From the NCBI RefSeq assembly GCF_030813515.1, contig NZ_JAUSUK010000002.1, positions 434,001 through 498,000 on the forward strand: DNA of 64,000 nucleotides, given 5' to 3'. The notes under the pieces were generated by a model that saw only the letters and a list, made by a program, of their open reading frames with translations, had not been told where the DNA came from and searched no databases. A program made the translations under genes and the position numbers. Positions 1 through 64,000 of the stretch are shown here, one piece after another. Every line of letters begins with the position of its first letter. Position 1 is the stretch's first letter. This DNA is from Rhodopseudomonas julia. Its GTDB lineage: Bacteria; Pseudomonadota; Alphaproteobacteria; Rhizobiales; Afifellaceae.

Positions 1-903
1 GCCGAGGACGGCGGAGCGCACGGCGGCGGAAACCCGGGTGCCGAGGGCGCGCTTGTCCTCAAAAAGCCGGACATTGGTGGAGACGCGCACATCGTCGAGG
101 AAGAGGGTCGCCGTGCCCTGGCTGCCGGCGGGCAGGCTTTCAGCGCGATAGACGAGGTCGTTGATCGTATCGATGAAGACGAGGTTCTGGTTGAGGAGAA
201 GGCCGCCGACGAGGGCGGCGGGGCCCTGCCCGGGTAGGCGCACGGGACTTGCCGAATGCACGACCATGCCGCGGGTTTCGGCCGTCTCGTCGGTCGGCAC
301 GGCGTTGGGCGTGTCGATGAGGGGGAGACGCGCCTGCGCGGCAAGCGCCGGCGAAATGGCGGCGAGCTCGTCGCCCGAAAAGATGTCGATCGCCGTCGTG
401 GGCTTGCCGGCAAGGGCCTTTTGGACGACCGGCCGGTCGCCCGAAAGGTTCGGGGCTGCGCCTGCGGGGGAGGTCGCGTGCACACCGTCGCCGGTGCTGA
501 CGAGATAGAGGAAATCGAGGCCGAGCGCCTTGCGGCTCTTCTCCAGATAGGCGGCGAGGGGGGCGGGGGCATCCGCCTCGATCACATCCCGGAATTCGGC
601 GGACCGGCCGAGCGCGTCGATCTCGTCGCCGGTCGTCTCCAGGATGCGGTTGAAATACTGGTCGGCGATGGTGAGGTCGCCATGCACCTTCGACTTCAGA
701 AGCTGGTCGAATTTCGCGTTCCAGCGAACGATGGTGACGCCGAGAAGAAGCGGCAGGATGACGAAGGTCGGCAAAAGCGCGATCGCCAGGAGGCGGAAGC
801 GAACGGAACGGTGGCGGCCGATTTTTTCGGGACTGGACCGCGCAAGGTCGGGCCGCGCAAGGTCGGGCTGCGCAAGAGCGGGCTGCGCCGGCTCAGACGT
901 CAT
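1..903 (-). CDS. Sensor histidine kinase, N-terminal part (cut by window edge)
   Basis: An open frame reads from ATG at 903 to the window edge with no stop, 301 codons. After an Ala/Pro/Leu/Asp-rich start containing a 15-bp repeat (about 840-890), there is one clear membrane segment (about residues 37-58) followed by a long extracytoplasmic region ending in VSTNVRLF. This matches the Cache-type sensing domain of two-component kinases; the kinase domains would lie outside the window. It starts 15 bp after the stop of the sigma54-type response regulator and on the same strand, so the two form a regulator-kinase pair. The ligand cannot be deduced. The kinase identity is inferred from the domain layout and the partner gene. 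Confidence 0.75.
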   Translation of the reverse strand, partial: MTSEPAQPALAQPDLARPDLARSSPEKIGRHRSVRFRLLAIALLPTFVILPLLLGVTIVRWNAKFDQLLKSKVHGDLTIADQYFNRILETTGDEIDALGRSAEFRDVIEADAPAPLAAYLEKSRKALGLDFLYLVSTGDGVHATSPAGAAPNLSGDRPVVQKALAGKPTTAIDIFSGDELAAISPALAAQARLPLIDTPNAVPTDETAETRGMVVHSASPVRLPGQGPAALVGGLLLNQNLVFIDTINDLVYRAESLPAGSQGTATLFLDDVRVSTNVRLFEDKRALGTRVSAAVRSAVLG

Positions 904-918
904 CTCAGCGGCCCCAGC

Positions 919-2364
919 TCAGATGTTCCAGGCTGAGCATTTGCGGTCGATGGTCTTGCGCGAGACGCCGAGACGGCGGGCGGCTTCGGCGCGGTTGCCG
1001 CCGGTCGCTTCGAGAATGCGCAGGATATGGCGGCGCTCCACCTCTTCGAGTGCTTCTCCGGGCTCGCCGGCGACTTCGGGGGCGTGCGCGCCTTCTGTGC
1101 CCGTGGCGGGATCGCCGCGAAATTCCGGCGGGAAGCGGCCGAGGATGAGCGAGCGCTCGATGAGGTTTCTGAGCTCGCGGACATTGCCGGGCCAGTCATA
1201 GGCGGCGAGGCCCGCGCGCACGGCGGCATCGATTTCGACCGGGGGCATGCCGAGCTGCTTCGACAGGCGCTGCATGAAGAGGGTGGCGAGCTCGATCACG
1301 TCCTCACCGCGGGCGGCGAGCGGCGGCATGGCGATCTGCATGACGTTGATGCGGTAGAAGAGATCGGTGCGGAAACGGCCCTCTTCGACAGCGGCTTCGA
1401 GGTCGGCATTGGTGGCAAAGATGAAGCGCACATCGACCGGCACCTCGCGCTCCGAGCCGACCGGGCGCACACGCCGGTCTTCGATCGTGCGCAGGAGCTT
1501 GCTCTGCATGGCCAGCGGCAGTTCGGCGATCTCGTCGAGAAAGAGCGTACCGCCATGGGCATGGATGAAGAGGCCCTCGCGGCCCGCATCGGCGCCGGTG
1601 AAGGCGCCTTTCAGATGGCCAAAAAGCTCCGCCTCCAGCATGTCGGTCGGCACGGCGGCGCAATTGACGGCGACGAAGGGCTTGTCGGCGCGCTCGGAGA
1701 GGGCGTGGATGGAGCGCGCCGCCACCTCCTTGCCCGTACCGGACTGGCCGGTGATGAGAACCGAGGTCGGCAGGGGCGCCACGCGGGCGATGGTGTCGCG
1801 CACCTCGCCGATGCCGGGGGAATGGCCGATCAGCTTGTCGCGCAGAAGCATGTGATCGGCGGTGGAGCGCAGTTCGTGGCGCAGGACATGGATTTCGCGC
1901 TGCAGACGGATGCGGTCGAGGCAGCGCGCGACGGCGTTGAGGATCTGGTTGGAGCGAAAGGGTTTCAGGACGAAATCGACGGCGCCGGCGCGCAGCGCCT
2001 GGATCGCCGTTTCGAGATCGGCATAGGCGGTGATCAGGATCGCATCGGCGAAAAGGCCGATCTCGCGCTGTTCTGTCAGCCATTCGACGCCGCTCTTGCC
2101 GGGCATGATGTTGTCGAGAATGACAACGTCGAAATGGTGCTCGTCGAGCCTTCTGGAGGCTTCGGTGGTGTCGGCCGCCTCTTCCAGGCGCTTGCAGCGG
2201 GGCTTCAGCGTGCGGACGAGAAAATTGCGCATGCCCGGCTCGTCGTCGACGACGAGGATCGAGGCCTGAGCGAGCCAGGGTCCGAATTCGGGAACGCGCG
2301 GCGCAGGCTCAACGCTGCGCGCGGCAGTGAGGCTCATGGGGCGAGGCTCATGGACGGTCCTCAA
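919..2364 (-). CDS. Sigma54-dependent response regulator (NtrC/DctD type)
   Basis: 481 aa. It has a receiver domain at about 34-150 with the acidic pair D40/D41 and a phospho-acceptor Asp near 84 (VVILDNIMPG). A central AAA+ domain carries Walker A GQSGTGKE and the GAFTGA loop that contacts sigma54. A Fis-type helix-turn-helix (NRAEAARRLGVSRKTIDRK) lies at the C-terminus. It activates sigma54 promoters when phosphorylated by the adjacent kinase. The start is chosen as TTG at 2364 because GAGGAAA lies six bases upstream; the in-frame ATG at 2337 has no good ribosome site. The regulator precedes its kinase, so both are probably co-transcribed. The target genes are not evident. Confidence 0.92.
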   Translation of the reverse strand: MRTVHEPRPMSLTAARSVEPAPRVPEFGPWLAQASILVVDDEPGMRNFLVRTLKPRCKRLEEAADTTEASRRLDEHHFDVVILDNIMPGKSGVEWLTEQREIGLFADAILITAYADLETAIQALRAGAVDFVLKPFRSNQILNAVARCLDRIRLQREIHVLRHELRSTADHMLLRDKLIGHSPGIGEVRDTIARVAPLPTSVLITGQSGTGKEVAARSIHALSERADKPFVAVNCAAVPTDMLEAELFGHLKGAFTGADAGREGLFIHAHGGTLFLDEIAELPLAMQSKLLRTIEDRRVRPVGSEREVPVDVRFIFATNADLEAAVEEGRFRTDLFYRINVMQIAMPPLAARGEDVIELATLFMQRLSKQLGMPPVEIDAAVRAGLAAYDWPGNVRELRNLIERSLILGRFPPEFRGDPATGTEGAHAPEVAGEPGEALEEVERRHILRILEATGGNRAEAARRLGVSRKTIDRKCSAWNI

Positions 2365-2427
2365 GCGGGTTTCCTCGGTTTCTCCCGAGGAGACCCCCCG
2401 AGAGAAATCGTTTTCTTGTTTGCAGCC
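2361..2427 (-). promoter_or_regulatory. Possible leader peptide and hairpin over the regulator's ribosome site
   Basis: A 22-codon open frame (MAANKKTISLGGSP...) starts at ATG 2427 on the minus strand, and its TGA overlaps the TTG start of the response regulator. The regulator's GAGG lies in a perfect CCTCGG/CCGAGG stem (2373-2390), and a competing TTTCTC/GAGAAA pairing would free it. This arrangement could couple or gate translation. No good ribosome site precedes the short frame, so it may be fortuitous. Confidence 0.3.
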
Positions 2428-2487
2428 ATGATGGGCACAAGCCGGCCGGAATGCAAAGAGCGGGCGGACAGTGCGTGTGGGAGGCGG

Positions 2488-3711
2488 CTAGTCCGCGAGC
2501 GAAGACGCGGCTTCGGCGTCGCTCTGGCGCGCGATCGTCTGGCGCACGAGGAGGTCGGTGTTGGGTGAGAAGCGCGCCTGGAGCGGCAGCATTGCGGCGC
2601 CCAGAACGCGGGCCATCGGCCCGACGGAGCCGGAGACGATCTCGGCGGGGGTGAGGCCGAGACGGTTGAAATGCTGCACCGCTTCGGCGAGGCGCTGGGT
2701 GATGCGGGTGCGCCAGGCCGGCGGCAGCAGGCCGTCGACCACGATCGTCTCAAAATCGATGACGCTCATGGCCGATATGACGGCGCGCGCCATTTCCTCC
2801 GCCGCCTGTGTCGCCCACGCGTCGAAGATCTTTGTAGCACCTGGAATGTCGTCGCCGCGCAGAAGCGCCTCGCCCGGGTCGATCCCCTCCTCGGTGAAGG
2901 CCTGTTGCAGCTGGATGATGGAGGCGGTGTGGATGAGCTGCTGCGGCGCGCCCGTGGCGCCTTGATGGGCGGTCGGCATGGAGCCGATGGCGCCGGCGTT
3001 GAACTGCTCGCCGCGATAGAGCTTGCCGTCGATGACGATGCCGCCACCGATGAAGGTGCCGAGATAAAGGTAAAGCGCACTGCGGCGGGTGACGGCATCG
3101 CCCAGGATCACTTCCGCGGCACAGGCGGCCGTCGCGTCGTTGTGGAGGGAGGCGGGGAGGCCGGTCGCCTCCTGCAAGGCGGCGGCGACATCGATGTCGC
3201 GCCAGGCGTCTAGGGCGCCCGGCGCCAAATCGAGTTCCGTCGCCCAGGCCTCAAGCTCGCTCGGCATGGCGATGCCGAGGCCGACGACGCGCTTTCTGGA
3301 GGAGGCGTCGAGGGAGGTGAGAAGATCGCTCGCCTGGGCGATGGCGAGACGGACCGTCTCCTCCGGCAAGGGCGCGTAATAGCTTTCCTGGGCGGAGCCG
3401 ATCACCTCGCCCAGAAGATTGACGAGGATCGCCTCGACGCTGCGGCGGCCGATCTTGACGCCGAGCGAGAAGGCGCCCTGCGGATTGGGTGCGATCGGGG
3501 TGGACGGCTGGCCGACCTGGCCGCGGACCTTGTCGCGCTTGATGAGGAGACCTTCGGCCAGGAGACGGTTGACGATGACGGAGGCGGCCTGGCCGGAGAG
3601 GCCGGTCTCGCGCGCGATCTCCGCCTTCGACAGGGCGCCGGCGCGCAAGAGCGCGTGGATGATCAGCCGCTCGTTGTAGGCGCGCAGCCCGGTTGTGTCT
3701 CCGCCTCGCAT
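2488..3711 (-). CDS. ROK-family transcriptional repressor
   Basis: 407 aa. An N-terminal winged helix (about 10-65, LSKAEIARETGLSGQAASVI) is followed by a ROK sugar-kinase-like domain (HNDATAAC, LGTFIGGGIVIDGKL, IDFETIVVDG). The CxCGxxGC zinc motif of many ROK proteins is absent. ROK repressors usually respond to a sugar or sugar phosphate. The gene is divergent from a fructokinase, and an AT-rich element upstream of it recurs on the promoter of the polyol transport operon (6665-6694). I infer that it represses its own gene, the fructokinase and the smo operon. The inducing ligand is unknown; fructose, a polyol or a phosphate of either is plausible. Confidence 0.9.
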   Translation of the reverse strand: MRGGDTTGLRAYNERLIIHALLRAGALSKAEIARETGLSGQAASVIVNRLLAEGLLIKRDKVRGQVGQPSTPIAPNPQGAFSLGVKIGRRSVEAILVNLLGEVIGSAQESYYAPLPEETVRLAIAQASDLLTSLDASSRKRVVGLGIAMPSELEAWATELDLAPGALDAWRDIDVAAALQEATGLPASLHNDATAACAAEVILGDAVTRRSALYLYLGTFIGGGIVIDGKLYRGEQFNAGAIGSMPTAHQGATGAPQQLIHTASIIQLQQAFTEEGIDPGEALLRGDDIPGATKIFDAWATQAAEEMARAVISAMSVIDFETIVVDGLLPPAWRTRITQRLAEAVQHFNRLGLTPAEIVSGSVGPMARVLGAAMLPLQARFSPNTDLLVRQTIARQSDAEAASSLAD

Positions 3712-4088
3712 CTCGCCGTGCCTTCGCAGTCCTTGCGGTTCGTCCTCTTGCGGCAGCGCAGGCTAGCCGAAAGAAAATTAAAAAACCAATGTGATTTAGT
3801 TATTGACTTTGAAGATCCGATGTGGATGGGTGCGTGAGCCATGGCTGCCGGTCAGGCGGCGCTGCGCTGCCTATCTCTGGGGGCCGGCTCGTGTGGAAGC
3901 CGCCGGCCCGAGCGCGGCGCCGCCCGCTCGCCCGGCCTGTCGAGTGCGGCTTGGGGCCATGTTCTATGGCCTAGGACGCGCGACCCGGCGGAAATGACAA
4001 GGCGGGGTGATAAGGCCTACAAAGAGGCCGCCGGAGGGGAGGAGAAGATGCAGCGAGGCTTCGTTCAAACCCCGGCGGGAGCGGCCTG
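3712..4088. other. Intergenic region between ROK repressor and fructokinase
   Basis: 377 bp divergent region. The part near the ROK gene (3769-3812) is strikingly AT-rich and contains the candidate ROK operator. The remainder is GC-rich and ends in purine-rich sequence with GGGAG eight bases before the fructokinase ATG. No supported gene or terminator is seen. Confidence 0.6.
3781..3808. promoter_or_regulatory. Candidate ROK operator, copy 1
   Basis: The stretch AAAACCAATGTGATTTA continues into GTTATTGAC. It matches the element at 6667-6693 almost base for base (AAAA-Y-CAA-W-GTGATTTA-K-TTA-TTGAC), with a one-base gap near the end. Two such AT-rich copies in very GC-rich DNA, both next to linked polyol/fructose genes, point to one regulator, most likely the adjacent ROK protein. 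Confidence 0.6.
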
Positions 4089-5033
4089 ATGTTCGTCGTC
4101 TGCGGCGAGGCGCTCTGGGATCTTTACGGTTCGGACAAGGGCGAAGGGCTCTCCTTTGACGCGCGCATCGGCGGATCGCCTTTCAACGTCGCCGTGGGGC
4201 TCGCCCGCCTCGACCAGGAGGCGGCGCTTTTCACGGGACTTTCGACGGATCTTTTGGGCGAGAAGCTCTTTGCGGCGCTCAAGACCGAAGGTGTGGAGAC
4301 CGGATTTCTTCTGCGCTCCAGCCGACGCACGACCTTGAGCCTGGTGACGCTCGGCAAAGACGGCTCGCCCTCTTACGCGTTTTATGGAGACGGGGCGGCG
4401 GACCGGGCCGTCAACCTTTCCGATCTGCCGGTCTTCAGTCGCGACATCTGGGGCGTGCATGCCGGCTCGTTTTCGCTTGTCACCGAGCCGATCGGCACGA
4501 GCCTCCTGTCGCTTCTGGGGCGAGAGGCGGGCGAGCGGCTGGTGACGCTCGATCCCAATGTGCGGCTCAATGTGGAGCCGGATCTCGCGCTCTGGCGCGA
4601 ACGCCTGGACGCCTTCCTGCCGACGACGGATCTCGTCAAGGTGAGCGAGGAGGATCTGGGGCTTCTTTATCCGAGCGCGCCGCCGGCCGAGACCGCCGAG
4701 CGCTGGCGCGCCGCGGGCGCGACCCTGGTCGTCGTCACCTATGGCCGGGAAGGGGCGGAAGCCTTCGGTTCATTCGGACGCGTGTCCGTCAAAGGCTCCG
4801 AGGTCGACGTGGTCGATACGGTCGGCGCTGGCGACAGCTTCATGGCCGCCTTGATTGCCGGCCTGGCGGAGCGCTCGACGAAATCGCGCGAGGCGCTTTC
4901 CAGGCTGCGCCGGGACGAGGTGGAGGCGCTCATCGCCTTTGCCACTGAGGCCGCCGGCATCACCTGCGGACGCCGCGGTGCCGATCCGCCCCGGCGGGCG
5001 GAGCTTGGTGCGGCCGCCAGCCAGGACGGGTGA
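4089..5033 (+). CDS. Fructokinase (PfkB family)
   Basis: 314 aa cytoplasmic sugar kinase. The N-terminal substrate region (FVVCGEALWDLY, GGSPFNVAVGLARL) and the C-terminal PfkB signature DTVGAGDSFMAALIAG with the catalytic Asp are intact. The family phosphorylates fructose to fructose 6-phosphate with ATP. The role fits the neighbourhood: the smo/mtlK operon 2 kb downstream oxidises sorbitol and mannitol to fructose. GGGAG lies eight bases before the ATG. It is divergent from the ROK repressor and probably under its control. Another PfkB substrate, such as 2-keto-3-deoxygluconate, cannot be excluded, but the sequence near GGSPFNVA is typical of fructokinases. Confidence 0.88.
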   Translation: MFVVCGEALWDLYGSDKGEGLSFDARIGGSPFNVAVGLARLDQEAALFTGLSTDLLGEKLFAALKTEGVETGFLLRSSRRTTLSLVTLGKDGSPSYAFYGDGAADRAVNLSDLPVFSRDIWGVHAGSFSLVTEPIGTSLLSLLGREAGERLVTLDPNVRLNVEPDLALWRERLDAFLPTTDLVKVSEEDLGLLYPSAPPAETAERWRAAGATLVVVTYGREGAEAFGSFGRVSVKGSEVDVVDTVGAGDSFMAALIAGLAERSTKSREALSRLRRDEVEALIAFATEAAGITCGRRGADPPRRAELGAAASQDG

Positions 5034-5098
5034 TGGAGGTTTTCGGGCGGCCGTTTTACGGGCGGTCCGGGGATGGCCGGCCGCCGGAGATCGGCAAA

Positions 5099-5350
5099 TC
5101 AGGCGCGGGAGCGGCCGTAGGCACCCTCATAGGCCACGCGGCGGATCTCGCTGCGGTCAAAGCCCATATCGGCGAGGTCGCGGTCACGATAGCCTTCCAG
5201 CTCGCGAACGAGTTCGCCGTACTGGTAGCGCTGCTTCACGGATGTCCAGGCGCGCGAGAAGAGGGTGCGGGCGCCTTCGCCCATCGATACGGTCGAGGCC
5301 GGTGCGCTGAGGGGCCCGGAGGCGGGGCGTGCGAGAGTGAGGGTCTTCAT
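5099..5350 (-). CDS. DUF1127 (YjiS-like) small protein
   Basis: 83 aa. The C-terminal half carries the DUF1127 signature: an aromatic/basic helix, then LVRELEGYRDRDLADMGF followed by RSEIRRVAYEGAYG. These short Arg-rich proteins are common in alphaproteobacteria; some family members take part in small-RNA-linked carbon and phosphate adaptation. No specific role can be read here. It is divergent from a LysR regulator. The ribosome site reads GGAGAAGCCAC just before ATG. Confidence 0.88.
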   Translation of the reverse strand: MKTLTLARPASGPLSAPASTVSMGEGARTLFSRAWTSVKQRYQYGELVRELEGYRDRDLADMGFDRSEIRRVAYEGAYGRSRA

Positions 5351-5644
5351 GTGGCTTCTCCATCATGGGACGGCAGGGGGAATTGCCGTCTGAAATTCCG
5401 GTTCGTGTGCCGGCAGCATGCCTTCGGTGGCTTTTGCCGGCCTGTGTTGCAGTGCGGTGGTTGCTTGCAGCCGTTCTTTGGTGCGCTTCCACGAACCCGT
5501 TTTTATCTTGATGGTGTCGGGCCCTACGCCGACATTGCGGCGCATCATAATCGTGCTGTGTTGCACAAATAATGACGGCGGAGGCGCTTGCGAAGGCGTC
5601 CTTGGGTCAAAGGGGCTGTGACCCAGCTGCAAAGCCGAGGTGTG
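5351..5644. other. Divergent promoter region, DUF1127 / LysR
   Basis: 294 bp without a gene. An AT-richer patch at about 5536-5575 contains the small dyad TGTG-TTG-CACA, a plausible LysR-type site, although no T-N11-A box can be assigned firmly. GAGG lies about six bases before the LysR ATG at 5645. Confidence 0.4.
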
Positions 5645-6556
5645 ATGGAACTTCCGAGCCAGATGATCCTGTTTGCGACCGTGGTCGAGAGTGAGAGCTT
5701 TTCGGCGGCCGCCCGCTCGCTCGGCCTGACGCCATCGGCCGTCAGCCGGCAGATCGGCTTTCTGGAGGATCGCCTGAAGGTAAGGCTTCTCAACCGCAGC
5801 AAGCACGGCCTGTCGCTGACAGAGGAGGGGCGCGCCTTCTACGAGCGCTGCGCCGATCTCGCGGCCAGGGTGTCGGAGGCGGAAAACCTTGCCACCGCGA
5901 TCAGCGGTCAGCCGGTCGGGGTGTTGCGGGTCGCAGCCACCGTCGCCTTCGCCAAGGCGCAGCTTCTGCCGATCATGCCGGAGTTCATGGCGCGCTATCC
6001 GGAGCTCAAAGTCTCGCTCGAGGTGACGGACCGCCCGATCGATCTCGCGGCGGAGGGGATCGACGTCGCCATCCGCTTCACCGAGCAGGTGGAGGACAGT
6101 TTTGCGGTGGCGCGCAAGCTTGCCCGCAACCGGCGGGTGATCTGTGCCGCGCCGGCCTATCTCAAGCGCGCCGGCACGCCGACGACGCGCCAGGATCTCG
6201 CGCATCACAATTGCCTGCGCCTGTCGACGGTGACGCGCTGGAACGACTGGCATCTGGAAGGGGCGGAGGGGACCGATCCCGTTCCGCTCACCGGCAATTT
6301 CGAGGCCAACAGCGCCGATGCGATCTATCACGCGACGCTTTCAGGCCTCGGGATCGCCCGGCTTTCGACCTATCTCGTCGGCGAGGATATCAAGGCCGGG
6401 CGGCTCGTCAGGCTCCTGCCGGATTATGCCGACGACGGGTCGGACATTCTGGCGCTCTATTCGGAGAAGCGGAATCTGTCGCCGCGGGTGCGCGCGTTCA
6501 TCGATTATCTGAGTGCACATTTCGGCAGCGTGCCGCCCTGGGAGCGCGAAGAATAG
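5645..6556 (+). CDS. LysR-family transcriptional regulator
   Basis: 303 aa. The N-terminal winged helix (residues 1-60, FSAAARSLGLTPSAVSRQIGFLEDRL) is classic LysR. The effector domain (about 88-295) contains IDVAIRFTEQ and resembles the GcvA/DsdC-like group that often acts on divergent genes. The start at ATG 5645 is chosen because GAGG precedes it and residue 1 then aligns with the family (MELPSQMILFATVVES). It is divergent from the DUF1127 gene and upstream of the smo operon, but the smo promoter carries a ROK-type site rather than an obvious LysR site. Its target is unknown. Confidence 0.9.
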   Translation: MELPSQMILFATVVESESFSAAARSLGLTPSAVSRQIGFLEDRLKVRLLNRSKHGLSLTEEGRAFYERCADLAARVSEAENLATAISGQPVGVLRVAATVAFAKAQLLPIMPEFMARYPELKVSLEVTDRPIDLAAEGIDVAIRFTEQVEDSFAVARKLARNRRVICAAPAYLKRAGTPTTRQDLAHHNCLRLSTVTRWNDWHLEGAEGTDPVPLTGNFEANSADAIYHATLSGLGIARLSTYLVGEDIKAGRLVRLLPDYADDGSDILALYSEKRNLSPRVRAFIDYLSAHFGSVPPWEREE

Positions 6557-6937
6557 ATGCGCCCTGCCGCATCAGGAAACTTGAGAGTTTCAATTTCGTA
6601 GGGCTGTGCGACAATGCGGCTAAGTTACCGGAAGGACAGGATTTATTCTGCGCTTGCGTTAATTGCAAAATCAAAGTGATTTATTTATTTGACAGCGGCA
6701 AACCCGCGTGATCTAGTCTTCCGCAAGTTGCCGTCGGGTCTTTCCCTTCGCGCTTCTGACGACAATTTAGATATCCGAAGATGAGGCGGAGGCCGCGGTT
6801 TCGCGCAACTTCGTCCTTAATGTCCGTGCCTTTCGGCGCGGGCAGAGGGATGCGATCTCGACATCCGATGTCGCGTCTTTCCTGTATTGATAAGCCGCGC
6901 GGCCTTTGGGCCGAAGACGCGGAACGGAGGAAACCTG
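6557..6937. other. Upstream region of the smo operon
   Basis: 381 bp without a supported gene. It holds the AT-rich operator/promoter at 6665-6717 and a long untranslated leader of about 220 bases before the smoE ATG. GGAACGGAGG lies seven bases upstream of that ATG. Confidence 0.6.
6665..6717 (+). promoter_or_regulatory. smo promoter with overlapping ROK-type operator
   Basis: TTGACA (6689-6694), 17 bases, then TCTAGT (6712-6717) form a good sigma70-like promoter. The -35 box is the right end of the AT-rich element AAAATCAAAGTGATTTA...TTTGAC shared with the ROK gene upstream region. A protein bound there would block the -35 box, which implies repression. Confidence 0.6.
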
Positions 6938-8251
6938 ATGAGACGCTCCATTTGGGCGGTCGGCGCTGTATCCGCCGTCGCCTTCACTGCCGCCGCTCAT
7001 GCCGAAACGATCACGATCGCCACCGTCAACAACGGCGACATGATCCGCATGCAGAAGCTCGCCGAGGATTTCACCAAAAATCATCCCGATATCCAGTTGG
7101 AATGGGTGACTTTGGAAGAAAACGTGCTGCGCCAGCGCGTGACGACGGATATCGCCACCAAGGGCGGTCAGTACGACGTCATGACCATCGGCAATTACGA
7201 GGTGCCGATCTGGGCGAAGCAGAATTGGCTCGTCGCTCTCGACGACATGCCGGACGGCTATGATGCCGACGATATCCTGCCGGCGATCCGCAGTGCGCTG
7301 ACCTATGAGGACAAGCTCTACGCGGCGCCGTTCTACGGGGAATCGGCGATGGTCATGTACCGCACCGACCTTGCCGAGAAGGCCGGCGTGGAGATCCCCG
7401 ATCAGCCGACCTGGTCGGATATCCAAAAAGCCGCCGAGGCGATGACGGACAAATCGAACGACGTCTACGGCATCTGTCTGCGCGGCAAGCCGGGCTGGGG
7501 CGAGAACATGGCGTTCTTGACGGCCATGGCGAATTCCTACGGCGCGGCCTGGTTCGACAAGGACTGGAAGGCCCAGCTCGACAGCCCGGAATGGAAAGCG
7601 GCGGTCAACGACTATCTGACCATGATGAACGATTACGGGCCTCCAGGAGCCTCCTCGAACGGCTTCAACGAGAACCTGTCGCTCTTCCAGCAGGGCAAAT
7701 GCGGCATCTGGATCGATGCGACGGTGGCTGCCTCGTTCGTGACCGACCCCGATGAATCGACGGTCGCCGACAAGGTCGCCTTCGCGCAATTCCCGAACAA
7801 GGAAGGCGTCGACAACCACGGCAATTGGCTGTGGTCGTGGAATCTCGCCATTCCGACCTCGACGGATTCAGAGGATGCCGCCAAGCAGTTCATCGCCTGG
7901 GCGACGTCGAAGGATTACACGAAGCTCGTCGCCGAGAACGAAGGCTGGCGCGCCGCACCTCCGGGAACCCGCACCTCGCTCTATGAGAACGAGGAGTATC
8001 AGAAGGCGGCGCCCTTCGCGGAAATGACGCTGAATTCCATGCAGGCGGCGACGCCTGACAAGCCGTCCGTTCAGGACGTGCCGTATACGGGCGGACAGTT
8101 CGTCGCCATTCCGGAATTCCAGGGCATCGGCACGGCCGTCGGACAGATGTTCTCTGCCGCTCTCGCCGGTCAGATGAGTGCGGATCAGGCGATCCAGAAC
8201 GCCCAACAGCTGACGACCCGCGAAATGGCGAAGGCCGGCTATCCGAAGTGA
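6938..8251 (+). CDS. smoE: Polyol (sorbitol/mannitol) ABC transporter substrate-binding protein
   Basis: 437 aa periplasmic solute-binding protein of the CUT1 family. A Sec signal peptide (MRRSIWAVGAVSAVAFTAAA, cleavage near AHA-ET) leads into ITIATVNNGDMIRMQKL. The start is at ATG 6938 behind GGAACGGAGG; earlier in-frame starts would put extra residues before the signal peptide. The operon content (two permeases, ATPase, sorbitol and mannitol dehydrogenases) is the same as the Rhodobacter smo operon and defines the substrate class. It is followed by two stem-loops before smoF, which usually keep the binding protein more abundant than the permeases. Confidence 0.88.
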   Translation: MRRSIWAVGAVSAVAFTAAAHAETITIATVNNGDMIRMQKLAEDFTKNHPDIQLEWVTLEENVLRQRVTTDIATKGGQYDVMTIGNYEVPIWAKQNWLVALDDMPDGYDADDILPAIRSALTYEDKLYAAPFYGESAMVMYRTDLAEKAGVEIPDQPTWSDIQKAAEAMTDKSNDVYGICLRGKPGWGENMAFLTAMANSYGAAWFDKDWKAQLDSPEWKAAVNDYLTMMNDYGPPGASSNGFNENLSLFQQGKCGIWIDATVAASFVTDPDESTVADKVAFAQFPNKEGVDNHGNWLWSWNLAIPTSTDSEDAAKQFIAWATSKDYTKLVAENEGWRAAPPGTRTSLYENEEYQKAAPFAEMTLNSMQAATPDKPSVQDVPYTGGQFVAIPEFQGIGTAVGQMFSAALAGQMSADQAIQNAQQLTTREMAKAGYPK

Positions 8252-8299
8252 TGCGCCGCGCGTGATCGGCCGCATATCGTCGGCCGTACGCAATTGCCT

Positions 8300-8374
8300 G
8301 GGGCGGTCTCCTTCGATGTGACCGCTCCGACATGATCGGCACGGACGGATGTCCCTCTGGCGTCCGCCCGTGCC
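8300..8374 (+). terminator. Two stem-loops between smoE and smoF
   Basis: GGGGCGGTC (8300-8308) pairs with GACCGCTCC (8320-8328). GGCACGG (8338-8344) pairs with CCGTGCC (8368-8374), which is followed by TTCTTC. The second looks like a weak intrinsic terminator or mRNA-stabilising hairpin that lowers expression of the downstream permeases relative to smoE. Confidence 0.5.
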
Positions 8375-8416
8375 TTCTTCACCGGCTCGTTTCTCATCGC
8401 CCGAAAGGGTTCGCTC

Positions 8417-9289
8417 ATGGCCACTGCGCATTCGCGTTCCGCCGCGCGACTGATGATCTCTCCCGCCGTGCTTGTTTTGCTCGGCTGGATGCTGATCCCC
8501 TTGTCGATGACGCTCTACTTCTCGTTCCTGCGCTACAATCTTCTGATGCCGGGAACGCACGATTTCATCGGCTTCATGAATTACCGGTTCTTCCTGACCG
8601 ATCCGGCGTTCTTCTCCGCCCTCATCAACACGCTTCTTCTCGTCGGCGGCGTTCTCGTCATCACCATCTTCGGCGGCGTGCTTCTGGCGATCCTGCTCGA
8701 TCAGCCGATGTGGGGGCAGGGGATCGTGCGGGTTCTGGTGATCGCGCCGTTCTTCGTCATGCCGACGGTCTCCGCGCTCGTGTGGAAGAACATGTTCATG
8801 AATCCCGTGAACGGGCTCTTCTCGAACATTTTTCGGGCGCTCGGGATGCAGCCCTTCGACTTTCTCGGGCAGGCGCCCCTCGCCTCCATCATCCTCATCG
8901 TCTCATGGGGGTGGCTGCCGTTTGCGACGCTCATCCTGCTGACTGCGCTGCAATCGCTCGACCGCGACCAGCTGGAAGCCGCCGAGATGGACGGGGCGGG
9001 GCCGTTGAGCCGCTTCTTCCACATCATGCTGCCGCATCTGGCGCGCGCCATCACCGTCGTCGTTCTCATCCAGACGATCTTCCTGCTCTCGGTGTTTGCG
9101 GAGATCCTCGTCACGACCAATGGCGGGCCGGGCTATGCCACGACCAACATCACCTATCTCGTCTACGCCCAGTCGCTCCTGCAGTTCGACGTGGGCGGCG
9201 GGTCGGCCGGCGGCATCGTCGCCGTCATTCTCGCCAATATCGTCGCGATCTTCCTGATGCGGATGATCGGCAAGAACCTGGACGTCTGA
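8417..9289 (+). CDS. smoF: Polyol ABC transporter permease 1
   Basis: 290 aa, six predicted membrane segments, MalF-like. The EAA loop that docks the ATPase is present near residue 190 (QLEAAEMDGAGPLSRFFHIMLPHL). Start at ATG 8417. It is transcribed after smoE and three bases before smoG. It forms the inner-membrane channel with SmoG. Confidence 0.88.
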   Translation: MATAHSRSAARLMISPAVLVLLGWMLIPLSMTLYFSFLRYNLLMPGTHDFIGFMNYRFFLTDPAFFSALINTLLLVGGVLVITIFGGVLLAILLDQPMWGQGIVRVLVIAPFFVMPTVSALVWKNMFMNPVNGLFSNIFRALGMQPFDFLGQAPLASIILIVSWGWLPFATLILLTALQSLDRDQLEAAEMDGAGPLSRFFHIMLPHLARAITVVVLIQTIFLLSVFAEILVTTNGGPGYATTNITYLVYAQSLLQFDVGGGSAGGIVAVILANIVAIFLMRMIGKNLDV

Positions 9290-9292
9290 GCC

Positions 9293-10123
9293 ATGGCCCA
9301 CACTCCGACAAAAGGTCGAAAGCTGCTCTTCACGCTGATCGCCTGGACGATCGGCTTCCTGATCTTCTTTCCGATCTTGTGGACGATCCTGACGAGCTTC
9401 AAGACGGAGGCGGAGGCGATCGCTTCGCCGCCCTCCTTCGTGTTCTTCGACTGGACGCTCGACAATTATGTCGAGGTGCAGGAGCGCTCCGCCTATTTCC
9501 GGCATTTCTGGAATTCGGTGGTGATCTCGCTCGGCTCGACGGTTCTGGGCCTCCTCATCGCCATTCCGGCGGCCTGGTCGATGGCCTTCGTGCCCAGCAA
9601 GCAGACCAAGAACGTCTTGATGTGGATGCTGTCGACCAAGATGCTGCCGCCCGTCGGCGTCTTGATCCCGATCTACCTCATCTTTCGCGATGCCGGCCTC
9701 CTCGACACGCTGACCGGCCTCGTCATCGTGGTGATGCTGATCAACCTGCCGATCATCATCTGGATGCTGTTCACGTATTTCCGCGAGATTCCGGGCGAGA
9801 TCCTGGAGGCGGCGCGGATGGACGGGGCGGGGCTGCGCTCGGAGATCCTTTACGTGCTGACGCCGATGGCGGTGCCGGGGATTGCCTCGACGCTTCTCCT
9901 CAACATCATCCTCGCCTGGAACGAGGCGTTTTGGACCTTGAACCTGACGGCCGCGAAATCGGCGCCGCTGACGGCGTTCATTGCCAGCTATTCGAGCCCG
10001 GAGGGGCTCTTCTACGCCAAGCTTTCGGCCGCCTCGACCATGGCGATCGCGCCGATCCTGATCCTCGGCTGGTTCAGCCAGAAGCAGCTCGTGCGCGGCC
10101 TCACTTTCGGTGCGGTCAAATAG
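9293..10123 (+). CDS. smoG: Polyol ABC transporter permease 2
   Basis: 276 aa, MalG-like permease with six hydrophobic segments and the EAA motif EILEAARMDGAGLRSEILYVL near residue 165. It starts three bases after smoF, consistent with translational coupling. It ends TFGAVK, a usual C-terminus for this subgroup, and partners SmoF and the ATPase SmoK. Confidence 0.88.
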   Translation: MAHTPTKGRKLLFTLIAWTIGFLIFFPILWTILTSFKTEAEAIASPPSFVFFDWTLDNYVEVQERSAYFRHFWNSVVISLGSTVLGLLIAIPAAWSMAFVPSKQTKNVLMWMLSTKMLPPVGVLIPIYLIFRDAGLLDTLTGLVIVVMLINLPIIIWMLFTYFREIPGEILEAARMDGAGLRSEILYVLTPMAVPGIASTLLLNIILAWNEAFWTLNLTAAKSAPLTAFIASYSSPEGLFYAKLSAASTMAIAPILILGWFSQKQLVRGLTFGAVK

Positions 10124-10206
10124 GGGCGCGGCCAATACGCGGCTGCCGCCCCGGCGGCACCCGACAATAAACGGCGCGGTGACAAACGCGGCGAAAAGGG
10201 ACGGAT

Positions 10207-11208
10207 ATGGGACACATCTCGCTCAACCAGATCACCAAGACTTTCGGCAATGTCCAGGTGATCCCGCCGCTCGATCTCGAGATCGAGGATGGCGAATTCA
10301 TCGTCTTCGTCGGTCCGTCCGGCTGCGGAAAGTCGACGCTTCTGCGCCTGATTGCGGGGCTCGAAGACGTGACGTCCGGCGAGATCAAGATCGACGGGCG
10401 GGACGCCACGGAAACGCCGCCGGCCAAGCGGGGCCTCGCCATGGTGTTCCAGTCCTATGCGCTCTACCCGCATATGAGTGTGCGGAAGAACATCGCCTTT
10501 CCTTTGAAGATGGCGGGGTTCGACAAGGCCGAAATCGACCGTAAGATCGACGATGCGGCGCGCGTTCTGAACCTCACGGATTATCTCGACCGGCGGCCGG
10601 GGCAGCTTTCGGGCGGCCAGCGCCAGCGTGTCGCCATCGGGCGGGCGATCGTGCGCGAACCGGCGGCGTTCCTGTTCGACGAGCCGCTGTCGAACCTCGA
10701 CGCGGCGCTCAGGGTGAATATGCGCCTGGAAATCTCCGAGCTGCACAACAAGCTCGAGACGACGATGATCTACGTCACGCATGATCAGGTGGAGGCCATG
10801 ACCATGGCCGACCGCATCGTGGTCCTGCGCGCCGGCATCATCGAGCAGGTGGGCACGCCGCTCGAACTCTATTCCAAGCCGCGCAATCTCTTCGTCGCGG
10901 GCTTCATCGGTTCGCCGAAAATGAATTTCATCGAGGGTGCGGTGGCGGAGCGGCGCGACGCGGCGAAGGTCGGCATCCGGCCCGAGCATATGGAATTGTC
11001 TCTCGAAGAAGGCCGCTGGGAGGGTCGGGTCAGCGTCTCCGAACATCTCGGCTCCGACACGTTTCTGCATGTGGAGACGGAGCGTGCCGGCATGCTGACG
11101 GCACGCGCCGACGGCGAGTTTCCCGTGCGCCACGGCGACCGGGTCTTTCTCACGCCGCAGGACGACAAGATCCATCGCTTCGACGCCGACGGCATGGCGC
11201 TGTCATGA
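10207..11208 (+). CDS. smoK: Polyol ABC transporter ATP-binding protein
   Basis: 333 aa UgpC/MalK-type ATPase. Walker [10 protein letters not shown] (36-44), Q-loop [12 protein letters not shown], signature [14 protein letters not shown], Walker [12 protein letters not shown] and the H-loop [13 protein letters not shown] are all intact. A C-terminal TOBE-like regulatory domain follows from about 240. GGGACGG precedes ATG 10207. The end overlaps the start of the sorbitol dehydrogenase by four bases (ATGA). Confidence 0.92.
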
Positions 11209-11978
11209 GGCGGCTGGAAGGCAAATCCGCCATCATCACCGGCTCGGCACGCGGCATCGGGCGCGCCTTTGCGGAAGCCTATGTGCGCGAGGGGGCAAGG
11301 GTCGCGATCGCCGACATCAACCTGGAACGCGCCGAGGCAACGGCGGCCGAGATCGGCGAGGCGGCCTATGCGGTCCATCTCGACGTCACCGATCAGGCCT
11401 CGATCGACGAGGCGGTCGCCCGGGTTCTCCAGCGTGCGGGGCGCATCGATATTCTCGTCAACAATGCAGCCCTTTTCGATCTGGCGCCGATCGTGGAGAT
11501 AAGCCGGGAGAGTTTCGACCGGCTCTTTGCGATCAATGTCTCCGGCACGCTCTTCATGCTGCAGGCGGTGGCGAAGGCGATGATCGCCAAGGGCGACGGC
11601 GGCAAGATCATCAATATGGCAAGCCAGGCCGGGCGGCGCGGGGAAGCGCTCGTCGCCGTCTACTGCGCGACGAAGGCGGCCGTGATCAGCCTCACCCAGT
11701 CGGCGGGCCTCGACCTCATCAAGCACAAGATCAACGTCAATGCGATCGCGCCGGGCGTGGTCGACGGCGAGCACTGGGACGGCGTCGATGCGCTCTTTGC
11801 AAAGTATGAAAACCGGCGGCTCGGCGAGAAAAAGCGGCTCGTGGGCGAGGCGGTGCCTTACGGGCGCATGGGGCGCGCGGAGGATCTGACCGGCATGGCC
11901 GTGTTCCTGGCAAGTGCGGAGGCCGATTACATCGTCGCCCAGACCTACAATGTCGACGGCGGCAATTGGATGAGTTGA
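11205..11978 (+). CDS. smoS: Sorbitol dehydrogenase (L-iditol 2-dehydrogenase, SDR)
   Basis: 257 aa short-chain dehydrogenase. Cofactor motif TGSARGIG (residues 12-19), NNAA, catalytic Ser in INMASQAG, and Tyr/Lys in YCATKAAV are present. The sequence closely follows my recollection of Rhodobacter SmoS, including [20 protein letters not shown] and the C-terminus [11 protein letters not shown]. It oxidises D-sorbitol to D-fructose with NAD (and galactitol in some members). Its start overlaps smoK by four bases, so expression is tied to uptake. This is one of the firmer functional calls in the window. Confidence 0.93.
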
Positions 11979-12048
11979 GGGGGGCATCCCTGCTGCGGGT
12001 CCGCCTGTGCTTGCGAATTCATGCCGGCACGCCTTGTGACGGGCGACC

Positions 12049-12085
12049 CCCACCCCTGTCCCCTCCCCACAAGGGGGAGGGGGAC
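12049..12085. repeat. C-rich/G-rich stem-loop repeat element
   Basis: GTCCCCTCCCC (12058-12068) is followed by CACAA and then a G5-A-G5-AC arm, giving a long hairpin with one bulge. C-rich/G-rich hairpins of this form (ACCCCTGTCCCCTCCCCACAAGG) are a common dispersed intergenic repeat in alphaproteobacteria. Here it sits between smoS and mtlK and may act in RNA stability rather than termination, as no T-run follows. Confidence 0.6.
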
Positions 12086-12200
12086 GCATGACGATCCGCC
12101 TTTCGGCCTGTCTCGCGGGGCCGGGAAGTGCGGACTTATCGAATGGGGCGCGGCCCCGGAGGGGTTCGGCAGGACGTTCCCGAGCCCCGGAAGGAGTGAC

Positions 12201-13676
12201 ATGACGACGAAGCTTGCAGCCGAGAACCTCACCGAGATTTCGTCCAGGGTGCATGTCCCTGGCTATGACCGGGCCGGGCTGTCGGCCGGGATTTTGCATT
12301 TCGGCATCGGCAATTTTCACCGCGCGCATCAGGCCGTCTATCTCGACGAGCTGTTTGAAACCGGGCGCGACCACGATTTCGCGATCCTCGGCGCCGGCGT
12401 CATGGCGGGCGACGAAAAGATGCGCCAGGCGCTCGGCGGTCAGGACTTTCTGACGACGGTCGTCGATCAGTCGGCGGCGGCTTCCAATGCGCGCGTCACC
12501 GGCGCCATGGTTGGCATGCTGCCCGTGGGCGATGCGCAGGCGATCATCGAAAAACTCGCCGATCCCGCGATCCGCATCGTCTCCTTGACCGTGACGGAGG
12601 GCGGCTACTTCATCGATTCCACCGGACGCTTCAATCCGGAGCATCCGGCGATTGCGGCCGACGGCAAGACGCCCGACGATCCGAAGACCGTCTTCGGGCT
12701 GATCGCGGCGGGGCTCAAGGAACGGCGGGGACGCGGGCTTTCGCCCTTCACCGTGATGTCGTGCGACAACATCCCCCACAATGGCGTGGTGGCGAAAAAT
12801 GCCGTCGCGGGGACGGCGCGGCTTTCAGACCCCGCCTTCGCCGACTGGATCACCGAAAACGTCGCCTTTCCGAACGGCATGGTCGACCGGATCACGCCGG
12901 CGACGGGGGACCGGGAGCGGCGGCTGCTCGAAGAGGAATTCGGCGTCGAGGATGCCTGGCCGGTGTTCTGCGAGGATTTCAAGCAATGGGTGCTCGAGGA
13001 CAATTTTCCGGCCGGCCGCCCGGCGCTTCAGAATGTCGGCGTGCAGTTCGTGCCGGACGTGACGCCCTTCGAGATCATGAAGATCCGCATCCTGAACGGC
13101 GGGCATGCGGTGATCGCCTATCCGGCGGGGCTTCTCGACATCCATTTCGTGCATGAGGCGATGGAGCATCCGCTCGTTGCGGCGTTCCTGGAGAAGATCG
13201 AGCAGGACGAGATCGTGCCGGCCGTGCCGCCGGTGCCGGATACGGATCTGCAAGTCTATTTCGGCGAGATCAAGCGCCGCTTCGCCAATCCGAAGATCGG
13301 CGACACGGTGCGCCGTCTCTGTCTCGACGGCTCCAACCGGCAGCCGAAATTCATCGTTCCGACGATCGCCGACCGGCTGAAGGAAGGCCACGACGTGACC
13401 GGCCTCGCGCTCGAATCCGCGCTGTGGTGCCGCTATTGCTTCGGCGAGACGGAGAGCGGCGCCGTCATCGAGCCGAACGACCCGAACTGGGATCTGCTCG
13501 TGCCGAAGGCGCAGGCGGCGCGCGCCGATCCCGGCGAATGGCTCGGCATGGACGATGTCTATGGCGAGGTCGGGCGCTCCGACGTCTTCCGCGAGCTTTT
13601 CGCCCATTGGCTGCGAACTTTGTGGGACGAGGGGACCGAGAAGACGCTCAAGCGCTATCTCGACGGCACGCGCTAG
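12201..13676 (+). CDS. mtlK: Mannitol 2-dehydrogenase (long-chain polyol dehydrogenase)
   Basis: 491 aa, the usual length for polyol-specific long-chain dehydrogenases. The N-terminal nucleotide-binding region has GILHFGIGNFHRAHQAVYLD; the catalytic region has KIRILNGGHAVIAYPAG with the conserved Lys/Asn/His. It oxidises D-mannitol (often also D-arabinitol or sorbitol) to D-fructose with NAD. The start at ATG 12201 follows AAGGAGTGAC; the upstream open stretch runs through the C-rich repeat and is not coding. Last gene of the smo operon, followed by a strong terminator. Confidence 0.92.
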   Translation: MTTKLAAENLTEISSRVHVPGYDRAGLSAGILHFGIGNFHRAHQAVYLDELFETGRDHDFAILGAGVMAGDEKMRQALGGQDFLTTVVDQSAAASNARVTGAMVGMLPVGDAQAIIEKLADPAIRIVSLTVTEGGYFIDSTGRFNPEHPAIAADGKTPDDPKTVFGLIAAGLKERRGRGLSPFTVMSCDNIPHNGVVAKNAVAGTARLSDPAFADWITENVAFPNGMVDRITPATGDRERRLLEEEFGVEDAWPVFCEDFKQWVLEDNFPAGRPALQNVGVQFVPDVTPFEIMKIRILNGGHAVIAYPAGLLDIHFVHEAMEHPLVAAFLEKIEQDEIVPAVPPVPDTDLQVYFGEIKRRFANPKIGDTVRRLCLDGSNRQPKFIVPTIADRLKEGHDVTGLALESALWCRYCFGETESGAVIEPNDPNWDLLVPKAQAARADPGEWLGMDDVYGEVGRSDVFRELFAHWLRTLWDEGTEKTLKRYLDGTR

Positions 13677-13705
13677 CCGAACATCGACATTTCGCTCTTT
13701 GCAGG

Positions 13706-13743
13706 GGCCTGCCCGCACCGGCTGCGGGCGGGCCTTTTCTTCC
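13706..13743 (+). terminator. Intrinsic terminator of the smo-mtlK operon
   Basis: GGCCTGCCCGCA (13706-13717) pairs with TGCGGGCGGGCC (13723-13734) around a five-base loop with one G-T wobble, followed by TTTTCTTCC. It is positioned 30 bp after the mtlK stop. Confidence 0.9.
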
Positions 13744-13864
13744 TCAACTTTTTGGGGGATTTGCGCCGCAGACGCGTTAGGCGGAGCGGGCTTTCGTCTG
13801 CATTTTGCGTATGCAGTAGGATTTCCGCTTCGCCAGTTCTCTACCTAAAGGCCGTTGAAAGGCC

Positions 13865-13889
13865 CCAACAATGAGGTATACGTTGTTGG
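13865..13889. promoter_or_regulatory. Candidate GntR/FadR operator, site A
   Basis: A dyad with arms CCAACAA (13865-13871) and TTGTTGG (13883-13889) surrounds GGTATACG. The core GTATACGTTG is shared with sites at 21140, 31236 (variant) and 41062 (variant). FadR-subfamily GntR proteins bind N-GT-N-AC-N palindromes, and a gene for such a regulator lies in this operon. Confidence 0.55.
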
Positions 13890-13944
13890 CAATCGGGCGA
13901 CCCGCAACGAGCCTTTCCGGCGGGTCAAACCCTTTGGAGAAGAG

Positions 13945-15744
13945 ATGACCGACGCTGCCAATCTGCCGCAACTGCGCTCGCGCGCCTGGTTCGACAATCC
14001 CGACAACCCCGATATGACGGCGCTTTATCTCGAGCGCTACCTGAATTTCGGCCTGTCCCAGGAAGAGCTGCAATCCGGCAAGCCGATCATCGGCATCGCG
14101 CAGACGGGGTCCGACCTGTCGCCGTGCAACCGGCATCATCTGGAGCTCGCCAAGCGCGTGCGCGACGGCATTCGCGAGGCGGGCGGCATCGCGATCGAAT
14201 TTCCGGTGCATCCGATCCAGGAGACCGGCAAGAGGCCGACGGCGGCGCTCGACCGCAATCTCGCCTATCTCGGGCTCGTCGAGGTGCTCTACGGCTATCC
14301 GCTCGACGGCGTGGTTTTGACGATCGGTTGCGACAAGACCACGCCGGCGTGCCTGATGGCGGCTGCGACGGTCAACATTCCGGCGATCGCGCTCTCCGTC
14401 GGGCCAATGCTGAACGGCTGGTTCCGCGGCGAGCGGACGGGCTCTGGCACGATCGTGTGGAAGGCGCGCGAGTTGCTGGCCGCGGGCGAGATCGACTATC
14501 CGGGCTTCGTCAAGCTCGTCGCATCCTCGGCGCCTTCGACCGGCTATTGCAACACGATGGGCACGGCGACGACGATGAATTCGCTCGCCGAAGCGCTCGG
14601 CATGCAGCTTCCGGGGTCCGCCGCGATCCCGGCACCCTACCGCGACCGGCAGGAGGTGTCGTATCTGACGGGGCTTCGCATCGTCGACATGGTGCGCGAC
14701 GACCTGAAGCCGTCGGATATCCTGACGCGCGATGCCTTCATCAATGCGATCCGTGTGAATTCGGCGATTGGCGGCTCAACGAACGCACCGATCCATCTCA
14801 ACGCGCTCGCGCGGCATGTGGGCGTGGAGCTTTCGATCGACGACTGGCAGACCTATGGCGAGGACATTCCGCTTCTCGTCAATCTGCAGCCGGCGGGCGA
14901 ATATCTCGGCGAGGATTATTATCACGCGGGCGGCGTGCCGGCGGTCGTCAACCAGCTGATGGGAGCGGGGCTCATCAACGAAGGGGCGATCACGGTGAAC
15001 GGGCAGACGATGGGCGACAATTGCCGCGGCGCCGAGATTGCCGATCTCAACGTCATCCGCCCGTTCGACCAGCCGCTTCTGAAAGGGGCGGGGTTCCGCG
15101 TCCTCAAGGGCAATCTCTTCTCCTCGGCGATCATGAAGCTCTCGGTGATCTCCACCGAATTCCGCGAGCGCTATCTCTCCAATCCCGACGATCCGATGGC
15201 GTTCGAGGGCAAGGCGGCCGTCTTCGACGGGCCGGAGGATTATCATCACCGCATCGACGATCCCGCACTTCAGATCGACGAGAACACCATCCTGTTCATG
15301 CGCGGGGCGGGGCCGATCGGCTATCCGGGCGCGGCGGAAGTCGTGAACATGCGCGCGCCCGATTATCTCCTGAAGCGGGGCGTGCATTCGCTGCCCTGCA
15401 TCGGCGACGGGCGGCAATCGGGCACGTCGGGGTCGCCCTCGATCCTCAACGCCTCGCCGGAGGCGGCGGCCGGTGGCGGTCTCGGGCTGTTGAAGTCGGG
15501 CGACCGCGTGCGCATCGATCTCGGGCGCGGGGAGGCGAATATCCTCATCAGCGACGAGGAGCTCGAACAGCGGCGCGAGGCGCTGAAAGAGGCGGGTGGT
15601 TATCCCTTCCCGGAGAGCCAGACGCCCTGGCAGGAGATCCAGCGCGCCATGGTCTCGCAGCTCGAAACTGGCATGGTTTTGGAGCCGGCGGTCAAATACC
15701 ACCGCATCGCCCAGACGAGCGGCATTCCGCGCGACAACCACTAG
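13945..15744 (+). CDS. IlvD/Edd-family sugar-acid dehydratase (arabonate/xylonate dehydratase-like)
   Basis: 599 aa Fe-S dehydratase. Cluster-ligand cysteines are in [23 protein letters not shown] and [21 protein letters not shown]. Total length and the C-terminus ([19 protein letters not shown]) fit the sugar-acid branch (L-arabonate, D-xylonate) rather than branched-chain IlvD. It removes water from an aldonate to give a 2-keto-3-deoxy acid. Start at ATG 13945 behind GGAGAAGAG. It heads an operon with three dehydrogenases, a GntR regulator and an FAH-family hydrolase, consistent with a non-phosphorylative route. The exact sugar acid is not determined by the sequence. Confidence 0.85.
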
Positions 15745-15891
15745 AGGTCACGGCTTCGTGGGCTCCGCGTCTGGCGCGGCGGCCGGCGCCAGACGGGCGG
15801 CGAGGCAGCGTGAAAAGCAAAGCATCTCAAGAACATGTGGAGGGGCTAACCCTCCCGCAAAACCCAATAAACAAGGAACGGAGGAAGCCTG

Positions 15892-16644
15892 ATGGGGCGG
15901 CGACTTGAGGGAAAGATCGCAGTGTGCACGGCGGCGGGGCAGGGGATCGGCCGCCGCGTGGCGGAAAGGTTTCTGGAAGAGGGGGCGCGTGTCTACGCCA
16001 CCGATCTCGACGCCGAAAAGCTAAAGGGGCTCGAGGCTCTGGGCGAGGTCGATACGGCGGTGCTCGACGTGACCGACGGACGCGCTGTCGGCTCCTATAT
16101 GAAGACCGTCGACACGCCCGACATTCTCTTCAATTGCGCGGGCTTCGTGCACCACGGGACGGTGCTCGATTGCGACGACAAGGACTGGGATTTTTCCTTC
16201 GACCTCAACGTCACCTCCATGCACCGCACGATCTCGGCCTTGTTGCCGCGCATGCTGGAGAACGGGGGCGGGTCGATCATCAACATGTCGTCGGCGGCCT
16301 CCTCGATCAAAGCCGCGCCCAATCGCTACGTCTATATGGCGACGAAGGCGGCTGTGATCGGACTGACGCGCTCGATCGCCATCGACTTCATCCGCAAGGG
16401 CATCCGCTGCAACGCCATCTGCCCGGGTACGATCGAGAGCCCGTCGCTCGAGGCGCGCATCTCAGCGCTCGGCGAAGAGGTGGGCGGCGTGGAGAAGGCG
16501 CGGGCGATGTTCGTGGAGCGCCAGCCGATCGGCCGGATCGGCACACCCGACGAGATCGCCGATCTCGCCGTCTATCTCGGCTCCGACGAGAGCCGCTTCA
16601 CGACCGGCACGACGCAGGTGATCGACGGCGGCTGGTCGCTTTGA
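15892..16644 (+). CDS. SDR dehydrogenase, 2-keto-3-deoxy-sugar-acid 4-dehydrogenase-like
   Basis: 250 aa. Cofactor motif TAAGQGIGRR near residue 13, NCAG, catalytic Ser in INMSSAAS, and Tyr/Lys in YMATKAAVIG. The ending TGTTQVIDGGWSL and the IKAAPNRYVY stretch resemble the group that includes 2-keto-3-deoxy-L-fuconate/rhamnonate 4-dehydrogenase and BDH2. Following the dehydratase and upstream of an FAH hydrolase, it would oxidise the C4 hydroxyl so that the hydrolase can split the 2,4-diketo acid. GGAACGGAGGAAGCC precedes ATG. The assignment is by family and context, so the substrate remains inferred. Confidence 0.8.
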   Translation: MGRRLEGKIAVCTAAGQGIGRRVAERFLEEGARVYATDLDAEKLKGLEALGEVDTAVLDVTDGRAVGSYMKTVDTPDILFNCAGFVHHGTVLDCDDKDWDFSFDLNVTSMHRTISALLPRMLENGGGSIINMSSAASSIKAAPNRYVYMATKAAVIGLTRSIAIDFIRKGIRCNAICPGTIESPSLEARISALGEEVGGVEKARAMFVERQPIGRIGTPDEIADLAVYLGSDESRFTTGTTQVIDGGWSL

Positions 16645-16678
16645 ACGATAAAAGGCCCGAAGGGTCAGGGAGGATTTG

Positions 16679-17671
16679 ATGCGGATATTGGTGCTCGGCG
16701 CGGCCGGCATGGTCGGGCGGCGCCTGGTCGAAAGGCTTCTTGCCGACAAGGAGCTCGGCGGGCGGGCGATTGCGGCGATCGATGCCTTCGACGTGGTGGC
16801 GCCGGACTATCCGGATGTGCCGGAGACGATCACGGTGACCTGCGAGGCGGGCGATATCGCGTCCGCGGAGACGGTCGAAGGGCTGATCACGCGCCGGCCG
16901 GACGTGATCTTCCACCTCGCGGCCATCGTTTCGGGCGAGGCGGAAGCGGATTTCGATAAGGGCTACCGCATCAATCTCGACGGCACGCGCCATCTCCTGG
17001 AGGCGATCCGGCAGGCGGGCGAGGCCTATCGGCCGCGGCTCGTCTTCACCTCGTCGATCGCCGTCTTCGGCGCGCCGTTTGAGGACAAAATCTCCGACAC
17101 GTTTCTGTCGGCTCCTTTGACGAGCTACGGCACGCAGAAGGCGATCTCGGAGCTCCTTCTCGCCGATTACACGCGCAAGGGTTTCGTCGACGGGGTGGGC
17201 ATCCGCCTGCCGACGATCGTGGTGCGGCCGGGCAAGCCGAACAAGGCGGCGTCGGGCTTCTTCTCGGGCATCATCCGCGAGCCGCTGGCGGGGCTCGAGG
17301 CCGTGCTGCCGGTCGAAGACGATGTGCGCCACTGGATCGCGAGCCCGGCAGCGGCCGTCGGCTTCCTGATGCATGCGGCGACAATGGATACGTCGACGCT
17401 CGGGCCGCGGCGCTCGCTCAACATGCCGGGGCTTTCGGTGACGGTCGGCGAGATGATCTCGACCCTGCAGGAGGTGGCCGGCGACGAGGTCGCGGGGCGC
17501 ATCCGCCGCGAGCCGGACGAGGCGATCCGCGACATGGTCCACGGCTGGCCGCGCGACTTCGACACAAAGCGGGCGCGCGAGGCGGGCTTTTCCGCTGATG
17601 CCGATTTCGCCTCCATCATCCGCGCGCATATCGCCGACGAAGAGGCGCGACGCGCCAAGGAGACGGGATGA
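16679..17671 (+). CDS. NAD-dependent epimerase/dehydratase-family oxidoreductase, DenD-like
   Basis: 330 aa extended SDR. Rossmann motif GAAGMVGRRL (residues 7-16), FTSSIAVFGAP with catalytic Ser, and SYGTQKAISELLL with Tyr/Lys are present. The whole resembles DenD, the D-erythronate dehydrogenase family (LPTIVVRPGKPNKAASGFFSG is characteristic). It probably oxidises a hydroxyacid derived from a sugar. Start at ATG 16679 with GGAGG six bases before. The end overlaps the next gene by four bases. The partner kinase and isomerase of the erythronate route are not adjacent, so its substrate may differ. Confidence 0.8.
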   Translation: MRILVLGAAGMVGRRLVERLLADKELGGRAIAAIDAFDVVAPDYPDVPETITVTCEAGDIASAETVEGLITRRPDVIFHLAAIVSGEAEADFDKGYRINLDGTRHLLEAIRQAGEAYRPRLVFTSSIAVFGAPFEDKISDTFLSAPLTSYGTQKAISELLLADYTRKGFVDGVGIRLPTIVVRPGKPNKAASGFFSGIIREPLAGLEAVLPVEDDVRHWIASPAAAVGFLMHAATMDTSTLGPRRSLNMPGLSVTVGEMISTLQEVAGDEVAGRIRREPDEAIRDMVHGWPRDFDTKRAREAGFSADADFASIIRAHIADEEARRAKETG

Positions 17672-18570
17672 TGAGCGAGAAACCGCAGATCGGCTTCATC
17701 GGCGTCGGGCTGATGGGCCAGGGCATGGCGAAAAACCTCGTCGAAAAGGGCTATCCCCTGACGATCCTCGGCCATCGCAACCGCGAGCCGGTGGAAGATC
17801 TGAAGGGCAGGGGCGCCAAAGAGGCGGAGGATGTCGCGGCGCTGACGCAGGCCTCCGACGTCATCTTTCTGTGCCTGCCGGGAAGCCCGCAGGTCGAGGC
17901 GGTCGTCGAAAAAATCCTGGCGGTGGGGGCTTCGGGCAAGACGATCATCGACACCTCGACCAGCAATCCGGTGTCGACGCGCGCCCTCGTCGAAAAGTGC
18001 CGGGCGGAAGGCGCGACGCTCATTGATGCGCCTCTGTCGCGCACGCCGAAGGAGGCCTGGGAAGGGCTTCTCGATGCGATGGTGGGGGCGAGCGAGGCGG
18101 ATTTCGACCGCGTTCAGCCGATCATCGCCACCTGGGCCGGCAAGATCGTGCGCGTCGGCGAGCCCGGTGCCGGCCACACGATGAAGCTTCTCAACAATTT
18201 CCTGTCGCTCGGCTATGCCGCGATCTATTCGGAGGCGCTGGCGATCGGGGCGAAGAACGGCATCGATGCGGCGACGTTTCATTCCATCATCGGCGGCGGG
18301 CGGATGGATTGCGGCTTCTACCAGACTTTCATGAAATGGGTGGTGGAGCGCGATCCCGAGGCGCACAAATTCGCGCTCAAGAACGCGCATAAGGATATGC
18401 GCTATGTCGTGTCTCTGGCGAACGAAAGCGGCATCGCCTCGCATGTCTCCTCGGCGGTGAAGAACAATTTCGCCACCGCCGATGCGACCGGGCATGGCGA
18501 GGAATATCTGCCGCGCATCGCCGACATCGTGGCGGAGCTCAACGGCATCAGAGATGAGACAGGATCGTGA
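17668..18570 (+). CDS. NAD-binding 3-hydroxyacid dehydrogenase (HIBADH/GarR family)
   Basis: 300 aa. The N-terminal dinucleotide site GFIGVGLMGQGMAKNLVEKG, the catalytic Lys in GAGHTMKLLNNFLS (about residue 172) and the all-helical C-terminal half define the beta-hydroxyacid dehydrogenase family, which includes tartronate semialdehyde reductase, 3-hydroxyisobutyrate dehydrogenase and L-threonate dehydrogenase. AAGGAGA precedes the ATG, which overlaps the upstream stop. Adjacent to the DenD-like gene, it likely acts on the same sugar-acid pool. The substrate cannot be read from the sequence. Confidence 0.85.
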   Translation: MMSEKPQIGFIGVGLMGQGMAKNLVEKGYPLTILGHRNREPVEDLKGRGAKEAEDVAALTQASDVIFLCLPGSPQVEAVVEKILAVGASGKTIIDTSTSNPVSTRALVEKCRAEGATLIDAPLSRTPKEAWEGLLDAMVGASEADFDRVQPIIATWAGKIVRVGEPGAGHTMKLLNNFLSLGYAAIYSEALAIGAKNGIDAATFHSIIGGGRMDCGFYQTFMKWVVERDPEAHKFALKNAHKDMRYVVSLANESGIASHVSSAVKNNFATADATGHGEEYLPRIADIVAELNGIRDETGS

Positions 18571-19345
18571 CAACGAAGCGGGCGGTGAGCCCCTGGACGC
18601 GGCGGGCGTGAGAGCGCCGACCGACAATGCCCGGCGGCGGCCGGTGCCGCCGGCGGTGACCGGTGCGCGCGGGCGGCCGAGCCTTGAAGGCGTCGCCGAT
18701 ATGCCGGCGCGCGAGCGGGCCTATCACGAGCTCAAATTCCGCATCATGGAAGGCCGGCTGCCGCCCGGAACCACGCTTCTCGAAGCGGAGGTGGCGAACC
18801 TTCTCGGCCTGTCGCGCACGCCGGTGCGGGAGGCTCTGATCAAGCTCGAAGAGGAAGGGCTCGTCGATGTTCGCCCGCGTCACGGCATCAGTGTGCGGGC
18901 GCAGTCGATCGACGATCTCTCCGACATCTACGACGTCTTTTCGACGCTCGAAGTGAAGGCCGTCGAGCTTGCCGCAAGGCGCGGCATCGAGACGAACGAC
19001 GGGCGGCGGCTTTCCGGCATTCTCGACCAGCTGGAGCGGGCGACGCAGCGTGAAGACCCGGTGCGCTGGTCGCATCTCGACGATCAGTTCCATTCCGAAC
19101 TCGTCAGCCTCAGCGGCAACAACCGGCTGTGCGCGACCCTGCGGCAATATTGGGACCAGCAATACCGGGCGCGCATGGCGATCGTGCATATGCGGCCGAG
19201 CACGGCGCAGTCGGACCGCGAGCATCGCGCCATCCTTCAGGCGGTGGTGGAGCGCGATATCCGTCGCGCGGCGCATCTGCATCAGCAGCACCGCGACCGC
19301 GCCGACCGGCTGGCGCTCGAACTTCTGCGGCGGGGGCCGGCGTGA
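18554..19345 (+). CDS. GntR-family regulator, FadR/FCD subfamily
   Basis: 263 aa. A variable Pro/Arg-rich head (1-50) precedes the winged helix (about 52-115; GTTLLEAEVANLLGLSRTPVREALIKLEEEGLV). A C-terminal FCD all-helical domain (about 125-255) contains LDDQFHSELVSLSGN and EHRAILQAVVERD, with Asp/His residues expected to hold a metal for acid ligands. The start is uncertain: ATG 18554 overlaps the previous gene; ATG 18701 would give a compact protein but lacks a ribosome site. Located inside the operon it probably controls; sites near GTATACGTTG in the window fit its family. Confidence 0.88.
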   Translation: MRQDRDNEAGGEPLDAAGVRAPTDNARRRPVPPAVTGARGRPSLEGVADMPARERAYHELKFRIMEGRLPPGTTLLEAEVANLLGLSRTPVREALIKLEEEGLVDVRPRHGISVRAQSIDDLSDIYDVFSTLEVKAVELAARRGIETNDGRRLSGILDQLERATQREDPVRWSHLDDQFHSELVSLSGNNRLCATLRQYWDQQYRARMAIVHMRPSTAQSDREHRAILQAVVERDIRRAAHLHQQHRDRADRLALELLRRGPA

Positions 19346-19428
19346 GGCTGCCCGCATCGAACTTCTTTCCCGACAACGTCCAAGCCGCAGCAAAGCGGCG
19401 ACCATAAACGCTACGAGGAACACGCCCC

Positions 19429-20175
19429 ATGAACAGGATCGACCTTGAAAACCGCACGGCCGTCATCACCGGCGGCGCCCGCGGCATCGGCTTTGCGACG
19501 GCGAAACGCGTGCTCGAGAGCGGCGGGCGGGCCGTTATTTGGGACATCGACGGGGCGGCGATCGAGACGGCGCTCGGCGAACTCGGTGAGAAGGCGAGCG
19601 GCGCCGTCGTCGAGCTGACGGATGCAGGCGCTGTCGCGGAGGCCGCGAAAGAGGCGGCCCGGAAGGCCGGCGGCATCGACATTCTCGTCAACAATGCCGG
19701 CATCACCGGCGGCAACGCCAAGACCTGGGAGCTCGATCCCGACACCTGGCGCAAGGTGATCGAGGTCAATCTCGTCGCGCCGTTTCTCACAAGCCATGCC
19801 GTCGTGCCCTTGATGCTCGAAAAGGGCTATGGGCGGATCGTCAATGTCGCCTCGATCGCCGGCAAGGAGGGCAATCCCAACGCCTCGCATTATTCCGCCT
19901 CGAAGGCGGGTCTGATCGGGCTCACGAAATCGCTCGGCAAGGAGCTCGCCGGCCACAACATCCTCGTCAATTGCATCACGCCGGCGGCGGCCCGCACGGC
20001 GATCTTCGATCAGATGACGCAGGAGCATATCGATTACATGCTGTCGAAGATCCCGATGAACCGGTTCGTGGAGCCGGCCGAGGTGGCGGCGATGATCTGC
20101 TGGCTCGCCTCAGAGGATTGCTCGTTTTCGACGGGCGCCGTCTTCGACATTTCCGGCGGCCGCGCTGTCTATTAA
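19429..20175 (+). CDS. SDR dehydrogenase, aldose 1-dehydrogenase/FabG-like
   Basis: 248 aa. TGGARGIGFATAKR (14-27), NNAGITGG, Ser in VNVASIAGKEG, and YSASKAG are intact. The end is FDISGGRAVY. This subgroup includes NAD(P) sugar 1-dehydrogenases found in fucose, rhamnose and arabinose clusters as well as FabG-type reductases. In this operon it may oxidise the sugar to its lactone or act on a downstream intermediate. AGGAACACGCCCC precedes ATG. Substrate unknown. Confidence 0.8.
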   Translation: MNRIDLENRTAVITGGARGIGFATAKRVLESGGRAVIWDIDGAAIETALGELGEKASGAVVELTDAGAVAEAAKEAARKAGGIDILVNNAGITGGNAKTWELDPDTWRKVIEVNLVAPFLTSHAVVPLMLEKGYGRIVNVASIAGKEGNPNASHYSASKAGLIGLTKSLGKELAGHNILVNCITPAAARTAIFDQMTQEHIDYMLSKIPMNRFVEPAEVAAMICWLASEDCSFSTGAVFDISGGRAVY

Positions 20176-20215
20176 TTCTGAAATCCCCCAAGACGAAAAT
20201 CCCAGAAAGGATGCC

Positions 20216-21058
20216 ATGAAGCTCGTTCGCTACGGCCCTGCCGGCCAGGAAAAGCCCGGCCTCATCGATGACGAGGGCGCGCTGCGCGATCTGTCCGGCG
20301 AGGTCGACGACATCGCCGGGGAGGTGATCTCCGATGCCGGGCTCGAGAGGCTTCGTGCACTCGATCCCACCTCGCTGCCGAAGGTTGCGGGCAATCCCCG
20401 TTTCGGCCCCTGCGTCGGCCATGTCTCGAAGATCCTGTGCATCGGCCTCAATTATTCTGACCATGCGGCGGAGACGGGCGCCGAGCCACCGAGCGAGCCG
20501 ATCATCTTCGCCAAGGCATTGTCGGCGCTCTGCGGGCCCAATGACGACGTGGAGATGCCGCGCGGCTCCAAGGCGCTCGACTGGGAGGTGGAGCTTGCCG
20601 TCATCATCGGCAAGCGCGCCAAATACGTGTCCGAAGACGAGGCGATGCAGCATGTGGCGGGCTTCGCCATCATGAACGACGTCTCCGAACGCGACTTCCA
20701 GACGAAGCGCTCCGGCCAGTGGACGAAGGGCAAGAGCCACGACACGTTCGGCCCGCTCGGACCGTGGCTCGTCACACGCGATGCCGTTGCCGATCCGCAC
20801 AATCTCGACATGCATCTCGACGTCAACGGCGAGCGGCGCCAGAGCGGCAACACCAACACGCTCATCTTCAACGTGCCGCATGTCGTCTCGTATCTGTCGC
20901 AGTTCATGACGCTGATGCCGGGCGACGTCATTTCCACCGGCACGCCGCCGGGCGTGGGCATGGGCATGAAGCCGCCCGTCTATCTGAAGGTCGGCGACGT
21001 GATGGAGCTGGCGATCGAGGGGCTCGGCACGCAGCGGCAGACAGTCGTCGCCGCCTGA
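20216..21058 (+). CDS. Fumarylacetoacetate hydrolase-family protein (diketo-deoxy sugar acid hydrolase-like)
   Basis: 280 aa. The opening MKLVRYGPAGQEKPGLID, the core GLNYSDHAAETG, the metal ligands (E in WEVELAVIIG, D in NDVSERDFQ) and the segment STGTPPGVGMGMKPP are typical of the FAH branch that includes 2,4-diketo-3-deoxy-L-fuconate/rhamnonate hydrolases. It would cleave the product of the SDR at 15892 into pyruvate plus a hydroxyacid (lactate or glycolate, depending on the sugar). AGAAAGGATGCC precedes ATG. Together with the dehydratase and 4-dehydrogenase it forms a plausible complete lower pathway. Confidence 0.85.
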   Translation: MKLVRYGPAGQEKPGLIDDEGALRDLSGEVDDIAGEVISDAGLERLRALDPTSLPKVAGNPRFGPCVGHVSKILCIGLNYSDHAAETGAEPPSEPIIFAKALSALCGPNDDVEMPRGSKALDWEVELAVIIGKRAKYVSEDEAMQHVAGFAIMNDVSERDFQTKRSGQWTKGKSHDTFGPLGPWLVTRDAVADPHNLDMHLDVNGERRQSGNTNTLIFNVPHVVSYLSQFMTLMPGDVISTGTPPGVGMGMKPPVYLKVGDVMELAIEGLGTQRQTVVAA

Positions 21059-21135
21059 GGTTGAGATCCGCTGGCCGGTGCAGCCCTGTGCTGCGCCGGC
21101 GCCTCAAAAAAGCGTTCCGGTGCTTGCCGACGCCA

Positions 21136-21149
21136 CAATGTATACGTTG
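21136..21149. promoter_or_regulatory. Candidate GntR/FadR operator, site B
   Basis: CAATGTATACGTTG is a near-perfect 14-bp palindrome (one mismatched pair) with core GTATAC, 124 bp before the tctC start. It is the best-formed of four related sites in the window. Confidence 0.6.
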
Positions 21150-21272
21150 ACATCTTCGGTCGACGCAGGAGATAGTCTCTCCGTGAACAAAAAGAGCTGC
21201 GCATGACGCAGCCGGGCAGAGCCTCCGCAGAAGAGGCCTGCCGCGAACAGACATCGCGCACCGGGAGGACAT

Positions 21273-22259
21273 ATGCGCAAAAGAACCTTTCTCGCCGCCG
21301 CCGCGGCGCTTCTCGCCACAGCCGTGTTCGGCGCTCCTGCCGCCCTTGCGCAATCCGATTATCCGGATCGTCCGATCCAGATGATCGTGCCTTGGGGTGC
21401 GGGCGGCGGTACGGATGCCGTCGGACGCATCTTCGCTTCGATCCTGCAGGAAGAGCTCGGCGTGCCGGTCAACGTCGTCAACCGCACCGGCGGGTCGGGT
21501 GTCGTCGGCCACAGCGCCATCGCGATGGCCAAGCCGGACGGCTACACGATCGGCATCGTGACCATCGAGATCGACATGATGCATTGGCAGGGGCTGACGG
21601 ATCTCACCTACAAGGACTTCGATTTCCTGGCGATGGTGAATGCCGATCCGGGTGGCGTCATGGTGTCGGCCGATTCCGATTACGAGACGGCGCAGGATCT
21701 TCTCGACGCGATCAAGTCCGAGCCGAAGGGGTCTTTGAAGGCCTCCGGCACCGGGCAGGGCGGCATCTGGCATCTCGGCCTTCTCGGCTGGATGTTGTCG
21801 GAAGATTTGCCGCCCGATCAGATCACCTGGGTGCCGAGCCAGGGTTCGGCCGCGGGCATCACCGATATGGTGGCGGGCGGCGTCGACCTCGTTCCCTCGT
21901 CGCTTGCCGAAGGCCGCTCGATGATCGAGGCCGGCAAGGTGCGCCCGCTCGCTTCGATGTCGGAGGAGCGCCAGGAGATGTTCCCGGACGTGCCGACGCT
22001 GAAAGAGGCGGTCGGTTCGGACTGGACGCTTGCGGTGTGGCGCACGGTTGCGGCGCCGAAGGGGCTGCCGGACGACGTGAAGGCGAAACTCGCGGGGGCC
22101 GTCGAGAAGGCCTACAACAGCGAAGAATACACGAAGTTCATGGCCGATCGCGGGTTCGGCATGCGCTGGGCAGGGCCGGAAGAGGCGACTGAGATCGTCG
22201 GTTCCGACGATGAGAGCCTTGGGCGCGTCATGAAAGAGGCCGGGCTCGCGGCCGAATAA
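21273..22259 (+). CDS. tctC: Tripartite tricarboxylate transporter substrate-binding protein (TctC/Bug family)
   Basis: 328 aa. Signal peptide MRKRTFLAAAAALLATAVFG with cleavage near ALA-QS, then SDYPDRPIQMIVPWGAGGGTDAVGR, the classic opening of the Bug fold that clamps a carboxylate. It binds an organic or sugar acid in the periplasm for the TctBA membrane pair encoded next. Position after the sugar-acid operon and behind the GntR-like site B suggests that the substrate is the acid degraded by that operon. GGGAGG precedes ATG 21273. Confidence 0.9.
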   Translation: MRKRTFLAAAAALLATAVFGAPAALAQSDYPDRPIQMIVPWGAGGGTDAVGRIFASILQEELGVPVNVVNRTGGSGVVGHSAIAMAKPDGYTIGIVTIEIDMMHWQGLTDLTYKDFDFLAMVNADPGGVMVSADSDYETAQDLLDAIKSEPKGSLKASGTGQGGIWHLGLLGWMLSEDLPPDQITWVPSQGSAAGITDMVAGGVDLVPSSLAEGRSMIEAGKVRPLASMSEERQEMFPDVPTLKEAVGSDWTLAVWRTVAAPKGLPDDVKAKLAGAVEKAYNSEEYTKFMADRGFGMRWAGPEEATEIVGSDDESLGRVMKEAGLAAE

Positions 22260-22307
22260 GGGCGATCGGCGGCGCCTGCGGGCGCCGCCATCTGCCGGGA
22301 CCCTGCG

Positions 22308-22781
22308 ATGAAATTCAACGATTTCGTGCTCGGCGTGCTGGTGCTGATCGGTGCCGCCGCGATCCTCGTTTCGGCGAGGAACTTCTCTCCCATTCCGGGC
22401 CAGGCCTATGGGGCCGAAACCATGCCGAACGCCATCGGCATCGTGGCGGCGGGGCTCGGCATCTTCATGATGGCGAAGAGCGCGCTCGCGGGCTTTCCGG
22501 GGCGGGCGGTGGCGCTCGCCGATTGGGTGCGCTCGCCGGGATCGCTTGTCGGGGTGGCGACGGCCTTGGCGCTGATCGGCGTCTATATCGTCTTTTCCGA
22601 GCGCGTCGGCTTCGTGCCGATCGCCTTCCTCATTCTCCTCGTCTTCATGCTGACCTTGCGCACGCGGATCATCGTCGCCGTGCCGGTGGCGATCTTCGCC
22701 ACGATCCTGGTGCAGCAGACCTTCGGGCGGCTTCTCCTGGTGCCGCTGCCGCGCAACGACTTTCTTTCCTTTCTGTGGTGA
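22308..22781 (+). CDS. tctB: Tripartite tricarboxylate transporter small membrane protein (TctB)
   Basis: 157 aa with four hydrophobic segments (about 5-25, 40-60, 85-105, 115-150), the TctB layout. Its TGA overlaps the ATG of tctA (TGATG), so translation of the two is coupled. Confidence 0.87.
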   Translation: MKFNDFVLGVLVLIGAAAILVSARNFSPIPGQAYGAETMPNAIGIVAAGLGIFMMAKSALAGFPGRAVALADWVRSPGSLVGVATALALIGVYIVFSERVGFVPIAFLILLVFMLTLRTRIIVAVPVAIFATILVQQTFGRLLLVPLPRNDFLSFLW

Positions 22782-24307
22782 TGGCGATGGATGTTCTCGC
22801 GCAGGCCGCAGGCCTCGTCTTTCAGCCCTATGTGCTTCTCGTCATCTTTGCCTCCGCCTGTTTCGGGCTTTTCGTCGGTGCGATCCCGGGGCTGACGGCG
22901 ACGATGGCGACGGCGCTTCTGGTGCCGATCACCTTCTTCATGGACCCGGTGCCGGCGATCGCTGCGATCGTGACGGCAACCGCGATGGCGATTTTCGCCG
23001 GCGACATTCCGGGCGCGCTCTTGCGTATGCCAGGCACGCCGGCAAGTGCGGCCTATGTCGAAGACGCCTATCGGATGACGCAGGACGGCCGCGGCGACGA
23101 GGCCCTCGGCGCCGTCCTCGTGTTCTCCTCGATCGGCGGCATCTTCGGCACGATCGTGCTCGTCACGACGGCGCCCACACTCGCCGAAATCGCGCTCAAA
23201 TTCTCCTCGTTCGAGTATTTCTGGCTGGTGCTTTTGGGGCTCTCCTGCGCCATCTTCGTGTCGCCGAGCTCCGTCACGCGCGGCATGATCGCGCTTCTGA
23301 TCGGGCTTTTTGCGGCGACGATCGGCATCGACAATCCGGCCGGGCAGCCGCGCTACACTTTTGGCAATGTCGAGCTTTTGGCCGGCGTGCAGTTCATCCC
23401 GGCGATGATCGGGCTCTTTGCCGTGTCGGAGGTTCTGCGCTCGATCGTCTATTCGAAGGAGCGTCCACGCGTCGATCGCTCCGGCAAGCACACCGTCTTC
23501 AAGCGGCAATGGACCAATATCCGCCGCTATCCGATCCAGATGCTGCGCGGCAGCGCGACGGGTACGGCGATCGGCGCGTTGCCGGGGGCGGGTGCGGATA
23601 TCGCGGCCTGGATTTCCTACGCCGTCTCCAAGCAGTTCTCACGGCAGAAGGAGAAATTCGGACGCGGCCATGTGGAGGGGCTGGTGGAAGCCGGGGCCTC
23701 CAACAACGGCGCCGTCTCGGGCGCCTGGATCCCGGCGCTCGTCTTCGGCATTCCGGGCGATTCCATCACCGCGATCGTGATCGGCGTCCTCTACGTCAAA
23801 GGCATGAATCCGGGCCCGACCGTGTTCATCAACGATCCGCAGCTGATCTATGCGGTGTTCATGGTGTTCTTTCTGGCAAACATCATCATGCTGCCGCTCG
23901 GCTGGGTGGCGATCAAAGGCGCCTCGACGCTGTTGTCGATCCCGAACCGGGTGTTGATGCCGGTCATTCTCCTGTTTTGCATCGTCGGCTCTTTCGCCAT
24001 CAACAATTCCGTCTTCGGCGTTCTCCTGATGCTGATCTTCGGCGTGCTCGGCTTCATCATGGAAGAGAACGACATTCCGATCGCACCGGCGATCCTCGGC
24101 CTCGTCCTCGGGCCGATGCTGGAACAGAATTTCATCACCTCGATGATCAAGGCCGACGGCAGCTTCCTCGCCTTCTTCGAGCGGCCGATCGCGGCTGGGC
24201 TCGGCATCTTTACGATCGTGGTCTGGTCGATCCCGATCATCCTCTATCTGCGACGGCGATGGGCGGGCTCCGAGGCCTCCCCCAAGGAGGATCTCCCGCA
24301 AGGATGA
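22781..24307 (+). CDS. tctA: Tripartite tricarboxylate transporter large membrane protein (TctA)
   Basis: 508 aa, about 11-12 membrane segments. TctA hallmarks are GAIPGLTATMATALLVPITF near the N-terminus and the mid-protein repeat GALPGAGADIAAWISYAVSKQ, plus GVLGFIMEENDIPIAPAILGLVLG near the end. The start ATG overlaps the tctB stop; the open frame further upstream in the same phase is the tctB region and is not coding in this frame. It carries the acid across the inner membrane using the cation gradient. Confidence 0.9.
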   Translation: MAMDVLAQAAGLVFQPYVLLVIFASACFGLFVGAIPGLTATMATALLVPITFFMDPVPAIAAIVTATAMAIFAGDIPGALLRMPGTPASAAYVEDAYRMTQDGRGDEALGAVLVFSSIGGIFGTIVLVTTAPTLAEIALKFSSFEYFWLVLLGLSCAIFVSPSSVTRGMIALLIGLFAATIGIDNPAGQPRYTFGNVELLAGVQFIPAMIGLFAVSEVLRSIVYSKERPRVDRSGKHTVFKRQWTNIRRYPIQMLRGSATGTAIGALPGAGADIAAWISYAVSKQFSRQKEKFGRGHVEGLVEAGASNNGAVSGAWIPALVFGIPGDSITAIVIGVLYVKGMNPGPTVFINDPQLIYAVFMVFFLANIIMLPLGWVAIKGASTLLSIPNRVLMPVILLFCIVGSFAINNSVFGVLLMLIFGVLGFIMEENDIPIAPAILGLVLGPMLEQNFITSMIKADGSFLAFFERPIAAGLGIFTIVVWSIPIILYLRRRWAGSEASPKEDLPQG

Positions 24308-24338
24308 GGATCGCCCCTGAAAACGAATGGAAGATGTC

Positions 24339-25280
24339 ATGACGCGACCCGAGCTTTTGATGGTCGGCCCTCTCGCCGACGCCGTGACTGCCGAGATCGA
24401 GAAGGATTTCACCGTCCACCGCTATTTTGCGGCGGACGACAAGGACGCCCTTCTGGCCGAGGTGGGCGAGGGGGTTCGCTTCGTTGCGACGGGCGGGCAC
24501 CATGGCTGTTCGGCGAAGATCATCGAGGCGCTGCCGAAGCTCGAAATCATTTCCTCCTTCGGTGTCGGCTATGACGCCGTCGATGTGGAGGCGGCGAAGC
24601 GGGCGGGGGTGCACGTGACGAACACGCCCGACGTTCTCAACGATTGCGTGGCGGAGATGACGGTGGGGCTGATGATTGCGCTCGCCCATCGGCTGCCGCA
24701 GACCGACCGTTATGTGCGCGAGGGGCGCTGGCCGGGCGGCGATTTTCCGCTGACCGACGAACTCCGCGGGGCGCGCGCCGGCATTCTCGGCCTCGGGCGC
24801 ATCGGCAAGGAGATTGCGAGGCGCCTGCAGGTGTTCAAGATGGAGGTCGTCTATCACGGCCGCCACAAGCAGGCGCACGAGCCCTATCCTTACTTTGCCG
24901 ATCTCACCGAGATGGCGAAGGCCTGCGACTGGCTGGTGGTGATCGCGCCGGGCTCCAAAGAGACGCAAGGCATCGTCAGCCGCGGCGTGATGGAGGCGCT
25001 CGGGCCGAAGGGTATGCTCGTCAATATGGCGCGCGGTTCGCTCGTCGACGAGCCGGCGATGATCGAGCTCCTGCAATCGGGCGGGCTCGGCGGTGCGGCG
25101 CTCGACGTCTTTGCCGACGAGCCGAATGTGCCGGACGAATTGAAGGCGCTCGACAATGTCGTCTTGTCACCGCACCAGGGCAGTGCCACGCACAAGACGC
25201 GGGCGGCGATGGGGCAGATGGTGGTCGACAATCTGCGTGCGCATCTCAGGGGCGAGCCGCTTCTGAGCTCCGTCGCCTGA
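24339..25280 (+). CDS. D-isomer-specific 2-hydroxyacid dehydrogenase (glyoxylate/hydroxypyruvate reductase-like)
   Basis: 313 aa. NAD site GILGLGRIGKEIARR (about 148-162), substrate Arg in NMARGSLVDEPAM, catalytic Glu in ALDVFADEPNVP and His in LSPHQGSATHKTR are all present. Family members reduce glyoxylate, hydroxypyruvate or 2-ketogluconate. Placed last in the TctCBA operon, it may handle the two-carbon product of the sugar-acid route. Start at ATG 24339 behind GGAAG; an ATG four codons earlier is less well placed. Confidence 0.88.
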   Translation: MTRPELLMVGPLADAVTAEIEKDFTVHRYFAADDKDALLAEVGEGVRFVATGGHHGCSAKIIEALPKLEIISSFGVGYDAVDVEAAKRAGVHVTNTPDVLNDCVAEMTVGLMIALAHRLPQTDRYVREGRWPGGDFPLTDELRGARAGILGLGRIGKEIARRLQVFKMEVVYHGRHKQAHEPYPYFADLTEMAKACDWLVVIAPGSKETQGIVSRGVMEALGPKGMLVNMARGSLVDEPAMIELLQSGGLGGAALDVFADEPNVPDELKALDNVVLSPHQGSATHKTRAAMGQMVVDNLRAHLRGEPLLSSVA

Positions 25281-25363
25281 GGCGGCCGGGGAGGTTCGGG
25301 CGGCGGTCTCCGGGGTGACGAACGGCCCCGCCGGTCTCCGTTGAACTTTCGGACGCGACGAGG

Positions 25364-25414
25364 TTCGGGCCCACGACGCATTTGGGTCCACAACGCATTC
25401 GGGCCCACGACGCA
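25364..25414. repeat. 17-bp tandem repeat, three copies
   Basis: TTCGGGCCCACGACGCA (25364-25380), TTTGGGTCCACAACGCA (25381-25397) and TTCGGGCCCACGACGCA (25398-25414). Copies 1 and 3 are identical; copy 2 differs at three positions. A degraded further copy may precede at about 25347. Confidence 0.9.
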
Positions 25415-25437
25415 AAAGGGCGGCATGCATGCCGCCC
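25411..25437 (-). terminator. Intrinsic terminator (minus strand)
   Basis: A perfect 20-bp palindrome GGGCGGCAT-GC-ATGCCGCCC (25418-25437), read on the minus strand, is followed by TTTTGCG. It probably ends transcription of the small Cys-containing gene at 25551-25751. Confidence 0.7.
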
Positions 25438-25550
25438 CGTCGTCCTCAGGCTGTCATCGTCAGACTATTCCGTCAGCCCTTTGAAGGAGGCGCAGCGCCA
25501 AGCTGCGCCCCGTTGCGCGTCCTAAGCCGCGCCATGCGCGTTTCGCAAAA

Positions 25551-25751
25551 TCAGGCCGCCAGGCCCTCCTTTGCGAAATGGCCGCACCAATCGCTCTCTT
25601 TCACGACCGGCCAAAGCCCAACGGCATCCGCCACGGGCTGCGTGACGGGCGGGTTGAACCGGCAGAGACCTGCATCTTTGATCTCGTGGTCGTCGTTGGC
25701 GTGGTGATCTTCAAAGAAAGCGCAGCTGCTGCATACGGGTTTGTCAGCCAT
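25551..25751 (-). CDS. Small conserved-type protein with four cysteines
   Basis: 66 aa, MADKPVCSSCAFFEDH... with CxxC at residues 7-10, then single cysteines in AGLCRFNPP and ESDWCGHF. The spacing suggests a small zinc-binding or rubredoxin-like fold, but I do not recognise a named family. AAGGAGAG lies six bases before ATG, and an AT-rich promoter region and a downstream terminator support a real gene. It is rich in His/Asp (EDHHANDDHE). Function unknown. Confidence 0.7.
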   Translation of the reverse strand: MADKPVCSSCAFFEDHHANDDHEIKDAGLCRFNPPVTQPVADAVGLWPVVKESDWCGHFAKEGLAA

Positions 25752-25982
25752 GGCTCTCTCCTTTGCTTTCGGGTTTCAGATGGCTTTTTCCGAAACCAAC
25801 AAGTGTATTATAAGAGCATCGTCTAACTTATTCAAGAACTGTCTTTTGTAGTTATTCAAAGGGGTGGTTGTATTCGACTGAAGTGTAGGTGTTTTTTGTC
25901 ATCTGTCGCTGAATTAAATTATATCTTGCTCAGCGAGCGCTCCGCGTTTGGCCGCCTCGCCAGTTGCCGGCCCTTTGCCTTT
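25752..25982. other. AT-rich intergenic region
   Basis: 231 bp, clearly AT-richer than the surroundings. It probably holds the promoter of the small cysteine protein (TATTATA at about 25804) and the 3' end of the minus-strand ABC/racemase operon. No strong stem-loop plus T-run was found. Confidence 0.45.
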
Positions 25983-26699
25983 TCAGGGGCTCCCATCGGG
26001 CTCGGCTCGATCCAATGCCAATGCGACAGCCGCCCGACAATGAAGTTCCGTCGTGGAAAAGGCTGGTAGCGGCGATTCCTCTGGTGCGAGAAGAAGCGGG
26101 ATTTCGGTGCATGCAAGCGCAACGCAATCGGCACCGCGCGCTGCGAGATCTCGAATGATCTTCTGGTATCTGGCGCGGGTCGTATCCAGGAATCGGTTGT
26201 GTACCAGTTCGTCATAGATGCTGTCGTGGATGTCGCGTTTCTCATCCTCGTTCGGCCTGATCGTCTGAAGGCCATTGCGTGTAAAGATCTCAGGGTAGAA
26301 GTCCTCCTCCATCGTCTTGCGCACGCCGAGAATGGCCACCTTTCGCAAGTCTTTCGCCTTTATCGCTTCGGCTGTGACCTGGGCGATGTGCAGGAAGGGA
26401 ATGTCGAGAAGCGGTTCAATCGCGGGAACGAAACGATGAACGTCGTTACAGGTGATGACGATGAAGTCCGCTCCGGCCGCTTGCAGGGCGCGGGCGGCGT
26501 TTTCGATCTGCCTGCAGGCCGAGACTTCGTCCTGGCGGTCGATTACCGCCTCGACGTATTCCTGCCGATTGACGCTCTCCAGCACAATCCTGGCAGAGGT
26601 CACGCCGCCTTCAATGGCCTGCATAATCTCGTTGACGCGTCTGTAATATTCGACGGTTGAAACCCAGCTCAGCCCGCCGATCATCCCGATCTTCTTCAT
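25983..26699 (-). CDS. Aspartate/glutamate racemase-family protein
   Basis: 238 aa. The pattern is that of PLP-independent racemases with two catalytic cysteines: C84 in FIVITCNDVHRF and the second in VALACTEIPLLL near residue 198. The opening MKKIGMIGGLSWVSTVEYYRR is typical of aspartate racemases. It is the last gene of a minus-strand CUT1 ABC transporter operon, 34 bp after the second permease. Either it racemises an amino acid taken up by the system, or it acts on a related 2-substituted acid. Hydantoin racemase and maleate isomerase relatives are alternatives. Confidence 0.85.
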   Translation of the reverse strand: MKKIGMIGGLSWVSTVEYYRRVNEIMQAIEGGVTSARIVLESVNRQEYVEAVIDRQDEVSACRQIENAARALQAAGADFIVITCNDVHRFVPAIEPLLDIPFLHIAQVTAEAIKAKDLRKVAILGVRKTMEEDFYPEIFTRNGLQTIRPNEDEKRDIHDSIYDELVHNRFLDTTRARYQKIIRDLAARGADCVALACTEIPLLLAPEESPLPAFSTTELHCRAAVALALDRAEPDGSP

Positions 26700-26733
26700 G
26701 TGTCGTCCGTTGTTTGCGGAACGTGACCGCCGC

Positions 26734-27633
26734 CTATTCCTTCACGGCGCCGGTCATCGACGAGACGTAATAATCGACGAAGAAGGAATAGAGAATGACG
26801 ACCGGCAGCGAGCCCAGAAGGGCGCCGGACATCAGCGCTCCCCATTCGTAGATATCGCCGCGCACGAGCTCGGTGAGGACGCCGACCGGCACCGTCTTGT
26901 TCTCCGAGGAGGAGATGAAGGTGAGGGCGTAGATGAACTCGTTCCACGACAGCGTGAAGGCAAAAATGCCGGCTGAGATGAGGCCGGGGACGGCGAGCGG
27001 CAGGACCACCTTCGTCAGGATCTGGAAGCGCGAGGCGCCGTCGACGAGGGCGCTTTCCTCAAGCTCGAAGGGGATGGTGCGGAAATAGCCCATCAAAAGC
27101 CAGGTGCAGAACGGGATGAGGAAGGTCGGATAGGTGAGGATGAGCGCGAGCCTGGAATCGAAGATGCCGACCTGGAAGACGATGAAGGCGAGCGGAATGA
27201 AGAGGATCGACGGCGGCACCAGATAGGCGAGGAAGATGAGGAGCCCGGTGGTGCGCGCCCCGGTGAAGCGGATGCGCTCGATCGCATAGGCGGCGAGCAC
27301 GGAGGCGAAGAGCGATAGGAAGGTGGAAGCGAAGGCAACGAGCATCGTGTTCCACAGCCAGCCCGGATAGGACGTCTCGAAGAGCAGGTAGCGGATATGG
27401 TCGAGCGTCGGCTCGACCACCCAGAAGGGGCTGTAGCGGTCGTAATTGGTGAGCTGATGATCCGGTTTGATGGCCGTGATCGCCATCCAATAGAACGGGA
27501 AGAGCAGCACGAAGATGAAGACGGCGAGCGGCAGATAGACGACGAGTATGCGCCGCGTCACCGTGTTGAACTGGTCCATGCCCTCGGTGTCGTCGCGGGT
27601 GCCGGCTGTCGGGCTGAGGTTTTTCTTTGCCAT
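26734..27633 (-). CDS. CUT1 ABC transporter permease 2 (MalG-like)
   Basis: 299 aa, six membrane segments, EAA loop ELEESALVDGASRFQILTKV near residue 205, C-terminus SSMTGAVKE. Start at ATG 27633 with GAGGAAACCCACC upstream; the open frame extends further upstream but overlaps the first permease in another phase. Eleven bases separate it from that permease. Confidence 0.88.
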   Translation of the reverse strand: MAKKNLSPTAGTRDDTEGMDQFNTVTRRILVVYLPLAVFIFVLLFPFYWMAITAIKPDHQLTNYDRYSPFWVVEPTLDHIRYLLFETSYPGWLWNTMLVAFASTFLSLFASVLAAYAIERIRFTGARTTGLLIFLAYLVPPSILFIPLAFIVFQVGIFDSRLALILTYPTFLIPFCTWLLMGYFRTIPFELEESALVDGASRFQILTKVVLPLAVPGLISAGIFAFTLSWNEFIYALTFISSSENKTVPVGVLTELVRGDIYEWGALMSGALLGSLPVVILYSFFVDYYVSSMTGAVKE

Positions 27634-27644
27634 GGTGGGTTTCC

Positions 27645-28574
27645 TCAGTCGTTGCCCTGCTGCCAGCGGCGGCGCTGCAGCCCGAAGAACGAGAACAAGA
27701 TTGCGGCGAGCAGGAAGGGGATCATGGCGACCGCGATCGCCGCGCCTTCGCCGAGCTGGCCGCCGGGAATGGCGCGCTGGAAGGAGAGGGTGGCCATGAG
27801 ATGGGTGGCGTTGACCGGGCCACCGCGCGTCAGGACGTAGATGAGCTGGAAATCGGTGAAGGTGAAGAGCACCGAAAAGGTCATGACGACGGCGATGATC
27901 GGGGTGAGAAGCGGCAAGGTCACCTTGGTGAAGCGCTGCCAGGAGGTGGCGCCGTCGAGCGCTGCCGCCTCGTTCAGGGATTGCGGGATCGTCTGCAGGC
28001 CGGCGAGAAGCGAGATCGCCACGAAGGGAATGCCGCGCCAGACATTGGCGGCGATCACCGAGGCGCGGGCATGGTTCGGCTGGCCGAGGAAGTTGATCGG
28101 CGCATCGATCAGCCCCCATTGCATCAAGACCCAGGAGATAATCGAGAACTGGCTGTCGTAGATCCACCAGAAGGCCAGCGCGGACAAAACCGTCGGCACC
28201 ACCCAGGGGAGAAGGATGATCGCCCGGAAGAAGGTCTTGAAAGGCAGATGCTCGTTCAAGATGAGGGCGAGCCAGAGGCCGAGGCCGAATTTCAGGACCG
28301 AGGCGACGACGGTGTAGAGAATGGTGTTGTAGACCGACAGCCAGAAGATCGGGTCGTCGAAGAGCCAGATATAGTTCTCAAGGCCGATGAATTCGCCGGT
28401 GCGGCCGATGCGCGTGTCGGTGAAGCCGAGCCAGACGCCGAGACCGAGCGGATAGGTCAGGAAGCACAGAAGGAAGACGGCCGCCGGCAGCATGAAAAGA
28501 AGCCCGAGGCCGTTGCGGCTCTCCAGGAACCTTGCCAGGAGCGGGCGGCGTGGGGTCAGCGGCACATCCGTCAT
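27645..28574 (-). CDS. CUT1 ABC transporter permease 1 (MalF-like)
   Basis: 309 aa, six membrane segments beginning at about residue 22. The EAA loop SLNEAAALDGATSWQRFTKVTLP lies near residue 215. It pairs with the MalG-like permease immediately downstream. It follows the binding-protein gene after a stem-loop. Confidence 0.88.
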   Translation of the reverse strand: MTDVPLTPRRPLLARFLESRNGLGLLFMLPAAVFLLCFLTYPLGLGVWLGFTDTRIGRTGEFIGLENYIWLFDDPIFWLSVYNTILYTVVASVLKFGLGLWLALILNEHLPFKTFFRAIILLPWVVPTVLSALAFWWIYDSQFSIISWVLMQWGLIDAPINFLGQPNHARASVIAANVWRGIPFVAISLLAGLQTIPQSLNEAAALDGATSWQRFTKVTLPLLTPIIAVVMTFSVLFTFTDFQLIYVLTRGGPVNATHLMATLSFQRAIPGGQLGEGAAIAVAMIPFLLAAILFSFFGLQRRRWQQGND

Positions 28575-28651
28575 TGTGAGCCTGTCTCATCTGGTGGTCG
28601 GCGCGGCGGCCTAAGGGCGCGCGCTCACTGTCTGAGGGGGCTTTGAGATAA

Positions 28652-28677
28652 CGGGCGCCGGCCGAAGCCGACGCCCG
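28652..28677 (-). terminator. Stem-loop between binding protein and permease genes
   Basis: CGGGCGCCGGC and GCCGACGCCCG form a strong imperfect hairpin 15 bp after the binding-protein stop. No T-run follows, so it probably stabilises the binding-protein mRNA or attenuates the permeases rather than ending transcription. Confidence 0.45.
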
Positions 28678-28692
28678 GCTCCCCCCGTTAAC

Positions 28693-30009
28693 TCAGCTGT
28701 AGTAGCGCTTGGCGCGACGTTCCGCGTTCGCCATGGCGTCTTCGGGCGAGCGCTGGCCAGTGACGGCCTCGGCGAACATGTCGACGAGGACGTAATCGGC
28801 CATGACGCCGGCAGAGGCCGGTCCGAGCGGACCGGCATAGCCGTTCGGCCGCAGGCTTTCAGACGCGCGCGAATAGGGCTCGTGCACCGGGTTCGACGTC
28901 CACACCGGATTGTCGGCGAATTCTTTGAGGGCCTGACAGCAATAGGCGCTGGCGCCTTCGATCCAGGCGTTCATCTTGTCCGACTGGTACATGAACTCCA
29001 GATAGGCTTTGGCCGCCTGCGGATATTTGCAGTGCTTGAAGATCGACAAGGTCGAGGTCTGGTGCAGCTCCACCGATTTTCCGACCGGGCCGACCGGCAG
29101 GTTCACCGTGCGGATGTCCTCGGCGATCTCCTTCATCGCCGGGTCCTTGGCGGCGGCGTAATAAAGCGAGACGCCGTTTGCCGTCAGCGAGATCTGCTCG
29201 GCGAGGAAGGCGCGGTTGTTGTTGATGTCGAGCCAGCTTTCCGTGCCCGGAATGAAGGTCTCGTAGAGCGCCTTGGCGTATTCGATCGCAGCCTTCGTCT
29301 CGGGGCTGTCGATCGTCACCTTGCTGTTTTCGTCGACCATCATGCCGCCATGGCTCCACAGGAGCCAATGGGCGTAATTGTTGCCGTCGCCGACGGCCTT
29401 GCCGTGCGGGAAGCCGGCGGGCGTGCCGTTCGCCTTCAGCGCCTTGCAGAGTTCCAGGAAGCCGTCCGTATCCTTCGGGAATTCGGAGAAACCGGCTTTC
29501 TCCATGTGGCTCTGGCGGTAGCAGACGGCGTTGCCGATGGCGCAGAGCGGCACGGCGATGAAGCTGTCGTCCTGGCGGGCATAGCCTTCGAGGCCTTCGT
29601 ACCAGCCGCCATGCGCCTCGCCGAGCTTGGTGGCGAGATCGGTCACGTCGACGAGCTTGTCGGGATACTGGAAAGGATCGTCGAACCAGCTCATCACCAT
29701 GTCCGGGCCCGAGCCGACATTGGCGGCAACCGCAGCTTTCGGACGGACATCCTCCCAGCTTTCCTGGTCGATGCGCACCTCGACGCCCGTCGCCTCGGTG
29801 AAGGCCTTGGTGTTGGCGTTCCAGGCCTCTTCCTCGCCGGTGACGAAGGGAACCCAGCGCAGGAGGCGAAGCGAGGCGCCTTCTTCCGGCTGGAAGCTCA
29901 GGGATGACGATTGGGCAAACGCCCGGCGGGCGCCCGGGACGCCGGAAAAGGCGGCGCCGGCAGCAAGGCTCGCCGTGCCGCTCAGAAAGGTTCTGCGATC
30001 GATTGGCAT
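28693..30009 (-). CDS. CUT1 ABC transporter substrate-binding protein (Tat-type signal)
   Basis: 438 aa. The N-terminus MPIDRRTFLSGTASLAAGAA carries a twin-arginine motif and cleavage near AFA-QS, so the protein may be exported folded. The body (LRLLRWVPFVTGEEEAWNANTKAF...) is a CUT1 extracellular solute-binding protein. Start at ATG 30009 with GTGGAGGAAACC upstream. Substrate unknown. The associated racemase and the GntR-type site upstream of the operon hint at an acid or amino-sugar derivative rather than a plain sugar. Confidence 0.87.
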   Translation of the reverse strand: MPIDRRTFLSGTASLAAGAAFSGVPGARRAFAQSSSLSFQPEEGASLRLLRWVPFVTGEEEAWNANTKAFTEATGVEVRIDQESWEDVRPKAAVAANVGSGPDMVMSWFDDPFQYPDKLVDVTDLATKLGEAHGGWYEGLEGYARQDDSFIAVPLCAIGNAVCYRQSHMEKAGFSEFPKDTDGFLELCKALKANGTPAGFPHGKAVGDGNNYAHWLLWSHGGMMVDENSKVTIDSPETKAAIEYAKALYETFIPGTESWLDINNNRAFLAEQISLTANGVSLYYAAAKDPAMKEIAEDIRTVNLPVGPVGKSVELHQTSTLSIFKHCKYPQAAKAYLEFMYQSDKMNAWIEGASAYCCQALKEFADNPVWTSNPVHEPYSRASESLRPNGYAGPLGPASAGVMADYVLVDMFAEAVTGQRSPEDAMANAERRAKRYYS

Positions 30010-30144
30010 TGTCGGTTTCCTCCACGTTGCGGGATGTTTTTTGATGCGCTTCTTGCGGCTCCCGCGACCGCAGCGACGAGGGCTTTCTGCCCTTCTGGCC
30101 GGCCTTCGGGCCGGAGATCTCACCCATTCACATCTCAGGAGCTC

Positions 30145-31209
30145 TCAGACGGAGAGCCGGTCGCCCTCCCTGGCATCGAAGAGATGGACGGAACCGGCGT
30201 CGATGGTGACTTTCAATTCGTCGCCCGGGCCCGCCGAGATGCGCTCGCGGAAGACGCAGACGACCTCCGTCTCGCCGAGGAAGGCGACGACATGGGTCTC
30301 CGAGCCCGTCGGTTCGACCACTTCCACGCGGAGCGTGGTGTCGCCGCCGAGCTGAAAGTGCTCCGGACGAACGCCGTAGATCATCTCGCGCCCGGGTTCC
30401 GCATTGCCGGGCTCTGCGATCGGCAGGCGCTGACCGTCGCCGGTGACGAAGATATTGCGGTCGTTCGCGTCGAGGGTGCCCGTCACCATGTTCATCGCCG
30501 GCGAGCCGATGAAGCCCGCGACGAAGAGGTTTTCCGGCCGGTCGTAGAGATCTAGCGGTGCACCGACCTGCGCGACGATGCCGTCATGCATGACGACGAT
30601 CTTGTCGGCCATGGTCATCGCCTCGATCTGGTCGTGGGTGACGTAGACGGTGGTGGTCTTCAGGCGCTGGTGGAGGTTCTTGATCTCCGTGCGCATGGAG
30701 ACGCGCAATTTGGCGTCGAGGTTCGACAAGGGTTCGTCGAAGAGGAAGACCTGTGGCTTGCGCACAATGGCGCGGCCCATGGCGACGCGCTGGCGCTGGC
30801 CGCCGGAGAGCTGGCGCGGATAGCGGTCGAGGAGATGGGAGAGACCGAGCATTTCGGCCGCAGGCGAGACGAGGCTCTCGATCTCCTTCTTGGAGACGCC
30901 CTTGAGCTTCAAGGAGAAGCCCATGTTCTCCGCCACCGTGATGTGGGGGTAGAGCGCGTAGTTCTGGAACACCATGGCGATGTCGCGCTCTTTGGGCGGC
31001 AGCGCGTTCACGACGCGATCGCCGATTAAAATCTCGCCGGCGGTGATGTGTTCCAGACCTGCCAGCATGCGCAGGAGTGTGGACTTTCCGCAGCCCGAAG
31101 GGCCGACGAGCACGACGAACTGGCCTTCCTCGATGTCGATCGAGACGCCGTGCAACACTTCCACCGATCCGAACGCCTTGCGGACGTCGCGGAACGTCAC
31201 CGATGCCAT
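30145..31209 (-). CDS. CUT1 ABC transporter ATP-binding protein (UgpC type)
   Basis: 354 aa. Walker [10 protein letters not shown] (about 36-44), [37 protein letters not shown] and YVTHDQIEAMTMA are intact; a TOBE domain follows from about 235. It is the first gene of the operon, so order is ATPase, binding protein, two permeases, racemase. GAGGAAACGT precedes ATG. A GntR-like palindrome lies 23 bp upstream of the start. Confidence 0.92.
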   Translation of the reverse strand: MASVTFRDVRKAFGSVEVLHGVSIDIEEGQFVVLVGPSGCGKSTLLRMLAGLEHITAGEILIGDRVVNALPPKERDIAMVFQNYALYPHITVAENMGFSLKLKGVSKKEIESLVSPAAEMLGLSHLLDRYPRQLSGGQRQRVAMGRAIVRKPQVFLFDEPLSNLDAKLRVSMRTEIKNLHQRLKTTTVYVTHDQIEAMTMADKIVVMHDGIVAQVGAPLDLYDRPENLFVAGFIGSPAMNMVTGTLDANDRNIFVTGDGQRLPIAEPGNAEPGREMIYGVRPEHFQLGGDTTLRVEVVEPTGSETHVVAFLGETEVVCVFRERISAGPGDELKVTIDAGSVHLFDAREGDRLSV

Positions 31210-31231
31210 ACGTTTCCTCGCCTTGGATTAT

Positions 31232-31245
31232 TAATGTATTCGTTA
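31232..31245. promoter_or_regulatory. Candidate GntR/FadR operator, site C
   Basis: TAATGTATTCGTTA matches site B at 11 of 14 positions and is itself an imperfect palindrome (TAA...TTA). It lies between a TATAG-like -10 region and the start of the minus-strand ATPase gene, a repressor position. Confidence 0.45.
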
Positions 31246-31453
31246 TGGCTATAGTGGCGGCTCTTCCGGCGCTGTGCAACCGTTTCCTGTTTGATGAGGA
31301 AAACGATCAAAAAACCTTGGAAATGCTGGAAGATGACGCCGCGGAAGCGGGCGGCAGAACGCTTCTGGCGCTCTGTGAGGGTCCACGTATACGCACTTTG
31401 TGCGATGTCTTCCGGGCGTGGCGGGGCGCTGCGAGGGATGTTGTGGCGGAGCG

Positions 31454-32545
<1,092 letters not shown>

Positions 32546-32693
32546 TCTCCGGGCGGCCTTTCCAGATGATTGGCACCGGCTTTTCGGGGAGGCAACCGCG
32601 CAGGCGCGGATTTAACGGACGGAATCGCCGTGCGCGCCGGCAAAGGCGCCGGGACATCGCTTTCCCGGATACGACGAAGGGTGGTCTTGCGTT

Positions 32694-32722
32694 ATCGCTG
32701 TATAGTTGAACTATATATCGGA
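32694..32722. promoter_or_regulatory. ModE-type operator
   Basis: ATCGCTGTATA-GTTGAAC-TATATATCGGA matches the ModE palindrome (ATCGNTATATA-spacer-TATATANCGAT) closely: arms CGCTGTATAGTT and AACTATATATCG differ at two of 12 pairs. It lies 34-62 bp before the modA-like start. In other bacteria, molybdate-loaded ModE represses mod operons from such sites. No modE gene is in the window. Confidence 0.8.
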
Positions 32723-32755
32723 GAATTTCTCATCGAGCGGGGGGGCAGCTGAGAA

Positions 32756-33532
32756 ATGGCGAAGAGACATTTTCTGCCAGGAGTGGCGCTGGTTCTGGCA
32801 CTGGTTCTGGTGCTCGTGGCGCCGCGGGCCATGGCCGACGAGCTTCATGTCTATGCCGGCGCCGGGCTGCGCCAGCCGGTGAGTGCGATCGCCGATCTGT
32901 TCAAGGCGGAGACCGGCACGAATGTCGTCATCGAATTCGGCGGCTCCGGCCAGATCATGGCGCGCTACGCGGAGGCGGGCGAAGGCGACGTCTTCGTTCC
33001 GGGCTCGACCTTCTACAGCGACAAGCTCGAGGCAAAGGGGCTCGTGCGGTCGATGCGGCTTCTCGTCGAGCATGGGCCGGTGCTGGCGGTGACGAAGGCG
33101 AAGGCGGGCGAGATCACAACGTTCTCCGATCTAGCCAAGCCGGGCGTCCGCCTCGGGCTCGGCGATCCGGAGGCGATGGCGCTGGGGCGTACGGCGGAAG
33201 ACATTCTCAAAGCCTCCGGCATGGCAGAGAAAATCCTGCCGAACGTCACCGTGCGGGCGGCGACAGTGAAACAGCTCGCCCTTTACGTGTTCGACGGCGA
33301 TGTCGATGCGGCGATCATCGCGGCGAGCGACGCGGCGATGAACCCGGACAAGGTCACTGTCGTTGCGATCCCGAAGGAATGGTACACGGTCGAGATCGTG
33401 CCGGTGGTGGTTCTGACGACCGCCAAGGAGCCCGACGCGGCCGAGGCCTTTGCGGAGAAACTCGCCTCCGACGAAGGGCGCGCGGTGTGGAAGCGCTTCG
33501 GCTTCACGCCGGTCGCAAGCGACGGCGAATGA
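32756..33532 (+). CDS. Molybdate/tungstate-type ABC transporter substrate-binding protein (ModA-like)
   Basis: 258 aa. Signal peptide MAKRHFLPGVALVLALVLVL, cleavage near AMA-DE. Then ELHVYAGAGLRQPVSAIADLF and the ligand region FGGSGQIMARYAEAGEGDVFVPG, which is the ModA/WtpA oxyanion-binding pattern. The ModE-like box upstream and the ModD domain downstream support molybdate or tungstate. The stop overlaps the permease start (ATGA). Discrimination between molybdate and tungstate is not possible from sequence alone. Confidence 0.85.
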   Translation: MAKRHFLPGVALVLALVLVLVAPRAMADELHVYAGAGLRQPVSAIADLFKAETGTNVVIEFGGSGQIMARYAEAGEGDVFVPGSTFYSDKLEAKGLVRSMRLLVEHGPVLAVTKAKAGEITTFSDLAKPGVRLGLGDPEAMALGRTAEDILKASGMAEKILPNVTVRAATVKQLALYVFDGDVDAAIIAASDAAMNPDKVTVVAIPKEWYTVEIVPVVVLTTAKEPDAAEAFAEKLASDEGRAVWKRFGFTPVASDGE

Positions 33533-34323
33533 GCGGGCGGGCGCCACGGCTGCCCATCCCGCTCGATGTGCTGCTTGCGGTTCCGCTTCTCATCATTGCC
33601 GCTGCAATCGGGCTCGTCATTCTCGGGCTCGGGGCAAGGCTCACGCCGCACGAACTGTTTCGGGCGCTGAGCGAAGCGGAGACGCTGTTTGCGCTGCGCC
33701 TGTCGTTTTCGACGTCGCTGATCTCGCTTGCTCTTTCGCTTCTTCTCGGTGTGCCGGCCGCCTATCTTCTGGCGCGGCGGCGGTTCCGGGGCATGGCGCT
33801 CGTCGACACGCTTCTCGACCTGCCGCTCGTCATGCCGCCGCTCGTTGCCGGGCTCGGGCTCCTCTTCGTCATCGGGCGCTCCTCGCCGCTGCCGCCGCTT
33901 GCGGAAATCGGGGCGGTGTTCCTGTTCTCGCCGGCCGGCATGGTGCTCGCCCAGACCTTTATTGCAACGACCATCATCGTCCGGAGTGCGAAAGCGGCGT
34001 TCGAGGCGGTGGATCCCGGCTATCGCGACGTCGCCGGGACGCTCGGTCTCACACCCGCGCGCGTCTTCTTCGCCATCGATCTGCCGCTGGCCGCTGGCGG
34101 CATCGTCTCCGGTGCCATTCTCGCCTGGGCGCGGGCGCTCGGCGAATTCGGCGCGACGCTGATGGTCGCCGGCGCGACGCGCTTTCGCACCGAAACCTTG
34201 CCGATGGCGATCTATCTCAACATGGCGACGGGCGAGGTTGAGGTGGCGGTCGCCTGTGCGCTGGTGCTGCTTGTGACCGCTTTCGCACTGCTTCTCATGA
34301 TGCGCGGGCTGAAACGGGCATGA
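33529..34323 (+). CDS. Molybdate/tungstate-type ABC transporter permease (ModB-like)
   Basis: 264 aa, six membrane segments. The permease loop RDVAGTLGLTPARVFFAIDLPLA and ARALGEFGATLMVAG are characteristic of ModB/CysT permeases. Start at ATG 33529 overlapping the upstream stop by four bases; its own stop overlaps the next start by four bases, so the three genes are translationally coupled. Confidence 0.88.
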   Translation: MSGRAPRLPIPLDVLLAVPLLIIAAAIGLVILGLGARLTPHELFRALSEAETLFALRLSFSTSLISLALSLLLGVPAAYLLARRRFRGMALVDTLLDLPLVMPPLVAGLGLLFVIGRSSPLPPLAEIGAVFLFSPAGMVLAQTFIATTIIVRSAKAAFEAVDPGYRDVAGTLGLTPARVFFAIDLPLAAGGIVSGAILAWARALGEFGATLMVAGATRFRTETLPMAIYLNMATGEVEVAVACALVLLVTAFALLLMMRGLKRA

Positions 34324-35912
34324 CGGGCGGGCTTACCCTCGAAGGCGTACGCAACGGCATTCTGCACGACGTCGATTGCCGGATCGAACGCGGCGCCTTC
34401 GTCACGCTGATCGGGCCGTCGGGGGCCGGGAAATCCACGCTTTTGAAGGCGATCGCCGGGCTCGTGCGCCATGCCGGCCAGATCCTGTGGGGCGGGGCGG
34501 CGATCGAGAGAGCGGCGCCGCATGAGCGGGCGATCGGCTATGTGCCGCAGGATCTCTGCCTCTTCCCGCATCGCAGCGTCGCCGGCAACCTTCTGCTCGC
34601 CCTGGAGCGGCAGCGGCTCGATCCGGCGGCGCGGCAGGCGCGGATCGCGAAACTCCTGGAACAGTTGCGGATCGGCCATCTCGCCAAGCGGCGCCCAACA
34701 CGGATCAGCGGAGGCGAGAAGCAGCGCGTGGCGCTTGCCCGTGCTTTGATAGGTGCGCCGTCGCTTCTCCTTCTCGACGAGCCGTTCAGCAGCCTCGACG
34801 ATCAGACGCGCCGGCATCTGCAAGGCGAGGTGAAGCGGCTCCACGACGAGTTCGGCCTGACGACGCTCATGGTCACGCACGACCTCGATGAAGCCTTCGC
34901 GCTCGGCGACGAGGTGCTGGCGATGCACGAGGGGAGGCTGAAGGCCGCAGCGCGTCCGGCTTCCCTCGAAGATGTTCGTGGCGATCATGGCGGGTGCGGG
35001 CTCGTGCTGCCGGGAAAGAGGCTCCCGACGGTTTCGCCTGCAGTGCCTCTCCCCAGTCAGAAGGAATCCCACATGCCTGATCTTTCCGATGCCGATCTCA
35101 ACCGGCTTGTCGCGCAGGATGCGCCTTATGGGGACCTCACCACGCAGGCGCTTCAGATCGGCGGGAAGGCCGGGCGCATGAGCTTTGCCGCCCGGGATAA
35201 GATGGTTCTGTGCGGGTCGGAAGAGGCGGCGCGGATGATCCGGTGCGCGGGCGGCGAGATCGCTTCGGCGTTGCCGAGCGGCTCGAAGATCGCGGCGGGG
35301 ACGGTGTTCTTGAGTGCGGTCGGGCCGGCCGCAGCGCTGCACAAGGCCTGGAAGGTGTCGCAGACGCTCGTCGAATACGCCTCCGGCATCGCCACGCGCG
35401 CCAACCGGATCGTCGAGGCGGCGCGGGCGGAGGCGCCGGAGATCGTCGTCGCCTGCACGCGCAAGAATTTTCCCGGCACCAAGGAGATTTCCATCAAGGC
35501 GGTGATGGCCGGCGGGGCCGGCATCCACCGGCTCGGACTGTCGGAAACGATCCTGGTCTTTCCGGAGCATCGCGTGTTTCTGGGCGACGATATGGCGGGG
35601 TGGATGACGGCGCTGAAGCGGCGGGCGCCGGAGAAGAAGATCGTGGTGGAGAGCGATGACCTCGACGAGGCCGAGGCGCTCGCGAAGGCCGGGGCCGATG
35701 TCATCCAGCTGGAAAAGCTCGAGCCAGAGGCGGTTGCGGAGATGATGCGGCGGGTGGCCAGCCTGACGCCGCGGCCGGTGGTGGCGATGGCCGGAGGCGT
35801 CAACGAGGCGAATGCGGCGCGCTATGCGGCGACGGGCTGCGACGTGCTGGTGACGTCTGCACCCTATTTCGGCCGGCCGAGCGACGTGAAGGTCACGATC
35901 GAACGCGGGTGA
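34320..35912 (+). CDS. Molybdate-type ABC ATPase fused in frame to ModD
   Basis: 530 aa in one uninterrupted frame. Residues 1-215 are an ABC ATPase (GPSGAGKST, YVPQDLCLFPH, ISGGEKQRVALARA, LLLDEPFSSLD, VTHDLDEA) lacking the usual ModC C-terminal MOP domain. Residues 252-530 are ModD, a nicotinate-nucleotide pyrophosphorylase-like protein often linked to mod operons (APYGDLTTQAL, ACTRKNFPGTKEISIKAVMAGG, VVAMAGGVNEANAARYAATG). ModD starts with an internal ATG at 35073 preceded by AAGGAA, so a separate 279-aa ModD may also be made. The biochemical role of ModD is not settled. Confidence 0.85.
   Translation: MTGGLTLEGVRNGILHDVDCRIERGAFVTLIGPSGAGKSTLLKAIAGLVRHAGQILWGGAAIERAAPHERAIGYVPQDLCLFPHRSVAGNLLLALERQRLDPAARQARIAKLLEQLRIGHLAKRRPTRISGGEKQRVALARALIGAPSLLLLDEPFSSLDDQTRRHLQGEVKRLHDEFGLTTLMVTHDLDEAFALGDEVLAMHEGRLKAAARPASLEDVRGDHGGCGLVLPGKRLPTVSPAVPLPSQKESHMPDLSDADLNRLVAQDAPYGDLTTQALQIGGKAGRMSFAARDKMVLCGSEEAARMIRCAGGEIASALPSGSKIAAGTVFLSAVGPAAALHKAWKVSQTLVEYASGIATRANRIVEAARAEAPEIVVACTRKNFPGTKEISIKAVMAGGAGIHRLGLSETILVFPEHRVFLGDDMAGWMTALKRRAPEKKIVVESDDLDEAEALAKAGADVIQLEKLEPEAVAEMMRRVASLTPRPVVAMAGGVNEANAARYAATGCDVLVTSAPYFGRPSDVKVTIERG
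35061..35075 (+). promoter_or_regulatory. Internal ribosome site for a separate ModD
   Basis: AAGGAATCCCAC-ATG lies in frame within the ATPase-ModD gene. The spacing is good, and the following residues MPDLSDADLNRL are a normal ModD N-terminus, so the two domains may be made both fused and apart. Confidence 0.5.
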
Positions 35913-36049
35913 GGGTGTTCTGGCGGTCGCGTCCAGCGCCGTGGCAGGTCCGCAGCGAGGTCTTGTCCCATTGCGTTCAGTCGGTTCGGTCCGCTAGCTG
36001 ACGCGATGCACGACTTTCTTTGCGCCATGCCAGTCCTGCGGGCGAAGCG

Positions 36050-37069
36050 ATGACGGATCCACAGAATGCGAGCGATCTGAGGCCCAAACGCATCCTCGTT
36101 CTGGGCGCGACTGGCACGATCGGTCGTGCCACGGCGAGGGCGCTCGTTGCCCGCGGCCATGAGGTCGTCTGCTTCGTGCGGCCGAAAGCCGGTGTCGGCG
36201 GGGCGCTGACGCCGGAGGGGACGGCGAAGCTTCTGGAGGGGGCAAAACTGCGCTTCGGCGAGGTGACTGACCCGGCTTCGCTCAGACGCGACGGGTTTTC
36301 CGGCGAGCCTTTCGACGTTCTCGTCTCCTGCCTTGCCTCGCGCACCGGCGGAGAAAAAGACGCCTGGGCGATCGATTATCAGGCGCATTCCGACGCCCTT
36401 GCCGCGGCGCGGGCGGCGGGTGTGAGCCAGATGGTGCTTCTGTCGGCGATCTGCGTGCAGAAACCGCTTCTCGCCTTCCAGCAGGCGAAACTCGCCTTCG
36501 AGAAGGAATTGATCGCGTCGGGGCTCACCTATTCGATCGTGCGGCCGACGGCCTTCTTCAAATCGCTCGCCGGCCAGATCGACCGGCTGCGCGCCGGAAA
36601 GCCCTATCTTCTCTTCGGCGACGGGCGGCTGACGGCGTGCAAGCCGATCAGCGACGACGATCTCGGGCGCTATCTCGCCGAATGCGTGGATGACGACAAC
36701 CGCCACGACAAGATCCTGCCGATCGGCGGGCCGGGCGATGCGGTGACGCCGATCGAACAGGGGGAAAGGCTGTTTCAGCTTCTGGGTAAGGAGCCGAAAT
36801 TCAAGCATGTGCCGGTGGCGCTGATGGATGCGATCATCGCCGGGCTGAGCGGGCTTGGCAGGTTCTCGCCGAAGCTGCGCGCCAAGGCGGAGCTCGCCCG
36901 GATCGGGCGCTATTACGCGACGGAATCGATGCTGCTCCTCAATCCCGAGACCGGGCGCTACGACGCGGCGGCGACGCCGTCCTACGGCACCGAAACGCTG
37001 TTCGATTTCTATGCGCGGCTCGTCACAGGCGAAGCGCGCGTGGAACGCGGCGACCACGCAGTGTTTTGA
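36050..37069 (+). CDS. bciA: Divinyl (proto)chlorophyllide 8-vinyl reductase, BciA type
   Basis: 339 aa, NADPH-dependent extended SDR. Rossmann motif VLGATGTIGRATARAL (residues 18-33); the middle region carries CVQKPLLAFQQAKLAFE and YSIVRPTAFFKSLAGQ, then FGDGRLTACKPISDDDL, all strongly typical of BciA. The enzyme reduces the 8-vinyl group of divinyl chlorophyllide during (bacterio)chlorophyll synthesis. Start at ATG 36050; an ATG ten codons earlier is possible. No other photosynthesis gene is in the window, so it is separate from any photosynthesis cluster here. It indicates a phototroph or a recent descendant. Confidence 0.88.
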   Translation: MTDPQNASDLRPKRILVLGATGTIGRATARALVARGHEVVCFVRPKAGVGGALTPEGTAKLLEGAKLRFGEVTDPASLRRDGFSGEPFDVLVSCLASRTGGEKDAWAIDYQAHSDALAAARAAGVSQMVLLSAICVQKPLLAFQQAKLAFEKELIASGLTYSIVRPTAFFKSLAGQIDRLRAGKPYLLFGDGRLTACKPISDDDLGRYLAECVDDDNRHDKILPIGGPGDAVTPIEQGERLFQLLGKEPKFKHVPVALMDAIIAGLSGLGRFSPKLRAKAELARIGRYYATESMLLLNPETGRYDAAATPSYGTETLFDFYARLVTGEARVERGDHAVF

Positions 37070-37213
37070 CGGCCAGTCCGGCTTTTTTCCGCTTCCCCGG
37101 CAGGCGGGCTTTGCCGCCACGCTTTACAGGCGCTCGGCGATGACGGAACGATCGTCGCGATGAGATGCGCGCACGAGACCGATCGCTTTGCGGAAAGCCC
37201 ATAGGAGACGCAC

Positions 37214-38500
37214 ATGAAAGTGCTCATCCTCACCTATGGATCGCGCGGCGATGTCGAGCCCTATGTGGCGCTGGGCCTCGGGCTCGAGGCGCATGGCCAT
37301 GACGTCGTGCTGGCGACGAGCCGGCGGTTTCAGGGCTTCGTCGAGGCGCATGGATTGCGCTTCGGGCCGCTCAGCGACGCGCTTCTTGCGATCCTCGACA
37401 CCGATCAGGGCAAGGCGCTGTTGGAGAAGGGCGGCGGCCTCTTTCAGGTCGTCAAAAGCAGCCTCGAGATGTGGCGGCAGCTGAAGCCCTTGCAGCAGGC
37501 GCTGATACAGGAATGCTGGGAGGTTGCCCGGGCGTTTGATCCCGAGATCATCGTCTATCATTCGAAAGCGGCCGCTGCGCCCTCGATCGCCGACAAGCTC
37601 GGCTGCGCCTGCGTGCTCGCGACGCCCGTGCCGATGCATGTGCCAACGCGGGCTTTCCGCTTCGCGATTCTGCCGCGACTGCCCCTGGGGGGCTGGGTCA
37701 ACAAGGCGAGCTACGGGCTCACCAATGGCGTCGTGAAAAGGGTTTTCGGGCCTCTCATCCAGGATTTCAGGGGCTCGCTCGATCTGCCTGCGATCAAGAG
37801 CTACGAGCCGCTGACGCGAAGCGACGGGAGCGATATCCCGGTGCTGCACGGCTTCAGCGAGGTGGTGCTGCCGCGCCCCGAGGACTGGCCCGAGAGCGCC
37901 CATGTCACCGGCTATTGGTTTCTGCCCGACGACGCCGATTGGACGCCGCCCGATGCGCTTGCCGCATTTCTCGCGGCCGGCCGGCCGCCCGTCTATGTCG
38001 GCTTCGGCTCGATGTCGGTGCGGCAGCCGGAGACGCTCGCCCGGCTCTCGGTGGAGGCTTTGGTCGCCGCCGGCGTGCGAGGCATTCTGGCGAGCGGCTG
38101 GGGGGCGTTGAAGGCCGAGGACTTGCCGGAGAATGTGCTCCTCATCAAGGAGGCGCCGCATTCCTGGCTGTTTCCCAAAATGGCGGCGATCGTGCATCAC
38201 GGCGGTGCGGGAACGACGGCCGCCGCGCTTCGAGCCGGAAAGCCGTCGCTCGTCGTGCCGTTTTTTGGCGATCAGCCGTTCTGGGGCGCGCGGGTGCATG
38301 CGATCGGCGCAGGCCCGAAACCGATCCCAAGAGGAAAGCTCACCGCGGGGCGGCTTGCGGCGGCCCTTCGCGTGATGACGCAATCGCAGGAGATGCGGGA
38401 GAGGGCGGCGGAGATTGGGGCGCTGATCTCCAACGAGGACGGTGTGGCGGTGGCGCGGGGGCTCATCGAGAGCGCGGGGGCCGGGCCCGCTCGCCGGTAA
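37214..38500 (+). CDS. GT1-family glycosyltransferase (UGT/sterol glucosyltransferase-like)
   Basis: 428 aa, GT-B fold. The N-terminal MKVLILTYGSRGDVEPYVALGLGLEAHGHDV binds the acceptor. The C-terminal donor site has VYVGFGSMSVRQPE and the signature HHGGAGTTAAALRAGKPSLVVPFFGDQPFWG. Relatives glycosylate lipids, sterols, hopanoids, carotenoids or macrolides. AGGAGACGCAC precedes ATG. It is next to bciA, so a carotenoid or membrane lipid acceptor is possible, but nothing here fixes it. Confidence 0.88.
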   Translation: MKVLILTYGSRGDVEPYVALGLGLEAHGHDVVLATSRRFQGFVEAHGLRFGPLSDALLAILDTDQGKALLEKGGGLFQVVKSSLEMWRQLKPLQQALIQECWEVARAFDPEIIVYHSKAAAAPSIADKLGCACVLATPVPMHVPTRAFRFAILPRLPLGGWVNKASYGLTNGVVKRVFGPLIQDFRGSLDLPAIKSYEPLTRSDGSDIPVLHGFSEVVLPRPEDWPESAHVTGYWFLPDDADWTPPDALAAFLAAGRPPVYVGFGSMSVRQPETLARLSVEALVAAGVRGILASGWGALKAEDLPENVLLIKEAPHSWLFPKMAAIVHHGGAGTTAAALRAGKPSLVVPFFGDQPFWGARVHAIGAGPKPIPRGKLTAGRLAAALRVMTQSQEMRERAAEIGALISNEDGVAVARGLIESAGAGPARR

Positions 38501-38566
38501 GTTCGGGGGGATTTTCGCACGAGGTCTTGGCGGAGGCGGTGGCGGGAGATAGATCCCGCGTCAAAA

Positions 38567-38758
38567 GGAGGACGACCTCCCCCCAGCCTGGTTTGGCCCC
38601 AGCCTGGTTTGGCCCCAGCTTGGGATGCCCCAGCTCGGGCTGCCCCAGCTCGGGCTGCCCCAGCTCGGGCTGCCCCAGCTCGGGTTGCCCAAGCTCGGGT
38701 CGCCCATTTCGGGCTGCAATGTCCAGGACGGCCTGGCCCATCAATCGTGGAGGGGCTC
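38567..38758 (+). ncRNA. Guanidine-II (mini-ykkC) riboswitch with an expanded linker
   Basis: Two hairpins with the diagnostic ACGR tetraloop and GG-ACGR-CC closing pairs: P1 GGAGG-ACGA-CCTCC (38567-38580) and P2 CCAGG-ACGG-CCTGG (38723-38736). P2 ends 12 nt before GGAGGGG (38749-38755) and the GTG start (38759) of a SugE/Gdx guanidinium exporter, the canonical gene for this riboswitch. The P1 3' arm CCTCC is also complementary to GGAGG of the ribosome site, which offers a switch: P1 formation on guanidine would free the site. The linker of 142 nt is much longer than the usual short one and is filled with a 15-bp tandem repeat. Confidence 0.85.
38581..38717 (+). repeat. 15-16 bp tandem repeat, nine units, inside the riboswitch linker
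   Basis: Two 16-bp units CCCCAGCCTGGTTTGG, one CCCCAGCTTGGGATG, then CCCCAGCTCGGGCTG three times exactly (38628-38672), CCCCAGCTCGGGTTG, and two decayed units. Each typical unit can fold as CAGC-TCGG-GCTG, a four-pair mini-hairpin, so the linker may be a chain of small hairpins that keeps P1 and P2 close. Confidence 0.9.
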
Positions 38759-39076
38759 GTGCCTTGGATCTATCTCGTCGTCGCCGGTATTCTCGAAGTC
38801 ATCTGGGCCTTTGCGATGAAGCAGTCGTATGGCTTCAGTCGGCTCATTCCGTCACTCATTACGGTGATCGCCATGGCGGCGAGCCTGTGGCTTTTGGCGG
38901 TCGCCATGCGCAGCATCCCGCTCGGCACCGCCTACACGATCTGGACCGGCATCGGAGCGATGGGCGCCTTCGTCGTCGGGATCGTCTTTCTGGGTGAGCC
39001 GGTGAATGCGGCGAGGATTTTGGCCGCGCTCCTGATCGTTTCGGGGCTCGTGCTGATGCGGGTCGCAAGCGCTTGA
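38759..39076 (+). CDS. sugE: SMR-family guanidinium exporter (SugE/Gdx)
   Basis: 105 aa, exactly the family length, four membrane helices. It starts with GTG at 38759 behind GGAGGGG. The first helix has the essential Glu (LVVAGILEVIWAFAMK), and GTAYTIWTGIGAMGAFVVGIVFLGEP is the Gdx/SugE signature rather than EmrE. It exports guanidinium in exchange for protons as an antiparallel dimer. Longer readings starting in the tandem repeat are not supported, because they would translate the riboswitch. The guanidine-II riboswitch upstream confirms the role. Confidence 0.93.
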   Translation: MPWIYLVVAGILEVIWAFAMKQSYGFSRLIPSLITVIAMAASLWLLAVAMRSIPLGTAYTIWTGIGAMGAFVVGIVFLGEPVNAARILAALLIVSGLVLMRVASA

Positions 39077-39395
39077 GGTTTCCGTTCTGCCGGAGTGTGG
39101 ACCCGGCGCCGTTCCGATGAGGCAGCGGTCGCGGGTTCGGCGCAAAAAAACGGGGCGGATCAATCGGTTCGGAGCCGACCTGCGACATTCTGCGTCTTTG
39201 CGATCACTCCGGAACGTTTCTTGCGTGGAAAGAATGAGTTAGAAGGGCCGCGCGGTTCTTTCTGGTGCTCTTCGCGCAACTTTGGCGCCAGTATTCGGGA
39301 CCGAAAACGTCCGGTCGATCCGGTTGCTAGCGCCTGTCGCCGAGGGCGGGCAGCATCGGCGCCAATCGGCGTTCCTTGGGTTCAGCGAGGCTGAA

Positions 39396-40379
39396 ATGGC
39401 GAGAGTTTCTCCGGTACGGACGCCCAATGTCCGCCAGATTCGGGCCTTTCTCGCCGTTGCGAAGCATCTGCGTTTCACCCGCGCGGCGGAAGACCTCAAC
39501 ATCTCGCAGCCGGCGTTGACGGTGCAGATCAATCAGCTTGAAGAGGTCCTCTCCATCAAGCTCTTCGATCGCAACAAAAGACAAGTCTCGCTGACGCCGG
39601 CGGGGCGCAACCTTTTGCCGATGTTTGAACGCATCGTCACCGATCTCGAAGACGTGGTGATCGCCAGCACCGATCTCGCCTATGCGCGGCGCGGGGCGGT
39701 ACGCGTGGCCGCCCTTCCTTCCGTCTCCGCCAGCCTGCTGCCGAAGGCGCTCGTTTCGTTTCGGCGCACGCATCCCAATATCAGCGTGCGCATCCGCGAC
39801 GTGGTCGCCGACGACATCATCAATCTGGTGAAGGCCGAACAGGTCGATTTCGGCATCGGCATCCGCCTGACGCCCGACCGCGACATCAAGGTCGAGAATT
39901 TCATCACCGACCATATCTGCGCCTTCTTCCGGCGGGGGCACCCGATCGAGGACGCGCCGCCCGTTCTCACCATCAAGGATTGCGCGCCCTATCCGCTCAT
40001 TTTGACGAGCCGCAACAGCAGCGTGCGCGTGCTCTTCGAACGAGCGCTGGCGCGCGAGGGGGTGGAAGTCCATATCGCCGGCGACGTGAATTACATGTCG
40101 ACCGCGCTCGGAATGGTGCGGGCGGGCTATGGCATCGGCATCCTGCCGACATCGGCGGTCGATTCCGGCCATACGATGGGCCTCGGCTTCAAGCGCATCG
40201 ACGCGCCCTGGCTCAACCGCCGCGTCGGCATCATCCGCAAATCCGGGCGCTATCTGAGCCCGGTCGTGGAGCATTTCATCCAGGCCGTGCAGGATACGGC
40301 GGGCAATCTCCCGAGCGCGAATTTCCGCTCCGTACGCCGCTCCGAGCCGATCGGGGCGGTGGAACGCAAGGCCTCCTGA
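39396..40379 (+). CDS. LysR-family transcriptional regulator
   Basis: 327 aa. Winged helix at 10-70 (FLAVAKHLRFTRAAEDLNISQPALTVQINQLEEVL), effector domain 95-300 of the CbbR/CynR-like type with VEQ/VDFGIGIRL. Start at ATG 39396 behind GAGG; the open frame upstream lacks a ribosome site. It is followed on the same strand, after 720 bp, by the CitMHS/AtuA operon and is the most likely local regulator of it. No clear T-N11-A box was assigned. Confidence 0.9.
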   Translation: MARVSPVRTPNVRQIRAFLAVAKHLRFTRAAEDLNISQPALTVQINQLEEVLSIKLFDRNKRQVSLTPAGRNLLPMFERIVTDLEDVVIASTDLAYARRGAVRVAALPSVSASLLPKALVSFRRTHPNISVRIRDVVADDIINLVKAEQVDFGIGIRLTPDRDIKVENFITDHICAFFRRGHPIEDAPPVLTIKDCAPYPLILTSRNSSVRVLFERALAREGVEVHIAGDVNYMSTALGMVRAGYGIGILPTSAVDSGHTMGLGFKRIDAPWLNRRVGIIRKSGRYLSPVVEHFIQAVQDTAGNLPSANFRSVRRSEPIGAVERKAS

Positions 40380-41099
40380 TTCAGGACAGAAGGAGCGAAG
40401 AGGGGGATCACCCCAGCGTCTTCGGTCGCTTCAACAGGACGTCGTCCGCATCAGACATTGCGGCGAAAAGGCGGCGAGCCGATGGCCGTTCGAGGCCGTC
40501 GGCGTGGCAGAAACCTTTTTACTTCCTTGGCAATAGCTCTGCCGGCGGGGGGCATGCGTCGGCGCCCGCGCGTTTTTTCAGCAAAGAGCATTTCCTGTGC
40601 AGTCGCGCCGGCTCCCGCTTTGGTCTTCGTTCCTCGGCCCCGCGCAAAGGTGCAAATGCCTGCAAAGCTCCATCCCGATTCTGCGGCTGGTGAGCCGGCT
40701 GACGTCGAGTGTACTCAATTCTGCTGTGAGAACATGCCGGCTTTCGGCGTGTTCGCCGGGCGGAGGCTCGGAACAGCGTGCCGCCGGCGTAAGGCGCTCA
40801 TTTTTCGGGCATTCTTCGCCAGCTCAGAGCGAGACCAGGGTGCTCACTTATAATCTTTTCCTATTAGTCCGTTCCAATAAATTCAATTCCTTAAACGTCG
40901 TTCTTCTGACACATTCTTTAACCGAGATGAGGTTGCCTCAGATCAAAAGCAGTTAAGCGACGTATATCTTCCTCATGCGGATCGTAAATCCGCGTGGAAA
41001 GTGGCGCCTGTATTTTCTGTTTCATCAGTAGATCCCAAAAAACGGGCCCCTGGAACCAAATTATACGTTGCTTGGGGGCAAGCCAGTTGAGGTCAAGCC
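40380..41099. other. 720-bp intergenic region before the citM-like operon
   Basis: No gene is supported: the open frames present have no ribosome sites and low-complexity or unlike-protein translations. The last 300 bases (about 40840-41070) are AT-rich and probably regulatory. They end with a GntR-like site at 41057-41070, a GCTTG-GGGG-CAAGC hairpin (41070-41083) and GAGG eight bases before ATG. The region's size suggests a decayed gene or a long regulatory leader. Confidence 0.5.
41057..41070. promoter_or_regulatory. Candidate GntR/FadR operator, site D
   Basis: CAAATTATACGTTG matches site B (CAATGTATACGTTG) at 12 of 14 positions and lies 30 bp before the citM-like start. It is less symmetrical than site B. 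Confidence 0.4.
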
Positions 41100-42407
41100 A
41101 TGTTGGCTCTACTCGGACTCATAACAATCCTCGTTCTGCTCACGTCGATCATGACCAACCGGCTTTCGCCACTGGTCGCTCTGATCCTCGTGCCTTTGGT
41201 TGCCGCCCTGATCGGCGGTTTCGGTCTTGATACCGCGAAGTTCATCGTCGATGGGCTCAAAGGAATTGCGCCGGTCGCGGCGATGTTCGTCTTTGCGATC
41301 GTCTTCTTCGGCATCGTCACCGACGCCGGCATGATGGACCCGATCATCGACCGGATCCTGAAGGCCGTCGGCCTGCGGCCGACACGCATCGTCATGGGGA
41401 CGGCGCTGCTTGCGCTGATCATCCATCTGGACGGGTCGGGTGCGGTGACGTTCCTTATCACCATCCCTGCCATGCTGCCGCTCTATGACCGGCTCGGCAT
41501 GGATCGTCGCGTTCTGGCTCTGGTCGCGTCTCTCGCCGCCGGCGTCAACTTCCTGCCGTGGACCGGCCCGGTGCTGCGTGCCTCGGCTGCGCTCAGCGTT
41601 CCCGTCACCGACATCTTCAACCCGCTCATTCTGGTGCAGGTCGTCGGCCTCCTCTTCACCTTCACGACCGCCTATCTTCTGGGTCGGCGCGAAGAGAAGC
41701 GTCTCGGCCTGACCGGCGGCGCGGATGCCCCCGGCGAAGCCGTCGTCACGGGCCGGGTGCTCACGGAAGCGGAACAGAAAACCCGCCGTCCGAAGCTCTT
41801 CTGGGTCAACATCCTGCTCACCCTCGGCGTGCTCGGGACGATGATGTCGGGTGTGGTTCCTGCCGCGATCATGTTCATGATCGGCACCGTCATCGCTCTC
41901 ATCATCAACTATCCGAAGGTCGACGATCAGAAGGCGCGGGTCGATGCCCATGCCAAGGCTGCTCTGATGATGGCGACCATCCTCTTCGCCGCGGGCTCCT
42001 TCACCGGCATCATGCGCGGGACGGGCATGTTGACCGCGATGGCGCAAGGTGCTGCCAGCTTCGTGCCGGAGGCGATGGCCCAGCATATCCCGTTCGGTCT
42101 CGGCATCATCGCCATGCCGCTCAGTCTCCTGTTCGACCCGGACTCCTATTACTTCGGCGTCATGCCGGTCGTGGCCCATGTCTACGAGAACTTCGGTGGT
42201 GCCCCGATCGAAATCGCCCAGGCTTCCATCCTCGGCCAGATGACGACCGGTTTCCCGGTGAGCCCGCTCACCCCCGCCACCTTCCTGGTGGTCGGTCTGA
42301 CCGGCATCTCGCTCGGCGAACACCAGAGATTTGCGATCCCCTTCCTGTTCGGCGCCTCCGTCCTGATGACGTTCTGCGCCGCCCTGATCGGTGTCTTCCC
42401 CTTCTAA
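41100..42407 (+). CDS. CitMHS-family organic acid transporter
   Basis: 435 aa with about 11-12 membrane segments. Motifs IIHLDGSGAVTFLITIPAMLPLY, LPWTGPVLRASAAL and PLSLLFDPDSYYFGVMPVVAHV are typical of the CitMHS (citrate-metal:H+ symporter) family. It heads an operon of CoA-dependent acid catabolism, so its cargo is probably the acid degraded there rather than necessarily citrate. GAGG lies eight bases before ATG. Confidence 0.9.
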   Translation: MLALLGLITILVLLTSIMTNRLSPLVALILVPLVAALIGGFGLDTAKFIVDGLKGIAPVAAMFVFAIVFFGIVTDAGMMDPIIDRILKAVGLRPTRIVMGTALLALIIHLDGSGAVTFLITIPAMLPLYDRLGMDRRVLALVASLAAGVNFLPWTGPVLRASAALSVPVTDIFNPLILVQVVGLLFTFTTAYLLGRREEKRLGLTGGADAPGEAVVTGRVLTEAEQKTRRPKLFWVNILLTLGVLGTMMSGVVPAAIMFMIGTVIALIINYPKVDDQKARVDAHAKAALMMATILFAAGSFTGIMRGTGMLTAMAQGAASFVPEAMAQHIPFGLGIIAMPLSLLFDPDSYYFGVMPVVAHVYENFGGAPIEIAQASILGQMTTGFPVSPLTPATFLVVGLTGISLGEHQRFAIPFLFGASVLMTFCAALIGVFPF

Positions 42408-42455
42408 CGCCCGGCCCGCTCCGAGCCTGACGTTTCATTCCAGGAGTATTTCATC

Positions 42456-43796
42456 ATGAAAACCATTCGTATCGGTGCCGGTGCCGGGTATTCCGGAGAC
42501 CGCATCGAGCCGGCGCTCGAGCTCGCCCAAAAAGGCAAGATCGACTACCTCGTCTTCGAGTGCCTGGCCGAGCGCACGATCGCCATCGCCCAGAAGGCGA
42601 AGCTCGCCGATCCCAGCAAGGGTTACGACGCTCTCTTGGCAGAGCGCATGGAGACCGTTCTCAAGGTCTGTGCCGAAAAGGGCATCAAGATCATCACCAA
42701 TATGGGCGCGGCGAACCCGCAAGCCGGGGCCGAGAAGACCCGGGAAATCGCGGCTGCACAGGGGCTTTCCCTGAAAATCGCCTCCGTGTCCGGCGACGAC
42801 GTTCTGGAGACCTTGAAGTCCGGCGACATCAAGATCACCGAGACCGGGCAGCCGGCGGCGTCGATGTCGAATGTGCTCGTCTCCGGCAATGCCTATCTCG
42901 GCGCCGCGCCGATCGTGGAGGCGCTGGAGCAGGGGGCCGATGTCGTCATCACCGGCCGCGTTGCGGATCCGGCGCTGTTTCTTGCTCCGCAGATCAAGGA
43001 GTTCGGCTGGGCCTTCGACGATTGGGCGCATCTCGCCAAGGGGACGGCCGTCGGCCATCTTCTGGAATGCGGCGGCCAGGTCACCGGCGGCTATTTCGCA
43101 GAGCCGGGCCGCAAGGACGTGCCGGGTCTCGGCCGTCTCGGCTTTCCGATCGCGGAAGTCAGCGAGGACGGCAGCTTCGTCATCACCAAGGTGGAGAGCG
43201 CGGGCGGTCACGTCACGACCGACACCTGCAAAGAGCAGATCCTCTACGAGGTGCATGATCCGAAGAGCTATCTGACGCCCGACGTGACGGCCGATTTCTC
43301 GCAGATCACCTTCACCCAGGAAGGCCCGGACCGGGTGCGGGTCGAGGGCGTGACGGGCCGCGAGAGGCCGGCGACGCTGAAGGTCTCCGTCGGCTATGTC
43401 GACGGATATATCGGCGAGGGGCAGATCTCCTATGCGGGACCGGGCGCCTTGGCCCGGGCGAAGCTCGCTCTGGAGATCGTCCAGGAGCGGCTCGGCATCA
43501 TCGGGCTTAAAAGCAGCGAGCTGCGCTACGACCTCATCGGCGTCAACGCCATCCATCGCGACGTCCTCGCGCCCCAGCCGGAACCCACAGAAGTGCGTGC
43601 CCGTGTCACCGGCCGTTGCGAGAGCATGAAAGAGGCCGTGCGCATCGGCAACGAGGTGGAGACCCTCTACACGAACGGCCCGGCCGGCGGCGGCGGTGCG
43701 ACCAAATCGGCCCGCCAGGTCGTGGCGATGCTTTCCGCCCTCGTGCCACGGGCAGCCGTGACCCCGCGGATCCAGATCATTGAGGTGCAATCATGA
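42456..43796 (+). CDS. AtuA-like protein (DUF1446)
   Basis: 446 aa. The N-terminal domain opens MKTIRIGAGAGYSGDRIEPALEL and carries ITNMGAANPQAGAEKTREIA; the C-terminal part includes YTNGPAGGGGATKSARQVVAMLSALVPR. This is DUF1446, named for AtuA of acyclic terpene utilisation, whose biochemical activity is not established. Here it sits with a CitMHS transporter, CoA-transferase and thiolase instead of terpene genes. The next gene, overlapping by four bases, is the small domain often found fused to or next to AtuA. They probably work as a complex on a hydroxy- or branched acid. Confidence 0.85.
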   Translation: MKTIRIGAGAGYSGDRIEPALELAQKGKIDYLVFECLAERTIAIAQKAKLADPSKGYDALLAERMETVLKVCAEKGIKIITNMGAANPQAGAEKTREIAAAQGLSLKIASVSGDDVLETLKSGDIKITETGQPAASMSNVLVSGNAYLGAAPIVEALEQGADVVITGRVADPALFLAPQIKEFGWAFDDWAHLAKGTAVGHLLECGGQVTGGYFAEPGRKDVPGLGRLGFPIAEVSEDGSFVITKVESAGGHVTTDTCKEQILYEVHDPKSYLTPDVTADFSQITFTQEGPDRVRVEGVTGRERPATLKVSVGYVDGYIGEGQISYAGPGALARAKLALEIVQERLGIIGLKSSELRYDLIGVNAIHRDVLAPQPEPTEVRARVTGRCESMKEAVRIGNEVETLYTNGPAGGGGATKSARQVVAMLSALVPRAAVTPRIQIIEVQS

Positions 43797-44107
43797 AACT
43801 CTTCGACATTGCCCATTCGCGTACCGGCGACAAAGGCGACATCTCCAACATCTCGGTCATTGCCTATGACGAGAAAGATTATGCGCGGCTTGCCGCCCAT
43901 GTGACGGCCGAACGGGTGAAGGAGCATTTCAAGGGCATCGTTCACGGCGACGTCGTCCGCTACGAACTGCCCAGCATCGGCGCCCTGAACTTCGTCATGT
44001 ACGAAGCGCTCGGCGGCGGCGTCACCCGCTCTCTGGCTCTCGACCCGCACGGCAAATGTCTCGGCTCCGCGCTTCTGGCGCTGGAAATCCCCGACAGCGA
44101 CGTCTGA
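43793..44107 (+). CDS. AtuA-associated small protein
   Basis: 104 aa: MKLFDIAHSRTGDKGDISNISVIAY, then YELPSIGALNFVMYEALGGGVTRSLALDPHGKCLGSALLALEI. This pattern matches the C-terminal AtuA-like (ferredoxin-fold) domain that in many proteins is fused behind DUF1446. Here it is a separate gene overlapping the DUF1446 stop (ATGA). Function unknown. Confidence 0.85.
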   Translation: MKLFDIAHSRTGDKGDISNISVIAYDEKDYARLAAHVTAERVKEHFKGIVHGDVVRYELPSIGALNFVMYEALGGGVTRSLALDPHGKCLGSALLALEIPDSDV

Positions 44108-44112
44108 GCCCC

Positions 44113-44176
44113 TCTTCGGGGGAGGAACTCCCCCCTTCCGGCAGGCCTTCGGCGCAGACCGGTCCTCCCCCGAAGA
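44113..44176. repeat. 14-bp perfect inverted repeat in the operon
   Basis: TCTTCGGGGGAGGA (44113-44126) and TCCTCCCCCGAAGA (44163-44176) are exact reverse complements around 36 bp. The hairpin lies between the AtuA-associated gene and the CoA-transferase. No T-run follows, so processing, stabilisation or partial attenuation is more likely than termination. Confidence 0.7.
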
Positions 44177-44203
44177 AACCCTCTCGCAGGCAAGGAAAAT
44201 ATC

Positions 44204-44866
44204 ATGTGCGAAGTCATCTGCGTCGACGATGCCGTTGAACGGATCGAAGACGGCGCGGTGGTGATGATCGGCGGTTTCATGGGCTCCGGCACGCCGCCGC
44301 GGCTGATCGATGCCCTGGTTCGGCAGAAGAAGTCCGATCTCACGATCATCTCAAACGATACGGCGAAACCCGGCATCGGCATCGGCAAGCTCATCGATGC
44401 CGGCCTCGTGCGCAAGGTCGTCACCAGCCATATCGGCACCAATCCGGTCACCCAGAAGCTGATGATCGCCGAGGAGCTCGACGTGGAGCTGGTGCCGCAG
44501 GGCACGCTCGCCGAGCGCATCCGGGCGGGCGGCTTCGGCCTCGGCGGGGTTCTCACCCGCACCGGCGTCGGCACGCTGGCGGCCGAAGGCGAGACGACGC
44601 TCGAGGTCGACGGCGAGACCTATGTGCTCGCCAAGCCGTTGCGCGCCGATGTGGCGCTCATCAACGCCAAGCTCACCGATTATCTCGGCAATCTCACCTA
44701 TGCGCTGACGGCGAGGAACTTCAATCCGCTGATGGCGATGGCGGCCGACAAGGTGTTCGCCGAAGCCGAAGCGATCGTCCCGGTCGGAACGCTGGCGCCC
44801 GATGTGATCGCCACGCCGCATGTCCTGGTCGACTATCTGGTCTCGAAGGAAGCCTGCCATGGATAA
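44204..44866 (+). CDS. 3-oxoacid/acetate CoA-transferase subunit A
   Basis: 220 aa, AtoD/ScoA type: VMIGGFMGSGTPPRLIDALV near the start, then LVPQGTLAERIRAGGFGLGGVLTRTGVG. It forms a heteromer with subunit B, whose gene starts eight bases before this one ends, and transfers CoA to a short acid (for example acetoacetate or a 3-keto acid). AAGGAAAATATC precedes ATG. Confidence 0.9.
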   Translation: MCEVICVDDAVERIEDGAVVMIGGFMGSGTPPRLIDALVRQKKSDLTIISNDTAKPGIGIGKLIDAGLVRKVVTSHIGTNPVTQKLMIAEELDVELVPQGTLAERIRAGGFGLGGVLTRTGVGTLAAEGETTLEVDGETYVLAKPLRADVALINAKLTDYLGNLTYALTARNFNPLMAMAADKVFAEAEAIVPVGTLAPDVIATPHVLVDYLVSKEACHG

Positions 44867-45515
44867 CAAGGTTCTGATCGCCAAGCGGATCGCGCAGGAG
44901 CTGAAATCCGGCGATCTCGTCAATCTCGGCATCGGCATGCCGACGCTCGTCGCATCCTATCTGCCGAAGGATCTGGAGGTCTTCTTTCAGTCCGAAAACG
45001 GCATCATCGGCATGAGCATGCTGCCGCATCCGGGTCTGGAAGATCTCGATCTGACGGATGCCGGCGGCAACCCGATCGGCGCGGTTCCGGGAGCGGCGGG
45101 CTTCGATTCCGGCTTCTCCTTCGGCCTCATCCGCGGCGGTCATCTCGACGTGACGGTGCTCGGCGGCCTGCAGGTCGACGAGCGCGGCTATCTCGCCAAC
45201 TGGATGGTGCCGGGAAAGATGGTGCCGGGCATGGGCGGGGCGATGGACCTCGTCGCCGGGGCGAAGAAGGTGATCGTCGCCATGACGCACACCGCCAAGG
45301 GCGCGCCGAAGATCGTCAAGGAATGCAGCCTGCCGCTGACGGCGGAACGCCGCGTCGATCTGATCGTGACGGAAATGGCGGTCATCACGCCGACGGCCGA
45401 CGGCCTCGTCCTCAGCGAGGTCGCACCCGGAACGAGCGTCGAGGACGTCCTTGCGGCAACCGAAGCGAGCCTCATCGTTCCCGACGCCGTGGGCGAGATG
45501 AAGGTGGCCGCCTGA
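44859..45515 (+). CDS. 3-oxoacid/acetate CoA-transferase subunit B
   Basis: 218 aa, AtoA/ScoB type. The catalytic Glu is E46 in [11 protein letters not shown], which forms the acyl-glutamyl-CoA intermediate. [23 protein letters not shown] and [22 protein letters not shown] are family signatures. Overlaps subunit A. It would activate the keto acid produced upstream so that the thiolase can cleave it. Confidence 0.92.
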
Positions 45516-45630
45516 GCGACCGCCGACAACAATCCTCTCCCGGCACCGTCGGCCGCCCGGCACAAAGCACCGGCGCCTTCAACGGGGCGGGGAGGGGGCG
45601 CAGCAACCTCTTCTCATGGGACATCCCATC

Positions 45631-46806
45631 ATGACTGACATCGTAATCACCGCAGCCGCACGCACCGCCATCGGATCGTTCGCAGGCGGGCTTTCCACGG
45701 TTCCGGCGGCAGAGCTCGGCGCGGTCGTCATCCGCGCGCTTCTGAGCCGAGCGGGCCTGGCCCCACAGGAAGTCGACGACGTGATCCTCGGCCATGTGCT
45801 GACGGCGGGGCTCGGGCAGAATCCGGCGCGGCAGGCGGCGATCCAGGCCGGGCTGCCGGTGACCACGACGGCTTTGACCGTCAACCAGGTTTGCGGCTCG
45901 GGGCTGCGCGCCGTGGCGCTCGGCCTGCAATCTCTCACCTGCGGCGACGCCAATGTCATCATCGCCGGCGGGCAGGAGAATATGAGCCTCGCCCCGCATG
46001 CCACCTATCTGCGCAAGGGCGTCAAGATGGGGCCGGCCGAGATGGTCGATACGATGATCAAGGACGGCCTGTGGGACGCCTTCAATGATTATCACATGGG
46101 CATGACGGCGGAGAACGTCGCCGACGGTTACGGCATCACCCGCGAGATGCAGGATGCCTTTGCCGCCGCCTCGCAGCGCAAGGCCGCAGCGGCCCGTGAC
46201 GAGGGTCGTTTCGCCGCCGAGATCGTTCCCGTGAGCGTGCATTCGCGCAAGGGTGAGACGATCGTCGACGCCGACGAGTTCATCCGCCCCGACACGACGC
46301 CGGAAGGCCTTGCGAAGCTCAGGCCCGCCTTCAGCAAATCCGGCAGCGTTACGGCCGGCAATGCGTCGGGCATCAACGACGGTGCGGCCGGCGTGGTTTT
46401 GATGACGGCGGCGAATGCCGAAAAGCGCGGCGCGATCCCGATGGCACGCATCGTCTCCTGGGCGACCGCCGGCGTCGATCCGAAGATCATGGGCACCGGC
46501 CCGATCGCCGCATCGCGCAAGGCGCTCGACAAGGCCGGCTGGTCGGCCTCCGATCTCGATCTGATCGAGGCCAACGAGGCCTTTGCCGCGCAGGCGATCG
46601 CCGTCAACACCGAGCTCGATTTCGACACCGACAAGGTCAACGTCAATGGCGGGGCGATCGCGCTCGGCCATCCGATAGGGGCCTCCGGTGCCCGTATTCT
46701 GGTGACGCTTCTCAACGAAATGCAGCGCCGCGACGCCAAGAAGGGCCTCGCCACGTTGTGCATCGGCGGCGGCATGGGCATGGCGCTCTGCGTCGCCCGC
46801 GATTGA
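45631..46806 (+). CDS. Acetyl-CoA acetyltransferase (thiolase)
   Basis: 391 aa. Acyl-accepting Cys in [13 protein letters not shown] (near 88), [11 protein letters not shown], and the catalytic His/Cys in [17 protein letters not shown] and [10 protein letters not shown] are present. It cleaves a 3-ketoacyl-CoA with CoA to give acetyl-CoA, or runs in reverse. ATG 45631 gives the standard N-terminus [17 protein letters not shown]; an ATG five codons earlier is possible. Follows the CoA-transferase by 115 bp. Confidence 0.92.
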
Positions 46807-46862
46807 GGCGCTGAACCACCCGTCATCCTCTTCCCTCGCTCCCCCCGACCTCCGGCCCGACA

Positions 46863-46940
46863 GCTCCCTCCCATTCCAGATCGGTCCGGCGGTCGCGCCT
46901 CCCGCCCGTCCACACTTCCGGGCGGGAGGCGGCAGGGAGC
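46863..46940. repeat. Nested stem-loop between thiolase and phosphotransacetylase genes
   Basis: GCCTCCCGCCCG (46897-46908) pairs perfectly with CGGGCGGGAGGC (46919-46930), and an outer GCTCCCT (46863-46869) pairs with AGGGAGC (46934-46940). No T-run follows. It lies in a 195-bp C-rich gap and may separate or stabilise mRNA segments. Confidence 0.6.
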
Positions 46941-47001
46941 CCGCTTCCTCCGCCCGTTCGTCCCCCCGTTCATGCCCCCCGCTTATCCCAGGACTTTTCC
47001 C

Positions 47002-47943
47002 ATGACCGCCTTTTCTCAGATCCCCGAAACGCGCTCGCAGCTCGCCCGCCTCAAAGAGCTTTGCGCGCATCTGCCGCCGCTGCCGACCTCCGTCATCTAT
47101 CCGTGCGATGAGACCTCTCTGCGCAGTGCGGCCGACGGTGCGCGCGAGGCGCTGATCGATCCCGTGCTCGTCGGTCCGAGCGCGATGATCGAGAAGCTCG
47201 CGCTCGCCCATGAGATCGATATTTCGGGCCTGCGCATCGTCGAGGCGCCGAATGCGGCGGCCGCTGCCGCGCGCGGCATCGATCTCGCCCGGGAAGGGGA
47301 GACCGGCGCGGTGATGAAGGGGGCGCTGCATTCCGACGAATTGATGGGCGCCGTCGTCAAGCGCGACCGCGGCCTGCGCACGTCAAAGCGCATCAGCCAC
47401 GTCTTCATGATGCGCGTTCCGACCTATCCGAAATCGCTGATGATCACCGACGGCGTCGTCAACATCGCGCCGACGCTCGAAGACAAGGCGCATATTGCGC
47501 AAAACGCCATCGACCTGGCGCGGGCGCTGGGCGTGGAGGCGCCGCGGGTCGCGGTTCTTTCCGCAGTCGAAACCGTCAATCCGAAGATCCCGTCGACCGT
47601 CGATGCGGCGGCGCTCTGCAAGATGGCCGATCGCGGCCAGATCCGCGGCGGCATCATCGACGGGCCGCTCGCCTTCGACAATGCCATCTCCGCAGAGGCG
47701 GCGCAAACCAAGGGCATCGTCTCGGAAGTCGCGGGCCGTCCCGACATCCTGCTCGTCCCCGATCTCGCGGCCGGCAACATGCTCGTCAAGGAACTCACTT
47801 TCCTCGGGCGCGCCGAGGTCGCCGGCATCGTTCTCGGCACCGCCGTTCCGGTGATGCTGACGAGCCGCGCCGACAGCCTCGATTCCCGCCTGTCCTCCTG
47901 TGCGCTCGCCTCTCTCGTCGCCAACCATGCCGCGGTTGCGTGA
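47002..47943 (+). CDS. Phosphate acetyl/butyryltransferase
   Basis: 313 aa, PTA/PTB family. VIYPCDETSLRSAADGAREALIDPVLVG near the start, then KGALHSDELMGAVV and the SH/PS motifs RISHVFMMRVPTYPKSLMITDGVVNIAP. It converts acetyl-CoA (or another short acyl-CoA) and phosphate to the acyl phosphate used by the next gene's kinase. The length fits the short Ptb-like form often annotated as a bifunctional hydratase relative. Thirteen bases separate it from ackA. Confidence 0.9.
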   Translation: MTAFSQIPETRSQLARLKELCAHLPPLPTSVIYPCDETSLRSAADGAREALIDPVLVGPSAMIEKLALAHEIDISGLRIVEAPNAAAAAARGIDLAREGETGAVMKGALHSDELMGAVVKRDRGLRTSKRISHVFMMRVPTYPKSLMITDGVVNIAPTLEDKAHIAQNAIDLARALGVEAPRVAVLSAVETVNPKIPSTVDAAALCKMADRGQIRGGIIDGPLAFDNAISAEAAQTKGIVSEVAGRPDILLVPDLAAGNMLVKELTFLGRAEVAGIVLGTAVPVMLTSRADSLDSRLSSCALASLVANHAAVA

Positions 47944-47956
47944 AATGGAGTCTGCC

Positions 47957-49171
47957 ATGTCGTCAGAAATGTCGCGCGAAGGCGCCCTCCTGGTTCTCAA
48001 CAGCGGCTCCTCCAGCATCAAGTTCACCGTCTTCCAAGTGGGCAGGGAGGGCGAGAACATTTCTCCCGTGTTTTCCGGCCAGGTGACCGGCATCGGCACG
48101 GCGGCGGAATTCTCCGTCAAGGATGTGTCAGGTGCTTCGCTTGCCCGCGAATCCTGGGCGGAGCGGGATACCGGCGACGTCGCACCTCTCTTGCGCGATC
48201 TCATCGCCTGGATCCGCGCCCGCCTGCCGGATCTGCCGCTTCTCGCGGCCGGGCACCGCGTGGTGCATGGCGGGGCCGGGTTCCATCATCCGGTCCGCGT
48301 GACCAACCGAGTGCTCGACGAGCTGGAATCTTTGGTTCCGCTTGCGCCTCTGCATCAGCCGCAGAACGTTTCGGCGATCCGGGTGCTGGCCGAGAGCTTC
48401 GATGGCCTGCCGCAGATCGCCTGCTTCGATACGGCGTTTCACCATTCGCAGCCTTTCATGGCGAAGACTTACGGTCTGCCGCGGCGATTGAGCGAGAAGG
48501 GCGTGCAGCGCTACGGGTTTCACGGCCTGTCTTATGAATACATCTCCGGCAAGCTGCGCGAGACGCTGCCGGAGGTGGCCGAGGGCCGTGTGGTCGTTGC
48601 CCATCTCGGCAACGGTTCGAGCCTTTGTGCCCTCAAAGACGGGCGTAGCATCGACACGACGATGGGCTTTTCGGCTTTGGAAGGCGTGCCGATGGGGACG
48701 CGCTCCGGCAGCCTCGATCCCGGCATTCTGATCTATCTGATGCGTGAGATGGGCATGGATGCCGATACGCTCGAACATCTCCTTTATCAGGAATCCGGGC
48801 TTCTCGGCGTCTCTGGCATTTCCAACGACATGCGCGTGCTTCTGGAGAGTGACCGGCCGGAGGCGAAAGAGGCGGTCGATCTCTTCTGCTACCGGGTGGC
48901 GAAGGAGATCGGGGCGCTCTGCTGTGCGCTGGGCGGTCTCGACGCGCTCGTCTTCACGGCGGGCATCGGCGAGCATTCGGCTCCGGTTCGGGCGCGGATC
49001 TGCGACTACCTCGCCTTCCTCGGGATCTCGATCGACGCGGCGGCGAACGAAAGCGGAGAGACCCTCATCTCCGCGCCGGCGACGCTTCCTGTCGCGATCA
49101 TCCCGACGAACGAGGAATTCATGATCGCCCGCCATGCCGTCGATCTCATGAATTTCCGCAACGCCGCATAA
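47957..49171 (+). CDS. ackA: Acetate kinase
   Basis: 404 aa. LVLNSGSSSIKFTVF, GHRVVHGGAGFHHPV, YGFHGLSYEYIS with the catalytic His, and MGFSALEGVPMGTRSGSLDPG are the acetokinase signatures. It makes ATP from acetyl phosphate and ADP. ATG 47957 lies eight bases after GGAG; neighbouring ATGs at 47945 and 47969 are alternatives. Last gene of the operon. With the phosphotransacetylase it conserves energy from acetyl-CoA by substrate-level phosphorylation, useful under anaerobic or dark conditions. Confidence 0.93.
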   Translation: MSSEMSREGALLVLNSGSSSIKFTVFQVGREGENISPVFSGQVTGIGTAAEFSVKDVSGASLARESWAERDTGDVAPLLRDLIAWIRARLPDLPLLAAGHRVVHGGAGFHHPVRVTNRVLDELESLVPLAPLHQPQNVSAIRVLAESFDGLPQIACFDTAFHHSQPFMAKTYGLPRRLSEKGVQRYGFHGLSYEYISGKLRETLPEVAEGRVVVAHLGNGSSLCALKDGRSIDTTMGFSALEGVPMGTRSGSLDPGILIYLMREMGMDADTLEHLLYQESGLLGVSGISNDMRVLLESDRPEAKEAVDLFCYRVAKEIGALCCALGGLDALVFTAGIGEHSAPVRARICDYLAFLGISIDAAANESGETLISAPATLPVAIIPTNEEFMIARHAVDLMNFRNAA

Positions 49172-49185
49172 GACGGCATTCCGAT

Positions 49186-49211
49186 CCGGCAAGGCGGAGC
49201 CGCCTTGCCGG
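49186..49211 (+). terminator. Hairpin after ackA
   Basis: CCGGCAAGGCGG (49186-49197) and CCGCCTTGCCGG (49200-49211) are a perfect 12-bp inverted repeat 15 bp after the ackA stop. There is no T-run, so it is a weak or factor-assisted terminator. Confidence 0.5.
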
Positions 49212-49229
49212 GAAGCTTAGGCGGGCTTT

Positions 49230-49447
49230 GCGCAGGGGCTCTTCGACCCAAAGGTGTCGGCCTGAGCGGCGCGAACCGCAAGCGTGTCGGGTTTTTCTGG
49301 GAGGTTCGCGCTCGCGCCAAGGCGTTGAAAAACTGGGGTCGATGAGCGGAGAAGGCTGCAAACATCCGCCGCGGCGCGAGCCGACGGCATCGTTTCGCGC
49401 AGACGGCGCCATTTCCTCTGCCGTTTCGCTGGCTTATCCTGGGGACC
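49230..49447 (+). promoter_or_regulatory. Likely CRISPR leader
   Basis: The 218 bp before the first perfect repeat have no gene and include GGGTTTTTCTGGGAGGTTCG. The repeats decay at the far (right) end of the array, so new spacers should be added at this side and transcription should run left to right. Confidence 0.6.
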
Positions 49448-51005
<1,558 letters not shown>

Positions 51006-51061
51006 GATGTGTTGCGACCCGGCGAGGTGCGCTGCGTGCGTTTGAGGCGGGGGAGGTGATA

Positions 51062-52000
51062 TCAGCCGCCTGCGCTCGGCGTTTGGCCGAAGGTTCGTTT
51101 GAAGGCATGTGAGAAGGCGCTTTGTGAGCTGTAACCCACCGCGGCCGCAACGGCTGCGACGCTCTCGCCGGCGCTGAGCTGGCGCTGTGCCAGAACCATG
51201 CGCCAGCGGGTGAGGTAATCGAGCGGCGGGCGGCCGACACGATCGGCAAAACGCTGCGCAAAGGCTGAACGCGACATGCCGACCTCCGACGCCAAGATCG
51301 GGACCGTCCAACGGCGCGCGACATCGCCGTGCAGCAGCGTGAGTGCTTTGCCGATGCGCGGATCCGCCAGCGCGGTGATCCAGCCGACTTTGTTTGCAGG
51401 ACGGGTGGCGACGAAGGCGCGGACCGCCTCGATGACGAGAATTTCCGCCAACCGCTCGGCGACGAGGGCGCCGCCGAGCTCCTTGCTGTCGACCTCATGT
51501 CTCAAGGATTTCAGCGTCGTTGCGACAGATGCGGCGGCGGGTGAGGTCCGGTCGATGCGCAGAAACGCCGGCAGCGCGTCGAGGACGAACGCGGCGCTGC
51601 CACCGGAAAAGCCGCTGCCGCCGCCCATCATGACCGTCTCGTCGCCCGCCCCGAGACGCACCACGTCCTGGCCTGGGTTCTCATAGAGCGGCATGCCTTC
51701 GATCGGCTCGACCGCCGGATCGCTGGCGACGACATAGCGCGTGTTGGCGATCAGGACGACATCGCCTTCCTCCAGCATCTCCGGTGGCCGGTCCGGAAGG
51801 AGGAGAAAGCATCGGCCGCGGGTCACCGCCACGAATTTCAGCCGGGCGCGCCCGTCGAAGGCGAGGGCCCAGTGTCCAGCGGCTTCCAGGCCCGTTCCCC
51901 GAACGCTCCGAGCGCCAAGCGCGGCCAGAACCTGCGAGAAGGGATCCACGGATATTTCGGCGTATCGCGACGAAGACATGGATTTTCGAGCATAGATCAC
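51062..52000 (-). CDS. AraC-family transcriptional regulator
   Basis: 312 aa. An N-terminal cupin-like domain (about 15-190, AraC-binding type with GHWALAFDGRARLKFVAVTRG) is followed by the two helix-turn-helices (about 210-305; WTVPILASEVGMSRSAFAQRF and VAAVAAAVGYSSQSAFSHAFKRTFG). The start is uncertain between 52000 and ATG 51979; neither has a strong ribosome site. It is divergent from an SDR gene, the usual arrangement for such a regulator controlling its neighbour. Confidence 0.9.
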   Translation of the reverse strand: MIYARKSMSSSRYAEISVDPFSQVLAALGARSVRGTGLEAAGHWALAFDGRARLKFVAVTRGRCFLLLPDRPPEMLEEGDVVLIANTRYVVASDPAVEPIEGMPLYENPGQDVVRLGAGDETVMMGGGSGFSGGSAAFVLDALPAFLRIDRTSPAAASVATTLKSLRHEVDSKELGGALVAERLAEILVIEAVRAFVATRPANKVGWITALADPRIGKALTLLHGDVARRWTVPILASEVGMSRSAFAQRFADRVGRPPLDYLTRWRMVLAQRQLSAGESVAAVAAAVGYSSQSAFSHAFKRTFGQTPSAGG

Positions 52001-52053
52001 CCGGAAATGGCCGCATAGACTCGTGCTTCCAATTGGGAGACGGAGCCTTCACC

Positions 52054-52788
52054 GTGACCATCGCCAACAAAGTCGTCGCAATGACCGGAGCCGGACGCGG
52101 CATCGGCCGGGCGACCGCCCTTCATCTTGCCGCACACGGAGCGCATCTGGTGCTCGGCGCACGAAGCGAGGCGGAGATCGCTGCCGTGACGCAAGAGATC
52201 GAGCGAGCGGGCGGCGAGGCCGTCTATCGTGCGACCGACGTCACCCGGCGCGCGGACCTCGACGCGCTGGTTGAGCTCGCCTGCGAGCGTTTCGGCCGGC
52301 TCGACGTCATCGTCAACAATGCGGGCATCGGCCCGATTTCGCGCTTCGACGCTCTGCAGGTCGATGACTGGGACGCCATGATCGACGTGAATTTGCGGGG
52401 CGCGCTTTACGGCATCGCCGCGGCACTTCCCGTTTTCGGCCGTCAGGGAAGCGGGCATATCGTCAACGTCGTTTCGACGGCGGGCCTCAAAATCGTGCCG
52501 ACAATGGGCGTCTACGCCGCAACCAAGAACGCGCTGCGCACCGCCACCGAAGCGCTGCGGCAGGAATCGCCCAATCTGCGTACGACGGAAGTCTCTCCGG
52601 GTTTCATCGACACGTCGTTTGCAGAGCGCGCGATCAGCGATCCCGACATCAAGGCCGCGATCCAAAAGCGCAAGGACGAGCTGGCGATTTCGCCCGATGC
52701 GATCGCACGGGCGATCGCCTTCGCCATCGACCAGCCTGAGGATGTCGAGATCGGCAGCATTGTCGTGCGTCCGACCGCTCAGGATTGA
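52054..52788 (+). CDS. SDR-family oxidoreductase
   Basis: 244 aa. TGAGRGIGRAT (11-21), NNAGIG, catalytic Ser in VVSTAGLKI and Tyr/Lys in YAATKNALRTATEAL. It belongs to the YdfG/serine-dehydrogenase-like classical SDRs, for which substrate prediction is poor. GTG 52054 is the likely start since no ATG lies before the cofactor motif at a suitable distance. Probably controlled by the divergent AraC regulator. Confidence 0.85.
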   Translation: MTIANKVVAMTGAGRGIGRATALHLAAHGAHLVLGARSEAEIAAVTQEIERAGGEAVYRATDVTRRADLDALVELACERFGRLDVIVNNAGIGPISRFDALQVDDWDAMIDVNLRGALYGIAAALPVFGRQGSGHIVNVVSTAGLKIVPTMGVYAATKNALRTATEALRQESPNLRTTEVSPGFIDTSFAERAISDPDIKAAIQKRKDELAISPDAIARAIAFAIDQPEDVEIGSIVVRPTAQD

Positions 52789-52827
52789 TGACGCGGAACG
52801 ATGCGCTGACTTGAGCTTCGGCCTGTC

Positions 52828-53865
52828 TCAGAAGCGGGTGATGACGGTGGCGCCGACGGACTGGAATTTGTCCATGGCCATCAGGGCCTCGGGCGCGTCG
52901 GCAAGGCTGATCTGATCGCCCACCAGGCGGGATGGATCGAGCTTGCCGCTTGCCACCATGTCGAGCATGGCGCCATAGCGGTGCGCCTGCATCCCGTGAG
53001 AGCCGATGAGCTCGATCTCCTGGCCGACGATCTTGGGCATGGGGATGGCGGGGGCGGCATGTTCGCCGAGCATCAGCCCGACCTGAATGTGTCTGCCCCG
53101 GGGCCTGAGGCCCAGGATGGAGTTCGTCATGGTCACCGGATGGCCGAGCGCATCGAGCGAGACATGCGCCCCGCCGCTGGTGATCTCTTTGATCGCGGCG
53201 GGCACATCGGCCTCCTGGCCGTTGATGACGGCGACGGCCCCGAGGTTTTTCGCGAGATCGAGTTTTGCCGGATCGAGATCGACGCCGATGACGTTCGCCC
53301 CGGCCGCCGAAGCGATCATCACGGCCGACAGACCGACACCGCCGCAGCCATGCACGGCCACCCACTGGCCCGCGCGCACCTTGCCCTGATCGATCACCGC
53401 CCGGAAGGACGTGGCAAAGCGGCAGCCGAGGCTTGCTGCGGTCGCAAACGCCATGCCTTCGGGCAGCGCGACGAGGTTCAGATCGGCCTGGTGGATGGCG
53501 ACGTATTCCGCGAATGAGCCCCAATGGGTGAAGCCCGGCTGCTCCTGGTTGAGGCAGACCTGCTGATGCCCGGCGGCGCATTCCGGACAGCTGCCGCAGC
53601 CGCAGATGAAGGGCACGGTGACCTTGTCGCCCACCTTCCAGCGGGTGACATCGCGGCCCACGGCCGCAATGACGCCGGCGAGCTCGTGACCTGGAACATG
53701 CGGCAGCTCAATGTCGCTGTCATGCCCCATCCAGCCATGCCAGTCGCTTCGACAGACGCCGGTCGCCGCGACCTTCAGCACGACCCCATGCGTTTCCGGG
53801 CTCGGGTCATCCACCGTGACCAGCCTGGGCGCTTCTTGAAATTTTTCGAACAGGACGGCTTTCAT
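52828..53865 (-). CDS. Zinc-dependent alcohol dehydrogenase (MDR family)
   Basis: 345 aa. Catalytic zinc ligands C38 and H60 with E61 ([18 protein letters not shown]); structural zinc cysteines at 90, 93, 96 and 104 ([17 protein letters not shown]). The NAD site is [14 protein letters not shown]. The family oxidises alcohols or reduces aldehydes; the specific substrate is unknown. Convergent with the SDR gene. Confidence 0.92.
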
Positions 53866-53985
53866 CGCAGGGGGCTCTCCGTTTCGCCGAGAGCTTTAGG
53901 GCGAAATCGCGGGCGTGAGAATGCCTTTGCCGATGTCGTGGGTCCGCTCACGCCCCGCCGCCCGATAACGGTCACAGCTTGTCGG

Positions 53986-54015
53986 TTGATATCACATTTC
54001 CTATTTTGATATCGC
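53986..54015. promoter_or_regulatory. Candidate FitA operator
   Basis: TTGATATCAC (53986-53995) and TTGATATCGC (54006-54015) are direct repeats exactly 20 bp apart, each holding the palindrome GATATC. The spacing of two helical turns suits a dimer-of-dimers ribbon-helix-helix repressor. They lie 30-59 bp before the fitA-like start, over an AT-rich promoter. Confidence 0.55.
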
Positions 54016-54044
54016 TGCCATCGCTGGGTCGGAGATGCCATCAC

Positions 54045-54299
54045 ATGCCCGCCGTGACCATTCGCAACCTTTCAGACGAGACCCATCGTGCCCTCAAGGT
54101 GCGCGCGGCGCAGCATGGCCGCAGCACCGAAGCCGAAATGCGCGACATTCTGGAGGCGGCCGTGCGTCCCGCCGAGCGCCTGCGCCTCGGCTCCGCCCTG
54201 TCTGCGTTGAGCCGCGAGGCCGGGCTGACGAATGCCGATTTCGAGGCGCTGGAACAGGCCCGCGACAAGACGGCCGCCACGCCGATGAGCGTTGAATGA
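54045..54299 (+). CDS. FitA-like ribbon-helix-helix antitoxin
   Basis: 84 aa. MPAVTIRNLSDETHRALKVRAAQHGRSTEAEMRDILEAAV is the FitA/Arc-type DNA-binding domain (1-45); the tail wraps the toxin. Start at ATG 54045; ATG of the next gene overlaps its stop (ATGA), the standard toxin-antitoxin arrangement. It should repress its own promoter together with the toxin. Confidence 0.9.
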   Translation: MPAVTIRNLSDETHRALKVRAAQHGRSTEAEMRDILEAAVRPAERLRLGSALSALSREAGLTNADFEALEQARDKTAATPMSVE

Positions 54300-54718
54300 T
54301 CGTTCTGGATACGAACGTCGTCTCCGAGGCGATGAAGCCGGAGCCGGACCCTGCCGTGCGCGACTGGCTGGACGAACAGGTGGCCGAAACCCTCTACATC
54401 TCCAGCGTGAGCGTCGCAGAACTCCTGTTCGGCATCGGCGCGCTGCCGGAGGGACGGCGCAAGCAGACGCTCGCGGCGATGGTCGACGCGATGCTGCCGC
54501 TTTTTGAGGGGCGAATCCTCGCCTTCGACACCGATGCCGCCCGTCATTATGCCGATCTCGTCGTTGCGGCCCGCAAGGCCGGTAAGGGCTTTCCAACGCC
54601 GGATGGCTATATCGCTGCGATTGCGACCGCCCATGGTTTCACGGTCGCGACACGCGACGCCAGCGCCTTCGATGCGGCAGGCGTTCCGGTGATCGACCCT
54701 TGGACGGCCCGGCACTGA
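54296..54718 (+). CDS. FitB/VapC-type PIN-domain toxin
   Basis: 140 aa PIN ribonuclease. Acidic residues for metal binding are D5 (MIVLDTNVVSE), E42 (VAELLFG), D in PDGYIAAIA and D in TRDASAFD. It overlaps the antitoxin by four bases. The family cleaves RNA, often tRNA, when the antitoxin is lost. High-GC and intact, so probably functional. Confidence 0.92.
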   Translation: MIVLDTNVVSEAMKPEPDPAVRDWLDEQVAETLYISSVSVAELLFGIGALPEGRRKQTLAAMVDAMLPLFEGRILAFDTDAARHYADLVVAARKAGKGFPTPDGYIAAIATAHGFTVATRDASAFDAAGVPVIDPWTARH

Positions 54719-55596
54719 GAAGGGACGTTGCCCTTCTAGGAGATGATACGATCATAGTTCTTGTCACAGGCGGTAATGGGAGACTCGGGCGTGCGCTGTC
54801 ATTGATTGGCGGCCCCGCTGTGAGAGGGTTTTCGAGTGCAGAACTCGACGTCACCGACGCCGTAGCATTTCATCGCGTTCTTGGGCGATTACGCCCCGAT
54901 GCTGTAATCAACGCAGCGGCACTTGGCGTTGAGGCATCCGAAGTGGAACCGCAACGCGCCCATCATGTTAACGCTATTGCGCCTGGGCATATGGCTCAAG
55001 CTTGCCAACTTGCCGGAACGCCGTTCATCCATATTTCGACCGATTATGTATTCGGTGATGTGCCCGATCGGCCATGGCGCGAGTCCGATCCAGTCTCGCC
55101 CCTGAACAGCTATGGCCACCTAAAGGCAGAGGGTGAGCATAATGCTCTGGCTGCCGCCGGTGGGGTTTGCATCTGTCGGGTGGCTTGGTTGTTCGGTGAT
55201 CAAAAGGATTTCATCGCTCGGTTGCTGCAAGGAAATGATGACCCCGTAAGGGTCGCATATGATCAGATTGGTTCCCCGACACCAATTTTTCATGTCGCAA
55301 AGAGGCTCTTGGAACTGGCGAGCCGTATGGTCGCCGGCGATGTCATTCCCGAAATCCTCCATCTGGCCGGTTCGCCGCCAGTGTCGCGTGCCGATTGGGT
55401 TGCCACGGCGTTTGACGCGCGTCGGCGTGCAGGCAAGCGAACCCCTAAACTGGTGCCGGTTTCGATGTCAGAATTCGGCTCCCAGATACCCCGACCGAGC
55501 CGCAGCGCCCTCGATTGCACGCTGGCCACTCAGATTTTTGCCGACCAACTTGATTGGCAAGAGCTAACGATGAGAGCTGACACGTTCTCCGGCTAG
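54700..55596 (+). CDS. RmlD-like sugar nucleotide reductase, start unclear
   Basis: About 280-298 aa. VTGGNGRLGRAL (NADP site), AAALGVEASE, STDYVFGD and the catalytic SYGHLKAEGE (Tyr/Lys) are those of dTDP-4-dehydrorhamnose reductase and relatives. The only standard in-frame start is TTG 54700 inside the toxin gene; the natural N-terminus would be near 54755 (TIIVLVTGGNG) but no ATG or GTG is there. An ATG at 54742 behind GGAG is out of frame and stops after four codons. Lower GC than neighbours suggests recent transfer. It may be a decaying gene. Confidence 0.65.
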   Translation: MDGPALRRDVALLGDDTIIVLVTGGNGRLGRALSLIGGPAVRGFSSAELDVTDAVAFHRVLGRLRPDAVINAAALGVEASEVEPQRAHHVNAIAPGHMAQACQLAGTPFIHISTDYVFGDVPDRPWRESDPVSPLNSYGHLKAEGEHNALAAAGGVCICRVAWLFGDQKDFIARLLQGNDDPVRVAYDQIGSPTPIFHVAKRLLELASRMVAGDVIPEILHLAGSPPVSRADWVATAFDARRRAGKRTPKLVPVSMSEFGSQIPRPSRSALDCTLATQIFADQLDWQELTMRADTFSG

Positions 55597-56037
55597 AAGC
55601 GCGACAGCGGCATTGCTGTTTGTCGCGAAGTCCCGACAGGCCACTACAGATAGGCTGGCCCGGAGAATCAAGGCCTTTCGTTTTGCAAATTTTCGTCGCC
55701 AGTCGCGGAAAGCGAGCGGCATGATTTGCGACCACAGGTGCCCGTTTATGGCGTTGCCCTTCGGGCCGGGCTTTCGGCTGTGCCGGAACCACGCCCATGG
55801 GGGATTTCCGCCATTCGGCTTCAATCCCCAACGCAAGGGCGGCGACGGCCATTCCGCGGTAGGCGCCGCCCGGATAAATGGGAGCGATCCAGGGGGAGGG
55901 GTGTCGATCTCGGTCGCCGCCTGGATTGAAACCAATGCTAGGCGTAGCCCGTGGCATACCAGTCGAAAATCCAAGACCACCTCGGACATTCGCGGTCAGC
56001 GAGGTACGGAAATCGACAAGTGGAAATCAGCGGGAAA
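55597..56037. other. Intergenic region before tRNA-Ser, nothing recognised
   Basis: 441 bp. Short open frames exist on both strands, but none has a ribosome site or a recognisable domain. It lies at the 3' side of the tRNA, a common integration point, but I saw no copy of the tRNA end here and no integrase in the window. Confidence 0.5.
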
Positions 56038-56127
56038 TGGCGGAGGGGCAGGGATTCGAACCCTGGGTACGCTCGCGCGCACAACGGTTTTCGAGACCGC
56101 CCCGTTCGACCGCTCCGGCACCCCTCC
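56038..56127 (-). tRNA. tRNA-Ser (anticodon CGA)
   Basis: 90 nt on the minus strand. The acceptor arms GGAGGGG and CCCCTCC pair; the TPsiC arm contains GGTTCGAATCC; the anticodon loop CTCGAAA gives CGA (codon UCG). A long variable arm, typical of class II serine tRNA, is present. CCA is encoded (complement of 56038-56040). Confidence 0.96.
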
Positions 56128-56660
56128 GCGGGCGCTGAAATTCGAGGCGCCGCGTATCTACGCATGCATGATGCGTCTGACAAGGGTGTCGGAACGATTT
56201 CCTGGAAAAGTGCAAGCCTGTCGCAAGATCGGCCGTTTTCGTGACAGCGTTTCGGGCTGGTTCGGCCGCTTCGGGGCGCGCCTATAAGGGGCGCCTGGTC
56301 GGGCGCCCAAAGAGACGCTCAAAGAGGAGCGTCCGGGGCGTCCCGCAGCAGGGATGTCGGAAGGAGCGCCCAAGGGTACGCTCACGGGGAACGCCGAGCG
56401 CGGACGATTCGCGGGGAGTGCCTAATGGGGCGGCCAGAGGGGACACTCACAGGCGACTCCTAAGGAAGTGTCGAGGGAGCCGCCTCAAGGTGCCGGCGGT
56501 CTTGACTTTCGGGGCTCGCTGATCTTTATGCGGCTGAAATCGGCGTGGGCTCTGCCCGGCGCCGTTTTGCTTTGGCCGCAAGCGGCCCCATATCAACCGG
56601 TTCAGACTGAACAAAAAGCCGATCCGGCGGGCCACCGCCAGGACGGGAGTCGAGGACGAA
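56128..56660. other. Long leader/promoter region of rplU
   Basis: 533 bp between tRNA-Ser and rplU. No gene is seen. It holds a degenerate 12-13 bp tandem repeat (56288-56510) and then about 150 bases leading to rplU, where the rplU-rpmA promoter and leader should lie. Confidence 0.5.
56288..56510. repeat. Degenerate 12-13 bp tandem repeat upstream of rplU
   Basis: About 16 units of a loose form GGGG-A/C-CG-Y-CCA/TCA spaced 12-13 bp, for example GGGCGCCCAAA, GAGACGCTCAAA, AGGGTACGCTCA, ATGGGGCGGCCA, GAGGGGACACTCA, CAGGCGACTCCTA. The units are highly diverged but keep the purine-rich head and C-rich tail. Confidence 0.6.
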
Positions 56661-57365
56661 ATGTTCGCAGTCATCAAAACCGGCGGCAAGCAATATCGCG
56701 TTGCCGCCGATACGCTTCTGGAAGTCGAAAAGCTCGCAGGCGATGCCGGCGACACGGTCACCTTCGAAGAGGTGCTCATGGTCGGCGGCGAGGGCGATCC
56801 GAAGATCGGTTCGCCGTTTGTCGGCGGCGCCGCCGTCACCGCGGAAATCGTGGAGCATACGCGCGGCCGCAAGGTCATCATCTTCAAGAAGCGCCGGCGG
56901 CAGAATTCGCGCCGCAAGAACGGCCATCGCCAGGATTACACGCTCATCCGCGTGACCGACATCCTGACCGACGGCAAGAAGCCGTCGAAGGCGAAGAAGG
57001 CGGCGCCGAAGGACGAGGCGAAGCCGGCCGAGACGAAGGCGGAAGCCCCGGCGGAGACGAAGGCCGAGGCGAAAGCGGCCGAAAAGGCGGAAGCCAAGAA
57101 GCCTGCCAAGGACGCCGAGACGGACGGAGCCGTCTTCGAGGCGCCGGCGGGCGAGCCGGACGACCTGAAGAAGCTGAGCGGCGTCGGCCCGGCCATGGAA
57201 AAGAAGCTGAATGCGGCCGGCGTCACGCGCTACGACCAGATCGCCGGCTTTTCGAAGGACGACGTTCAGAAGCTGGACGAGGCTCTGAAGCTCAAAGGCA
57301 AGGCCGAGAACGAGGATTGGGTCGCACAGGCCAAGACCCTCGCTGACGAATCGAAGGAGAAGTAA
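56661..57365 (+). CDS. rplU: 50S ribosomal protein L21 with long C-terminal extension
   Basis: 234 aa. Residues 1-103 are L21 ([47 protein letters not shown]). From about 110 to 165 is a Lys/Ala/Glu-rich tail, then a helix-hairpin-helix-like region ([31 protein letters not shown]). Such tails are common in Rhizobiales L21 and are absent from E. coli L21. It binds 23S rRNA. It precedes rpmA by two bases between stop and ATG. Confidence 0.95.
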
Positions 57366-57367
57366 CC

Positions 57368-57637
57368 ATGGCGCACAAAAAAGCAGGCGGCTCGTCGAGA
57401 AACGGTCGCGATACCGCTGGTCGGCGCCTCGGCGTCAAGAAGTTCGGTGGCGAGGCGGTCGTCTCCGGCAACATCATCGTTCGCCAGCGCGGCACGCAGT
57501 GGCATCCGGGCCAGAATGTCGGTCTCGGCAAGGACCACACGATCTTCGCGCTGACCGATGGACATGTGGAGTTCCACAAAGGCCTCAAGGGGCGCACCTA
57601 TATTTCGGTGCTGCCGCCGGTGGAGGCTGCCGAATAG
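57368..57637 (+). CDS. rpmA: 50S ribosomal protein L27
   Basis: 89 aa. The conserved N-terminus [20 protein letters not shown] reaches the peptidyl transferase centre; [20 protein letters not shown] and GRTYISVLP follow. Normal length. Ends in front of a strong terminator. Confidence 0.97.
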
Positions 57638-57680
57638 CTGCGTTGCGACGCGGCCTCCCGCCGATCCAGCGCAAGTGATG

Positions 57681-57710
57681 AAGGGGAAGCGGGCGACCGC
57701 TTCCCCTTTT
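57681..57710 (+). terminator. Intrinsic terminator after rpmA
   Basis: GGGGAAGCGG (57683-57692), a GCGA (GNRA) tetraloop and CCGCTTCCCC (57697-57706), then TTTT. A perfect 10-bp stem, 45 bp after the rpmA stop. Confidence 0.93.
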
Positions 57711-57771
57711 CGATTCGGGGCCCTGTTTTTGCGAATTCGTCCGTGCCGGGTGCTTCCGGGCAGGGAGGTTC

Positions 57772-59435
<1,664 letters not shown>

Positions 59436-59531
59436 GGCGCGTTCTGTCATGAGGCGGGTTCTGCCTGGCGTGGCCATGTGGGCAAGCGTGGAAAGGCCTG
59501 GCTGCGGAGCCGAGGCTCGGGCGAGGGGGCA

Positions 59532-60647
59532 ATGAGAAAGCTATCGGGTTACAAGCGCATCGTCGTCAAAGTGGGCTCGGCACTTCTGGTGGAGCGCGGC
59601 GGCGGCGTGCGCCGCGACTGGCTCGGCTCGCTTGCCGCCGATCTGGCAGCTTTGCGCCAGGAAGGGGCCGAATGTCTCGTCGTCTCGTCCGGGGCGATTG
59701 CGCTCGGGCGCGGGCGGCTTTCCCTCAACGGCCGGCGTTTCAAGCTGGAAGAAGCGCAGGCTGCCGCGGCCGTCGGCCAGATCGCGCTTGCGAAAGCCTG
59801 GGCGGAGGAGCTGCAGACGCGCGAGATTCACGCCGCGCAGGTGCTTCTGACATTGGGCGACACCGAAGAGCGGCGGCGCTATCTCAATGCGCGCGCCACT
59901 TTGACGACGCTTCTCGGCATGGGCGTCGTGCCGGTCGTCAACGAGAACGACACGGTGGCGACCACGGAAATCCGCTACGGCGACAATGACCGGCTGGCGG
60001 CGCGCGTCGCGGCCATGGTCGGCGCCGATCTTCTGGTGCTTTTGTCCGACGTCGACGGGCTTTATTCGGCCCCTCCGGCGCAGGACGCCAATGCCCATCT
60101 CATTCCGGAGGTGACGGCGATTACGCCCGAGATCGAGGCGATGGCAGGCGATGCCGGCTCGGAATTGTCGCGCGGCGGCATGCGCACCAAGGTCGAGGCG
60201 GCCAAGATAGCGGTGGCGGCCGGTGCTGCCATGGTGATCGGCTCCGGCCATCACCTCAATCCGCTGACGCGGATCGACAGCGGGGCGCCCGTCACCTGGT
60301 TCCGGCCGCAGACGACTCCCGCCACGGCGCGAAAAGCTTGGATTGCCGGTCATCTGGAGCCGAAAGGCTCGCTCAGCCTCGATGCGGGGGCGGTGAAGGC
60401 GCTCAGGGCCGGACGTTCATTGCTGCCGCCGGGCGTCAGCGGCTTTTCCGGTCATTTCGCACGCGGCGATACGGTGCTTCTCGTCGATCCGGACGGCATC
60501 GAGATCGGCCGCGGCATCGTCGGTTACGATGCCGACGAGGCGGCGCAGATCATCGGGCACCAATCGAAGGAAATCTCCGAAATTCTCGGCTATGTGCGGC
60601 GCTCGGCGATCGTCCATCACGACGATCTCGTGCTCCGAGAGACGTGA
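59532..60647 (+). CDS. proB: Glutamate 5-kinase
   Basis: 371 aa. The amino-acid kinase domain opens [17 protein letters not shown] with [10 protein letters not shown] and [28 protein letters not shown]; a C-terminal PUA domain runs from about 280 ([23 protein letters not shown]). First step of proline synthesis. Start at ATG 59532 after GAGGGGGCA. It is separated from proA by the small and Fic genes. Confidence 0.95.
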
Positions 60648-60743
60648 GTGGCCGACAAGCAAAGGGGATACGCTGCCTGACGCGTGTCACTTGCCGGCAA
60701 GGGTTGTTGGGATATGGTTCTTTAGGACTTGTTGGAGGGACGG

Positions 60744-60956
60744 ATGGCCGAACGAAAGGCAGCCCTGAAGCGTGCGCCCGATCGACCCGAATTGCGTGCG
60801 CGCTTGGAGCAAGCGAAGAATGTCGTGATGACGGATGAGCAAATTCTCGAGCAGCGGGCCAGTTTCGCCTATGGGAATGCGCCACGAGGATCTCGAATAA
60901 CCAAGGAATCCGCCAAGGAGGCGGCCGGACATATTCGGATCCGAAACCCCGCCTGA
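60744..60956 (+). CDS. Small protein preceding the Fic gene (possible antitoxin)
   Basis: 70 aa: MAERKAALKRAPDRPELRARLEQ, then MTDEQILEQRASFAYGNAPRGSRITKESAKEA. GGAGGG lies seven bases before ATG. Charged, helical and just upstream of a Fic-domain gene, it could be the Fic partner. The class I inhibitor motif (S/T-xxx-E-G/N) is not clearly present, so the antitoxin role is only a suggestion. Confidence 0.65.
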   Translation: MAERKAALKRAPDRPELRARLEQAKNVVMTDEQILEQRASFAYGNAPRGSRITKESAKEAAGHIRIRNPA

Positions 60957-60990
60957 TTAAGTGGTTCGGCTTCCTGTCGAGGTCGATGAT

Positions 60991-61599
60991 ATGCTGGTCC
61001 TGGAAGAAGAGAACGGCGATCTGTACGTGCGGATGCAGGAGCAAAATCTTCTGCGCCAGTACGACTACATGACAAACTGCATCGAGATCGGGCTGCAGCA
61101 GGGACGTGCCTTCGACAAATACATGTTGTGGGTGCTCAACCATATCGCGGTTGCCAACATCTCGGCATTCGGCGGGCGCTATCGGGAGGAGCCCATTTAC
61201 GTTGGCGACCACAAGCCGCCGCATTTCAAAGATGTCGGCGAGTGGATGGACCGTTTCATCTCCAACGTGCATGAAAACTGGTACATTTGGAGCCCGACCG
61301 AACTCGCTGCATACGGGTTATGGCGTTTGAACTGGATACACCCGTTCGTCGAGGGCAACGGCAGAACCGCGCGAGCGGCCAGCTATTATCTTCTTTGTGT
61401 TCGCGCGGGGGCTTTGCTGCCGGGCCGGAAGATTCTCCCAGAGCGCATCCGCGAGGACCGGCGTGGGTATGAAAACGCTTTAGCCGCAGCCGATCAGGCT
61501 TGGGAAAAGGGCCATCTCGATTTCACCGAGATGGAAGATTATCTGGCTGCGCTGGTGCAGGCGCAGCTGGATGACGAGGGCCTGCCCTATCAGCGATAA
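60991..61599 (+). CDS. Fic-domain protein (AMP-transferase-like)
   Basis: 202 aa from ATG 60991 (GAGG eight bases upstream); a GTG start at 60961 would add ten residues. The catalytic motif HPFVEGNGRTARA near residue 122 is a perfect HPFx(E/D)GNGxxxR, so it should transfer AMP or a related group to a protein hydroxyl. Flanks WYIWSPTELAAYGLWRLNWIHPF and RIREDRRGYENALAAADQAWEKG are Fic family. No inhibitory S/T-xxx-E-G/N motif was found in this protein. It interrupts the usual proB-proA adjacency, which suggests insertion of the pair. Confidence 0.88.
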   Translation: MLVLEEENGDLYVRMQEQNLLRQYDYMTNCIEIGLQQGRAFDKYMLWVLNHIAVANISAFGGRYREEPIYVGDHKPPHFKDVGEWMDRFISNVHENWYIWSPTELAAYGLWRLNWIHPFVEGNGRTARAASYYLLCVRAGALLPGRKILPERIREDRRGYENALAAADQAWEKGHLDFTEMEDYLAALVQAQLDDEGLPYQR

Positions 61600-61673
61600 G
61601 GCGCCGCGCCTTGCTCCTCTTGCGCCTGCCGCGCTAACAGCACTTGTTCCCCTCCAAAAACGTGGAGACGAAG

Positions 61674-62960
61674 ATGGTTTTCGCAGCCCTGCGACAGAAC
61701 AACGACGCCGCTGCCTTGATGGCTGAGATGGGCATTCGTGCCCGTGCGGCTTCGCGACCGCTGGGGCTTGCGACGACGGAGGAGAAGAATACGGCGCTTC
61801 GCGCGATGGCGGATGCCGTACGCGGACGGGCCGATGAAATTCTGGATGCCAATGCGCGCGACATGCAGCGCGGCGAGGCGGACGGGCTCGCCCCGGCGAT
61901 GCTCGACCGGCTGAAGCTCGATGCGGCGCGCATCGAGGCGATCGCCAGGAGCCTTGAAGAGGTGGCGGCGCTTCCCGATCCGGTCGGCGATGTGATCGCC
62001 TCCTGGGAGCGGCCGAACGGGCTCAAGATTTCGCGCGTGCGCACGCCGCTCGGCGTCATCGGCGTGATCTATGAGAGCCGGCCGAACGTCACCGCCGATG
62101 CGGGTGCGCTCTGCCTCAAGGCAGGCAATGCCGTGATTTTGCGCGGGGGCTCGGATTCGCTCGAGAGCTCTTCGGCGATTCATGCCTGCCTCAGCGAGGG
62201 GCTGCGCGTCGCGGGGCTGCCGGAGGATGCGATCCAGCTCGTGCCGCTGCGCGATCGTGCGGCCGTCGGCGAAATGCTTGCAGGCCTCGCCGGCAATCTC
62301 GACGTCATCGTGCCGCGCGGCGGGCGCAGCCTGGTGGAACGGGTGCAGAAGGAGGCGCGCGTGCCGGTCTTCGCGCATCTGGAAGGCGTCTGCCACGTCT
62401 ATGTGCATGAGGCGGCGGAGCTGCAGATGGCGGTGGACGTGACCGTCAATTCCAAGCTGCGGCGCACGGGCATCTGCGGCGCGGCGGAGACGCTTCTCGT
62501 CGATCAGGCCGTTGCCAAGACGCATCTCGAGCCGATCCTGTCGGCGCTTTCGATGGGCGGATGCGAGATCCGCGGCGACGAGAGCGTGCGGGCGCTTTTC
62601 CCGCAGGCCCATGCGGCGAGCGAGGAGGACTGGCCGAAGGAATATCTCGACAAGATCATCGCCGTGAAGGTGGTGGACGGCGTCGAGGCGGCGAGCGAGC
62701 ACATCGCCCGCTACGGCTCTGGGCATACGGAGACGATCATCACTGAGGATGAGGCGGCAGCCCGCCGTTTCATGGCGCTCGTCGATTCCGCCATCGTGCT
62801 GCACAACGCCTCCACCCAATTTGCCGATGGCGGCGAATTCGGCATGGGGGCGGAGATCGGCATCGCGACGGGGCGGATGCATGCGCGCGGGCCCGTGGGC
62901 GTGGAGCAGCTGACGAGCTTCAAGTATTGCGTCTTTGGCAGCGGCCAGACGCGGGCCTAG
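61674..62960 (+). CDS. proA: Gamma-glutamyl phosphate reductase
   Basis: 428 aa aldehyde dehydrogenase-like enzyme. [36 protein letters not shown] and the catalytic Cys in [16 protein letters not shown] are present; [29 protein letters not shown] near the end is invariant in ProA. Second step of proline synthesis. Start at ATG 61674 with GGAG nine bases before; the upstream in-frame ATG 61644 is less likely. Confidence 0.96.
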
Positions 62961-62975
62961 GCGCGAGGCGAAGCG

Positions 62976-63608
62976 ATCTCCCGTTCGTTCCACACTGCCC
63001 GCGACAGCCGGATTTACGAGGGCCTCCCGCCGCATGGGCGGGGGCAGCGGATCGGGCTTTATGGCGGCTCGTTCAATCCGCCGCATATCGGGCACCGGCA
63101 GGTGGCGCTCCGGGCGCTGCGGCTGTTGCAGCTCGATCAGGTGTGGTGGCTGGTGACGCCGGGCAATCCTTTGAAGGCACCGCATGGCTTAAAGCCGTTG
63201 CGGGAGCGCCTGGAAGCGACGGCGCGGATCGCGAGCCATCCGCGTTTCAAGGTGACGGCGATCGAAAATCGCTGGCACATCCGCTTCACGGCCGATCTCG
63301 TGGCGCGGCTTGCGACACGCGAGCCGGCGACGCGCTTCGTCTGGATCATGGGCGGCGACAATCTCAAGAACTTTCACCTATGGGAAAGCTGGCAGGAGAT
63401 CGCCGCAAGCGTGCCGATCGCCATCGTGCCGCGGCCGGGTTCTTTGAGTGCGCCGCTTGCCGCGCCGGCGGCTCGGGCCCTCGCGCCTTATCGCCACGGC
63501 AACGAATCGGCGGCCTGCCTCGCCGACCGGCCAGCCCCCGCTTTCGTCGTTCTGCCGGGTCCGCGCACGCCTGTCTCGTCGACGGCGCTGCGTGCCGCGA
63601 GTGGCTGA
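62976..63608 (+). CDS. nadD: Nicotinate-nucleotide adenylyltransferase, start codon uncertain
   Basis: About 190-210 aa. RIYEGLPPHGRGQRIGLYGGSFNPPHIGH contains the nucleotidyltransferase signature GSFNPPHxGH; VWWLVTPGNPLK, FVWIMGGDNLKNFHLW and the late STALR are NadD hallmarks. It makes nicotinate adenine dinucleotide from NaMN and ATP. No ATG, GTG, TTG or CTG lies in frame between the proA stop (62958-62960) and the signature. ATC 62976 is proposed because GAGG lies seven bases before it. The GTG at 63102 is inside the active-site region and is too late. Confidence 0.85.
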   Translation: MSRSFHTARDSRIYEGLPPHGRGQRIGLYGGSFNPPHIGHRQVALRALRLLQLDQVWWLVTPGNPLKAPHGLKPLRERLEATARIASHPRFKVTAIENRWHIRFTADLVARLATREPATRFVWIMGGDNLKNFHLWESWQEIAASVPIAIVPRPGSLSAPLAAPAARALAPYRHGNESAACLADRPAPAFVVLPGPRTPVSSTALRAASG

Positions 63609-63835
63609 TGTGTGCTAAGACCATGCCGCAAAGCGCGATTTTTCGCGTCACATCGTCCATGACAGGCCTCTCCGTGAGAGATTGGACTTGAAACTGTCAT
63701 GGTCTCGTTTCTATCTTTATGGGGTGACACAACGTCACCGTAGGCATGTGGCTTACTTTTGGCCCGGCCTATTCACGGCAGGAAGGAAAGAGGATCTTAC
63801 TCCTGACTACTAGCCAGAGCGAGGCGAGCATTCCG
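63609..63835. other. Gap between nadD and rsfS
   Basis: 227 bp without a gene. The middle is AT-richer (about 63690-63760) and may hold the rsfS promoter. GAGG lies 11 bases before the rsfS ATG. Confidence 0.4.
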
Positions 63836-64000
63836 ATGTTTGCGCCTCACGCGTCTCATGCCGGCGCCAACCTTATAGCGGCGGATGAGCTGAAAACCGT
63901 CCTCTCGAGCCTGGATGATGCGAAGGCCGAGGACGTTGTGACCATCGACATCGCCGGGAAATCCGCTTTGGGGGATCACATGGTGGTCGCCTCGGGGCGC
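63836..64000 (+). CDS. rsfS: Ribosomal silencing factor RsfS, N-terminal part (cut by window edge)
   Basis: 55 codons visible from ATG 63836. The segment LSSLDDAKAEDVVTIDIAGKSALGDHMVVASGR matches the RsfS/Iojap start, which blocks subunit joining by binding L14. It follows nadD as in most alphaproteobacteria. A CTG at 63803 could extend the N-terminus by 11 codons. Confidence 0.92.
   Translation, partial: MFAPHASHAGANLIAADELKTVLSSLDDAKAEDVVTIDIAGKSALGDHMVVASGR

Follow-up and report, generated by a model that had tools for sequence, protein, structure and literature searches.

The window, that is, the whole stretch of 64,000 nucleotides analysed here, contains three consecutive forward-strand genes that appear to form an operon for a molybdate-type importer. 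The first (modA2; 32756..33532, +) encodes a ModA-like substrate-binding protein that scores 106.3 bits against TIGR01256 (cut-off 62.5) and whose PDB matches are ModA proteins. It shares an ATGA overlap with the gene of a ModB-like permease of the TIGR01581 type (modB2; 33529..34323, +), which passes the cut-off of that model (245.4 bits, cut-off 210.3) and narrowly misses the one of the modB model TIGR02141 (180.3 bits versus 182.6). A further ATGA overlap leads into a single open frame (34320..35912, +) of 530 aa and a calculated 56.3 kDa, in which no stop separates an ABC ATPase from ModD. Pfam assigns residues 15-156 of its product to ABC_tran and residues 272-514 to QRPTase_N/C, and the NCBIfam ModD model TIGR01334 matches residues 255-527 with 286 bits (cut-off 178.85), which bears out the original prediction of one continuous frame for both proteins. 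The product can be divided into the ATPase domain (residues 1-216; 34320..34967, +; PF00005, 122 bits), a translated, spacer-like linker that includes the ribosome site of modD (residues 217-251; 34968..35072, +), and the ModD domain (35073..35912, +), which as a possible free protein would have 279 aa and 29.3 kDa and on its own scores 288.7 bits against TIGR01334. The masses of 55 and 29 kDa initially guessed for the two products are thus near the calculated ones. As the two domains are read without an intervening stop, ribosomes that complete the ATPase should continue into ModD, so that the ATPase can only be obtained in fused form, unless it is cleaved after translation. An oxidoreductase-like gene of the NAD(P)-binding kind comes after the fusion gene.

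The ATPase carries the motifs GPSGAGKST, SGGEKQR and LLLLDEP (at residues 32, 130 and 149), which we take to be Walker A, signature and Walker B, respectively, as well as VTHD. Its score against the ModC model TIGR02142 (182 bits) stays below the cut-off of 285.05, and its top models are PhnT2, WtpC and sulfate ones, each of them also below its own cut-off. A canonical modE-modA-modB-modC cluster lies elsewhere in the genome (contig C1, about 48-52 kb), its modC (about 51.9-52.1 kb) scoring 419 bits and having a TOBE domain; the locus in the window is therefore a second importer, whose molybdate-type substrate is inferred from the family models. No TOBE/MOP domain (PF03459) was found by Pfam in the fusion, as had been claimed, whereas the accompanying idea, that ModD stands where a MOP domain was lost, is not supported, as the canonical ModC is encoded elsewhere and relatives without a fusion are short too. 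In Proteus mirabilis (NZ_OL790811), where an importer of the same type is found (ModA, ModB and ATPase with 44%, 50% and 43% identity, respectively), the ATPase has 207 aa and its own stop, being too short for a MOP domain, and no match to ModD was detected in the 10.6-kb stretch considered. Similarly, the second-best PDB match, the molybdate/tungstate ABC ATPase 2onk, has 240 residues and is unfused. Considering both proteins, the short ATPase is not due to the fusion, and the MOP-less form is probably native to this type of transporter. The permease itself is rare: at E <= 1e-40 the 327 genomes of the order sample yielded it in 2, both of them carrying the fusion, and the cut-off of TIGR01581 was exceeded in one of 180 genomes of a phylum sample, namely that of the window. 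Relatives of modA and modB were also observed on Azospirillum plasmids (63% identity each in one record examined), and no ATPase was found in the 10.6-kb stretch around modA/modB of the Azospirillum brasilense plasmid p4 (L116:4152-5726).

ModD accompanies molybdenum genes and has, to our knowledge, no established activity. Its fold family is that of the quinolinate phosphoribosyltransferase NadC, and the domain in the window reaches 144 bits against the NadC model TIGR00078, below the cut-off of 198.4. Of the NadC positions, it retains TRK, HR and Glu, while the lysine of LIKENH is replaced by Phe (VFPEH) and LDN reads LEK, with the aspartate changed to Glu; the catalytic meaning of all these positions is presumed here. 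The consensus of ModD relatives has LVFxxH and QxEK at these sites. True nadC genes are present elsewhere in all five Afifella genomes compared (322-333 bits; 332.7 in that of the window), indicating that ModD is not the NAD enzyme and that NAD synthesis does not depend on it. Where ModD is listed in PMC2700814, it appears merely as a possible quinolinate phosphoribosyltransferase. On the Escherichia coli plasmid pF16EC0470-1 (L117:3960-10386), annotation places ModD in a cluster with an iron-type binding protein, a permease, an ATPase, a methyltransferase and a TonB-dependent receptor, which suggests that ModD relatives may also serve the uptake of metal chelates.

The same fusion occurs in Afifella marina DSM 2698, the closest genome with a name, so that the window would come from another Afifella species; the A. 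marina frame also has 530 aa, with 92% identity and neither stop nor indel. A sequencing error hiding a stop between the domains, which had been named as the finding that would overturn the fusion, is thereby ruled out. To learn how far the fusion extends, as had originally been proposed, modD was sought with TIGR01334 at E <= 1e-50 in overlapping samples of the order, class and phylum, where it was found in 41 of 397, 5 of 385 and 3 of 398 genomes, respectively. Among the 46 distinct genomes with modD, most of whose loci were examined over about 1.5 kb upstream, an ATPase lies within 1.5 kb upstream and on the same strand in five, and in two, both Afifella, it shares one open frame with modD. 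In the five Afifella genomes, modD is fused in that of the window (G000) and in A. marina (G001), unfused in G002 and G004, and absent from G003. Three further genomes have long open frames leading into modD, but none of them has an ATPase in that frame, and they were rejected as independent fusions: in G037 the ATPase uses a different frame and is closed by a TGA of its own, in G171 the gene before modD is modA-like and ends at its own stop, and in G345 the open frame contains no ATPase. In Campylobacter gastrosuis (L085:4001-4806) ModD is matched in two pieces, in different frames and with a 4-base overlap, and this modD is possibly frameshifted or split.

Operons of the modABCD kind, such as those of Rhodobacter capsulatus and of alphaproteobacterial plasmids like p1318-4 of Roseomonas marmotae, resemble the window in having molybdate-type importer genes near modD, and differ from it in that ATPase (annotated as modC) and ModD are separate on p1318-4 and similar plasmids. 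Among the matches listed (best 5000 records), at least 15 plasmid records contain 80% or more of the query, in 14 cases as two joined pieces, and ATPase and modD are separate in the records with gene annotation, three of which were examined in detail. For R. capsulatus, ModD is described as a separate gene in PMC6925177, and a search of open-licence papers found no ModC-ModD fusion.

The join between the two domains was explored by nucleotide comparison of G000 and G001. In the ATPase 45 of 648 bases differ (9, 6 and 30 at the first, second and third codon positions) and in ModD 60 of 837 (11, 7 and 42), a third-position bias from which both domains are judged to be under protein-level constraint. 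The linker differs at 21 of 105 bases (20%), distributed as 4, 9 and 8, and no codon-position constraint was detected among these substitutions. Four nearby intergenic regions accumulated 140 substitutions and 7 indel events between the same genomes; at that rate, 21 substitutions would come without an indel with a probability of about 0.35, and 21 random substitutions in the linker would yield no stop with a chance of 0.58. The linker frame thus seems conserved no better than expected under neutrality, so that its persistence gives no evidence for a needed fusion. In addition, a random stretch of 35 codons with the base composition of the linker has a 37% chance of being open, and hence the in-frame run-on is by itself not improbable. 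In an AlphaFold2 model (14-row alignment; mean pLDDT 81.5), residues 215-253 fall below 50, while both domains are well predicted, residues 1-210 of the ATPase ranging from 74 to 93 per ten-residue block; the linker is accordingly predicted to be disordered, the fusion consisting of two domains joined by a floppy tether.

Regarding a free ModD, the proposal that modD has its own ATG preceded by a well-placed AAGGAA is confirmed: the Shine-Dalgarno-like AAGGAA (35061..35066, +) is separated by 6 nt from the ATG at 35073, and it occurs at equal spacing before modD in A. marina and G002. The motif is rare, AAGGA being present at a suitable distance in 3 of the 338 internal in-frame ATGs of window ORFs with 300 aa or more (counted with overlapping antisense ORFs and with the ATG of ModD), while the calculated pairing strength is ordinary, as 49 of these 338 equal or exceed ATG 35073 in their pairing with the 16S tail. 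The free modD of G002 is 94% identical to ModD of the window, and the homology of both sequences restarts at window position 35057, 16 bases 5' of the modD ATG, with AGAAGGAATCCCACATG identical. Since this modD is unfused, the ribosome site belongs, or once belonged, to a gene standing alone, which makes the internal start at 35073 with its AAGGAA a credible one. Concerning the suggestion that both products may be made, the frame for the fusion exists and free ModD is plausible in view of the unfused gene of G002 with the same ribosome site, both products as such being deduced from the DNA.

G002 also informs on the history of the locus. It has no modA-modB-ATPase genes at this place, no permease match at E <= 1e-40 was found in it, and modD is kept in the same position. 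The tree (G000,(G001,G002)), with support 87 and rooted by G003 and G004, and the sequence beside its modD, which retains about 210 bp of the antiporter-side region of A. marina, favour an ancestor with fused or adjacent genes, from which G002 lost the importer. The number of differences in ModD runs against a simple loss in G002 (43 between G000 and G002, 60 between G000 and G001), and a further caveat is that about 140 bp 5' of the G002 modD match nothing in G001. An insertion immediately upstream of modD was considered as the alternative origin. The gene that gives this region of A. marina its name, located between the protease gene and modA (L091, about 4806-5795, -) and absent from the window, is called antiporter-like here from its sequence, the name being our assumption.

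Upstream of the operon, an inverted repeat resembling the ModE (Mo) box, CGCTGTATA-N7-TATATATCG (32696..32720, no strand assigned), ends 35 nt 5' of the modA start. It has one mismatch to the symmetric box, while the box at the same place in A. marina has none and a changed spacer. A strict ModE-like pattern matched the 3.79-Mb genome once, at this site, and its reversed control did not match; since the pattern was written after the site had been seen, the single match reflects rarity and not an independent prediction. In form it corresponds to the E. coli consensus ATCGNTATATA-N6-TATATANCGAT as given in PMC545781, with a spacer of 7 here versus 6 there. Independent support is provided by the box of A. 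marina and by similar boxes that precede the canonical modE of each of the five Afifella genomes (3, 3, 3, 1 and 2 mismatches from G000 to G004). The free modD of G004, in another gene context, is preceded by a box with 2 mismatches that ends 34 nt 5' of its start (L092:4933-4957); no ModE-like box was found upstream of modD in G002. In a general scan covering 1.5 kb upstream of 35 modD loci, with the box of the two fused operons beyond its reach and 11 later modD loci outside it, boxes with up to 3 mismatches occurred at 3 of 35 modD loci, at none of 47 control loci and in none of 700 shuffles; one of these three stands some 1 kb before its gene, and the enrichment near modD in general is weak. 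Scans at the operon found neither a sigma-70-type promoter nor a terminator, and Rfam RNA elements gave no match at 31000-37500. The predicted box suggests that the operon is probably under ModE control. Such control of modD is not new, since a ModE-binding site is already predicted for modDABC of Geobacter sulfurreducens (PMC545781, Table 6; PMC2700814), which like the window joins modD and the importer, its ModD being, unlike that of the window, separate and encoded by the first gene of the operon (PMC545781). In other alphaproteobacteria, NifA sites upstream of modD are described in PMC4999443.

Taken together, we consider it rather probable, if far from assured, that the window holds a second, ModE-controlled molybdate-type importer operon, modA2-modB2-(ATPase::modD), in which the join is a tolerated run-on and free ModD is also made. 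Under this explanation, the three importer genes would be joined by their ATGA overlaps, and the frame of the short, MOP-less ATPase, having no stop, would be read on into modD across some 35 spacer codons. Every ATPase made would then be a 56-kDa protein that holds a flexibly tethered ModD on the cytoplasmic side of the importer, some free ModD (29 kDa) would probably be started at 35073, and both domains would act independently. Molybdate scarcity would lead the operon to supply importer and ModD together, the covalent join being a by-product of the absent stop codon and not a new activity. ABC ATPases function as dimers and quinolinate phosphoribosyltransferases dimerise as well; as both partners are dimeric, the join should cause little steric difficulty, and no function of the fusion itself is required. 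Against this explanation stand a ModB2 just under the modB cut-off and an ATPase well under that of modC, the missing box at modD of G002, and the negative scan for a sigma-70-type promoter.

A functional join, with tethered ModD acting on or sensing the incoming oxyanion at the transporter exit in place of MOP, appears unlikely. It would fit an ATPase that is untranslatable without ModD, a frame kept in two species despite 21 linker substitutions, and the ModE-like boxes at the fused operon and at the free modD of G004; nonetheless, the linker lacks codon-position constraint, the intergenic indels and stop gains predict conservation of the frame often enough, MOP-less ATPases also exist unfused, and modD of G002 has no importer genes here. 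Neutral evolution of the linker is compatible with the data and not rejected by them, while a required function of the fusion would make both the linker and G002 unexpected. The most far-reaching version, in which ModD is normally a non-covalent cytoplasmic partner of the importer and in Afifella became fixed to the ATPase so as to receive, modify or gate the oxyanion at the exit, replacing regulation by MOP, is highly doubtful. Hence, of the original suggestion that the fusion links ModD to oxyanion transport and hints at its function, the link is strengthened by the ModE-like boxes upstream of the operon and of the free modD of G004, whereas the fusion as a functional clue is weakened, because codon-position constraint is not seen in the linker, the frame is retained no better than under neutral drift, and of the three close relatives one has modD here and not the transporter.

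That the importer carries another oxyanion (tungstate, a sulfate-like one or other), with a ModD link that is not about molybdenum, seems quite unlikely: the best models of the ATPase, all below their cut-offs, and a ModB2 just under the modB cut-off would agree with it, and it is opposed by ModA2, which passes the modA cut-off and has ModA proteins as PDB relatives, and by the ModE-like box of the operon. Very improbable, finally, is a locus that chiefly yields free ModD from the internal start, with an upstream ATPase poorly translated or non-functional, as the weaker ribosome site of the ATPase (-3.1 versus -5.7 kcal/mol for ModD) and the retention of modD alone in G002 might suggest, since the ATPase, ModA2 and ModB2 frames are intact, the ATPase has a strong third-position bias, and ATGA overlaps can account for translation without a strong site.

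For the tolerated run-on, the value of the fusion is that it ties ModD to importer expression, and it may be little beyond two adjoining genes run together. Even so, a natural fusion together with ModE-like boxes at the fused operon and at a free modD would point to ModD working at the importer, or close to it, under molybdate shortage, and the three close Afifella genomes, two with the fusion and one with modD alone, offer a natural comparison. As a separate observation, short peptide repeats are encoded at 38463-38744 of the window in overlapping open frames, of the PELGQ type on one strand and of the APARA type on the other.

Follow-up and report, generated by a model that had tools for sequence, protein, structure and literature searches.

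Can a guanidine-II riboswitch still operate when its two hairpins lie much further apart than is usual? The question is raised by a locus of Rhodopseudomonas julia, found in a stretch of 64,000 nucleotides that was analysed as a whole and is called the window below. Two GC-rich hairpins capped by ACGR tetraloops, P1 and P2, stand just upstream of sugE/gdx (Table 1), and the linker between them (38581-38722) is exactly 142 nt long. This lies outside the published range of 7-40 nt (PMC7544219), with intermediates of 48-49 nt in close relatives. The first-pass annotation had placed both hairpins, their spacing, the Shine-Dalgarno sequence and the GTG start, and all positions proved exact to the base; its central claim, a guanidine-II-type element with an exceptionally long linker in front of a SugE/Gdx exporter, was upheld. 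With the guanidine-II (mini-ykkC) family, RF01068, the window shares the GC-rich hairpins, the ACGA and ACGG loops closed by G-C, the downstream gene and a Shine-Dalgarno sequence close behind P2. It differs in its linker, which holds an array of nine hairpin units, whereas the structure line of RF01068 has no linker hairpin.

Table 1. Features of the locus (positions in the window).
Feature	Start	End	Strand	Basis
P1 hairpin GGAGG-ACGA-CCTCC	38567	38580	+	Sequence; same as Desulfomicrobium L109
Nine tandem hairpin units (16, 16, 15 x6, 14 nt)	38581	38716	+	Tandem Repeats Finder, unit split
Predicted linker hairpin, units 1-2	38583	38607	+	Linker RNA fold, prediction only
Predicted long rod-like stem, 91 nt, units 2-8 pairing mutually	38611	38701	+	Linker RNA fold, prediction only
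P2-proximal linker hairpin GCCC-AUUUC-GGGC	38702	38714	+	Fold; position in relatives; covariation
P2 hairpin CCAGG-ACGG-CCTGG	38723	38736	+	Sequence; identical in A. marina, G002, L109
Predicted OFF helix: P2 loop/3' arm 38731-38734 with GGGC 38753-38756	38731	38756	+	Folds; pairing test
Shine-Dalgarno GGAGG	38749	38753	+	Sequence; 5 nt upstream of GTG start
sugE/gdx, SMR-family guanidinium exporter gene	38759	39076	+	Pfam PF00893, NCBIfam NF008512, PDB 6wk5; GTG start

Under a strict definition (5 bp stem, at least 4 G-C pairs, G-ACGR-C), P1 and P2 are the only such hairpins on both strands of the window, and a first-order Markov model yields about 0.01 chance pairs within 250 nt per 64-kb strand. 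The gene product is, judged from its sequence, closer to SugE/Gdx than to EmrE/Qac: the NCBIfam SugE model NF008512 gives 123.1 bits, narrowly under its cut-off of 126, compared with 73 bits for the next family, and the Gdx-type PDB chain 6wk5 gives 111 bits versus 65 for EmrE. Guanidine-I and guanidine-III riboswitches were not found in this genome. Just upstream of P1, a pair of elements at 38527-38555 (TTGGCG-17 nt-TAGATC) looks promoter-like by eye and is present in Afifella marina too; a consensus promoter scan did not report it. The gene directly upstream (37214-38500) encodes a UDP-glycosyltransferase that distantly matches models of rifamycin/macrolide glycosyltransferases. This gene is missing at the corresponding place in the relative G002, where the upstream sequence resembles the gene at 36020-37069 instead. 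Elsewhere in the window, a CRISPR-like array with the repeat GTCGCCCCTCACGCAGGGGCGTGGATCGAAAC and a spacing of about 66 occupies 49847-51006.

A search with the RF01068 covariance model, suggested by the first-pass annotation as a check, brought a point absent from it: the gathering score of 32 bits is not reached in the window, where the best pieces score 18.3 bits (P1 joined to a linker unit) and 11.4 bits (P2 end). The cause is the length of the linker, since a Desulfomicrobium locus (L109) with the same two hairpins letter for letter and a 19-nt linker attains 36.5 bits, above the cut-off. From its sequence features, the element would be classed as a variant of the guanidine-II riboswitch, with formal membership lowered by the sub-threshold score. 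Besides the window, the model was run on the complete genome and on 397 genomes of the order. The window's family (11 genomes) yielded no match; those of its genomes that do have an element show either a variant loop in P1 or a long linker. Relatives were therefore collected by SugE protein and by the P2-to-start pattern. This suggests that standard RNA searches overlook long-linker cases of guanidine-II. Among 102 distinct P1-linker-P2 elements, a non-random sample gathered via SugE similarity and a P2 pattern, the median linker is about 20 nt long; the window's is the longest, followed by 49, 48, 48, 39 and 38 nt. Two loci with apparent chance matches to the P2 pattern (L179, L204) and L177 were left out of the statistics.

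The survey also brought up divergent forms of P1. Many Alphaproteobacteria and Pigmentiphaga have a six-base loop (GAGG-C[CA]ACG[TCA]-CCTC) together with a P2 with canonical ACGG. Such loci lie upstream of sugE (L007, L102, L112, L115, L117, L127, L132, L134, L154, many of L164-L178, and L184, L187, L188, L195, L196), and most of those belonging to the order are missing from the RF01068 matches. In Stenotrophomonas and Massilia, P1 often has a five-base AACGR loop.

What fills the long linker is a tandem array: nine units of 14-16 nt, followed by CAATGT. The units were split by eye and checked by script, and Tandem Repeats Finder reported arrays of period 15-16. Units 1 and 2 are identical, as are units 4, 5 and 6, and such identity of neighbours indicates recent slippage. 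Across the whole genome, exact copies of the units are confined to this locus, which rules out a dispersed repeat element. None of the linker units has an ACGR loop, and going by their sequence the extra units would not be expected to bind guanidine. Many small hairpins are arrayed in a guanidine-II context also in the elephant CA8 antisense RNA, where nine hairpins, unlike the extra units of the window, resemble guanidine-II aptamers (PMC12335538). The nine-unit state was found in one genome only, and an assembly error may affect the repeat number, though the array is short.

Close relatives contain fewer units. Afifella marina (L002/L063) and G002 (L003) have three, with linkers of 49 and 48 nt that align with the last three units of the window, so that its extra 93-94 nt fall on the P1 side. 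These loci agree with the window in genomic place, P2, a near-identical P1, the last two units, the CAATGT tail and the start region. G003 (same genus) and G006 (same family) have one unit (linkers of 24 and 19 nt) and a variant P1 loop; the single-unit loci among the close relatives are L006 and L007. Linkers of Halomonas urumqiensis (L073, 38 nt), Methylobacterium sp. R2-1 (L124, 48 nt) and an order-level relative (L155, 39 nt) have been lengthened as well, apparently by duplication of their own hairpin. In contrast to the window they have two copies at most, the events being apparently independent, and L124 and L155 carry a variant P1 loop.

Counterparts of the unit also exist outside the family. 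Each unit of the window is a version of a C-rich/G-rich hairpin that is present once in most SugE-linked guanidine-II linkers, written as CCC-loop-GGG with about 9 further nt; Microbulbifer, for instance, has CCCATTTCGGGTAGTGATTC. This covarying hairpin between P1 and P2 occurs in Gamma-, Beta- and Alphaproteobacteria, Desulfobacterota and Bacteroidota (linkers in L061-L140 and L154-L200) and is usually missing from linkers of 13-17 nt. When its halves were swapped between species, using the single-unit linkers of 33 dereplicated loci, the mean energy rose from -4.56 kcal/mol for a species' own halves to -3.06 kcal/mol, and none of 3000 swaps was as good. Comparison of linker-hairpin folding with shuffles gave a Fisher p of 5e-8, the window and other multi-unit linkers being included. 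Some stems have changed and yet been kept, such as GCCCGCG/CGCGGGT (L112), GCCTGC/GCAGGC (L196) and CTCACCC/GGGTGAG (L171). The covariation of its halves across species makes it very probable that the linker hairpin is a genuine element of the structure. It is rather unlikely that this hairpin is a third, conserved mechanistic hairpin of SugE-type guanidine-II riboswitches whose Afifella version is a VNTR, with the copy number tuning the switch between strains.

The first-pass annotation had offered two ways out of the distance problem: either the architecture tolerates a long linker, or a fold in the linker brings the loops close to each other. The folded linker is borne out in prediction. 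The linker alone reaches -85.4 kcal/mol and none of 200 dinucleotide shuffles is as stable (z -3.93), a score that is no separate proof of selection, as a self-complementary tandem unit folds well by construction. The P2-proximal hairpin of this fold is the counterpart of the single linker hairpin of other species. Only 2 + 3 + 8 = 13 linker nt are predicted to stay unpaired between the helices. The guanidine-II linker of Escherichia coli likewise has 13 nt (PMC9300104), although helix ends add distance in the window. The two alternatives turned out not to be mutually exclusive: the architecture seems tolerant of length precisely because the inserted units are self-folded.

All these structure predictions, for the linker as for longer transcripts, leave the kissing interaction, the ligand and kinetics out of account. 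When zero to nine units were folded in silico in a transcript that stops at the start codon, P1 formed with a probability of 0.90-0.97 and P2 of 0.18-0.80, and the Shine-Dalgarno sequence was unpaired at 0.23-0.36, all with no clear trend. In a transcript ending before the Shine-Dalgarno sequence, P2 is predicted to be formed only at 0.30-0.40 because units 1-2 pair with it. Once 30 nt of coding sequence are added, P1 and P2 are both displaced in the predicted ligand-free minimum (0.07 and 0.03), so the ON state would depend on the ligand and on the kinetics of folding. The loop of P1 with its flank, at 38571-38576 (GACGAC), is complementary to GTCGTC at about 38777-38783, early in sugE; it is by this pairing that P1 is opened in the fold that includes the 30 nt.

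How might such an element control the gene? A terminator-like site was found nowhere in 38440-39200; a transcription terminator was therefore set aside as the expression platform, in agreement with translational control. A direct on/off mechanism had been proposed earlier on the basis of pairing between the CCTCC arm of P1 and the GGAGG ribosome site. The complementarity stood, but its species specificity did not: when partners were swapped between species, 461 of 2000 swaps were as good for the P1 3' arm (for which the exact complement of the 5' arm stood in as an approximation), compared with only 9 of 2000 (23 dereplicated loci) for the loop and 3' half of P2 with the Shine-Dalgarno/start region. 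The P1 arm was set aside as the main anti-Shine-Dalgarno. The comparison favours putative sequestration of the Shine-Dalgarno sequence by the 3' half of P2, a pairing that is part of the window's predicted ligand-free minimum; the GGGC partner in the predicted OFF helix overlaps the end of the Shine-Dalgarno sequence. In published models, it is the linker that holds the anti-Shine-Dalgarno (PMC9094411, PMC9300104). At 38732-38758 and at the same place in relatives, the 3' end and flank of P2 (GGCCC, GGCTCT, GGCAGC) are complementary to the surroundings of the Shine-Dalgarno sequence (GGGCC, AGAGCC, GCTG), and both sides vary between species.

Taken together, the locus is probably a working translational ON switch of the guanidine-II type for the Gdx exporter, in which the linker hairpin has been expanded by slippage to nine self-folded units. 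Replication slippage would have turned a single linker hairpin into the tandem array, which would fold on itself during transcription and leave about 13 linker nt unpaired. As in family members with a short linker, guanidinium could then dock the loops of P1 and P2; a hallmark of the family is that two guanidinium ions bind cooperatively while the loops kiss. The stabilised P2 would keep its loop and 3' arm off the Shine-Dalgarno/start region, so that sugE is translated. As the units fold among themselves, their number may be close to neutral.

An unlikely alternative is that the array has damaged the switch, leaving hairpins that can no longer meet and a sugE gene that is constitutively or poorly expressed. 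The restriction of nine units to one genome, the recent expansion implied by identical neighbours and the ability of units 1-2 to pair with P2 in a partial transcript would all fit such a loss, which if recent would not yet appear as decay. Yet P1, P2 and the region from P2 to the start are intact. From P2 to the start codon, 36 of 36 positions are identical to A. marina, versus 89-91% in the flanks and coding sequence, and the single base that differs in P1 makes its closing pair G-C in the window and G-U in A. marina. The four differences between G002 and the window in the P2-to-start region all fall in the spacer before the Shine-Dalgarno sequence and none in P2. The pattern named at the outset as speaking against the element, one conserved hairpin with another ACGR hairpin nearby, was not seen: three-unit relatives keep both hairpins and all else, and the window has no further ACGR hairpin near P1 or P2 on either strand. 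Predicted accessibility is also no worse with nine units than with three. This conservation pattern, on few bases (36 nt in the comparison with A. marina), argues for a working switch.

It is very unlikely that the repeats act as a rheostat, with unit number setting the OFF level or the threshold through pairing of GCCC(C) with GGGGC over the Shine-Dalgarno sequence. Most units do have CCCC after G, complementary to GGGGC at 38752-38756, unit number varies among close relatives (1, 3, 9), and the linker location of the anti-Shine-Dalgarno in the models cited above is compatible with the idea, but the units prefer pairing with each other, and going from three to nine of them leaves the predicted accessibility of the Shine-Dalgarno sequence level (0.23-0.27). 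There is a slim chance that the loops work in trans, or each by itself, with P1 and P2 kissing between mRNAs or P2 and the sequestering helix working alone. Trans pairing is unlikely at low mRNA concentration. P1 with a canonical loop is kept in 3 of 3 multi-unit Afifella genomes, and a folded linker makes such arrangements unnecessary, even though dimers form readily in vitro from isolated stem loops (PMC5486947). It is hardly credible that the array is unrelated to RNA regulation, be it a coding repeat or a satellite at the level of DNA that landed here by chance: some frames stay open on both strands (for example a PELGQ-like run on the minus strand), but with units of 14, 15 or 16 nt the frame changes from one unit to the next and from relative to relative, on which ground a coding repeat was rejected, the exact units are found nowhere else in the genome, and the unit resembles a covarying RNA hairpin at the same place across phyla.

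For the expanded but working switch, the analysis suggests that guanidine-II switches tolerate very long folded linkers. No description of a tandem-expanded guanidine-II linker was found in the literature searched, a body to which the founding mini-ykkC papers did not belong. Guanidine-II searches that insist on a strict P1 and on a short linker fail to pick up probable members, among them those of the window's family, and a covarying linker hairpin has been left out of the covariance model. For the smallest guanidine riboswitch, the locus and its relatives amount to an experiment of nature on linker length, with three versus nine hairpins between nearly identical aptamer halves and one hairpin in others, and make it testable whether P1 and P2 can dock only across a short linker, only across a folded one, or with no such requirement.
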